Shown: in pieces, positions 1 through 39,279 of the stretch
Layout: every line of letters starts with the position of its first letter
Numbering within the stretch: position 1 is the stretch's first letter
Source of the DNA: Bacillota bacterium
GTDB taxonomy: Bacteria; Bacillota; UBA994
Reading direction: 5' to 3'
Assembly (NCBI GenBank): GCA_018333655.1
Contig: JAGXTJ010000010.1
Span: 1 to 39,279 of the forward strand
DNA length: 39,279 nt
Notes under the pieces: model-generated
The model's database searches: none
What the model saw: the letters and a program-made list of their open reading frames with translations, nothing else
What the model was told of the DNA's origin: nothing
Translations under genes and position numbers: made by a program

Positions 1-5
1 CCATC

Positions 6-1409
6 CTAAAGCGGTAGAAGGTCGCCATTCTCTATGCGGTAGTAGATGTCGAGTTCTGGCAGTAGCTGCCGGCCGTGGTTAGCCTGTAGTCGTCCGGGGT
101 TAAAGCTATGTAGCGGAACGAGTACTTTTGGGGCGATGGTGTCGCAGGCATACTGCAAGTGTTGCGGCAGGGCGTGGCCCGAGGTGCCCGCGTAGTGGTA
201 AGAAAGGCCAACTCTCTCGAGTAGTTTCTTTAAGCGTGGATGCGCGGGGTCAAAGGGGCCGAGGGGCATGCCGTTAGAATGAATGTAGCAGCCGCCTATT
301 TCCATCAGGTCGAGTAGCTCTAGGCAGTTAACATAGCTATTTTGCACAAAATATTGCTCGGGGTTGCTACGAATTAGGGCCGCTGTAACGTGGGGGAATT
401 GTGCCAAGATATTGCTTTTCCAAGCCGGGCAAGCGCCTCCCTGGAGTAGAGCCTGGGTATTTTCACCGATGTACACGCTAAAGTCATCCCTGTGCAGTAA
501 TTCTTTGGCCATGTAAGCGGTCTCAGGCTCCAAGACAGTCTGACGATTGTTCATCTTGCCGACATCAAGCATGGTGGACAGGCGCGTGAGGTTGCGGTGA
601 TAAAGATTAAACACCGCAAGTCCGGGGGTGCTATTAATAATAGTATGCATCTTTTCTGGTAAATGGGCTTCGGTAGCGAGTGTCTCCGGCAGCGTAGAGT
701 CGCCAAGGAGTGGCGCTGTCTCGCCTTCTTCTTGGGCTCTAAGCGTTGTTCCTTCGGAGATAAGTATATCCACGCCCAAGGTCTTGGCCTTCTCTAGCCA
801 GGTGCGAGCTACCTCGGCACGCCCCCCATGTAGGCGAAAATCACCTGTATAGAGTATCGAACCCCCTGGTGTCTCGATGTGAAAAGAACAAGCACCAGGA
901 ATGTCATGGTCGACAGCAAGCGGCGTGATTACAAAGGGGCCATGTTTAAATGGTCGGTCATACTCACAGGGAGTGTAAGCCCTAGCCTGCGGCACGCCCT
1001 CCCCAATTTCAGAGAGCGCGTGGTACAGGCGCCAAGAATCTTGTGTAAGATATACTGGCACTTCCGGGTGCACTAAGCCCATGGCACCCATGTGGTCGAG
1101 GTGTAAGTGCGAAATTAACACAGCCGTCTGCCAGGGGCTTTCTTCCGCAGCAGGCAAAGCAGAAAATGTACCAAGAGCCGCGCGGCTATAGATACCGTCA
1201 AGGGGGGGAATCATATTAAGGCGCAAGTAGTCAGCGACTAAGGAAGAGGGGCGCGTTCTCACCTGGCCATCAAGCACCGCCTCGCCGGGGCTGTAGCTTA
1301 AGCCAAAATCAAAGACGAGACGGTGGCAGCCTGACTCAAGAGAGATGACGGTCCCGCCAATTGACTTAAGACCGGACCAAAAGCGCATGTGGGTAGGATT
1401 TTTTGTCAT
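6..1409 (-). CDS. MBL-fold metallohydrolase, RNase J-like (beta-CASP type)
   Basis: Predicted cytoplasmic zinc-dependent hydrolase of 467 residues. The metallo-beta-lactamase signature HLHLDH is at residues 101-106, with further likely metal ligands at D167/H168, D190 (in TGDFR) and H434 (in VPLHSF). The stretch TSGHA near residues 409-413 followed by that late histidine resembles the SGHA...PIHGEY arrangement of RNase J, so an RNA- or nucleic-acid-directed activity is the best guess; the substrate is not known. The ATG start at 1409 has AGGAGG about eight bases upstream. The gene is complete, ending in TAG three codons from the window edge, and is transcribed away from pstS. Its leader contains a small CGAGG/CCTCG hairpin (1456-1469). 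It is not a true RNase J ortholog, since that gene lies at the other end of the window. Family call is sure, function is not. Confidence 0.8.
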   Translation of the reverse strand: MTKNPTHMRFWSGLKSIGGTVISLESGCHRLVFDFGLSYSPGEAVLDGQVRTRPSSLVADYLRLNMIPPLDGIYSRAALGTFSALPAAEESPWQTAVLISHLHLDHMGAMGLVHPEVPVYLTQDSWRLYHALSEIGEGVPQARAYTPCEYDRPFKHGPFVITPLAVDHDIPGACSFHIETPGGSILYTGDFRLHGGRAEVARTWLEKAKTLGVDILISEGTTLRAQEEGETAPLLGDSTLPETLATEAHLPEKMHTIINSTPGLAVFNLYHRNLTRLSTMLDVGKMNNRQTVLEPETAYMAKELLHRDDFSVYIGENTQALLQGGACPAWKSNILAQFPHVTAALIRSNPEQYFVQNSYVNCLELLDLMEIGGCYIHSNGMPLGPFDPAHPRLKKLLERVGLSYHYAGTSGHALPQHLQYACDTIAPKVLVPLHSFNPGRLQANHGRQLLPELDIYYRIENGDLLPL

Positions 1410-1489
1410 AGAGTATGCCTCCTAGCAGTAAATGTCCCAGACAATGGTACCGTGTCGAGGGTTGCCTCGCTGTTTCAACGGTACAGACT

Positions 1490-1518
1490 AGCTTATAGTA
1501 CGAGCCAAAGCCTGTCAA
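1490..1518 (-). promoter_or_regulatory. Likely sigma-A promoter for the MBL gene
   Basis: On the minus strand a perfect TTGACA (complement of 1513-1518) is followed after 17 bp by TAAGCT (complement of 1490-1495), which keeps the three most conserved -10 bases. It lies about 80 bp before the ATG of the metallohydrolase gene. An alternative -10, TATAAG, would give a short 15-bp spacer. Confidence 0.45.
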
Positions 1519-1612
1519 TTACAATGGCGTTTTTTTGCGGAAAATTGTGTTTTGTATGATTACCGCTTGTGATCTGTTGATTTTATAGATCCTCATGACA
1601 TCTCCACATGAT

Positions 1613-1629
1613 TTAACGCTTCTTTAACA
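1613..1629 (+). promoter_or_regulatory. Putative Pho box upstream of pstS
   Basis: Two direct repeats, TTAACG (1613-1618) and TTAACA (1624-1629), are separated by 5 bp, so they recur every 11 bp. This matches the Bacillus PhoP-box pattern TT(A/C/T)A(C/T)A with an 11-bp period. The repeats end about 30 bp before the predicted -10 of pstS. Regulation by a PhoP-type response regulator is inferred; no phoP/phoR genes lie in the window. Confidence 0.5.
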
Positions 1630-1637
1630 TGTGCTTG

Positions 1638-1666
1638 TTGTAGCCTTAATTACATGGCGGTACGAT
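1638..1666 (+). promoter_or_regulatory. Candidate pstS promoter
   Basis: TTGTAG (1638-1643), a 17-bp spacer and TACGAT (1661-1666) precede the pstS GTG by 39 bp. The -35 is poor, as expected for an activator-dependent promoter placed just downstream of the Pho-box repeats. The rest of the 296-bp divergent intergenic region (1410-1705) shows no gene. Confidence 0.4.
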
Positions 1667-1705
1667 GAAGTGGTACCAATCAACTACAAGTAAGGGGGAT
1701 CTTTT

Positions 1706-2554
1706 GTGAAGAAAATAGTCATGCTTGTGCTTGTTACGGCCTTGGCCCTGGTGGCGATTGGCTGTCAACCCCAAAAAACCACTCTAGATGTAACCGGCTC
1801 TGACACCATGGTTAACCTAGGCGCTGCTTTGGCAGAGGAGTTCATGAAGACTAATCGCAACATCGAAGTGGCCGTTTCAGGTGGCGGTTCTGGTGCAGGT
1901 GTTGCCGCACTTATTGAAGGACGCACCAACATTGCTCAGTCCTCTCGCGATCTTCGTCCCGAAGAAAGAGCGCGGGCAGCTGCTCGTGGCACTCTGCATG
2001 AGATTATCGTTGGGTGGGACGGCCTTGCTGTAGCTGTACATCCCTCTAACCCTGTTAATGAACTGACACTGGCGCAATTGGGCCAGATTTACCGCGGCGA
2101 AGTAAGAAACTGGAAAGAGCTCGGCGGCAATGACGCTCCCATAGTCATTCTTTCTCGTGACACCACTTCAGGCACCTTCGTCTTCTTCCGCGAGTTTGTG
2201 GTGCAAGAGCGTGGTCAAAAGAGAGACGCCGAATATCACCCTGACACTATGATGATGCCCTCTACAGAAGCCCTCTATCAAGAGATTGCGCGTAATCCTA
2301 ACGCTATCGGTTATGTCGGTCTAGGTTTCCTTAGGCCGACCATCAAGACGGTTGGTATTAAGGCGGATGACGCCAGTGCTGCCGTGCTACCCTCGGTTGA
2401 ATCGGTTCTGGCCAAAACCTATCCGCTCGCACGCCCGCTATATTTCTTTGTCGTAGGCGAACTGACCGGTGCCCTCAAGACCTATGTTGATTTTGTTTTG
2501 AGCGATAAGGGCCAACAAGTCGTGCGCAGTCTCGAGTTCGTACCTATTCGTTAG
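1706..2554 (+). CDS. pstS: Phosphate ABC transporter substrate-binding lipoprotein PstS
   Basis: Extracytoplasmic phosphate receptor that delivers inorganic phosphate to the PstCAB importer. The protein has 282 residues with an N-terminal signal sequence ending in a lipobox (AIGC, Cys20), so it is predicted to be a membrane-anchored lipoprotein. Phosphate-loop motifs are visible: TGSDTM near residue 30, GGGSGAG near 60, and a TTSGT segment near 155-160. The start is GTG with an AAGGGGG ribosome site seven bases upstream. It is the first gene of pstSCAB-phoU and sits behind a likely Pho box, so induction by phosphate starvation is expected. TAG and TGA stops follow each other directly. Family assignment is firm. 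Confidence 0.95.
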   Translation: MKKIVMLVLVTALALVAIGCQPQKTTLDVTGSDTMVNLGAALAEEFMKTNRNIEVAVSGGGSGAGVAALIEGRTNIAQSSRDLRPEERARAAARGTLHEIIVGWDGLAVAVHPSNPVNELTLAQLGQIYRGEVRNWKELGGNDAPIVILSRDTTSGTFVFFREFVVQERGQKRDAEYHPDTMMMPSTEALYQEIARNPNAIGYVGLGFLRPTIKTVGIKADDASAAVLPSVESVLAKTYPLARPLYFFVVGELTGALKTYVDFVLSDKGQQVVRSLEFVPIR

Positions 2555-2574
2555 TGAGGTTAGGGGGTTAACGC

Positions 2575-3429
2575 TTGCCATACCAACAAAAGCTCGTCAC
2601 CATGGCAGGTTACACAGTGCTTCTCATTACGGCCTTAATTTTCGCCTTCTTGGTGCAGCAGTCGTGGCCGTTTATAGTGGAGCATGTTTCACTTGAATTC
2701 TTCACGGGAGATCGGTGGTTGCCGGTCTCCCTTCCTCCCGTTTTTCAGATCCGTGGTTTTCTGGTCAGTTCGGCCATGATTACGGCCTTAGCCATTGTTG
2801 TCGGCGTGCCTTTTGGCGTGCTGGCGGCCGTGAGTCTAGCTGAGCTCCTGCCCCACGGCATAAGTGTTGTCTTTCGCTCTATTTTTGAAGTTACAGCGGG
2901 CATACCCTCCGTGGTGTTCGGCTTCTTAGGACTTAAGCTAGTAGCCCCAGCGGTGGCCGACTTCTTTAACTTGCCCACGGGGTTGACTGGCTTTAGTGCC
3001 GGTATAGTGCTCAGCGTCATGATTCTGCCTACCCTCATCAGTTTGTCTGAAGAGGCGCTACGAAATGTGCCGCGCGAGTATGCCGAGGCTTCGTATGCAC
3101 TGGGGGCTAGTCGCTGGCAGACTATTTGGCGAGTGGTTGTGCCCACGGCACGAGGCGGCATCGCTGCGGCTGTGCTTTTGGGCATAGGCAGAGCAATTGG
3201 TGAAACCATGACGGTACTCATGATTGCCGGCGGTAGGCTGGCTACTCCTGGCAGTATCTTTGACCCCATGCGGCCCATTACCGCACTCATTGCCTCCGAG
3301 GTAAACAATGCCGCGCGCTTTAGCGTGCAGTATCATGCCCTCTTTACGGCAGGTCTAATGCTCTTTCTCATTACGCTGGCTGTCAATGCCGTTGCGGCAT
3401 CGGTGATAGTCGGCAAGAAGGGTAGGTAG
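2575..3429 (+). CDS. pstC: Phosphate ABC transporter permease PstC
   Basis: Inner-membrane permease subunit that pairs with PstA to form the phosphate channel. The protein has 284 residues with about six hydrophobic segments. It carries the cytoplasmic EAA-type coupling loop (EASYALGASRWQT, near residues 199-211) followed by the Pst-typical GRAIGETMTV stretch. The start is TTG at 2575 with AGGGGG eight bases before it. The gene is 20 bp downstream of pstS and only 4 bp ahead of pstA, consistent with one transcript. Length is normal for the family. Confidence 0.94.
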   Translation: MPYQQKLVTMAGYTVLLITALIFAFLVQQSWPFIVEHVSLEFFTGDRWLPVSLPPVFQIRGFLVSSAMITALAIVVGVPFGVLAAVSLAELLPHGISVVFRSIFEVTAGIPSVVFGFLGLKLVAPAVADFFNLPTGLTGFSAGIVLSVMILPTLISLSEEALRNVPREYAEASYALGASRWQTIWRVVVPTARGGIAAAVLLGIGRAIGETMTVLMIAGGRLATPGSIFDPMRPITALIASEVNNAARFSVQYHALFTAGLMLFLITLAVNAVAASVIVGKKGR

Positions 3430-3433
3430 GGCG

Positions 3434-4273
3434 GTGCGAACTAAGTACTCACTCAAAGAATTAGCGTGTCTCTTGGCGCTTGGTATTGCTGTGCTGCCAC
3501 CGCTTTCCGCGGTGCTCTATATCTTCATTATGGCTCTCCCCGCGCTAAGCCTCGAGTTTGTCACGGCCATGCCCGTGCGCCGCGGTATAGAGGGGGGCAT
3601 CTTGCCGGCTATAGTTGGCACCGTTTGGCTGATGTTTGGTACAAGCTTAGCTGTGCTGCCTATCGGAGTAGGGGCAGGCATATACCTAGCGGAGTTCGCC
3701 CCGAGTAACCGCCTTACGAGGATCCTCGAGATGGCCCTTATTAACCTGGCAGGCGTGCCCTCAGTCGTCTTTGGTTTGTTCGGCTACGCAGTCTTCGTGA
3801 TCATGCTGGGGTTTGGTCCTTCTATTCTTTCGGCCTCACTTACGCTCGCCGCCTTGACTTTGCCCCTGGTCGTTACGGCTACTAGGCAGGCGCTCTACGG
3901 CGTTCCTACCTCCTTTCGTGAGGCTTCTCTCTCGCTAGGGGCTAATCGTTGGCAGACAGTCTCGACTATTGTCCTTCCCTGTGCGCGTACTGGTATTGTG
4001 ACCGGCACGCTCTTGGCCATGGCCCGTGCCGCGGGAGAGACCGCGCCCATTCTCATTACTGGCGCTGCCTTTGCCTTGCCGGGTTTGCCATCTTCGTTCA
4101 TGAGTCGCTTTATGGCCTTGCCCTATCACCTCTACATTTCGGCGACACAGATACCTGCCATGCCCCCTGAACGCATGTGGGCTACCGCGGCCGTACTCCT
4201 GTTCTTGGTTCTCACCATGCAGGTTGGAGCCACCATTTGGCGGGAGCAGGAAAGGAGAAATAAGAGTTGGTAA
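3434..4273 (+). CDS. pstA: Phosphate ABC transporter permease PstA
   Basis: Second membrane-spanning permease of the high-affinity phosphate importer. The protein has 279 residues and about six transmembrane helices. The coupling loop [13 protein letters not shown] and the motif [11 protein letters not shown] match PstA. The start is GTG at 3434, with a purine-rich GGTAGG site overlapping the end of pstC. The stop overlaps the TTG start of pstB by seven bases, indicating translational coupling. A poorly conserved, hydrophilic C-terminus (EQERRNKSW) is the only unusual part. Confidence 0.94.
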
Positions 4274-5034
4274 ATTTACAAAAACCAAAGATTACTTTGC
4301 GGGACGTTTCAATATACTATAGTGCTCTCCATGTCATTAAGGGCGTAAGCATGACTTTCTTAGAGAAAGAAATTACGGCCATAATCGGGCCCTCAGGCTC
4401 TGGCAAGTCTACCCTGTTGCGCTCCATGAACCGCATGAACGACCATATAGGTGGCATGCGCGTGCAGGGGGAGGCCACTATTGGCAGTGCTAATATTTAT
4501 GATCCTAAGCTTGACGTAGTCGCGCTTAGGCGGCGCGTCGGCATGGTGTTTCAAAAGCCAAATCCCTTTCCTAAGAGTATTTATGACAATGTGGCTTACG
4601 GCCCGCGCCTGCAAGGACAGAAGTCTAAGGCCGAGCTAGACGTCATTGTCGAAAGGTCGCTCAAGCAGGCTGCGCTCTGGGAAGAAGTTAAAGACAGGCT
4701 TAATGCTTCAGGCCTGGCCCTTTCAGGTGGGCAGCAGCAGCGTCTCTGTATCGCCCGCGCTCTAGCTGTTGATCCTGAGGTCTTGCTTATGGATGAACCT
4801 GCTTCCGCACTAGACCCTGCCGCTACGGCCAAGATTGAAGACCTTATGCTGCAGCTAAAGCAGGAGTTGACAGTAGTCGTAGTAACCCACAATATGCAGC
4901 AAGCAGGACGCGTATCTGACTACACCGCCTTTCTCTTGGGTGGGGAATTAGTCGAGTTTGACGTCACACGCAAAATTTTCACCACACCTAGGGATAAACG
5001 TACCGATGACTACATCAGTGGCAGAATGGGATAG
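4267..5034 (+). CDS. pstB: Phosphate ABC transporter ATP-binding protein PstB
   Basis: Cytoplasmic ATPase that drives phosphate import through PstCA. The protein has 255 residues. Walker A is GPSGSGKST (residues 41-49), the Q-loop region contains FQKPNPFP, the ABC signature is LSGGQQQR, and Walker B is [15 protein letters not shown] and the MNRMND segment after Walker A are typical of PstB and separate it from other importers. The TTG start at 4267 lies inside the end of pstA and has AAAGGAG about nine bases upstream. phoU follows 11 bp downstream. Assignment is secure. Confidence 0.96.
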
Positions 5035-5045
5035 GGGGGCGCAGT

Positions 5046-5699
5046 GTGTTAAGACAAAAATTTCAAGAAGACTTGGCCGAATTGCATTCCAAATTGCTCT
5101 CCATGGGTGGCCGGGCGGAGCAGATGCTTCGGCTTTCTCTCGAGGCGCTGCGCACTGGGCATCCCGAGACAGGCGAGGAAGTCGACAAAATGGAGCTTAT
5201 CATGGATGAGATGGCGGTCGAGATTGACGCCTTGTGTGCTGAGCTTATTGCTAAACAGCAGCCCGTAGGGCAGGATTTGCGCCGCATAGTGGGTGCGATG
5301 CGTCTGGCCATTGATCTAGAGCGTGTGGCCGACATCGCGACCAATATTGTGGAGCAAGCGCGCCTCTTGCCGCGCCCCCTTATCAAGCCGCTGGTCGATA
5401 TCCCTAAAATGGTAGATCTGGCCTCATCGATGCTGGTCGATTCCCTAAACGCCTTAATTAACTCCGACGTGGCTCTAGCCAATGAAGTGTGGAATCGGGA
5501 CGATCTAGTTGACGATTTGTGCGAGCGTATATTGGTGGAACTGCGCGGCATGATGTCAGTTGATGCCTCGCTCGTGCCCAAGGCCTTGCCGCTCCTTATC
5601 GTGGCGATTCAAATTGAGCGCATTGCCGATCATGCTACTAATGTCGCCGAAACCGTTGCCTACATTGCCACAGGCACAAAAATACCGTATAAGAAGTAG
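5046..5699 (+). CDS. phoU: Phosphate uptake regulator PhoU
   Basis: Cytoplasmic protein that links the Pst transporter to the phosphate-sensing two-component system and restrains phosphate uptake. The 217-residue protein has two PhoU three-helix repeats. Each carries the characteristic metal-binding run: DLERVADIATNI near residue 95 and IERIADHATNV near residue 190 (E/DxxxD and DxxxN positions). The start is GTG with a run of G residues upstream. It is the last gene of the operon; two consecutive TAG stops are followed by a strong terminator. No histidine kinase or response regulator gene is nearby. Confidence 0.94.
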   Translation: MLRQKFQEDLAELHSKLLSMGGRAEQMLRLSLEALRTGHPETGEEVDKMELIMDEMAVEIDALCAELIAKQQPVGQDLRRIVGAMRLAIDLERVADIATNIVEQARLLPRPLIKPLVDIPKMVDLASSMLVDSLNALINSDVALANEVWNRDDLVDDLCERILVELRGMMSVDASLVPKALPLLIVAIQIERIADHATNVAETVAYIATGTKIPYKK

Positions 5700-5705
5700 T
5701 AGTTC

Positions 5706-5745
5706 CTAGGCCAAAGGTGTGCGCTCTGCACACCTTTTTGCCTAG
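5706..5745 (+). terminator. Intrinsic terminator of the pst-phoU operon
   Basis: A 10-bp stem AAAGGTGTGC/GCACACCTTT (5713-5722 with 5728-5737) encloses a 5-base loop and runs into a T-rich end. An outer CTAGGC/GCCTAG pairing (5706-5711 with 5740-5745) could extend the hairpin. It lies 6 bp after the phoU stop and separates the operon from udk. Confidence 0.85.
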
Positions 5746-5806
5746 CAAATTCACGCGTATTGTAGTACTATAGGCAAGGAAACAACAACTGTGGGAGGGA
5801 CATTCT

Positions 5807-6442
5807 TTGCCATATATAGTAGGCATAGCGGGCGGAACTGGCTCAGGGAAAAGTACATTGGCTGAAAACATGATTAAGAATTTCGCCGGGCAGACCCTAC
5901 TTATTCGGCACGATAATTACTATCGCGATCAATCCCATTTACCGATGCCAGAGCGAGTAGTACAGAATTATGATCACCCCGACGCCTTTGAGGACGATTT
6001 GTTAATGGCTCACCTCGAGGCCTTGCGCCAGGGAAGCATGGTGATGGGGCCGCGCTATGACTTTGCGAGCCATACTCGTCACGCCGACAGGCAGCCTCTA
6101 GAGCCGCGTGAGCTCATTATAGTAGAAGGCATACTAGCCCTACACAGTCCTAGCTTACGCCATCACTATGATCTTAAGGTTTTTGTCGACACCGACGCCG
6201 ACATTCGCATACTGCGCCGCCTCACGCGTGATCTGGCGGAACGCGGCCGCACCATGGAGTCGGTCGTTCAGCAGTATATAGCCACTGTTAAACCCATGCA
6301 CGAACAATATGTGGAGCCGAGCAAGAGACATGCCGACGTCATCATTCCCGAAGGCGGCCTTAACAAGGCGGCTACGGCCCTCATTGCTGCGCGTCTCCGC
6401 CATGCCTTGCAGGTCAGTGCGCTAGCGAGAGGGGAAGAGTAA
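5807..6442 (+). CDS. udk: Uridine kinase
   Basis: Phosphorylates uridine and cytidine to UMP and CMP in pyrimidine salvage. The 211-residue protein begins with a P-loop (GGTGSGKST, residues 9-17), followed by a DNYYRDQSHLP substrate segment, a YDHPDAFE motif and RYDFASHTR, all typical of uridine kinases. A conserved VEGIL follows at the Walker B strand. The start is TTG at 5807 with GGGAGGG eight bases upstream. The gene is one base ahead of tdk, so the two probably form one nucleoside-salvage transcript. Phosphoribulokinase is a related family but lacks this motif set. Confidence 0.93.
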   Translation: MPYIVGIAGGTGSGKSTLAENMIKNFAGQTLLIRHDNYYRDQSHLPMPERVVQNYDHPDAFEDDLLMAHLEALRQGSMVMGPRYDFASHTRHADRQPLEPRELIIVEGILALHSPSLRHHYDLKVFVDTDADIRILRRLTRDLAERGRTMESVVQQYIATVKPMHEQYVEPSKRHADVIIPEGGLNKAATALIAARLRHALQVSALARGEE

Positions 6443-6443
6443 C

Positions 6444-7022
6444 ATGCGGGGCTATTTAGAGGTAATCTGCGGCGGCATGTACAGTGGTAAGTCTAGTGAG
6501 TTAATACGCCGTATAAATCGTGCTAAGTACGCACGAAAAGAAGTGCAGTTATTTAAGCCCGCTCTCGATGGTCGCTACCATGCCACCAGCGTGGTGGCGC
6601 ATGACAGCAGGCAGCACGACGCCTACGCCTTAAATGATATTAGGGATCTTATCCCCCTGCTAGCACCCACTACCTCCATTGTGGCCATTGATGAAGCTCA
6701 GTTCTTTGACCCCGAGGGGACGATTGCTGTCGTCAATGGGTTGATGGAGCTAGGCAAGAAGGTCATTGTGGCTGGTCTGGACCTAGATTTTGCCGGCAGG
6801 CCCTTTGGCGCCATGCCGCATCTCTTGGCTATCGCCAACGAAGTAGACAAATTGCGCGCCATCTGTATTCAGTGCGGCAGCAAAGGCTATATAAGTCAGC
6901 GACTCGTGGATGGCAAGCCTGCTTCAGTGCACGACCCCCAGATTCAAGTCGGTGGGCTTGAATCATACGAGGCGCGCTGCCGTGAGTGCTGGTCTCTTAA
7001 AGAGGAGAACGAAGAAGCCTAG
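6444..7022 (+). CDS. tdk: Thymidine kinase (type II)
   Basis: ATP-dependent thymidine phosphorylation for the dTTP salvage pathway. The protein has 192 residues and is of the tetrameric TK1 type. It shows the P-loop GGMYSGKS (residues 10-17), Walker B DEAQFFD near residue 88, and a zinc-binding CIQC pair near residue 145 with a second cysteine pair (CREC) near the C-terminus. It starts with ATG one base after the udk stop, with GAGAGGGGAAGAG upstream as ribosome site. An in-frame second TAG follows the stop after one codon. Confidence 0.94.
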   Translation: MRGYLEVICGGMYSGKSSELIRRINRAKYARKEVQLFKPALDGRYHATSVVAHDSRQHDAYALNDIRDLIPLLAPTTSIVAIDEAQFFDPEGTIAVVNGLMELGKKVIVAGLDLDFAGRPFGAMPHLLAIANEVDKLRAICIQCGSKGYISQRLVDGKPASVHDPQIQVGGLESYEARCRECWSLKEENEEA

Positions 7023-7098
7023 GTCTAGGGCCAAGCCTTCGCGGCATAAACCTAGACAGTAAAGAGGCCTGGCGGCATCGTAGATGCCGCGGCAGGGG
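7023..7098 (+). promoter_or_regulatory. Two hairpins in the tdk-amidohydrolase spacer
   Basis: The first hairpin pairs GTCTAGG (7023-7029) with CCTAGAC (7051-7057). The second is a perfect 8-bp stem GCGGCATC/GATGCCGC (7072-7079 with 7083-7090) closed by a 3-base loop, and it could extend through CCTG/CAGG into the G-run used as ribosome site by the next gene. No T-tract follows either hairpin, so termination is not expected. A role in mRNA stability or translation control is possible. Confidence 0.35.
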
Positions 7099-7108
7099 GG
7101 TTAGGCGG

Positions 7109-8416
7109 ATGGTAGATGTTTTGCGGCTCAAAAGAGAAGTTTGTGCCGTCATCGACGCACGTCAGGAAGAGATCATAGCTTTAGGCACCTACTTGCTGCA
7201 TCACCCCGAGCTAGGGTACAAAGAGGTAGAGGCCAGTAGAGCAGTGGCAGAGATGATGCGCGAGATGGGGCTTAAGCCTGTGGAGCATTTGGCCCTCACT
7301 GGAGTGCGGGCTGTCATGCCAGGCGGCTCCCACAAGGTGAAGCTGGCGCTTATGGGTGAACTCGACGCGCTAGTCTGCCCGGGGCATCCTTTTGCCCATG
7401 CCCTGACTGGGGCCGCCCACGCCTGCGGGCACCACGCCCAAGTGGCTGGCATGATGGGGGCCGCGCTCGGGCTACATTACAGTGGCTCCATGGAGCATCT
7501 CGCGGGGGACGTCGTCCTTTTTGCCGTTCCCGCCGAGGAATACGTAGAGCTAGAGTACCGGCAGAAGCTGCGTCTCGAGGGTAAGATTTCTTTCCTAGGC
7601 GGCAAGCAAGAGCTCTTGGCCATCGGCGCCCTAGATGATATCGATATGTGCTTGATGTTCCACCAAAGCAGTGAACTGACCCCTCGCATCACCATAGGAG
7701 GGACGAGCAACGGTTTCATTGGCAAGATGGCTAAGTTTACCGGTCGCGAAGCGCATGCCGGAGGGTCTCCCCACACGGGAGTAAACGCTCTCAATGCGGC
7801 CATGCTAGCCATGATGGCCATTCATGCCCAGCGCGAGACTTTTAGGGACGACGACCACATTAGAGTGCACCCTATAATCACCAAGGGTGGCGACTTGGTC
7901 AATGTTATACCGGCAGATGTGCGCATGGAGACATATGTGCGCGGTGCCACTATGGAAGCAATTCTCGATGCCAGCCGCAAGGTAGACCGCGCCCTCCATG
8001 GGGGGGCCATCGCCGTCGGGGCCGAGGTAGATATTGTGCAGCTGCCAGGCTACTTGCCGCGCCGGAACGAGAGCGTCATGTCCGAGGTGTTTCGTCAAAA
8101 TGCTGCGGCACTAGTTGGGGAGCGCTTGCTCTACGAAGGCCGCCACGGCGCGGGCTCGAGTGACATAGGCGATATCAGCCACATTATGCCCACCCTGCAT
8201 CCTTACATCGGCGGGGCCAAGGGCCGCGCCCACGCCTCTGATTTTGTGATGCCGGATACGGAGTGGGCCTACATTATTCCTGCCAAGATCATGGCTATGA
8301 CTGTGGTTGACTTGTTGTCGCACGGGGCGGCTAAAGCTCTCGAGGCCAAGGCCAAGTTTAGGCCGGCTTATACGCGCGAGTCATACCTAAGCATGTGGCA
8401 AAATCTCCTTTCCTGA
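7109..8416 (+). CDS. M20-family amidohydrolase (AbgB/IAA-amino-acid hydrolase-like)
   Basis: Predicted cytoplasmic metal-dependent hydrolase of N-acyl amino acids or aminobenzoyl-glutamate-like amides. The protein has 435 residues. The metal-binding segment HACGHH is preceded by GELDAL, the catalytic glutamate pair is in VPAEEY, and a GHAGGSPHTGVNAL-like run (EAHAGGSPHTG) leads into the dimerisation domain. A late HASDF segment supplies the final metal ligand. The start is ATG with AGGGGGG eight bases upstream, part of which may be paired in a leader hairpin. The substrate cannot be read from sequence; the gene stands alone between tdk and degV. Confidence 0.85.
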   Translation: MVDVLRLKREVCAVIDARQEEIIALGTYLLHHPELGYKEVEASRAVAEMMREMGLKPVEHLALTGVRAVMPGGSHKVKLALMGELDALVCPGHPFAHALTGAAHACGHHAQVAGMMGAALGLHYSGSMEHLAGDVVLFAVPAEEYVELEYRQKLRLEGKISFLGGKQELLAIGALDDIDMCLMFHQSSELTPRITIGGTSNGFIGKMAKFTGREAHAGGSPHTGVNALNAAMLAMMAIHAQRETFRDDDHIRVHPIITKGGDLVNVIPADVRMETYVRGATMEAILDASRKVDRALHGGAIAVGAEVDIVQLPGYLPRRNESVMSEVFRQNAAALVGERLLYEGRHGAGSSDIGDISHIMPTLHPYIGGAKGRAHASDFVMPDTEWAYIIPAKIMAMTVVDLLSHGAAKALEAKAKFRPAYTRESYLSMWQNLLS

Positions 8417-8474
8417 GTTAGGGCGACACTAACCTGTAAGTGTAGCGTCATAATAGAACGAAGGAGTGATTGCA

Positions 8475-9326
8475 TTGACAGTAAAAGTAGTAGTCGACAG
8501 CGCCCTCAATGTTCCGCAAGATATAGTTCTTGAACTGGGCATTTCTGTAGTGCCCGTGAGTGTGACGATTGATGGTAAAACTTACCGTGAAGGCGTCGAT
8601 GCCTCACGCGGTGAACTAATCGCCCTCATCGGCGAGTCTAAGCAACTGAGTACCAGCCAGCCTTCTCCCGGTGATTTTCTCGAGATGTACGACTCGCTCG
8701 GTGGGGAGATTGCCTCCATTCATCTGACGTCGAAGTCGAGTGGAACGCATCAGTCTGCCAGCCTAGCCTCTACTATGACGAACAAGGCCAGGGTATTGGT
8801 GCACGATAGCGCCCATGCCGCTCTGGGTGGGGGGTGGCAGGCCATAGCCGCCGCACTTAAGGCCAGAGAGGGCGCCACGCTTGAAGAGACCATTTTAGTT
8901 GCCGAACAAGCCAGAGCAAAGGTGGCCACCTTTTTAACAGTGCCCACGATGAAGTACTTGCAGCGCAGCGGCCGCGTTAACTTTGCTAAAGCACTGATTG
9001 CCTCCTTGCTCTCCGTCAAGCCAATTATGAGTTTTAACGACGGTGTGGTCGAGGTTGTCTCCAAATCGCGCAGCATGCCGGGCGCACTCAAAGAGATTGT
9101 CAGCCTTTTAAAGGAAAAATACGGCGACAAACCGCTCGCTATAGCAGTGATGCACGCCGAAGACCAAGCTCTAGCTGCCCAATGCCAAAAGTTGCTTGAA
9201 GCAGAGTTAAAGGTAGACTACTTTGTGGTCACCGACCTTACCGCCTCCCTCGTCGTGCATGGCGGGCCAGGTACCATAGCCGTCAGTGCCCTGCCCGTGG
9301 AGTTTGTCAATGGGCTAAAGAAGTAA
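8475..9326 (+). CDS. DegV-family fatty-acid-binding protein
   Basis: DegV/FakB proteins bind a fatty acid and present it to the kinase FakA for phosphorylation and entry into phospholipid synthesis. Visible family marks are VVVDSALNVP at the N-terminus, TSQPSPGDF near residue 60, VHDSAHAALGGG in the middle, YLQRSGRV, and LLSVKPIM. I chose TTG at 8475, giving 283 residues, because AAGGAG (8461-8466) lies eight bases before it; a GTG at 8466 would overlap that site. No FakA gene is adjacent. Family assignment is firm, the ligand is inferred from the family. Confidence 0.88.
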   Translation: MTVKVVVDSALNVPQDIVLELGISVVPVSVTIDGKTYREGVDASRGELIALIGESKQLSTSQPSPGDFLEMYDSLGGEIASIHLTSKSSGTHQSASLASTMTNKARVLVHDSAHAALGGGWQAIAAALKAREGATLEETILVAEQARAKVATFLTVPTMKYLQRSGRVNFAKALIASLLSVKPIMSFNDGVVEVVSKSRSMPGALKEIVSLLKEKYGDKPLAIAVMHAEDQALAAQCQKLLEAELKVDYFVVTDLTASLVVHGGPGTIAVSALPVEFVNGLKK

Positions 9327-9358
9327 CCGGAACTCGAGACGAGAACAAATGTTAAGCC

Positions 9359-9397
9359 ATGAGCGACTACATGCCCGCGCATATGGTCGCTCATCTT
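9359..9397 (+). terminator. Weak hairpin terminator after degV
   Basis: A 9-bp perfect stem ATGAGCGAC/GTCGCTCAT (9359-9367 with 9386-9394) has an 18-base loop that can fold further. Only a short CTTT follows, so the terminator may be inefficient. Confidence 0.45.
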
Positions 9398-9461
9398 TCA
9401 TGCCGTCTATTCGTGGCGCTTACGCCGGCAGGATGCGAAATCTGTCTAAGTGCCAAGATAT

Positions 9462-9471
9462 ATTGTACAAT
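9462..9471 (+). promoter_or_regulatory. Palindromic -10 region before the activase gene
   Basis: TACAAT (9466-9471) is a good -10 hexamer and forms the right half of a perfect palindrome, ATTGTACAAT. A weak -35 (CTGTCT, 9442-9447) is 18 bp upstream. The expected start of transcription lies only a few bases before the AGAGGTGA ribosome site. The palindrome could be an operator, but it may be chance. Confidence 0.35.
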
Positions 9472-9489
9472 GGATAAGAGGTGATTTGT

Positions 9490-12400
9490 TTGAGCGATAA
9501 ACATCTGGTTGGGATATGCTTAGGTTCATCCAATATTAAGCTTGTGGCCGGAGTTATGCGCGAGGGCGTCTTTGTTCTGGAGCGGCAAGCTTGCCAAGCC
9601 CACGGCGGCGATGCCCGCAGGGTACTGCGCGACCTACTGGCGGAGCATGTGCAGCCGCATTCGCATATCGCATTGACTGGGCATAAATTTAAAGAGCAAG
9701 TGCTGTTGCCTGTTATCTCTGAACCGGAGGCCACGGAGCTTGCCCTTCACTATCTTAAGGAAGAGCTACCGCCGCTGGGGGCTGTAGTCAGCGCCGGCGG
9801 GGAGAACTTTATAGTCTACGAGCTAGATGCCGCAGCTCGCATCGCCACAGTGCATGTTGGTAATAAATGTGCTTCAGGAACGGGTGAGTTTTTCTTGCAG
9901 CAGATTCGCCGCATGAGCCTTAATTCTGCCGAGGCAGGGGAGCAAGCCTTGCTTGACTCGCCCTACAAGATTGCCGATCGCTGCTCTGTGTTTAGCAAGA
10001 GCGACTGCACCCATGCCCTAAACAAAGGTACCGCCAAAGGGCGCGTGGTGGCTGGTCTTGGCCGGATGATGGCGGGTAAAATAACGGAGCTGCTGAAAAA
10101 GACGCCCGCCAAAAGCGTTTTACTAGTGGGTGGGGTAGCCAAGAACAAGACGGTCACTAGCTACCTAGGCCGAGACGGCTTTAACATTGTTATACCCGAC
10201 TACGTCGACTCCTTTGAAGCGTTAGGGGCGGCTTTGTGGGCTGCCGAACATGGAAAACAATGGGACAAGACCCCCTTGTTTAAGGCGGACGCGTCTTCCT
10301 TTGAGTTTCTTCCCGCGTTGTCAAAATTTGCGCATCGGGTGTCCTTCAAGGAGCACCCTTGGGCAGAAGCGACAGAGGGCGATGAGTACATTATTGGTCT
10401 AGACGCAGGTTCTACCACCACCAAGGCGGTGCTACTACGTGTTTCGGACAGGGCCATTGTCGCCGGCAAGTACCTGCGTACTGATGGCGACCCCGTGCGG
10501 GCCTCACAACAATGCTATCTTTCTCTCGCCGAGCAAGTGCCAGCTCGACTAAACATCATCGGGCTGGGAGTTACAGGCTCAGGTCGACAAATAGTGGGGC
10601 TGCATGGCTTGACGCGCGGTATTATTAACGAAATCATTGCCCACACTACCGCTGCCGTGCACTTTGACCCCGCGGTAGATACCCTGTTTGAAATTGGGGG
10701 GCAAGACGCCAAGTACACCTACATTGTCAACAGCGTCCCTGCAGATTACGCCATGAACGAGGCTTGTTCGGCGGGCACGGGTTCATTTCTCGAGGAAGCA
10801 GCCAAGGAGACACTGGGTGTCCCGACAGAAGACATTGCCGCCTACGCACTCCAGGGAGACAAGCCGCCCAATTTTAACGACCAGTGTGCCGCCTTTATTG
10901 GGAGCGACATTAAGACGGCCATTCAAGAAGGCATTACCAGCGAGAATATCGCAGCGGGTCTTGTCTACGCCATCTGCCAAAATTACGTCACCCGGGTCAA
11001 GGGCAGCCGTAAGGTAGGGCGCAAAATATTTATGCAGGGTGGGGTCTGCTACAACAAGGCTGTGCCCTTAGCGATGGCCGCTCTTACCGACCGTGATATA
11101 GTGGTGCCACCCGACCCCGGCTTAATGGGTGCCTTTGGGGTGGCCTTAGAAGTAGGGCATAAAATTGAGTCAGGACTCCTCCCGAAGGGAGCATTCGATC
11201 TCCGAGAGCTCTCCCGGCGTGAGGTAGAATATGGTCAAACCTTTGTCTGTGCCGGCGGTAAGGAGAAATGCGACCGCAAATGCACCATCGCGCGCATTAA
11301 AGTGGCCGAGCGAACCTATCCCTTTGGTGGGGCCTGTAACAAGTACTACAATGAGCGCTTTGCAGAGAACCATGAGAGCGCACTTTTCAACCTAGTGGCG
11401 GAACGGCAAAAATTGCTCTATAACCGCCCGCTTGTTCCTGCGGTGCGAATTGGTAAGACAGTCGGCATCAGTAAGTCGCTCATGACCAATAATCTCTACC
11501 CTTTCTACCATGCCTTCTTGGCAGACCTAGGCTTTGACATCGTTTTGTCCGAGACCCTAGACCGCGAAGGCATAGAGAGACGGAATGCCCCCTTCTGCTA
11601 CCCCCTCGACATGGCCCATGGCTTTATGTTGAACCTAATCCGAGAGCGACCAGACTTTATTCTGATGCCCCATGTACGCGCTACTCCCATAACGAATGGC
11701 GCGCCACCGAGCACCACTTGTCCCCTCATCCAAGGCGAGCCCTATGTTCTCCGCCGCCTCTTTAAAGCCGAACTAGAGGGCATTAAACTGCTCTCCCCGG
11801 TACTTAATATGCAAAGCAGTTTTGACGAAGCAGAAAAGGCGATGCTCTCGTTAGGAGCCGAGCTTAATGTCAGTAAGTCTGATGCTGCACGGGCTTTTCG
11901 GCGCGCGGTTGTGGCACAAGATAACTTTGGCGAAGGCTTGAAAGAGTTAGGGCGGCAAGCACTAGCGCGCCTAGCCGAATCAGATAAACCCGCCATCGTG
12001 CTTTTTGGCCGGGCCTACAATGCCTTTTTAGACCTTGCGAACATGGGCGTGCCGCACAAGTTCGCCTCGCGGGGCATTATGGTTATTCCACATGACATGC
12101 TAGACTGCGACGGCGAGCCCCCCATCGACACTATGCACTGGGCCGCCGGCATGAGCATTCTTAAGGCAGCCAAGGTAGTGGCCGCCAACCCAAAACTCTT
12201 TGGCTGCTACGTTACTAATTTTAGTTGTGGGCCAGACTCCTTTATCCTGAATTACTTCCGCGAGATAATGCAAGAAAAGCCCTCGTTGACACTCGAGCTC
12301 GACTCACACACCGCTGATGCCGGCATTGATACGCGCATCGACGCCTTTCTTGACATTATCAAGCGTTTTGGTGCCGGGCATAAGTCGCAGGTTGTGCCAA

Positions 12401-13749
12401 ACAAAACCTTTGTACCAGCGGAAGTAGTGAAGGTCGGCAAGAAGTGGCTGTTCCGCTCCTCCGCGGGTGAGAGCCTGCCCTTGTCAGACAATCGCGTCAA
12501 AGTGCTCATACCCACCATGGGTGATTTTAGCACGCGCCTTCTCGCTGCTATGTTCAGTCATTTCGGCATCACGGCCGTGCCCCTGCCCCCGCCAAGCGAG
12601 GCCGACTTGACGCGCGGCAAGAATTACACTACCTGCAAAGAGTGTTTGCCCCTCATTTTGACGATGGGCTCCTTGCATAACTACCTCGATACGCGTCCTA
12701 CAGGTGAGATGACCATCTACTTTATGCCCACAACGAGCGGCTCCTGCCGTTTTGCGCAGTACAATGTACTGACTAAGATGCTTGTGCACAAACAAGAAAT
12801 TGAGAATCTGGCTTTAATGTCTCTTTCCTCTAAAGATAGCTACGCGGGTCTAGGCAGTATGTTTACCTTGCGGGCCCTGTGGGCTACCCACATTGGCGAC
12901 GTCATGGAAGAGATCCGTGCCGCTGTTTTGACCCTAGCGCTCGACAAGCCTAGTGCGCTCGCCACCTACAGGCATGGAGAGGAAATCTTGCTCAAGGCGA
13001 TTGCCACGCAGGGTTTTGGCGATTTAGTAAAAACACTTCGCCATGTGGCGAACCTCTTAGCGGGCATTCCCCTGCACACGCCACTGGCCAAGGCGACCAA
13101 GGTGACCCTGATCGGCGAAATTTATGTGCGCCGCGACGGATTATCCCAGAGGTACTTAGTGGAGCGCCTAGCGGAAAAAGGGGTAGTCGTACTCATGGCC
13201 CCGGTTGTGGAGTGGGTGTACTACACCAACTACTTGGCGGCGCGAGGTTTGCGCGGCCCAGTCAGCACCTTGCAGCCATTAAAGTCGTGGGGCAAAGCCC
13301 TCATTATGGAGCGTTATGAACGGATTATCAAAGAGGCCCTAGTCCGCTCAAACCTTTATGATTATCATCTGATTGATATTAAGCAACTAGTCGGCAGCGT
13401 ATCGCATCTAATAAACCCCGAGCTGACAGGAGAGGCCATTTTGACCTTGGCTTGCGGCCTGAACGATATCGTAGACAGAGTGGATGGCGTCATGGCCATC
13501 GGTCCCTTTGGCTGCATGCCGGCGCGCATTGCCGAGTCGCTCCTTAAAGAGACCATCGACACTGAGAAGAAAGATATTTGTGCCGACCCGTCCTTAGTTG
13601 AAAAGATTGTCCTAGCCCATCCCCACTTGCCTTTCATCAGTATCGAGAGTGACGGTAGTCCCTACCCACCCGTTATCGAAGCTAGGCTCGAGAGTTTTGT
13701 CTTGCAGGTAAAGAGGCTGCACGCCACGCGCGAGCGGCTTCTCCGCTAA
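9490..13749 (+). CDS. Giant acyl-CoA dehydratase activase fusion (HgdC-like, BcrAD/BadFG + DUF2229 + HgdB-like)
   Basis: Predicted 1419-residue ATP-driven electron-transfer protein related to the activator of 2-hydroxyglutaryl-CoA dehydratase. Two tandem ASKHA-type ATPase domains are seen. The first (about 5-265) has NKCASGTGEF with Cys127, and RCSVFSKSD. The second (about 300-570) has LDAGSTTTKAV, GGQDAKY, EACSAGTGSF with Cys426, and QCAAFIGSD. Each domain therefore keeps the cysteine pair that in HgdC bridges a [4Fe-4S] cluster at the dimer interface. A DUF2229-type segment follows (KTVGISKSL, about 655 on), then an HgdB-like region with many cysteines (TTCKECLP, FSCGPDS, TSGSCRF). The TTG start at 9490 has AGAGGTGA six bases upstream; a GTG nine bases earlier would overlap that site. 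The substrate is unknown, since no dehydratase subunits or CoA-transferase lie nearby. Confidence 0.9.
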   Translation: MSDKHLVGICLGSSNIKLVAGVMREGVFVLERQACQAHGGDARRVLRDLLAEHVQPHSHIALTGHKFKEQVLLPVISEPEATELALHYLKEELPPLGAVVSAGGENFIVYELDAAARIATVHVGNKCASGTGEFFLQQIRRMSLNSAEAGEQALLDSPYKIADRCSVFSKSDCTHALNKGTAKGRVVAGLGRMMAGKITELLKKTPAKSVLLVGGVAKNKTVTSYLGRDGFNIVIPDYVDSFEALGAALWAAEHGKQWDKTPLFKADASSFEFLPALSKFAHRVSFKEHPWAEATEGDEYIIGLDAGSTTTKAVLLRVSDRAIVAGKYLRTDGDPVRASQQCYLSLAEQVPARLNIIGLGVTGSGRQIVGLHGLTRGIINEIIAHTTAAVHFDPAVDTLFEIGGQDAKYTYIVNSVPADYAMNEACSAGTGSFLEEAAKETLGVPTEDIAAYALQGDKPPNFNDQCAAFIGSDIKTAIQEGITSENIAAGLVYAICQNYVTRVKGSRKVGRKIFMQGGVCYNKAVPLAMAALTDRDIVVPPDPGLMGAFGVALEVGHKIESGLLPKGAFDLRELSRREVEYGQTFVCAGGKEKCDRKCTIARIKVAERTYPFGGACNKYYNERFAENHESALFNLVAERQKLLYNRPLVPAVRIGKTVGISKSLMTNNLYPFYHAFLADLGFDIVLSETLDREGIERRNAPFCYPLDMAHGFMLNLIRERPDFILMPHVRATPITNGAPPSTTCPLIQGEPYVLRRLFKAELEGIKLLSPVLNMQSSFDEAEKAMLSLGAELNVSKSDAARAFRRAVVAQDNFGEGLKELGRQALARLAESDKPAIVLFGRAYNAFLDLANMGVPHKFASRGIMVIPHDMLDCDGEPPIDTMHWAAGMSILKAAKVVAANPKLFGCYVTNFSCGPDSFILNYFREIMQEKPSLTLELDSHTADAGIDTRIDAFLDIIKRFGAGHKSQVVPNKTFVPAEVVKVGKKWLFRSSAGESLPLSDNRVKVLIPTMGDFSTRLLAAMFSHFGITAVPLPPPSEADLTRGKNYTTCKECLPLILTMGSLHNYLDTRPTGEMTIYFMPTTSGSCRFAQYNVLTKMLVHKQEIENLALMSLSSKDSYAGLGSMFTLRALWATHIGDVMEEIRAAVLTLALDKPSALATYRHGEEILLKAIATQGFGDLVKTLRHVANLLAGIPLHTPLAKATKVTLIGEIYVRRDGLSQRYLVERLAEKGVVVLMAPVVEWVYYTNYLAARGLRGPVSTLQPLKSWGKALIMERYERIIKEALVRSNLYDYHLIDIKQLVGSVSHLINPELTGEAILTLACGLNDIVDRVDGVMAIGPFGCMPARIAESLLKETIDTEKKDICADPSLVEKIVLAHPHLPFISIESDGSPYPPVIEARLESFVLQVKRLHATRERLLR

Positions 13750-13759
13750 GGCTAGCAGA

Positions 13760-13789
13760 TTGCAGTAGCTGTTCGCAGCATGCTACAAT
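13760..13789 (+). promoter_or_regulatory. Promoter of the unknown membrane protein gene
   Basis: TTGCAG (13760-13765), an 18-bp spacer and TACAAT (13784-13789) preceded by TGC give an extended -10 promoter. Its position decides the start codon: an ATG at 13780 would lie inside the -10 region. Confidence 0.5.
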
Positions 13790-13815
13790 GGCTGCAAAGA
13801 GGTGATAATGGCTGT

Positions 13816-14622
13816 ATGAGAGAGCTCGTTAAAAATTGCCTAGTAAAGGCGCACCAAACCATTAGCGGCAACTTAGTAGTGCTGTGGTTTCCACCGCTTT
13901 TTAGCACTGCCATGGCCGTTATAGTCTTGCTGGTTATGATCATACTGCTGCCAGCCATGCCGGTCCAAGGCGGTATGGGCCTGCCCTTAGGTACGCTGCC
14001 TTGGGCGGGGACAATGCTTGTCTTGGCGATGGCCTCTGTGGCGGTCTTAGCCGCTGTTAATGCGGGGACCATGTACTTGCAGGGGCAGGCGGCACTAGGG
14101 GAGAGGGTGGACACGGGCCATTTTTTTCTCGGCATCCGCAAGCTGTTTGCCAAATTTATCGGCGGTAGCCTTATCAACTACTTGTGCTACGCACTGTTCA
14201 TTATCGGCTTTGGCTGGCCCATATTCGCCGAACTGGGCAAATTACAGGTACCGGGGGTTCCCCTAGCCGACTTTCCCCTGGCACAACTCGAGCAGTTGCT
14301 TTACGCCCATGGCTCGCGCCTGTCAGCCGGTACACTGATCTTAGCCAGTATGGTGGTGCTTCTTAGTATGTGGCCGCGTGTGCTGGCTCTCGGCGAGTTA
14401 AGTCTAAGACAGGCCCTGCAGGTGGGCGTAAGCTTCGCCGGCACTAATTTCTTATTCCTCGGTGCGGTTTTCTTTCTGCAGTGGTCAGGCAATATCGCGC
14501 TGCAGCGTGGTGTAGGCCCTGTATTTTGGCTGGGAGCCCTAGTCGCGACGCATACGCTCAGCGTGTACGTCAGTGTTTCTTTGATGCATTACTACTTGGT
14601 GCGAAGTACCCCCGAGCGCTAA
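13816..14622 (+). CDS. Unknown multi-pass membrane protein
   Basis: I do not recognise this 268-residue protein. It has about five or six hydrophobic segments: near residues 20-45, 65-85, 115-140, 175-200, 205-225 and 235-258. [18 protein letters not shown] loop between segments two and three recalls the amphipathic linkers of DUF-type membrane proteins that carry repeated four-helix units. I chose ATG at 13816 because it lies ten bases after AGAGGTGA and downstream of a good promoter. It precedes metK by 35 bp with no terminator, so metK may be co-transcribed with it. No function is proposed. Confidence 0.7.
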
Positions 14623-14657
14623 GGGGCACGCCCGCACAAATGGAGGAGGTAGACCAC

Positions 14658-15848
14658 ATGGTGGGGCACAGACATTTTTTTACATCAGAATCAGTCGCAG
14701 AGGGACACCCTGACAAAATCGCCGATCAAATTTCCGATGCCGTACTAGATGCGATTTTAACCCTTGATCCACTGGCCAGGGTGGCCTGCGAAACAGCAGT
14801 CACCACAGGGCTTGTCTTGGTCATGGGTGAAATATCGACGACCTGCTATGTTGACATACCAAAGTTAGTACGACAAACTGTGCGCGAAATTGGCTATACG
14901 CGGGCTAAATTTGGCTTTGACGCCGAGACTTGCGCGGTGCTGACGGCCATCGACGAACAGTCGCCGGATATTGCCCAAGGGGTGGACAGCGCCTTGGAGC
15001 TACGCGAGGGACAAGTTGATGATGAAGCTTTGCGACTTGGCGCGGGCGACCAGGGCATGATGTTTGGCTTTGCTTGCCAGGAGACGCCTGAGTACTTGCC
15101 CTTGCCGATCAGCCTTGCTCACGAGTTGGCCAGAAAGCTCAGCCTAGTGCGCAAGCAGCGCCAGATCCCCTACTTGCGCCCAGACGGCAAGACGCAAGTC
15201 ACGGTAGAGTACGAAGGCGCGGTGCCTTTGCGGGTGGATACCGTGATTATCTCGGCACAGCACAAGCCGGAGATCCCCTTGGCCACCATTCGCGAGGACA
15301 TTATCAAGGAAGTCATACTCACCACCATACCCGCTCACTTGCTAGACGCTAACACCAAGTTTCTCGTCAATCCCACCGGGCGCTTTGTCGTGGGGGGGCC
15401 GCAAGGAGATACCGGCCTGACGGGGCGTAAAATTATCGTTGACACTTACGGTGGCGCGGCCCGCCATGGCGGCGGTGCCTTCAGCGGCAAAGACCCCACC
15501 AAAGTTGACCGTTCAGCGGCGTATGCCGCGCGTTACGTGGCCAAAAACATCGTGGCGGCAGGACTAGCCATGCGTTGCGAAATTCAGGTGGCTTATGCCA
15601 TTGGCGTGGCTAGCCCGGTATCCATCATGGTGGACACTTTTGGTACCGGCGTCGTCAGTGACGCTGAACTGGCGGAGATCGTCAATCGTCACTTTGATTT
15701 GCGCCCCGCAGCCATCATCCGCGACTTGGGTCTGCGGGCCCCCATTTATCGGCAAGTTGCCGCTTATGGGCATTTCGGTCGCCCTGACCTTGATCTGCCC
15801 TGGGAGCGACTAGATAAAGTGGCTATTCTTCAGCAGTACTTGCTTTAG
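14658..15848 (+). CDS. metK: S-adenosylmethionine synthetase
   Basis: Makes S-adenosylmethionine from methionine and ATP in the cytoplasm. The protein has 396 residues, the usual length. Typical motifs are [20 protein letters not shown] at residues 7-26, the [13 protein letters not shown]-binding hexapeptide region, and [19 protein letters not shown] near residue 270. The ATG at 14658 follows a strong GGAGGAGG by eight bases; an open frame extends upstream but is not part of the gene. No S-box (SAM-I) riboswitch is visible in the 35-bp spacer. The stop codon is inside the first unit of a 15-bp tandem repeat. Confidence 0.97.
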
Positions 15849-15911
15849 CTATACTTGCTTTAGCTATACTTGCTTTAGCTATACTTGCTTTAGTTATATC
15901 TGCGTTAGCTT
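15837..15911 (+). repeat. 15-bp tandem repeat over the metK stop codon
   Basis: Five head-to-tail units of 15 bp start inside the last codons of metK. The unit is TACTTGCTTTAGCTA. Units 1-3 (15837-15881) are identical, unit 4 (15882-15896) has one change, and unit 5 (15897-15911) is degenerate. Unit 1 encodes the last residues YLL and the TAG stop, so the array repeats that stop in the same frame several times. Confidence 0.95.
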
Positions 15912-15953
15912 TTGGATGCCTCCCTGCATATAGTAGGGCAAGGAGGTGGCAAT

Positions 15954-16319
15954 ATGGGTTGGGTACTGCTAGCGGTAGCCATGCTGATCGCTTTAGTAGA
16001 AATGGCGCGCCATGTCGGAAGAGGGATGCGCGCTCAGGCACTAGGTATCGACTTTGCCAACTCCCCCGAGCACGTAGAAATGACCTTGCGGGCCCTAGCC
16101 CACTACGCTGAGCAGGGCTCGGTCTACGACCTCACCGTCTACTTCGCCACCGAGGATGCCGAGGCGCGCACGATCGCCTTAAGACTTGGGCAGTACCTCC
16201 CCCTCCGCCTACTGCCTGACACTTTGCCCAGCACGGGCTATATAGAAGCAAACGATTTATCCCCGCAAGGTATTAGGCAAGAAGTGCAGAGTAAGTTTGC
16301 GGCACACTCTGGTTTGTAG
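15954..16319 (+). CDS. Small membrane-anchored protein of unknown function
   Basis: I do not recognise this 121-residue protein. It begins with one hydrophobic helix (about residues 2-18), followed by a basic stretch and a soluble domain of about 95 residues with YFATEDAEARTIALRLG and a C-terminal acidic-basic tail. The helix suggests a membrane anchor with the rest in the cytoplasm, since arginines follow the helix. The start is ATG at 15954 with AGGAGGTG five bases upstream. It lies between the metK repeat and recD2, ending 21 bp before the recD2 start, and probably shares its transcript. CCTCC at 15919-15923 could pair with the ribosome site. Confidence 0.65.
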   Translation: MGWVLLAVAMLIALVEMARHVGRGMRAQALGIDFANSPEHVEMTLRALAHYAEQGSVYDLTVYFATEDAEARTIALRLGQYLPLRLLPDTLPSTGYIEANDLSPQGIRQEVQSKFAAHSGL

Positions 16320-16340
16320 GGACAGGATGGAGTGAGATGG

Positions 16341-18515
16341 TTGGTTAAAGTTAGGGGCGTCGTCGAACGCATCGTTTTTCGCAATACCACCAACCACTAC
16401 ACGGTTCTGCGTCTTAAAGTGGCGGACAAGCCGCTCTTGACAGCAGTGGGGGTATTTACCTCTATCGCTCCCGGGCAAGAAGTGGAGATGGAGGGCGAGT
16501 ACTCCGAGCACCCCCAGTACGGTCGCCAGTTTACCGTCACTAGTTTTGTGGAGAGAGTGCCTGTTGAGTTGTCGGGCATCGAAAAGTACTTAGGTTCAGG
16601 CCTTATAAAAGGTGTCGGGCCACGTACCGCGCAAAAAATAGTGGCTCATTTTGGTCGCGAGACCATAAAAATACTCGACCACGACCCGTCGCGGCTCGTG
16701 GAAGTGCCGGGTCTTGGCGAGTCAAAAGCGAACACGGTCATCGAAGGCCTTAAAGGTAAGCGCGAAATGCAGAACACCATGGTATTTCTGCATGGGCATG
16801 GCATTACGCCTGGTTTCGCCGCCCGTATCTACCGTTACTACGGCGAGAACACCATAGAGATGGTGCGCCAAAATCCATACCGGCTGGCAGATGAAGTTCC
16901 GCTCATTGGTTTTGTGCTGGCCGACAAGTTGGCGCAAGAACTAGGGCTAGACAAAGACGATCACAGGCGCATTGGGGCTGGGCTACGGTATGTCTTGCGC
17001 GAGGGCGAAGGTGCTGGGCACTGCTACTTGCCGCGCCAAAAGTTAGTGCCTAAAACAGGCGAGCTATTGGGGCTCTCCGAGGCGAGGGTGGAAGCGGTGG
17101 TCGACGAGCTGGTCCGGGGTAAAAACCTAGCCATCCTAGAGGCCGCAGGCGAGAGCCGCGTCTATCGAGCACAAGTTTTTGCCACCGAGAAAGATGTAGC
17201 GGCTAGACTAAGAGAGCTCTGCCGCGCGGAGACTACTCTCGTGGCAAGAGATTTAACGAGTGGCCTTGCCGCTTTTGAGGCGACACAAGGTATCAAGCTA
17301 GCGGTGGAACAAGTGCAAGCCGTGGCCATGGCCCTAGAGCAGGGGGTTATGGTCATCACCGGCGGGCCTGGTACGGGCAAAACCACCCTTCTCAAGGCGC
17401 TCTTGCACCTTTGTAGCACGCGCTCGCTCACAGTATACCTTGCTGCCCCGACGGGACGGGCGGCTAAGAGGCTCAGTGAGTCTACTGGGCAGGAGGCCAA
17501 GACGGTGCATCGCCTCCTTGAGTATAGTCAAGCAGAGGGTAAGCCGCTTTTTTTGCGCAATGTCGATAACCCTCTCAGGTGCGACATGGTTATTCTCGAC
17601 GAGTCCTCTATGCTTGACCTTACCCTCGCTCATCATTTACTGCGTGCTTTGCCTGTGGGCTGTCGCTTGGTGCTAGTGGGCGATGCCGATCAATTGCCTT
17701 CGGTAAGTTCGGGCAACTTGCTTCGCGACATCATTGCCTCGGGGCTGGTGCCGGTGGTGCGACTAACTACGATTTTTCGCCAAGCCAAAGAAAGTCTCAT
17801 TATAACGAATGCCCACCGCATAAATAGTGGCGAGTTTCCCTACCTCGCGACTAACCGCCGTGACTTTAAGTTTATTGCCGCAGAAGAGCCCGAAAAAGTC
17901 GTGGACGTACTGCTGGACATGGTCGCCAATGAACTGCCGCGCGGGCACCGGCTACGCCCCATAGACGATATTCAGGTGCTCTCACCTATGCGTCGTTCCC
18001 TCTGCGGGGTAGAAAATCTCAACTTGCGCCTGCAAGAAAGGCTTAATCCAGCCTCCCCAGGCAAGGGAGAGATACAAATCTCGGGGTCAATTTATCGTTT
18101 AGGCGATAAAGTTATGCAAGTTCGCAACAATTACACGAAAGTAGTGTATAATGGTGACATCGGCAGGATTGTGAATATAGATTCTGAAGGCGAAGTCACT
18201 GTTGCCTATCCTGACGGCCAGTCATTTCGTCATATTGACTACGGTCCCGGCGAGCTAGACGAGCTCACCCATGCCTACGCCATCTCCGTACACAAGAGCC
18301 AGGGTAGCGAGTATCGCGCGGTGGTAATACCTATTACCACGCAACACTTTATCATGTTGCAGCGCAACTTGCTCTACACGGCCATTACGAGAGCGAAGGA
18401 GATGGTGGTGCTTGTCGGTACCAAGAAAGCCGTGGCCATTGCGACCAAGAACAATAAACTCGAAGATAGATATACTAGTCTAGCTTTTCTTATGCAACAA
18501 GGTTGGCTGTTGTAG
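16341..18515 (+). CDS. recD2: RecD2-type ATP-dependent DNA helicase
   Basis: 5'-3' superfamily 1B helicase of the RecD2 type, active without RecBC. The 724-residue protein has an N-terminal OB-like part (VVERIVFRN...YTVLRLK), tandem helix-hairpin-helix motifs (LIKGVGPRTAQKIV and LVEVPGLGESKANTV, residues about 85-135), Walker A GGPGTGKTT near 340, Walker B ILDESSM, motif III GDADQLPSV, a TTIFRQA motif, and the C-terminal VHKSQGSEY and YTAITRAK helicase motifs. I prefer TTG at 16341, eight bases after GGAG; GTG at 16332 overlaps the site. comFC starts immediately at its stop. Role in DNA repair is known for the family. Confidence 0.93.
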   Translation: MVKVRGVVERIVFRNTTNHYTVLRLKVADKPLLTAVGVFTSIAPGQEVEMEGEYSEHPQYGRQFTVTSFVERVPVELSGIEKYLGSGLIKGVGPRTAQKIVAHFGRETIKILDHDPSRLVEVPGLGESKANTVIEGLKGKREMQNTMVFLHGHGITPGFAARIYRYYGENTIEMVRQNPYRLADEVPLIGFVLADKLAQELGLDKDDHRRIGAGLRYVLREGEGAGHCYLPRQKLVPKTGELLGLSEARVEAVVDELVRGKNLAILEAAGESRVYRAQVFATEKDVAARLRELCRAETTLVARDLTSGLAAFEATQGIKLAVEQVQAVAMALEQGVMVITGGPGTGKTTLLKALLHLCSTRSLTVYLAAPTGRAAKRLSESTGQEAKTVHRLLEYSQAEGKPLFLRNVDNPLRCDMVILDESSMLDLTLAHHLLRALPVGCRLVLVGDADQLPSVSSGNLLRDIIASGLVPVVRLTTIFRQAKESLIITNAHRINSGEFPYLATNRRDFKFIAAEEPEKVVDVLLDMVANELPRGHRLRPIDDIQVLSPMRRSLCGVENLNLRLQERLNPASPGKGEIQISGSIYRLGDKVMQVRNNYTKVVYNGDIGRIVNIDSEGEVTVAYPDGQSFRHIDYGPGELDELTHAYAISVHKSQGSEYRAVVIPITTQHFIMLQRNLLYTAITRAKEMVVLVGTKKAVAIATKNNKLEDRYTSLAFLMQQGWLL

Positions 18516-19166
18516 ATGAAGCTTGTCAGTAAGTTTCTAGAGTTTTTGTTTCCTGACCAGAACCTTTGTGTTGTTTGCGGGCGACCCCGCGCCCCTCTTT
18601 GTGCTAGCTGCTACGAGCGTGTTCTCTCTCTGCAAACGCATCGGGTGAGACTAGTGGCAGGAGTAGGTAGGGTCATGGCACTACTGCCTTATGAAGGCGA
18701 GATGCGCCGCCGCATCCACAACATGAAATTCGGAAGTCAGCCCCACTTGGCGAGATTGTTTGCGCGTGCCCTAAGACACAGCAAACTGCTCGAGTCGTCG
18801 CCTGTCGATGTCGTGACAGCAGTACCCATGCATAGGAGTAGGTACATACAGAGAGGATATAACCAAGCCGACTTGCTAGCCCAAGAACTAGCGAGAGAGC
18901 AAGGTATACCGTATCGGGAGCTTCTTGTGCGGGTCAAGAACACGCTGCCTCAACACACTCTCTCTAGGTTAGCAAGGCAGACAAATCAAGATGGTGCCTT
19001 TCATGTGGCTGCTGACCCCAAGGATTTACGCGTTCTCTTGGTGGACGATGTGCTAACCACCGGTAACACTGTGAGAGCGTGCAAAGAGGCGTTAGAGGTA
19101 GCAGGTGCGAGAGAAGTCGTAGTCGTAGTCTTGGCTATGGCCCTTCCCCGATCAAATAAATATTAG
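18516..19166 (+). CDS. comFC: ComFC-family phosphoribosyltransferase-like protein
   Basis: ComFC proteins take part in DNA uptake in competent bacteria, but are also kept in species not known to be competent. The 216-residue protein has an N-terminal zinc-binding four-cysteine cluster ([15 protein letters not shown], residues about 19-33) and the PRPP-binding motif [12 protein letters not shown] near residue 173. A conserved [10 protein letters not shown] segment lies in the middle. ATG directly abuts the recD2 TAG, so the two are translationally coupled. No comFA helicase gene is beside it, so the usual comF operon is not complete here. Confidence 0.88.
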
Positions 19167-19177
19167 GAGGTACATTT

Positions 19178-19381
19178 GTGAAACAACGTGGAAAAGTAAA
19201 GTGGTTCAATCAGCAAAAGGGTTTCGGCTTTATTACAACTGATGGTGGCCAAGATGTCTTTGTGCATTTTTCTGCCATTGGCGGCGAGGGCTTTAAGTCC
19301 CTCGACGACGGTCAAGACGTAGAGTTCGAAGTGGTAGACGGCCCTCGCGGCCCTCAAGCTGCCAACGTCACCAAGAGATAA
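19178..19381 (+). CDS. csp: Cold-shock-domain protein
   Basis: Small RNA/ssDNA-binding chaperone of 67 residues, the standard length for CspA-type proteins. RNP1 (KGFGFI, residues about 14-19) and RNP2 (VFVHF, about 27-31) are both intact, and GKVKWFN opens the domain. The start is GTG at 19178 with AGGAGG six bases upstream. It lies 11 bp after comFC and ends in a strong terminator. Which Csp paralog it is cannot be told from this window. Confidence 0.95.
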
Positions 19382-19386
19382 GCGAC

Positions 19387-19417
19387 AGAGAGGCCATTTT
19401 GTGGCCTCTCTTTTCCT
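19387..19417 (+). terminator. Intrinsic terminator after the cold-shock gene
   Basis: A perfect 10-bp stem AGAGAGGCCA/TGGCCTCTCT (19387-19396 with 19402-19411) encloses a 5-base loop and is followed by TTTTCCTTT. Confidence 0.9.
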
Positions 19418-19422
19418 TTCTA

Positions 19423-19451
19423 GCAGGATTTATTCTGTAAGAGGAGAATAG
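19423..19451 (+). promoter_or_regulatory. Sigma-H-like promoter of hpf
   Basis: GCAGGATTT (19423-19431), an 11-bp spacer and GGAGAATAG (19443-19451) fit the Bacillus sigma-H consensus RNAGGAWWW-N11/12-RNNGAATWW at all but the final base. It lies just before hpf. In Bacillus subtilis the hpf ortholog yvyD is known to be transcribed by sigma-H as well as sigma-B, so the placement makes biological sense. Confidence 0.55.
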
Positions 19452-19481
19452 TATCTATAGAGTAGGAAAGGGGCTGAGCAT

Positions 19482-20003
19482 ATGCAGATGAGCGTCAGAG
19501 GTAAAAATGTAGAAGTGACTGATGCACTGCGGGATTACGTCACGAAGAAACTTAAGAAGCTCGACCGCTACTTCGACGGCGCTGGAGAGGGACAAGTCAC
19601 TCTCAGTATCGCTCGAGAGGATCACCGGGTAGAGGTGACCATCGGAGTAAATGGGCTCATCTTACGAGGTGAGGAACAATCCCCCGACATGTATGCGTCC
19701 ATTGATCTAGTTGTAGAAAAGCTAGAGCGGCAAGTTGACCGCTATCGCACTAAAATAGCCCGGCGCCTGCGCACACCACTGCCTTCGTTGCCACTTTCTA
19801 CCGAAGTGGAAGTAGACGATACTCCCCGCATGATGCGCACGAAACGTTTCCCCATGAAACCAATGACGGTGGACGAAGCAGTAATGCAAATGAACTTGCT
19901 AGGGCACGATTTCTTCGTCTTTAACAACGGCGATACTGAGCTCGTGAACGTCGTCTATCGTCGCAAGGACGGCAACTACGGTCTCATCGAGCCACAAGTG
20001 TAA
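19482..20003 (+). CDS. hpf: Ribosome hibernation promoting factor, long form
   Basis: Binds the 30S decoding centre and dimerises 70S ribosomes into inactive 100S particles in stationary phase. The 173-residue protein has the N-terminal HPF/RaiA domain (residues about 1-100; VRGKNVEVTDALRDYV at 4-19) and the C-terminal dimerisation domain (about 115-173; FPMKPMTVDEAVMQMNLLG and HDFFVFNN). The two are joined by a variable linker. ATG at 19482 is used here; another ATG two codons on is possible. It has its own sigma-H-like promoter and a strong terminator. Confidence 0.94.
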   Translation: MQMSVRGKNVEVTDALRDYVTKKLKKLDRYFDGAGEGQVTLSIAREDHRVEVTIGVNGLILRGEEQSPDMYASIDLVVEKLERQVDRYRTKIARRLRTPLPSLPLSTEVEVDDTPRMMRTKRFPMKPMTVDEAVMQMNLLGHDFFVFNNGDTELVNVVYRRKDGNYGLIEPQV

Positions 20004-20011
20004 GACTGAGA

Positions 20012-20045
20012 AAAAAGCACCCTCGCCTAGGCGGGGGTGCTTTTT
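20012..20045 (+). terminator. Intrinsic terminator after hpf
   Basis: A 16-bp stem with one G-T pair: AAAAAGCACCC continuing to CGCC (20012-20027) pairs with GGCG to GCTTTTT (20030-20045) around a 2-base spacer. The right arm ends in five T. A start codon in a weak context (ATG 20053) lies eight bases beyond. Confidence 0.92.
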
Positions 20046-20076
20046 AGAGAAAATGTCAGAGACAGGGGCGATTTTT

Positions 20077-21264
20077 GTGCCAAAAAAGGTCGTGGCCGTT
20101 ATATTTGAAGGCGGAAGCCCCGCCCACCCGGTGGTGCGCGACTTGGCTGCGGTGCGGGCAGCGGTGGTGCTTGACACCATCACTAAGCTTAGCTCTGTAG
20201 CCGCGGTAGCAAGCATAGTGCTGTCGACTAATTATCCCGCCCTAGCGGCAGAGGCCCGCATACTAGGAGCCATAATTCATAGGCCAGAAGGCGTGTTTCA
20301 CTATGGGCGAGAACTGCAGAAGATAGTGCGCGACACCGGTGCCGAGGCAGTTATCTCCCTAGGTGGTGCGGCCGCGCCCTACCTTACGGTGGCCGAGTAT
20401 AACGTCATGGCCGACAAGCTGCAACAAGAGCAGGGCATAGTGATTACCAACAACCCACAGTCGGCGGATCTTACTGCTTTTGCCCCTGCAGACGCCATCT
20501 TCAGGATTATGCCTCCTGCCGAAGACAATGGTCTCGCTACCTTGCTACGCGACCAGGCGGGTCTAGTGCGTGAGCTGCTGCCCCATTCCCTCGGCGTGCA
20601 CTTTGACCTAGATACCCCGACCGACGCCCTCTTAATGTCTCTTCTGCCTGGCAATGGCCCATTCGTTACGGCAGCACTCCAGGCCCAGAACTGGGATACG
20701 AAGCGGCTTATGGCGGCTCTTTCTCGTCTCGCGGAAACCCATGTGGAGATGGGGCTCATCGGGCGTGTCAGCCCGCAGATCATGGCGCATATCAATAGCC
20801 GCACCTTTGTCAGGCTGCGGGTATTTTCCGAGGAGCGCGGCATGAAGGCCTTAGGCCGAGTAGAGCGCGGGCAGGTAAGAAGTCTAATCGGGTACTTTCT
20901 TGAAACAACCGGCCCAGAGAAGTTTTTCTCTTACTTAAGTCAGACTTGTGACGTCTGTTTTATAGACACGCGCGTCATCTTCGCCCATAGCAAGCTTAAA
21001 GTGAGCGAGGCGGATCGCTTTCTTTCCGACTTAGGTCGCTACGACGAGATAAATGACCCCTACTTAAGGGAGTTCACCCAGGCTGCCGCCGAGTGCGCCA
21101 TTCCCGTAATTCTCGGTGGGCACTCTCTAGTCTGCGGTGGGATGTGGGCCGTGGTTGAATTGCTCGAAAGACCGTCCCCGGTGTCGCAGTCGCGATTCCA
21201 ACCACAGAGTACACAAAGGCGTGCAAAAGAGAGAAAAATAGAACCATCTCGTCCCCCTAAATAA
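20077..21264 (+). CDS. Nucleotidyltransferase-like protein of unknown function
   Basis: A 395-residue protein with signs of a MobA/CofC-type nucleotidyltransferase fold: VVAVIFEGGSP at the N-terminus, alternating strands and helices in residues 1-180, and HFDLDTPTDALLM near residue 180, which resembles the DIDTP-DL motif of CofC-like enzymes. The usual LAGG-GxRMG sugar-nucleotide loop is not clear, so activity is uncertain. The second half is unrecognised. I chose GTG at 20077 because CAGGGGCG lies eight bases upstream; ATG at 20053 lacks a ribosome site. The last 25 or so residues are encoded by a dispersed-repeat-like sequence (from about 21200), so the original C-terminus was probably replaced. 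No promoter is visible between the hpf terminator and this gene. Confidence 0.65.
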   Translation: MPKKVVAVIFEGGSPAHPVVRDLAAVRAAVVLDTITKLSSVAAVASIVLSTNYPALAAEARILGAIIHRPEGVFHYGRELQKIVRDTGAEAVISLGGAAAPYLTVAEYNVMADKLQQEQGIVITNNPQSADLTAFAPADAIFRIMPPAEDNGLATLLRDQAGLVRELLPHSLGVHFDLDTPTDALLMSLLPGNGPFVTAALQAQNWDTKRLMAALSRLAETHVEMGLIGRVSPQIMAHINSRTFVRLRVFSEERGMKALGRVERGQVRSLIGYFLETTGPEKFFSYLSQTCDVCFIDTRVIFAHSKLKVSEADRFLSDLGRYDEINDPYLREFTQAAAECAIPVILGGHSLVCGGMWAVVELLERPSPVSQSRFQPQSTQRRAKERKIEPSRPPK

Positions 21265-21324
21265 ACTCCTTGTTCCTCTCTTTCTTACTCTGTGTACTCT
21301 GTGGTTAATAAACGTTCCTTCTTC
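21200..21324. repeat. Inverted repeat reaching into the end of the preceding gene
   Basis: AACCACAGAGTACACA (21200-21215) is repeated in perfect inverted form at 21291-21306. Similarity continues beyond the 16 bp through purine-rich sequence, so about 35 bp on each side can pair imperfectly. The left arm lies inside the coding end of the nucleotidyltransferase-like gene, the right arm after its stop. Sequences of the CCACAGAG-ACACAGAG type recur between genes in many bacterial genomes as I recall, which I cannot check here. Confidence 0.85.
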
Positions 21325-21449
21325 TCTCTTGCTTCTTAGTTTTGCGTCTTACTTCTTGCCTCTTGTCTCTTATTTCTTACTTCCTGCTTCTTGCCTCCTG
21401 CCTCTTGCTTTTCTCTGTGTACTCTGTGGTTAATAAAAGTTCCTTCTTC
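21290..21449 (-). repeat. Direct repeats flanking a degenerate heptamer array
   Basis: A 35-bp sequence at 21290-21324 recurs at 21415-21449 with one mismatch. The interval holds about 12 degenerate 7-bp units, RRYAAGA when read on the minus strand. Examples are GGCAAGA, AGTAAGA and GACAAGA. The whole region between the stop at 21264 and the GTG at 21570 (305 bp) is occupied mostly by this material and shows no gene. Confidence 0.85.
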
Positions 21450-21569
21450 GTGTCGATGATTGGGAAACGACTTAGCGAAAAAACATTGTAGAAATATGCA
21501 AAATATCCACAAGGAACTGCGTCCATGGCGTGGAATTTAACTAGTAGCGGAGTGGTAGGAGGATGTCGA

Positions 21570-22199
21570 GTGGAGAGAGATAAGGCAGCATTAGTCGAAG
21601 AATGGGTCGCCTCTTTGCAGGGGGTGCAGTCAAACCGGGTAGTGTTTAATGACCAAGGAGAGATTGTAGAGCTACACGTCCTAAGCGACGACAAGCGTAA
21701 CCCTCGCCAAATTGTGCGCGACATCGAGACCTTGCTCCTCGTCAAGCTCGGTATCAATATCGACCACAAGCGCATTAGCGTCGTGCAGTTTGCCAAAGAG
21801 CAGGAGACGGGCGAAGAGCGCGTCACCTTGCACGGCATAAGCTACAAACTACATAAAGGCACAGCCGAAGTGGCAGTCAGCCTCGCTTTGGGAGAAAAAA
21901 TAGCCGAAGTGGCAGTAAGCGGTCCGGCCTCGCGCCAGAACCAAGGGCGTTTAGTCGCCGGCGCCACTTTAGCTGCCTTAAAGAAGTTGCTTTCCGGCAT
22001 GGTCGACTTTGTCGTGGAAGACGTCACGCAGCTTAATTTTGCGCGGGGCGAAGTAGTGGTCGTAGGCCTAAGCATCGTCACCCCTTCTGGGGAAGAAACC
22101 CTCGTCGGGTCTACCTTTGTGAGGGGAGAAGCGAAAGAAGCTGTGGTGCGGGCTACGCTCTCGGCGGTCAATCGCCGCTTTGGGCAATTAATGAGTTAG
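21570..22199 (+). CDS. Conserved-looking protein of unknown function with an internal repeat
   Basis: I do not recognise a named family in this 209-residue protein. Residues about 20-80 form an alpha-beta unit (VVFNDQGEIVELHVLSDD, then RQIVRDIETLLLVKLGI and ISVVQF). The rest holds two similar units of about 60-70 residues, each two or three beta strands and a helix: one around AEVAVSLALGEK...GRLVAGATLAALKKL, the other around VVVVGLSIVTPSGEE...AVVRATLSAVNRRFG. This pattern recalls small ligand-sensing or dimerisation domains. GTG at 21570 is chosen because AGGAGG is seven bases upstream; the open frame begins earlier in repeat-rich DNA. No partner is evident. Confidence 0.65.
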   Translation: MERDKAALVEEWVASLQGVQSNRVVFNDQGEIVELHVLSDDKRNPRQIVRDIETLLLVKLGINIDHKRISVVQFAKEQETGEERVTLHGISYKLHKGTAEVAVSLALGEKIAEVAVSGPASRQNQGRLVAGATLAALKKLLSGMVDFVVEDVTQLNFARGEVVVVGLSIVTPSGEETLVGSTFVRGEAKEAVVRATLSAVNRRFGQLMS

Positions 22200-22204
22200 A
22201 GTTT

Positions 22205-22379
22205 GGGGGGGCGAAAATCACTCTTCGAGCGGAGCGGTCTCCTGTACCCTACTAGCGGAGCGGGGCAGAGAACCGAGCGAAGGGGGTTTTTTTGTGAAAA
22301 AGATGGTTAATGTGCTTACACGTCTAATGGGCGTTGCTGGCGTATGGAAGTGGTAAATCCTCCGCCCCCCCCTTTTTTT
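22205..22379 (+). other. Possible structured RNA element bounded by a 9-bp G/C stem and ending in T7
   Basis: GGGGGGGCG (22205-22213) is the exact reverse complement of CGCCCCCCC (22363-22371), and C8 is followed at once by T7 (22373-22379). Inside is an imperfect long hairpin (22223-22282) with CTTCG/CGAAG at the base, GGTCTC/GAGAACC in the middle and CTG-CCC/GGG-CAG near the tip. A 20-codon ORF occupies the 3' half. The whole could be a long-range terminator, an attenuator or a small RNA. I do not recognise a known RNA family, and c-di-GMP riboswitch motifs are absent. Confidence 0.4.
22294..22356 (+). CDS. Putative 20-residue microprotein
   Basis: GTG at 22294 opens a 20-codon frame ending in TAA. 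It is preceded by AAGGGGG (22280-22286) with a 7-base all-T spacer, an ideal ribosome site. The peptide starts MKKMVNVLTRLMG and ends VWKW; it is cationic and amphipathic with two tryptophans at its C-terminal end. It has no cysteine and no evident signal cleavage site. It may be a regulatory leader peptide, a membrane-acting peptide, or chance. It sits within a G/C-stem-bounded element and 42 bp before the HD-GYP gene. Confidence 0.45.
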   Translation: MKKMVNVLTRLMGVAGVWKW

Positions 22380-22398
22380 ATCGAAAGCAGGTGACTTC

Positions 22399-23694
22399 TT
22401 GACATTAAAACTGCGGCTCTATGTATATACGGTCATTGCTCTCGGTGTCATTCTCCTCATTGGACTTGGTCTGCCGGAGAGCCCTGCGGAAGTTACGGCG
22501 ATAGTTGTTTTCGGCGTGATTGCCATGCTTTTCGAGGCTTTATCGATTGAAGCGCTGCTTGGCAAATCTACCATTTCCGTTAGTTATGTTCCCATCATAA
22601 CGGTGGCATTACTTTTTGATGTGCAGGTGGCGGCTTGGGTCGGTGCACTGAGTAGTCTCAATGTAAAGGAGATTATGGGTGGTAAGCCCTTGTTGCGAAA
22701 TCTCTTCAATTTCGCGCAAGTGGCAGTTTCTGGAGCAGCTGCAGGGGCCGCTTATGCATACGTTGGCGGAAGTGCTCGGGAAGTGGACATGATTTTTGGC
22801 GCGAGTGTTGTTGTGGGTGTGTTGGCTTTACTACTTGTCAACGCTTTGCTCACTGGCGTTGCGGTCAGTTTGTCTGAACGGGTGGGGTTAGTGAAAGTGC
22901 TTCGGCTTATGCTAGGTAGCGGTGGTCTTGCCTATGTGGTTACTGCCCCTCTCGCCGTACTCACGGCGGTGCTCTACATCCATGTGGGCTACGTGGGGGT
23001 CATACTCTCCCTGCTGCCGCTATTCCTCGCCCGCATGTCGCTTAAACTCTACCGCGATATGCGCCAGCACTACTTAGAGACAGTGCAGGCCCTAGCGCAG
23101 GCCATCGACGCCAAAGACACTTACACGCGGGGGCACTCTGGGCGGGTGGGCATCTATGCGGTCGATATTGCCCGCCGCATGGGCTGGCAGGGCGATAAGC
23201 TCGAGCAAATGTACTTTACGGCCTTGCTGCACGATATTGGCAAAATAGGCGTGCGAGACCACGTTCTTACCAAGGACGGCCGCCTGTCGCAGGCGGAGCG
23301 CGCAGAAATAAACAACCACCCCTCGCTAGGCGCGGATATTGTCCTCAAAATAGCTTACTTAAAGGAGGGCGCCGACTACATACGCCATCACCACGAGCAT
23401 TTTAGTGGGGAAGGCTACCCAAGCCAGCTCGCGGGCGAGACCATACCGCTTGGGGCGCGTATTATCGCCGTGGCCGACGCCTTTGACGCCATGACCTCTG
23501 TGCGCAGTTACCAAGACCCGCGCACCCTACCTGAGGCGCTACAAGAATTGCGCCACTGTAGCGGCAGCCAGTTTGACCCCGAGGTCGTGGAAACTTTTGT
23601 CGGGGCCTTAAGGAGCTATGACGACATAGCCGAGTACACGCGCGAGGCCGCCGCCGTGAACCTCAGTTCTCTTGCGGGGGTTTCCTTGCAGTGA
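22399..23694 (+). CDS. Membrane-bound HD-GYP domain protein
   Basis: Predicted cyclic di-GMP phosphodiesterase or related signalling hydrolase of 431 residues. The N-terminal half (about 5-220) has roughly six or seven hydrophobic segments and acts as a membrane sensor-like region. A short linker leads to the HD-GYP domain (about 225-405), with YTRGHSGRVG, HDIGKIGV, HHEHFSGEGYP and IIAVADAFDAMTS in order, so both the HD metal dyad and the GYP motif are intact. The TTG at 22399 has GCAGGTGA five bases upstream. It ends 62 bp before secA; the secA promoter overlaps its last codons. Confidence 0.9.
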   Translation: MTLKLRLYVYTVIALGVILLIGLGLPESPAEVTAIVVFGVIAMLFEALSIEALLGKSTISVSYVPIITVALLFDVQVAAWVGALSSLNVKEIMGGKPLLRNLFNFAQVAVSGAAAGAAYAYVGGSAREVDMIFGASVVVGVLALLLVNALLTGVAVSLSERVGLVKVLRLMLGSGGLAYVVTAPLAVLTAVLYIHVGYVGVILSLLPLFLARMSLKLYRDMRQHYLETVQALAQAIDAKDTYTRGHSGRVGIYAVDIARRMGWQGDKLEQMYFTALLHDIGKIGVRDHVLTKDGRLSQAERAEINNHPSLGADIVLKIAYLKEGADYIRHHHEHFSGEGYPSQLAGETIPLGARIIAVADAFDAMTSVRSYQDPRTLPEALQELRHCSGSQFDPEVVETFVGALRSYDDIAEYTREAAAVNLSSLAGVSLQ

Positions 23695-23700
23695 TACAAT
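23672..23700 (+). promoter_or_regulatory. Extended -10 promoter of secA
   Basis: TTGCGG (23672-23677), a 17-bp spacer and TACAAT (23695-23700) with an upstream TGA triplet form a strong candidate sigma-A promoter. It overlaps the end of the HD-GYP gene and places the transcript start near 23707. Confidence 0.6.
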
Positions 23701-23716
23701 AAACACAGGTGTGCAT

Positions 23717-23735
23717 GGCTTTCCGAGTGAAAGCC
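23717..23735 (+). promoter_or_regulatory. 5'-end hairpin of the secA leader
   Basis: A 7-bp perfect stem GGCTTTC/GAAAGCC (23717-23723 with 23729-23735) with a 5-base loop lies about 10 bases from the predicted transcript start and is followed by TGTTTTGTT. It may stabilise the message or act as a weak attenuator ahead of the ribosome site at 23743-23750. Confidence 0.4.
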
Positions 23736-23756
23736 TGTTTTGTTAGGAGGAAAATT

Positions 23757-26411
23757 ATGCTGGGGTTTATCAAGAACTTGTTTGACTCCAATGCGCGTGA
23801 GATTAAGCGTCTAGAAAAAGTAGTAGCCGATATAAACTCTCTTGAGCCGAAATTTGTCGCTTTGTCTGACACTGCCTTACGCGCTAAGACAGGGGAATTT
23901 CGCGCGCGCCTGCAGGGCGGCGCGACTTTAGACAGCCTGCTGCCAGAAGCATTTGCGGCAGTGCGCGAGGCGAGCCGGCGTGTTATCGGCCAGCGGCATT
24001 TTGACGTGCAGCTGCTCGGCGGCATGGTTTTGCACCAAGGGCGTATCGCCGAAATGAAGACAGGCGAAGGCAAGACTCTAGTCGCCACTCTTCCTGCCTA
24101 CCTCAATGCCCTGCAGGGCAAGGGTGTGCATGTTATAACCGTTAACGACTACCTCGCCCGTCTGCACAGTGAGTGGATGGGGCAGATTTATCACTTCTTG
24201 GGCCTTGAAGTGGGGCTTATTGTGCATGGGATTGACTTTGCGGCCAGAAAACGCGCTTATGCCGCCGATATCACCTACGGCACCAATAACGAATTTGGCT
24301 TTGACTACCTGCGCGACAACATGGTGCACGACCCCGCGCACATGGTGCAGCGTGAGCTTCATCATGCCATCGTCGACGAAGTAGACAGCATACTTATTGA
24401 TGAGGCGCGCACCCCGCTGATTATTTCGGGGCAGGGGGAGCAGTCGACCGACCTCTACCACCGCTTTGCCCGCCTAGTGCGCACCTTTCGCGAAGACATA
24501 GACTACACCGTGGACGAGAAAATGAAGACGGTGACCCCGACCGAAGTGGCCGTGCACAAGACGGAGAAGGCTTTTGGCGTGGAGAACCTCTTTGATAACA
24601 ACAATATCTCCCTGCAGCATCATCTCAACCAGGCCATACGCGCCAAAGCGCTGATGAAGCTCGACCGCGACTATGTGGTGAAAGACGACGAAGTAATTAT
24701 TGTCGACGAGTTCACAGGCCGCCTGATGTATGGGCGCCGTTACAGCGCGGGGCTGCACCAAGCCATTGAGGCTAAAGAAGGCGTGACCATCGAAAAAGAG
24801 AGCCAGACTCTAGCCAGCATCACCTTCCAGAATTATTTTCGCATGTATACCAAGATCTCTGGCATGACAGGCACCGCTGTAACCGAGGAAGAAGAATTTC
24901 GCCATATCTATAAAATGGACGTAGTTGTTTTGCCGACCAACCGCCCCATGATACGCAAAGACATGGCAGATGTGGTCTACAAGACCGAGAAGGCCAAGTA
25001 TAACGCCGTCATCGAAGACATTATCGCCCGCCACGCCACGGGGCAGCCAGTGCTAGTGGGCACTGTCTCCATCGAAAAATCGGAGTGGCTGAGTGAAATG
25101 CTTAAAAAGCGTCGCATCACCCACCAAGTGCTAAATGCCAAGCACCATGAGCGCGAGGCCGAAATTGTCGCACAGGGCGGGCGCAAGGGCACAGTTACCA
25201 TCGCCACGAACATGGCGGGGCGCGGCACCGATATTATTCTCGGGGGCAATGCCGAGTTTTTGACTCGGCAGGCGCTTATTGCTGCTGGTGTGGCGCCAGA
25301 GGCCCTAGTCGATCTCTTTCTGCGCCAAGACCCCGAATCACTCGCCCTGCGCGAGCGCTACCTCTCCGACCTAGCGGCACGTCAAACTATGACGCAGGCC
25401 GAGCACGAAGAGGTGGTCAGACTGGGTGGCCTGCACATTATTGGCACGGAGCGCCACGAGGCTCGCCGCATAGATAATCAGTTGCGGGGCCGCGCCGGCC
25501 GCCAAGGCGACCCCGGCTCATCGCAGTTCTTTATCTCTCTGGAAGACGATCTTATGCGCCTCTTTGGGGGCGAGACCATGCTTAACTTAATGGATAAGCT
25601 AGGCATGGAAGACGACATGCCGATTGAGCACTCGCTGCTTTCGGGCGCCATAGAGCGCGCGCAAAAGCGCGTGGAAAGCCGCAACTTTGACTTGCGCAAG
25701 CATGTGCTGGAGTACGACGATGTATTAAACAAGCAGCGCACGATTATCTACCGTCAGCGCCGCGAGGCTTTAAGTGGGCAGCTGGACGGCGTGGTCGAAG
25801 CGATGTTTGGCGAAATAATAGACATGGCCCTTGTGGCCTACATCCCCGACAAGACCTATCCCGAAGAGTGGGATGTCACCGGTCTACAGGCAGCCATGGA
25901 AGAGTTTGTGCCCTTAGGGGAGCTAGACCCCGAAACATGGCGACAGTTTACCCGCCATGGCCTGCGCGATGAGATTAATGAGCTCTGCCTAGCAGCCTTA
26001 GCGCGCCGGCAAAGCGAAGTTGGCGCGGAGCTGTTTAACGACCTCAAGCGGGTGGTGCTGCTACGCATGGTGGACACCAAGTGGATGAGCCACCTCGACA
26101 ATATGGAGGAGCTGCGCCAAGGCATTGGCCTACGTGCGTACGGACAAAAGGACCCGCTGGTGGAATACAAGCTCGAATCCTACGAAATGTTTCAGCAGAT
26201 GATTGCCGAAATTAAGCAGGATGTGGTGCGCTATGTCTTCCGCGTGCAAGTCGTCGGCGAACCGCAAGCCGCCCCTGTGGTCAAGGTACGCCCCACGGCG
26301 AGCCCTGCCCCACAAGCCGCGCCTCGCGATAGCAAGCTGCTAGGGCGTAATGACCCCTGCCCCTGTGGTAGTGGCAAGAAGTACAAGAAATGTTGTGGAC
26401 GTGAGTCGTAA
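23757..26411 (+). CDS. secA: Preprotein translocase ATPase SecA
   Basis: Motor ATPase that drives unfolded preproteins through SecYEG. The protein has 884 residues. The first nucleotide-binding fold has MKTGEGKT (Walker A) and [19 protein letters not shown]. The preprotein-binding and second fold regions follow, with [14 protein letters not shown] and [14 protein letters not shown]. The helical scaffold and wing domains follow, and the zinc-binding SEC-C tail [14 protein letters not shown] closes the protein. ATG at 23757 with TTAGGAGG six bases upstream is chosen; an upstream GTG lies before the leader hairpin. prfB follows 12 bp downstream, the common Firmicutes order. Confidence 0.97.
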
Positions 26412-26423
26412 GGAGGGGTACCC

Positions 26424-27531
26424 TTGTTAAACACGGCAGAGTTACGGGCGCAGGCCGCAAAAATGGCACTTTGGGCAGATAGTTTGCGGGGGTCTCTTTG
26501 ACCTACCGCACAAGCAGCAACGCATCGGGGCTTTAGCAGAACTTACTTCCGCGCTTGATTTTTGGGCAGATGTATCTTCCGCGCAAAAGACACTCGCTGA
26601 GCTAAGTGCGCTGCAAAACGAAGTGCGCGCCTGGCAGACACTTAAGGACGAGGCGGTCGATGTAGGCGAGCTGATTGCCCTCGCCGAGGAGCTAGAGGAC
26701 ACCGCGGCGCTAGAGGGTGTGCCGCTTCGCCTCACCGCTCTCGAAGGGCAGCTTACAGAACTTGAGTTGCGTCTTTTACTAGCCGGACCCTATGCCAGAA
26801 ACCACTGCATAGTTGAGCTGCACCCTGGCGCGGGCGGTGTAGATTCGCAAGACTGGGCCTCCATGCTCATGCGTATGTACATCCGCTATGCGGAAAAACG
26901 TGGTTTCGGAGTGGAAGTACTTGACTACTTGGCCGGAGACGAGGCGGGGCTAAAAAGTGTCTCCCTGCTCGTGAAGGGCGAGTTTGCTTACGGCTACCTG
27001 CATGCCGAGAAGGGCGTTCATCGCCTTGTTAGGCTCTCACCTTTCGACTCCTCCGGGCGCAGGCACACCTCTTTTGCCTCGGTATCTGTTTTGCCCGTGA
27101 TTGACGAAGAAGAAGCACTCGAAATTGACCCTGAAGACTTGCGCATAGATACTTATCGGAGCAGCGGGGCGGGGGGACAGAATGTCAACAAAACTGACTC
27201 GGCGGTGCGCATCACTCATCTGCCTACTAATATCGTCGTGCAGTGCCAGAACGAACGTTCCCAGCTAAACAATAAAGCCACTGCAATGCGCATGCTGCGC
27301 GGCAAACTTATGGAGCGGAGGCTCGAAGAGCAGCAAAAGGAGATTGATCGGCTACGGGGCGATATCGGGGAGATCGCCTGGGGCAATCAGATACGCTCTT
27401 ATGTCTTTCATCCCTACAACATGGTCAAAGACCACCGCACGGGCGAAGAAACGGGCAATGTGCAGGGCGTTATGGATGGCGCACTAGACCCCTTCATTGA
27501 TGCTTTTCTGCGCTGGCAGGCCAAACGCTGA
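26424..27531 (+). CDS. prfB: Peptide chain release factor 2 with programmed +1 frameshift
   Basis: RF2 terminates translation at UGA and UAA. The gene begins at TTG 26424, with AAGGAGGGG upstream, and reads 25 codons (ending in the family-typical LRGSL) to an in-frame TGA at 26499-26501. The site is CTT TGA C preceded by GGGGG three bases before CTT, the known autoregulatory frameshift cassette. After a +1 slip on CTT the second frame continues as DLPHKQQRI to 27531, giving 368 residues in all, the normal RF2 length. The codon-recognition motif SPF and the catalytic GGQ (GAGGQNVNKTDSAVR) are both present. Coupling to secA is tight. Confidence 0.96.
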
Positions 27532-27631
27532 CACAGGCATAAGCCAGCAGGTACTTGACACCTTGGTCTGACTTCAGGTGCTACACCAGCAATAGGGAGT
27601 AGTTTGGATTGTCTAGAACGGGAGGAAGAGT

Positions 27632-28321
27632 ATGAAGAAAACCTTGCTCTGGATGTTGCTCGTAGCTTTTGTACTGTCGGTAGTTACTTTTCTAGCGCCG
27701 CATCTTATCGCCCGCGGAATCGAAATGGGCCTCTATCGTACCCTGGGGGCCGATGTTTCTGTGCGGCTGGCCAGCTACCCTTCGCTAAGGCTATTGCTCG
27801 GCCAATTTGAGCAGATTGAAATCGAAGCCAAGAACGTGAGCCTAGGGGGTCTGGTAGCCAATCAGTACGCCCTAGTCGCCGAGAATGTTGCCGTCAACAT
27901 GCGTGAGCTACTCATGAAGCGCGAAGTGCGTTTTCGTAACGAGGGCCAGATGCAGGTGCGCGTGGTGGTAGAAGAGGGTGAGTTAAGCAAACTCTTGTGG
28001 GAGCGTATCCCCGAGCTGCGGGGTTGGCGCATACAGCTCCATGCAGGAAGGGTGACGGTGCTCGGGCAGGTGCCCCTTCTTAACGCCAAAGTAGATATCG
28101 CTGTGCAGGGTAAATTTGTGGCCGTGGGCCAAGATAAGATTGCCTTTGTCCCAGAAGGGGTAGAAATTCTCGGCGCTCCGCTCCCTGCGGCCTTAGTAAA
28201 CGCCGTCATGCAGGATACGCAGTTTCATATAGATTTAGCTGCGGCACCTATGCCGCTTGAGCTCTTGGATGTTAAAATGGAACCGGGCCAGCTCATTGTG
28301 GTGGCTCGTGTCTTGCGTTGA
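27632..28321 (+). CDS. DUF2993 (LmeA-like) exported lipid-binding-type protein
   Basis: A 229-residue protein with an N-terminal hydrophobic signal or anchor (residues about 5-27), followed by a DUF2993-type domain with short beta strands around QFEQIEIEAKNVSLGGL and MQVRVVVEEGELSKLL. LmeA of mycobacteria, in the same family, binds phospholipid and supports lipomannan synthesis, so an envelope role is likely but not shown. ATG follows GGAGGAAGAG by a normal distance. It stops 12 bp before the DUF5693 gene and heads the envelope cluster. Confidence 0.8.
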   Translation: MKKTLLWMLLVAFVLSVVTFLAPHLIARGIEMGLYRTLGADVSVRLASYPSLRLLLGQFEQIEIEAKNVSLGGLVANQYALVAENVAVNMRELLMKREVRFRNEGQMQVRVVVEEGELSKLLWERIPELRGWRIQLHAGRVTVLGQVPLLNAKVDIAVQGKFVAVGQDKIAFVPEGVEILGAPLPAALVNAVMQDTQFHIDLAAAPMPLELLDVKMEPGQLIVVARVLR

Positions 28322-28333
28322 AAGGTGTTGTGC

Positions 28334-30220
28334 ATGGTCCGCCGACTAACTGTTCTGCTTTTAATCGTCATTGTTCTCAGTACTGTGACCATACTCGGGG
28401 AGCGGCACCAGGTGGAGCGACAGAATAAGCAAGTCGCGCTCTTTATGGATGGCACCGACTTGTACTATCGCTCCCGCGAGAAGTCTCTTGACTTGACGCT
28501 GTACCTGCGCCAGCTTAAGGAGGCAGGTCTTTACGGCATCGCCAGCCATGTTGTTCCTCTGCGCGACAAGGCGCTACTTGGTGATGTAGTGATAAAGGCT
28601 GCGGGGGCCGATGCCGCCCTGTACGCAGAAGCCTTAGGTTTGCGTCGCCCCTTGCCTACCCAATCCCTAGTGCATGTAAAAGTTCCGGCCCTGCAGGAAC
28701 CCATTACGAGGCTGATCGAAGAACTTTCGCCTGGTCTTGAGGTGACCATTTTTGGTCCCGTAGTCTATACGGAAATCCCTTTTGAAAGGCTGCGACGGGC
28801 CAGCCTTGGTTTTTCGCCTACCCTCCTCGCGGCTATTGACGAGGTAGGGCTGGCGTTTTTGCCCGTGTTTTCGCCTTACACAGGTAGCTCCGTGCGCGAA
28901 ATGGCCGCCTACCTTACTTCGCGCGACGTGGCAGGGGTGATGTTCACCGGCAACCGCTTGGCTGAAGACTTGTCGGGCGTGGATAAACTCAAAGAAGTTA
29001 TTAGCGAGAGAAATTTAAGGCTGTACTGGTTACAGCGGCACGATACCCTGCGCGGCTACGTTCCCTTGGTAGGGGTGGAGGGCATTTTAACCGACGAGAG
29101 CCGCATCATTCGTGCCTTTCGTCCTTCGCGTATTGAGACCAACAACCCCCTCGTCACGCCTTACAGCATGACCGACCGCTGGTTAGGCTCCGTAAAAGAA
29201 TACAATGTGCGTGCCATCTACATGCGACCGTTTTATCGTGAGCCAGACATCGCCTACAATGTCGAATATGTGCGTCTCTTGGCCGCTAGTCTTCAGAAGG
29301 CGGGTTTTACCTTGGGCTCGGCCGAGGCTTTTACAAGGTTTTACCCCTCGCCCTGGCAGTTTTACTTGGTGGGCCTAGGCATCGCCCTCATCGGCGTCGC
29401 CTTAGTGCGTAAGTTTAAATTTCCGCCTATCCTTGGAGCACTCGGCATGGCCGGGGTTGCGCTCGGGCAAGTTTTGCTGCTGACCCCCTGGAGCGTCGAA
29501 GTGCGACTGGCAGTAGCACTTGTCGGGGCCATTCTAGCCAGTTTCGCGGGGCTCGCCCTGTGGAAAGACGAGAAGTTGTGGTGGAAGAGCTTTCTCCTCA
29601 TTAATGGCACCTCGCTCGGGCTCGGGCTTCTGGTCGCCAGCTACCTAAGTGACTACTACTTTATAGCTGAGTTTCGTTACTTTCGCGGGGTCAAGCTGCA
29701 GTATGCGGCTCCGCTGGTAATTTTGGCGGCGCTGCTCTTTCTGCCAAGGCTAAGACAGCTCTTTGGCGAAGTAAAAGATGAAATTAGACGAGTGGGGCTC
29801 CTTGGGGCGGCCCTCCTTTTAATGCTCCTGGCCTGGGCACTAGCCGTTTTTATCTGGCGTTCGGGGCATGTGCACTCCATCAGTCAGTTTGAGCTCGAGC
29901 TGCGCTTCTGGCTAGAGGAAGTGCTCATCGCTCGTCCCCGTTTTAAAGAAATACTTATCCACCCTGTGCTACTAGTCATTCTCTATTTTCGCAGCCGGCT
30001 TTCGCGCTTAGTCTTTGAGGGCGGGCTAGTGGTGGCTGCTATTGCTCAAGTCTCTATCGTCAACACCTTTATGCATTTGCGCACTCCCCTCGCGCATTCC
30101 TTGCTCCGAGTCTTTCATGGGCTGTGGATAGGGGCCATCTTAGGAGTACTGGCCATAGTCGTTTTACGGCAGCTCATCGCCCGCTACGTAGTCCTCGCGG
30201 GGAGGGCAGTCAAACGATGA
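28334..30220 (+). CDS. DUF5693 family multi-pass membrane protein
   Basis: A 628-residue protein with an N-terminal transmembrane helix, a large extracytoplasmic domain (about 30-335) that resembles the DUF5693 family, and a C-terminal block of about seven to nine membrane helices (about 340-620). Family members are found in Clostridia next to csaB and glycosyltransferases, as here; their biochemical role is not known. I chose ATG at 28334, six bases after AAAGGTG. The stop overlaps the next ATG (ATGA), so translation is coupled. A role in transport or modification of cell-wall glycopolymer is inferred from context only. Confidence 0.78.
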   Translation: MVRRLTVLLLIVIVLSTVTILGERHQVERQNKQVALFMDGTDLYYRSREKSLDLTLYLRQLKEAGLYGIASHVVPLRDKALLGDVVIKAAGADAALYAEALGLRRPLPTQSLVHVKVPALQEPITRLIEELSPGLEVTIFGPVVYTEIPFERLRRASLGFSPTLLAAIDEVGLAFLPVFSPYTGSSVREMAAYLTSRDVAGVMFTGNRLAEDLSGVDKLKEVISERNLRLYWLQRHDTLRGYVPLVGVEGILTDESRIIRAFRPSRIETNNPLVTPYSMTDRWLGSVKEYNVRAIYMRPFYREPDIAYNVEYVRLLAASLQKAGFTLGSAEAFTRFYPSPWQFYLVGLGIALIGVALVRKFKFPPILGALGMAGVALGQVLLLTPWSVEVRLAVALVGAILASFAGLALWKDEKLWWKSFLLINGTSLGLGLLVASYLSDYYFIAEFRYFRGVKLQYAAPLVILAALLFLPRLRQLFGEVKDEIRRVGLLGAALLLMLLAWALAVFIWRSGHVHSISQFELELRFWLEEVLIARPRFKEILIHPVLLVILYFRSRLSRLVFEGGLVVAAIAQVSIVNTFMHLRTPLAHSLLRVFHGLWIGAILGVLAIVVLRQLIARYVVLAGRAVKR

Positions 30221-31320
30221 AGGTGGTGCATATTAATGGCGGGGGAGAAACGGGTGGCGGCAAGAGCCACCTCGTGACCCTACTGCCGCATCTCCGGGCC
30301 GCGGGATGCGACGCTTCTTTAATTGTGTTTACCCATGGCTTGCTAGAACAGGAAGCCATGGCGGTGGGCGTTCCTACCACTTGCTTAGGCGTGAGTCGCA
30401 TGATGTCTTACAAGCTCTTTCAGCGGCTCCATCAACTTTTAAAGGCTGAAAAACCCAACCTTGTGCATACCCATGGCGGCAGAGCTAACCTTTACGGGCG
30501 CCTGGCGGCAAGGCTGGCTGGCATTCAATGCGTCGTCACGACCGTGCATAGCTATAGCGACCTCGATTACAACAAGGCCTGGCACAACACTTGGTTTTCC
30601 CTTGTGGACAGGCTCACTTGGTTTTTTACCGATTACTTTATCGCCGTCTCGCACCACTTAAGAGACTCTTTCACCATGCGCGGCGTCTCACCTAGCCGTA
30701 TTGCCGTGGTCCATAATGGCATAGCCCCGTGGCAGGGGGAAAAAATTGACCTGCGACTCCGCTTCGCACTGGGGTCAGGGCCGGTGCTGTGCGCTGTAGG
30801 GCGCTTCGTGCCTGTTAAACGGTTTGATGTGCTCATTAGAGCCATGAGTCAAGTGCTGGCCGCGTTTCCTGAGGCCAGCTTGGTGCTGGTCGGCGAGGGA
30901 CCAGAAGAGGGGGCCATGCGTGCCCTAGCACAGTCTCTCGGTCTAGAAAAGAGGCTGTTCTTTGTAGGTTACCGGACTGATGCTAGAGCCATGCTTAGTA
31001 GTGCCGATGCCTTTGTTATGTCTTCAGACATGGAGGGCCTACCCATAGTGCTCTTAGAGGCCTTGGCCGCCCATGTTCCGGTCGTCGCCACGCGCGTGGG
31101 GGGTATCCCCGAAGTAGTGGAGGACGACAAAACTGCCCTTTTGGTCCCCAAAAATAGTCCAGAGGCTCTAGGCGAGGCCCTAGTCGCCTGTCTGGCCGAT
31201 AAGGCGGCAGCAGTGCGTCGCGCCACCCTCGGTCGACAATGGTTTATGGAGAACGGCACGGCAGAGGCCATGACGCTTAAAACACTGGCTCTCTATAAAA
31301 AGTGGGGAGGTGGCTTATGA
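30217..31320 (+). CDS. GT4-family glycosyltransferase
   Basis: Predicted cytoplasmic retaining glycosyltransferase of 367 residues in the GT-B fold. The N-terminal glycine-rich loop is MKVVHINGGGETGGGKSHL. The C-terminal nucleotide-sugar domain has VGRFVPVKRFDVLI, LVGEGPEEGAM, and the EX7E-type run SDMEGLPIVLLEALA followed by PVVATRVGGIPEVV. ATG overlaps the stop of the DUF5693 gene, and its own stop overlaps the next ATG. The acceptor is unknown; the position before csaB suggests secondary cell-wall polymer synthesis. Confidence 0.9.
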   Translation: MKVVHINGGGETGGGKSHLVTLLPHLRAAGCDASLIVFTHGLLEQEAMAVGVPTTCLGVSRMMSYKLFQRLHQLLKAEKPNLVHTHGGRANLYGRLAARLAGIQCVVTTVHSYSDLDYNKAWHNTWFSLVDRLTWFFTDYFIAVSHHLRDSFTMRGVSPSRIAVVHNGIAPWQGEKIDLRLRFALGSGPVLCAVGRFVPVKRFDVLIRAMSQVLAAFPEASLVLVGEGPEEGAMRALAQSLGLEKRLFFVGYRTDARAMLSSADAFVMSSDMEGLPIVLLEALAAHVPVVATRVGGIPEVVEDDKTALLVPKNSPEALGEALVACLADKAAAVRRATLGRQWFMENGTAEAMTLKTLALYKKWGGGL

Positions 31321-32477
31321 TGGCCAAAGGCGTCGACGGCGCGATAGTCAGCAGGCGAACGATAGTCATCTTTAGCGCCACTCCCTGGCAGGGCTTAGTT
31401 GGGCGTCCCCACCACTTGGCGCGGCACTTCGCCTCGCGTGGTGAGCGTGTGCTCTTCGTCGAGCCGGCCATTACCTGGCTTTCGCCACTGAAAAAGCTCA
31501 AGCTCCTTCTAAAGTTTCACTTTGGCAGACTACTGCCCCTAGAAGAGAACTTAGCCGTCCTCACGCCGCCCCCCATCATGCCAGCAGGTTACCGCTTTCG
31601 TGCGGTCAATAAGCTTAACCAGACGCTTTTAGAGCGCAGTATCATGACCGCTCTTCGCCGCCTAGACTGGCCCGCAGGCCTAGTAATTACGCACTTGCCT
31701 GGCACGGCCGACTTCCCCGGCACTATGCCGCTGCTTTATGAGTGTGTCGATGACCATGCGGCCTTTAGTCAGTATTCCTCCCTGTGGCAGAAAGAAGTGG
31801 TACAGGAGCTAGAGTATGATCTCTTGCGGCGGGCGAGAGGAGTAGTAGCTACGGCACAAGTGCTCTTTGCACGGTGCCAAAAATACCATCCGAAGGCGCT
31901 ACTGATTGGGAATGGAGCGGCAGTGGAGCATTTTTCCGATGCAGCCGGCGGCAAGTCAGGCGCGACCGGACTTAGTGGCCTAGTAGCAGGATTTTATGGC
32001 GGCATTGGTGCCTGGGTGGACTTAGAGCTCATCGCTAGGGCGGCGGAGCTGGCGCCCCACTGGTCGTTTTACTTGGCGGGGCCGCGCGAAGGCTCTGTAG
32101 AGCTGCCTCGTTTTCCGGGCAATGTGTTCTTGCCTGGTTTTATACCCTTTGCTGAGTTGCCTCCTATCTTGGCCGACTTTGATGTGGCCCTTGTTCCCTT
32201 TAAAACCAATGAACTGACGATAAGCGTTAATCCCATCAAGCTCTATGAGTACTTCGCCGCCGGTAAGCCGGTGCTTGTTGCGGATATCCCAGAGCTCACC
32301 CGTTGGGGGGAGTTAGTCTACCCTGTGACTTCAGCCTCGGACTTGGTGGCGGCACTAGAAACTGCCTGCCATGAAAGCGCGGAATTAAAGGCGAAGCGCC
32401 AGCAGGTAGCCATGGATAATTCATGGGCAGCGAAGGTTGACCTGCTCCTTGACTACATGAAAGGTTTAGGGCTATGA
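31317..32477 (+). CDS. Glycosyltransferase (TuaH-like)
   Basis: A GT-B type glycosyltransferase of 386 residues. The N-terminus has FSATPWQGLVGRPHHLARHF, then ECVDDHAAF near residue 145, ARGVVATAQVLFARCQKY, NGAAVEHF and, in the second lobe, YGGIGAWVDLELIARAA and PIKLYEYFAAGKPVLVADIPE. This order is seen in TuaH and related teichuronic-acid-type enzymes. ATG at 31317 is chosen, six bases after GGGGAGG; a second ATG follows directly. Start and stop are both in ATGA overlaps, so it is coupled to the neighbours on each side. Confidence 0.82.
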   Translation: MMAKGVDGAIVSRRTIVIFSATPWQGLVGRPHHLARHFASRGERVLFVEPAITWLSPLKKLKLLLKFHFGRLLPLEENLAVLTPPPIMPAGYRFRAVNKLNQTLLERSIMTALRRLDWPAGLVITHLPGTADFPGTMPLLYECVDDHAAFSQYSSLWQKEVVQELEYDLLRRARGVVATAQVLFARCQKYHPKALLIGNGAAVEHFSDAAGGKSGATGLSGLVAGFYGGIGAWVDLELIARAAELAPHWSFYLAGPREGSVELPRFPGNVFLPGFIPFAELPPILADFDVALVPFKTNELTISVNPIKLYEYFAAGKPVLVADIPELTRWGELVYPVTSASDLVAALETACHESAELKAKRQQVAMDNSWAAKVDLLLDYMKGLGL

Positions 32478-33523
32478 CGAGAACATTTATTATGGCCTTT
32501 ATTGGCGCGGGTAATTTAGGTGACGAAGCCATTTTGGCAGGCACACTGGCCGCCTGGCGTCAGGCGGGGGTGGCCGACCCCCTAGTTTTTTCTTGGCAGC
32601 CAGAGGAGACAGCGCGTCTGCACCAAGTCACGTCTTTGCCGATAGAGCCAGGACTAGGGGGTCTTACCAGCTACGCCCGCCATTTACAGCGGGGGGATCT
32701 CGTTCTCTTAGGAGGGGGTAGCCTGCTGCAGGATGGCGAGCGGCGTATTGTCCCCTTTTGGCTGTCTCGCGCCCTCGTGGCGCGCCTCTGTGGCTGCCGC
32801 GTGGTGTTTCACGCGCAGGGTATTGGCCCTCTAAGAAGCGTCAGCGCTAGATTGGCCGTGCGCTACTTAGTCCCTTTGACCGCCCACCTCGTCACACTGC
32901 GCGACGAGGCCTCCATGGCTTTCGTGCGGCGGGCTCGCCCACGTCTTGTGGCCGACCCCGCCCTCTTGCTGCCGGCAGGGGAGCGCCATGTGGTGCCTAG
33001 GCGAGTGGTTGTGGCTTTACGCCCCTCGCGATATTACTTGGCAGAGGAAGAACAGCTCTTACAGGTACTCACACGACTTAAGCATGCGCTGGACATAGAG
33101 TATATCTTCGTGCCCATGCATTATCCCGACGACTATGCCCTCGCCCTGCGCTGCGCCGCGCACACCGGGGGGCAGGCACTAGCCAAGCTCACTTTGACGG
33201 AATTACGCACCTTACTGGCTTCAGCCGAACTAGTAATTGCCATGCGCCTACATGCGGCCATTTTGGCGGCCGGGGTGCTGACACCCATAGTGGGGCTCGC
33301 CTACGACCCCAAGATACTTGCTTTTTTTTCTAGCCTGGGTCTACAAACTGCTGTCGTGCCTTGGGGAGTGCATTTTTCGGGAGATCGCTTCTTTGACACG
33401 GTAAGTGAAGTTTACCAGGGGCGCACAGAATACCAAGCGCTCCTACAAAGAGAAGTACCTCTGGCCAAGGCGAAGGCTGCCGCAGCCGTCTCCTGGGCCT
33501 TAGAGTTAGCGGGGAGGGAGTAG
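32474..33523 (+). CDS. csaB: Polysaccharide pyruvyl transferase CsaB
   Basis: Adds a pyruvate ketal to the secondary cell-wall polymer, the modification that SLH-domain S-layer proteins bind. The 349-residue protein has GAGNLGDEAI at residues 11-20, LGGGSLLQD near 76, FHAQGIGPL, DEASMAFV, DPALLLP and the closing AMRLHAAILAAG-TPIVGLAYDPKI run, all characteristic of the CsaB branch of the family. ATG overlaps the previous stop. Only two bases separate its stop from the TagA-like gene. The implication is that this organism probably carries SLH-anchored surface proteins, none of which is encoded here. Confidence 0.92.
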   Translation: MTRTFIMAFIGAGNLGDEAILAGTLAAWRQAGVADPLVFSWQPEETARLHQVTSLPIEPGLGGLTSYARHLQRGDLVLLGGGSLLQDGERRIVPFWLSRALVARLCGCRVVFHAQGIGPLRSVSARLAVRYLVPLTAHLVTLRDEASMAFVRRARPRLVADPALLLPAGERHVVPRRVVVALRPSRYYLAEEEQLLQVLTRLKHALDIEYIFVPMHYPDDYALALRCAAHTGGQALAKLTLTELRTLLASAELVIAMRLHAAILAAGVLTPIVGLAYDPKILAFFSSLGLQTAVVPWGVHFSGDRFFDTVSEVYQGRTEYQALLQREVPLAKAKAAAAVSWALELAGRE

Positions 33524-33525
33524 CG

Positions 33526-34269
33526 ATGGGCCAGACCGTAACTATACTGGGCGTAGAGGTTTCGTCCCGCACCATGGCCGAGACCGTCGAGGAAGCGCTG
33601 CGCCTTATGGCCTGCCGCCGCGGCCAGATTGTCACTGCCAATGCCGAGATACTCTATACAGCACACCGAGACAAAGACTTCTACGCCGTACTGCGCGAGG
33701 CAGAGCTCATTACCGCCGATGGTATGGGCGCCGTCTTGGCTGCTCGCCTGCTTGGCCACCCTGTGCCGGAGCGAGTTAGTGGTTACGACTTGCTGCTGCA
33801 GTTAGCGGGTAGGGCGGCGGAGCGAGGCCTGCGCGTGTTTCTCTTGGGGGGCAAGCCTGGTGTAGCCGAGAAAGCGGCTCTTAAGCTTAGAGCTCTATAC
33901 CCCGGGCTCCAAATTGCCGGCACGAGGCATGGATATTTTACGGACAGTGAAGTAACAGCCGTTATCAGCGAAGTGACCGCTAGCTCGCCTGACTTGCTAC
34001 TAGCCGCCTTGGGGCTACGAGGTGAGTTTCTACTGGCTCGACACAAAGACGCACTCCACTGTGCCAGCATGCAGGTGGGCGGCAGCTTCGATGTGTTGGC
34101 CGGAGTGGCAGAGCGCGCACCGCTATACTTGCAGAGGGCAGGCCTCGAATGGGCCTTTAGACTATACAAAGAGCCATGGCGCTACAAACGCATGCTGTCA
34201 TTGCCCAAATTCATTGTGACAGTGCTACTAACGCGTAGCCAAAGGCAGGAAAGGGAGGTCAAAAAATGA
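33526..34269 (+). CDS. tagA: WecG/TagA/CpsF-family glycosyltransferase
   Basis: Transfers N-acetylmannosamine (or a related sugar) to a lipid-linked GlcNAc, making the linkage unit of a wall polymer. The 247-residue GT26 protein shows VTANAEIL (T37, N39), ITADGMG (D65, the likely catalytic base) and VPERVSGYDLL (R83). Family members normally have a G-P-Q-E-W type motif after the GT strand; here it reads ALGLRGEFLL (about 161-170), without the usual P and Q. The C-terminal QVGGSFDVLAG, ERAPLYLQRAGLEWAFRL and PWRYKRM runs are normal. Its stop overlaps the tkt start. Confidence 0.85.
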   Translation: MGQTVTILGVEVSSRTMAETVEEALRLMACRRGQIVTANAEILYTAHRDKDFYAVLREAELITADGMGAVLAARLLGHPVPERVSGYDLLLQLAGRAAERGLRVFLLGGKPGVAEKAALKLRALYPGLQIAGTRHGYFTDSEVTAVISEVTASSPDLLLAALGLRGEFLLARHKDALHCASMQVGGSFDVLAGVAERAPLYLQRAGLEWAFRLYKEPWRYKRMLSLPKFIVTVLLTRSQRQEREVKK

Positions 34270-35087
34270 ACACGGTACTACTGAAAGAAAAAGCACAGGA
34301 GATGCGTCGCCTCATTATGCAGAGCATTGCGGAGGCCGGATCGGGGCACCCTGGTGGTTCCCTTTCGCTGGTCGAGATTATGTCCTACCTATACTTTTTT
34401 GAGGCTGAACTACATGAGAGCGACCCTTTGTGGCCAGAGCGCGACCGCATAATTCTTTCTAAGGGGCATGCCGCACCGGTGCTCTATGCCGCCTTGGCCT
34501 GTCGTGGCTACCTGCCGCAGGAAGAAGTACTGACTCTCCGCAAACTGGGCTCTCGCCTGCAAGGCCACCCAGATATGCGGAAACTACCCGGGGTCGAGAT
34601 GTCGACAGGTTCACTCGGACAAGGCTTGTCGGTTGCGAGCGGGCTAGCGCTAGGTCTACGGCTCGGGAAAAAGCCACAGCGTGTTTTTGCCATACTGGGC
34701 GACGGCGAGTTGCAAGAAGGCCAAGTGTGGGAAGCCGCCTTGACCGCAGCGCACTTTAAACTTAATAATCTCACGGCCATCATCGACAACAATGGCCTGC
34801 AAATCGATGGTGCGACTACCGATGTTAAGTCCCTGCAGCCCCTCGCTGATAAATGGCAGGCCTTCGGCTGGCAGACTGTCACGGTAGACGGTCACTCCTA
34901 CCACGACCTGTACCGCGGTTTTCGCAGCGTCCGCGACGAGCGGCCGCTAGCCATTATCGCGCGTACCATCAAGGGTAAGGGCGTCACCTACATGGAGAAT
35001 ATCGCCGATTGGCACGGCAAGGCGCCTTCCCTAGAACAATCGCGACAATACCTAGAGAGTAGCGGAGGTGAAGAAAATGTCGGTTAA
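34266..35087 (+). CDS. Transketolase, N-terminal subunit
   Basis: Thiamine-diphosphate-binding half of a split transketolase, used in the non-oxidative pentose phosphate pathway. The 273-residue protein has GSGHPGGSLS at about 24-33, SKGHAAP, STGSLGQGLSVA, and the TPP motif GDGELQEGQVWEAALTA ending in DNN. A C-terminal GKGVTYMEN run matches the family. ATG lies in an overlap with the tagA stop, an unusual link between wall synthesis and central carbon metabolism. It overlaps the C-subunit start by 11 bases. Confidence 0.93.
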   Translation: MNTVLLKEKAQEMRRLIMQSIAEAGSGHPGGSLSLVEIMSYLYFFEAELHESDPLWPERDRIILSKGHAAPVLYAALACRGYLPQEEVLTLRKLGSRLQGHPDMRKLPGVEMSTGSLGQGLSVASGLALGLRLGKKPQRVFAILGDGELQEGQVWEAALTAAHFKLNNLTAIIDNNGLQIDGATTDVKSLQPLADKWQAFGWQTVTVDGHSYHDLYRGFRSVRDERPLAIIARTIKGKGVTYMENIADWHGKAPSLEQSRQYLESSGGEENVG

Positions 35088-36021
35088 ACTTGAAGCGACC
35101 CGCGATGCCTATGGCCGGGCTCTCCTGTACTTGGGTGAGCACTGTCCCGAAGTGGTTGTCCTTGATGCGGATCTTTCAAAATCTACTAAGACCGCGGTTT
35201 TTGCCGCCAAGCATCCCGAGCGGTTCTTTAATATCGGCATTTCAGAGGCCGACTTAGTAGGTACGGCCTGTGGACTGGCCCTAGCTGGGCTAAAGCCCTT
35301 TGCCAGCACCTTTGCCATCTTTGCCACTGGTCGCGCCTATGACCAAGTGCGTAATAGTGTCGCCTACCCCTACCTCCCCGTAGTCATTGCCGCCACCCAT
35401 GCCGGGCTGACTGTGGGCCCCGACGGAGGCTCGCATCAATCTCTCGAGGATATCGCCCTAATGCGGGTGCTCCCCCATATGCAAGTGTGGGTTCCGGCCG
35501 ATGGCGAAGAAGCCTACCAGATGATTCTCGCCGCAGCAAAGGCCAAGGGGCCAGTATACGTGCGCCTGGGCAGACAACCAGTGCCCCCTGTTTCGCCTCT
35601 TGGTTACAGCTTTGTCCCGGGGAAAGCCGTCGTCTACGGCGAAAGTGGAGCAGTGGCCCTTATCGCTTGCGGGGTGATGGTGGCCGAAGCCTTAAAGACA
35701 GCGCACAGTCTGCGGGAGCAGGGCGTTTCCTGCCAGGTCATTAACATGAGTAGTATCAAGCCCCTTGACACTGCCGTGCTAGATAAAGCCGCCGCAGAGA
35801 GCCGTCTATTGGTCACTATTGAGGAGCACCAAAAAGCAGGCGGCCTTGGCAGCGCCTGTTTAGAGCACCTAGCTTTACACTCGCGCCGTCCACCCCTGCT
35901 CGCCATAGGTGTTGAAGACGTATTCGGTCAGTCTGGCGAGCCACAAGAGCTCTTAGAGCACTACGGATTGACGTCGGCAAGCATCACTACGAAGGTTCTC
36001 GCACAGCTCTCGGCAATATAG
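35077..36021 (+). CDS. Transketolase, C-terminal subunit
   Basis: Pyrimidine-binding and C-terminal half of the split transketolase, 314 residues. It shows DADLSKST near residue 27, RFFNIGISEADLVGTACGLA, GRAYDQVRNSVAYP, THAGLTVGPDGGSHQSLEDIA and YVRLGRQPVP, in the standard order, then the C-terminal domain with INMSSIKPLD and EEHQKAGGLGS. ATG at 35077 with GGAGGTGA six bases upstream is chosen; a GTG nine bases earlier overlaps the site. DXS-like enzymes share the fold but are single-chain and longer. The stop lies in a 12-bp direct duplication. Confidence 0.93.
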   Translation: MSVKLEATRDAYGRALLYLGEHCPEVVVLDADLSKSTKTAVFAAKHPERFFNIGISEADLVGTACGLALAGLKPFASTFAIFATGRAYDQVRNSVAYPYLPVVIAATHAGLTVGPDGGSHQSLEDIALMRVLPHMQVWVPADGEEAYQMILAAAKAKGPVYVRLGRQPVPPVSPLGYSFVPGKAVVYGESGAVALIACGVMVAEALKTAHSLREQGVSCQVINMSSIKPLDTAVLDKAAAESRLLVTIEEHQKAGGLGSACLEHLALHSRRPPLLAIGVEDVFGQSGEPQELLEHYGLTSASITTKVLAQLSAI

Positions 36022-36038
36022 GCGGTAATATAGGTAGT
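36015..36038 (+). repeat. 12-bp tandem duplication over the transketolase stop
   Basis: AATATAGGCGGT (36015-36026) is followed by AATATAGGTAGT (36027-36038), 10 of 12 bases identical. The gene's TAG stop is in the first unit and recurs in frame in the second. Confidence 0.7.
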
Positions 36039-36046
36039 CCCTGACA

Positions 36047-36076
36047 CTGTCATTGGCCATGTCGATATGGTATGAT
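36047..36076 (+). promoter_or_regulatory. Promoter of the MFS transporter gene
   Basis: CTGTCA (36047-36052), an 18-bp spacer and TATGAT (36071-36076) with a TGG before it make an extended -10 promoter. It lies 35-50 bp before the candidate start codons. Confidence 0.45.
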
Positions 36077-36128
36077 TTCTCGGGATTGATAATTGCCTCA
36101 CAGGGCAGTAATGAAAGGCGGAAACACT

Positions 36129-37391
36129 TTGCGCAACGTTCCTTATCGCATCTATGTCGCTATCGCATGTTTTTTCATGACCCTGTGCTTGGGGACTCTC
36201 TATGCTTGGCCTATTTTCATTCCACACCTCGAAGCAGAGTTTGGTTGGAGCCGTGCGACTGTGACCCTGCCCTTTACCGTAGCCTCAGTAGTGTTGTCTC
36301 TGGGCATGGTGCCCGCCGGGCGACTACAAGACATCAAGGGGCCTAAGTCGCTGGTGGCGATGTGTGCGGTATTGGTGCTTATAGGCTATGTCCTTAGTTC
36401 TTTCGCCACTAATATTATTTGGCTGGTGGTGACCTATGGTCTTATTCTTGGTAGCGCCATTGCCGCTGGCTACATGGCCTCGGTGGGTGGAGGACTTAAA
36501 TGGTTTCCTGACATGAAAGGAACAGCAACCGGGATCTTGGTCGGCGGTTTTGGGCTCGGGGCCGCAGTGTTTGGCCCTATAGCACAGCAGATGATTGAGG
36601 CCGTCGGTTGGCGTCAGAGTTTCATTATCTTAGGTATTGCCTTCTCGATTGTGATCGGCATTATCTCATTGATTGTTAAGAACCCACCTGCGGGGTGGAC
36701 GCCGCAGGCCAAGAACGGCAAGAAGCAAGGCGGCTTGGGTCGTGTTTCACCCGAGTATACGGGTCTTGAGTTCTCTCCTAAGCAGATGCTCAGAACTCCG
36801 CAGTTTTGGCTGATGTGGGTGCAGTATTTCCTAGTGCTATCAGCAGGCTTTTCCATCTTGGTGCACCTCAAGCCCTTGGCCGAGGAGTTTGCGGGCTTTA
36901 CACCTATGGCGGCAGCAGGGCTAGTGTCCCTTATCTCCGCTTCTAATTTTACCGGACGCTTCTTCCTTAGCCCTCTCTCTGATGTGATTGGGCGTATCAA
37001 GTCATTTAACATGATTGCGGTGCTCATGACGGCTGCCACTGCCTCGGCGGCGGTCGCGATACTGATGGATATCCCCAGTGTCTTATTTTTTACAGCTATT
37101 GCGGGTGGCGTAGCTTTTGGTGGCTATCTAGCCCTGTCTCCTGCCTTTACTGCCGATATGTGGGGGAGCAAAAATTTCGGTATTAACTATGGGCTCATGT
37201 TCACTGCTTGGGGTGCCGCCTCATTTGCCGGACCGTTTTTTGCCGGTCTAGCCTACGACCTAACTGGTGGTTATATTCCTGCTTACATTGTTTTCTCTCT
37301 GCTTTGTATCCCTGCCGTAGTGATTACGACCAGTTTCGTCAAGCCTTCTGGGCTGATTGCCTTTGCTAAAGCCCATGGGCTTGGGTCCTAG
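36129..37391 (+). CDS. Major facilitator transporter, OFA (oxalate:formate antiporter-like) family
   Basis: A 12-helix inner-membrane transporter of about 420 residues for a small organic anion. The opening CLGTLYAWPIF matches OFA members, followed by PAGRLQDIKGPK as the loop 2-3 motif. The central loop has KNPPAGWTP and MLRTPQFWLMW, both typical of this family. Residues near the C-terminus form the last helices. TTG at 36129 is preferred (AAAGGCGG seven bases upstream); ATG at 36111 or TTG at 36093 are alternatives with weaker sites. The substrate is not known, and no oxalate or formate gene is beside it. Confidence 0.83.
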   Translation: MRNVPYRIYVAIACFFMTLCLGTLYAWPIFIPHLEAEFGWSRATVTLPFTVASVVLSLGMVPAGRLQDIKGPKSLVAMCAVLVLIGYVLSSFATNIIWLVVTYGLILGSAIAAGYMASVGGGLKWFPDMKGTATGILVGGFGLGAAVFGPIAQQMIEAVGWRQSFIILGIAFSIVIGIISLIVKNPPAGWTPQAKNGKKQGGLGRVSPEYTGLEFSPKQMLRTPQFWLMWVQYFLVLSAGFSILVHLKPLAEEFAGFTPMAAAGLVSLISASNFTGRFFLSPLSDVIGRIKSFNMIAVLMTAATASAAVAILMDIPSVLFFTAIAGGVAFGGYLALSPAFTADMWGSKNFGINYGLMFTAWGAASFAGPFFAGLAYDLTGGYIPAYIVFSLLCIPAVVITTSFVKPSGLIAFAKAHGLGS

Positions 37392-37430
37392 CATATTTCC
37401 CTAGCGGCAAATACGGAAAGGTGTAGTTCG

Positions 37431-38153
37431 ATGGGTACAGGTGATAGCAGCTTCGGCACTAGTGAATGGGGACTATTAAGAGATGCAAAATCGCTACGTG
37501 TGGCGGCCGGAATCTTCACCTTTTGGGCGGGCGCCATTAACGGCTTGTCTTCTATTGCCCTAGTTTTTGGGCGGGTCTCACACATGTCAGGACGCGTCAT
37601 TGATCAGGGCCAGTTTCTGCTGCACAATTCACTCGGGGCTCTGCTTGTCAGCACCTTGGTCTTCTCGTTTTTTGCCGGCACCATCATCGGGGGCTTTACC
37701 CTGCCGCGCTTTAAACTGACGCGAGCCCTGCTCATCGCCATGTTGCCGATTTTTGTGGGGGTTCTCATGATACATTTAGGCATACATGGCAGTAGCGCTA
37801 AGAGTTATGAAATTGGACGCTTCGTCATGGCCTTCCTTTTATCGCTGGGCATGGGTATGCAAAACAGCGTTACCTCGCAGACACGCCTAGGGCGTACCAC
37901 TCATATGACGGGTGAAATTACCGACTTAGGTGTCTGTGTTGCCAAGGGGAACTGGCCGCGAGCCCTCTTTCTCTCGACTAAGTATTTTGCTTTCTTCTGC
38001 GGCGCCATAGGTGGCTACCTAGGGGCGCAAAGCTCGCCCCTAATGACGCTACTAGTCGCAGCCTTAGGTATCACTACTACAACAATGTACTACGAACGGT
38101 GGGACATGAGGGTTATGCCCGCTAACAAGAAGAACGAGGTCTTTCGCTTATGA
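37431..38153 (+). CDS. yoaK: YoaK (DUF1275) family membrane protein
   Basis: A 240-residue membrane protein of the DUF1275 group with about six hydrophobic segments. Family marks include GAINGLSSIALVFGRVSHMSG-like and GMGMQNSV-TRLGRTTHMTGEITDLG, a duplicated M-T/S-G motif. The function of the family is not established. ATG at 37431 has GAAAGGTG seven bases upstream. The TGA stop lies in the loop of the terminator hairpin, so the stem arms are partly coding. It is 39 bp after the transporter gene. Confidence 0.82.
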   Translation: MGTGDSSFGTSEWGLLRDAKSLRVAAGIFTFWAGAINGLSSIALVFGRVSHMSGRVIDQGQFLLHNSLGALLVSTLVFSFFAGTIIGGFTLPRFKLTRALLIAMLPIFVGVLMIHLGIHGSSAKSYEIGRFVMAFLLSLGMGMQNSVTSQTRLGRTTHMTGEITDLGVCVAKGNWPRALFLSTKYFAFFCGAIGGYLGAQSSPLMTLLVAALGITTTTMYYERWDMRVMPANKKNEVFRL

Positions 38154-38166
38154 AAGACCTCGTTCT
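38131..38166. terminator. Bidirectional terminator between yoaK and RNase J
   Basis: A perfect 15-bp stem AGAACGAGGTCTTTC/GAAAGACCTCGTTCT (38131-38145 with 38152-38166) with a 6-base loop is followed on the plus strand by a T-rich repeat. On the minus strand the right side is followed by TCTTGTT. It therefore serves both convergent genes. Confidence 0.88.
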
Positions 38167-38205
38167 CTTATTCTCTCTTATTCTATCTTATTCTATCTTA
38201 CTCTT
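38166..38205. repeat. 10-bp tandem repeat over the RNase J stop
   Basis: Four units of about TCTTATTCTA (38166-38175, 38176-38185, 38186-38195, 38196-38205) run from the terminator into the end of the RNase J gene. The last, degenerate unit contains the RNase J stop (38198-38200 on the minus strand). Read on the minus strand each unit contains TAA. Confidence 0.85.
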
Positions 38206-39279
38206 TATTCATCTCCATGAGCATGGGCAAGATTACAGGTCGCCGCCTTGTCTTCTCATACATCAGTTCCATCAGCGGCTCGCGCACGGAATTGCGCAGG
38301 GCACCCCATTCAGTCGAGTTTTGCAGTGCCTTGTGCAGGGAGGCCGCCACTTTCTGCTCGGCCTCGCCGAGCAGGCTCTCGGACTCTTTGACGTAGACAA
38401 AGCCGCGTGAAATGATGGTCGGCCCGGCCAGTATTTTGCGTAGTTGCCGGTCGATGGTGACAGAAGCCACCAATACCCCGTCGGCGGCTAGCTGCTGGCG
38501 GTCGCGCAGTACGACATTGCCCACGTCGCCCACCCCAATGCCATCTACTAGCACCGAGCCTGATGTTACTTTGCCCGCCAGGCGAGCTGAGTTTGGTGTA
38601 AACTCTACGATATCGCCATTGTCTACGGCTAGGACAGCACTGCTCTCGTAGCCCATTAGTTGAGCGAGATTAGCGAAGGCGGCCTGGTGGCGGTACTCAC
38701 CATGGATAGGGATCATGTATGAGGGGCGCAACATATTGATCAAGAGCTTGAGCTCTTCGCGGCTGGCGTGTCCACTCACATGCACATCAAGAATCCCCTG
38801 GTAGATTACTTGAGCTCCCGCTTTAGAGAGGCCATCAATGACGCGGCTCACCAGTTTTTCATTGCCGGGCACAGGTGTAGAAGCTAGGATGACAGTATCG
38901 CCCGGCACAATATTGATGCGCGGGTGCGAGCCACTGGCCATGCGGGTCAGCCCCGACAGCGGCTCCCCTTGGCTACCGGTGGAGATAATGACGACCTTGT
39001 CGGCGGGCAGTCGATTGATGTCCTCTACTTCCACCAAGATGGCCTCAGGAAAAACTAGGTAGCCCAGTTCAACTGCGGTATTGACATTGTTGACCATGCT
39101 GCGACCAACGACCGCTACTTTACGGCCAAAACGATCAGCGGTGTCAAAAACCTGCTGAATGCGATGAATATTGCTGGCAAAAGTAGCCACGATAGCGCGG
39201 CCCTTGATTTTGCTAAAAATATCATCGAGCACTTTGCCCACATCACGCTCTGACTTAGTGTAGCCGGGGCGGTGCGCAT
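38198..39279 (-). CDS. rnj: Ribonuclease J, 3' part (truncated by the window edge)
   Basis: RNase J has endonuclease and 5'-3' exonuclease activity in mRNA decay and rRNA maturation. About 360 residues of an expected 550 are present; the frame stays open to the edge, so the N-terminal metallo-beta-lactamase part is outside. The visible sequence starts with PGYTKSERDVGKVLDDIF, then the beta-CASP part with ATFASNIHRIQQ, STGSQGEP and VISTGS-like runs. The catalytic SGHAS-PIHGEY region follows near the middle, and a C-terminal RNase J domain ends it. GTG at 39241 is only an internal codon. It is convergent with yoaK. Paralog number (J1 or J2) cannot be decided. Confidence 0.93.
   Translation of the reverse strand, partial: AHRPGYTKSERDVGKVLDDIFSKIKGRAIVATFASNIHRIQQVFDTADRFGRKVAVVGRSMVNNVNTAVELGYLVFPEAILVEVEDINRLPADKVVIISTGSQGEPLSGLTRMASGSHPRINIVPGDTVILASTPVPGNEKLVSRVIDGLSKAGAQVIYQGILDVHVSGHASREELKLLINMLRPSYMIPIHGEYRHQAAFANLAQLMGYESSAVLAVDNGDIVEFTPNSARLAGKVTSGSVLVDGIGVGDVGNVVLRDRQQLAADGVLVASVTIDRQLRKILAGPTIISRGFVYVKESESLLGEAEQKVAASLHKALQNSTEWGALRNSVREPLMELMYEKTRRRPVILPMLMEMNKE

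What the first reader, a model, noticed from the sequence alone, without database searches (positions are those of the whole stretch)
22205..22379. A tiny ORF inside a G/C-stem-bounded, T7-terminated element upstream of an HD-GYP gene
G7CG at 22205 and CGC8 at 22363 are exact reverse complements 150 bp apart, and the C-run ends in T7. Between them lie an imperfect hairpin (22223-22282) and a 20-codon GTG ORF with an ideal ribosome site (AAGGGGG, 7-base spacer). The layout is what a translation-sensitive attenuator or a small RNA encoding a peptide would look like. Chance folding cannot be excluded.
Basis: partly seen in the sequence, partly recalled or inferred. Interest (0 to 1): 0.6.

Follow-up and report, generated by a model that had tools for sequence, protein, structure and literature searches.

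The report
Stem-enclosed mini-gene ahead of HD-GYP gene
Just before the gene for a membrane signalling enzyme (HD-GYP type), this genome carries a folded RNA segment that encloses a tiny gene for a 20-residue greasy peptide, and the same unit, absent from the public RNA and protein family libraries searched, sits at the same place across many families of the bacterial phylum, so it is a real and probably undescribed control element and not a chance fold.

Summary
The G7CG/CGC8-T7 inverted repeat, the hairpin and the 20-codon GTG ORF are all present. In the window alone the fold is no better than shuffles (z -0.46). Comparison settles it. The same unit lies between the same two genes in all 81 sampled loci where the upstream gene is followed by a membrane HD-GYP gene, and in none of 39 where secA or spoVS follows. 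The outer stem (9-19 bp) is kept while its sequence is wholly replaced between lineages. The inner hairpin shows 97% paired cells with many double changes. The peptide (consensus MxxxxKxLxALxxLxLAGGAxxxW) is under purifying selection (pN/pS 0.32). A model of the RNA core finds one copy per genome, only at this locus, in 54 of 398 sampled genomes. Rfam, Pfam and NCBIfam contain neither RNA nor peptide; a limited paper search found no description. Best reading: an intercistronic switch for the HD-GYP gene. Core hairpins gate translation of the mini-ORF; the enclosing stem, followed by a U-tract in over half of the lineages, acts as a wide-loop terminator controlled by that translation. The mechanism is inferred; the peptide may instead be a membrane partner or signal for the enzyme.

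The parts
21525..22199 (+). Upstream gene (224 aa, no Pfam or NCBIfam family); conserved left neighbour of the element
   Evidence: homologs in 155 of 398 sampled phylum genomes
22205..22213 (+). 5' arm of the outer stem P1 (GGGGGGGCG)
   Evidence: replaced by unrelated but self-complementary arms in other lineages
22227..22237 (+). Conserved tandem repeat GAGCGGAGCGG (AGCGR-AGCGG)
   Evidence: invariant or nearly so in most homologs
22235..22238 (+). 5' strand of short helix P2 (CGGU), partner of 22272-22275
   Evidence: helix 1, 67% of cells paired, all four pairs with double changes; weaker than P3
22242..22268 (+). Hairpin P3 (CUGUACC / GGGGCAG, one mismatch here), loop with UAGCGG at 22253-22258
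   Evidence: 97% of cells paired; strong covariation; slid controls collapse
22272..22275 (+). 3' strand of P2 (ACCG), just ahead of the Shine-Dalgarno sequence
22280..22286 (+). Shine-Dalgarno sequence AAGGGGG of the small ORF; its AAG also pairs in the local CTTCG/CGAAG helix
   Evidence: SD present in front of the ORF in homologs
22294..22356 (+). Small ORF, GTG start, 20 aa (MKKMVNVLTRLMGVAGVWKW), stop TAA
22363..22371 (+). 3' arm of the outer stem P1 (CGCCCCCCC)
22373..22379 (+). U-tract (T7) after P1
22399..23694 (+). Downstream gene: membrane HD-GYP protein (MASE9-like N-terminus, HD_5/HD domain), 431 aa
   Evidence: adjacent in all element-bearing loci

Best explanation
It is an intercistronic cis-regulatory RNA for the membrane HD-GYP gene, built around a conserved mini-ORF. 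Shown: a conserved core (AGCGR-AGCGG tandem, P3 hairpin with UAGCGG loop, short P2 helix) lies directly before the Shine-Dalgarno sequence of a 19-30-codon ORF; a long-range stem P1 encloses core and ORF; the 3' arm of P1 begins a median of 11 nt after the ORF's stop codon, is often followed by a U-tract, and lies just ahead of the HD-GYP start. Inferred: the core, by folding alone or by binding a ligand or protein, sets how often the mini-ORF is translated. A ribosome that reaches the stop codon covers the 3' arm, so P1 cannot form and RNA polymerase runs on into the HD-GYP gene. When the mini-ORF is not translated, P1 plus the U-tract forms as a wide-loop intrinsic terminator (or, where the U-tract is missing, as a barrier to translation or a processing site) and lowers HD-GYP expression. 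The amino-acid-level conservation of the hydrophobic peptide suggests that the nascent or finished peptide also has a role.
For: Strict linkage to HD-GYP: 74 of 74 loci with HD-GYP downstream against 0 of 34 with secA or spoVS; seven further HD-GYP loci all carry it, and of five more secA or spoVS loci none does. One copy per genome and never elsewhere in 54 of 398 genomes, as expected for a cis element. P1 conserved with complete sequence turnover. P3 covariation: 112 double-change cells against 29.8 in shuffles, score 0.494 against 0.169, whole structure. T fraction about 0.6 in the first 8 nt after the GC core of P1, falling to about 0.25-0.3 beyond. P1 5' arm 1-3 nt after the upstream stop in several lineages, so the unit is read through from the upstream gene or from a promoter inside it. 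ORF codon-position differences 165/130/431, pN/pS 0.32.
Against: No expression data. 32 of 70 loci lack a T4 run after P1. The stop-to-arm spacing reaches 37 nt in some lineages, beyond a terminating ribosome's reach. No alternative antiterminator pairing was found: the 3' arm does not pair better with its own coding region than with others'. Conservation of the AGGA motif several residues before the stop is not needed for simple ribosome occlusion. A loop of about 150 nt is unusual for an intrinsic terminator.
Confidence: 0.45

Rival explanations
1. The peptide is the point: a small membrane peptide (short basic start, hydrophobic core, AGGA small-residue motif, aromatic or basic tail) that inserts in the membrane and partners with, or is secreted as a signal for, the membrane HD-GYP protein encoded next door. 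The RNA structures only tune its dose.
For: Peptide conserved at amino-acid level across the phylum; always next to a MASE9-like membrane HD-GYP protein; hydropathy typical of a single-span or mini-signal peptide (sequence itself); C-terminal 3-5 residues vary between relatives.
Against: Never found apart from the HD-GYP gene or in extra copies, as a trans-acting product sometimes would be; does not explain the large enclosing stem with complete sequence turnover; no Pfam or NCBIfam peptide family matched.
Confidence: 0.33
2. A riboswitch-like or protein-bound RNA: the AGCGR-AGCGG tandem, UAGCGG loop and P2 form a binding site, and the mini-ORF and P1 are only its output stage.
For: Unpaired motifs are more conserved than the stems around them; P2 and SD lie within a few nucleotides, and in one group (L053, L069, L071, L076) the P2 partner lies between SD and start codon.
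Against: The motif repeats 1-4 times with variable spacing, unlike a compact aptamer; f66-type and L052-type relatives have a much altered core; the peptide is also under selection.
Confidence: 0.18
3. Chance fold and chance ORF.
For: In the window alone the fold energy is ordinary, and the simple terminator scan does not flag it.
Against: All the comparative tests above; 0 of 3700 shuffled gaps contain an ORF like the observed one.
Confidence: 0.01

Closest known systems
Leader-peptide (uORF) transcription attenuators, e.g. trp/ilv-type and the cysS or hflX uORF motifs (PMC8632094, PMC11109978)
   Same: Short conserved ORF with its own SD ahead of the controlled gene; terminator-like stem with U-tract in many members.
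   Different: Both arms of the stem lie outside the ORF and enclose it together with a conserved upstream hairpin module; no run of regulatory codons; the unit is intercistronic; no antiterminator pairing found.
odc1 motif, uORF inside a structured RNA (PMC8632094)
   Same: Conserved RNA structure directly upstream of a conserved short peptide ORF, SD partly sequestered.
   Different: odc1 is in alphaproteobacteria, encodes 11 aa and is thought to choose between two start codons; no enclosing long-range stem with U-tract described in the passages read.
Short hydrophobic peptide pheromones (SHP/ComS type of streptococci; from own knowledge)
   Same: 20-30 aa hydrophobic peptides with basic N-terminus and glycine- or aromatic-rich C-terminus.
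   Different: No Rgg/RRNPP receptor gene is the neighbour; the neighbour is a membrane HD-GYP protein; enclosed in conserved RNA structure.
c-di-GMP riboswitches (Rfam RF01051 and relatives)
   Same: Control genes of c-di-GMP metabolism.
   Different: No Rfam match to the element at gathering or relaxed thresholds.

Membership tests
Leader-peptide transcription attenuator | Translated short ORF upstream of the controlled gene | tested here: met
   SD, start, stop and amino-acid-level conservation; translation itself not measured
Leader-peptide transcription attenuator | Intrinsic terminator (GC stem plus U-tract) between ORF and gene | tested here: inconclusive
   Stem with U-tract T4+ in 38 of 70 loci, but the stem's 5' arm lies upstream of the ORF, 150 nt away in the window
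Leader-peptide transcription attenuator | Mutually exclusive antiterminator pairing | tested here: not met
   No own-coding-region pairing beyond that with other loci; other partners not searched exhaustively
Leader-peptide transcription attenuator | Expression of the downstream gene changes with translation of the leader | not testable with these tools
   needs reporter or RNA-seq
c-di-GMP or any other Rfam riboswitch | Match to the family's covariance model | tested here: not met
Known small-peptide family (Pfam, NCBIfam) | Profile match of the peptide | tested here: not met
   (short peptides are hard for HMMER, so a weak test)
Peptide pheromone | Export and sensing of a processed C-terminal peptide | not testable with these tools
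   only hydropathy and small residues before the tail are seen

The most novel reading that the evidence does not exclude
A phylum-wide, undescribed RNA class in which a long-range enclosing stem, conserved in pairing but not in sequence, turns a whole mini-gene into the loop of a terminator, and the enclosed membrane peptide is the dedicated partner or signal of the neighbouring HD-GYP (c-di-GMP phosphodiesterase type) protein, so that one unit both reports on translation or membrane insertion and sets the level and activity of the enzyme.
Probability: 0.25. Interest if true: 0.9.

Novelty: new variant of a known kind. Interest (0 to 1): 0.7.

Why it matters
A regulatory RNA plus a tiny peptide gene is conserved at one operon position across many families of a phylum and is strictly tied to a membrane HD-GYP protein, yet the family libraries searched do not hold it. 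It offers a defined, testable link between translation of a membrane peptide and c-di-GMP turnover, and shows that enclosing stems which keep pairing but not sequence can escape ordinary RNA searches.

Tried and rejected
Chance fold: rejected by comparative tests. Known RNA family: Rfam at gathering and relaxed thresholds, window and relatives, no match. Repeated or mobile element bounded by terminal inverted repeats: rejected, single copy per genome and always at the same locus. Antiterminator between the P1 3' arm and the ORF: no signal. Element accompanying every membrane HD-GYP gene: rejected, paralogs elsewhere lack it (L179-L183). The genome-contig scan with the HD-GYP protein gave only three distant loci and no use. 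RNAalifold on a plain MAFFT alignment of 40 diverse cores gave no structure because of register errors; structure-aware alignment solved this. Weak model hits in G056 and G030 looked like chance by eye (coding-looking sequence, no such ORF or neighbour).

Full report
Observation. The sequence holds all that was described: G7CG 22205-22213, CGC8 22363-22372 followed by T7 22373-22379, SD AAGGGGG 22280-22286, and a 20-codon GTG ORF 22294-22353 with TAA 22354-22356. On this sequence alone the fold is unremarkable (z -0.46, 55 of 200 shuffles as stable), Rfam finds nothing, and the simple terminator scan does not flag it because that scan allows loops of 3-8 nt only.

Close relatives. In the genome's genus and family the same gap between the same two genes carries the same unit in every genome in which the region is assembled (G002, G004, G005, G007). 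Pairing of the G and C runs is kept although their lengths differ, and the ORF keeps its start, SD and stop: MKKVVKVLVSLVGAGYLKW, MKKVMRIVARLLSGGSNFMW, MKKVMRIVARLLSGGSNYIW, MKWLFNFMSLFLGRGGNYKW.

Phylum-wide. The upstream protein (window 21525-22199) has homologs in 155 of 398 sampled phylum genomes. Downstream flanks of most of these were fetched. When the next gene is a membrane HD-GYP gene, the gap holds a 19-30-codon ORF with SD whose product fits MxxxxKxLxALxxLxLAGGAxxxW. When it is secA or spoVS, there is no such ORF. The counts are 74 of 74 against 0 of 34, then 7 of 7 HD-GYP loci and 0 of 5 secA/spoVS loci in a further, more distant batch. In that batch several peptides were recognised only by eye because the scoring rule was too strict for them, whereas the secA/spoVS loci were judged by that rule and the RNA model alone. 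Four loci cut by contig or locus ends also carry the core and the start of the ORF or, for one, a complete unit after a second upstream gene (L063, L064, L115, L136). Shuffled gaps give such an ORF in 0 of 3700 trials, and 67 of the 74 real ones pass the same strict rule.

Selection on the peptide. Over 16 groups of related sequences pooled pS is 0.308 and pN 0.099 (ratio 0.32); differences by codon position are 165, 130 and 431. Pairs are not independent, so this is a strong indication and not a formal test. The window's own peptide is a shortened, diverged member that lacks the LAGGA consensus.

Outer stem P1. In about 70 of 74 loci the region after the upstream stop and the region after the peptide stop share an 8-19 bp complementary stretch. 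Its sequence differs wholly between lineages (GGGGGGGCG here, GGGCCGACA, GGCCGGC, ACCCAAACC and others). In 45 representatives the own-locus score exceeds all 60 shuffles in 35, and usually all or nearly all pairings with other loci. The 3' arm starts a median of 11 nt after the peptide stop (10-90% range 3-20 nt). T makes up about 60% of the first 8 positions after its GC core, against about 25-30% further on, and T4+ runs occur in 38 of 70 loci against 9 of 70 at a control position. Terminator-like character is thus common but not universal.

Core. Between the 5' arm and the ORF lie a tandem AGCGR-AGCGG, a hairpin P3 with UAGCGG in its loop, a short helix P2 (CGGU/ACCG) and the SD. On the alignment of 57 model matches P3 has 97% paired cells, and the whole structure has 112 double-change cells (29.8 in shuffles) and a covariation score of 0.494 (0.169 in shuffles); sliding the partner by one to three columns destroys the signal. 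That alignment was fitted to the model, which leans towards the structure; the ungapped hairpin search shows the same without a model. P2 is weaker (67%). A few lineages (L052/L067; the f66 group L107, L117, L132, L133, L140, L146, L147; L053-type) have altered cores but keep the peptide, and nearly all keep P1.

Copies elsewhere. A covariance model finds one copy per genome, at this locus, in 54 of 398 genomes (43 genera) at E <= 0.001 and none elsewhere. Most of these genomes supplied training sequences, so the informative part is the lack of other places. Paralogous membrane HD-GYP genes elsewhere lack it.

Mechanism. Shown: architecture, conservation, linkage. Inferred: the core gates translation of the mini-ORF; the terminating ribosome covers the 3' arm of P1; P1 with its U-tract otherwise lowers read-through into the HD-GYP gene. 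The main rival is that the peptide is a membrane partner or signal of the HD-GYP protein; both may hold. What argues for a cis role is the absolute linkage and single copy; what argues for a peptide role is the amino-acid-level conservation, above all of the AGGA segment.

Novelty. Rfam 15, Pfam and NCBIfam do not contain the RNA, the peptide or the upstream protein. Searches of the open paper library, and of four structured-RNA discovery papers for secA, HD domain and phosphohydrolase, found no description. Supplementary files could not be read and subscription papers are not held, so an earlier listing there cannot be excluded. It works like a uORF attenuator, but one defining feature (antiterminator pairing) was not found and the enclosing topology is unusual, hence 'new variant of a known kind'.

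Noticed in passing
window 21525-22199: Upstream protein without Pfam/NCBIfam family, found in 155 of 398 phylum genomes, next to secA, spoVS or the element plus HD-GYP. AlphaFold model (pLDDT 87) has a C-terminal pair of beta-beta-beta-alpha modules; best PDB match is LeuA (1sr9, E 1e-5, low TM), with weak matches to cation-diffusion-facilitator C-terminal domains.
   Followed up: partly
L054, L106, L154, L162 and others: A paralog or ortholog of the upstream gene sits directly before spoVS in ten of the first loci fetched and three more later, a second conserved neighbourhood for this unknown protein.
   Followed up: no
L185 (G025:C11:138900-142000): Two membrane HD-GYP genes in tandem behind a single element.
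   Followed up: no
L077 3373-3459: A c-di-GMP-I riboswitch (Rfam, 90 bits) within about 2 kb of the element in one genome, G273.
   Followed up: no
window 21180-21440: Copies of a CTCTGTGTACTCTGTGGTTAATAAA-type repeat and a low-complexity TTGCTTCTTAC-like tract between the gene at 20053-21264 and the upstream gene; seen by eye only.
   Followed up: no
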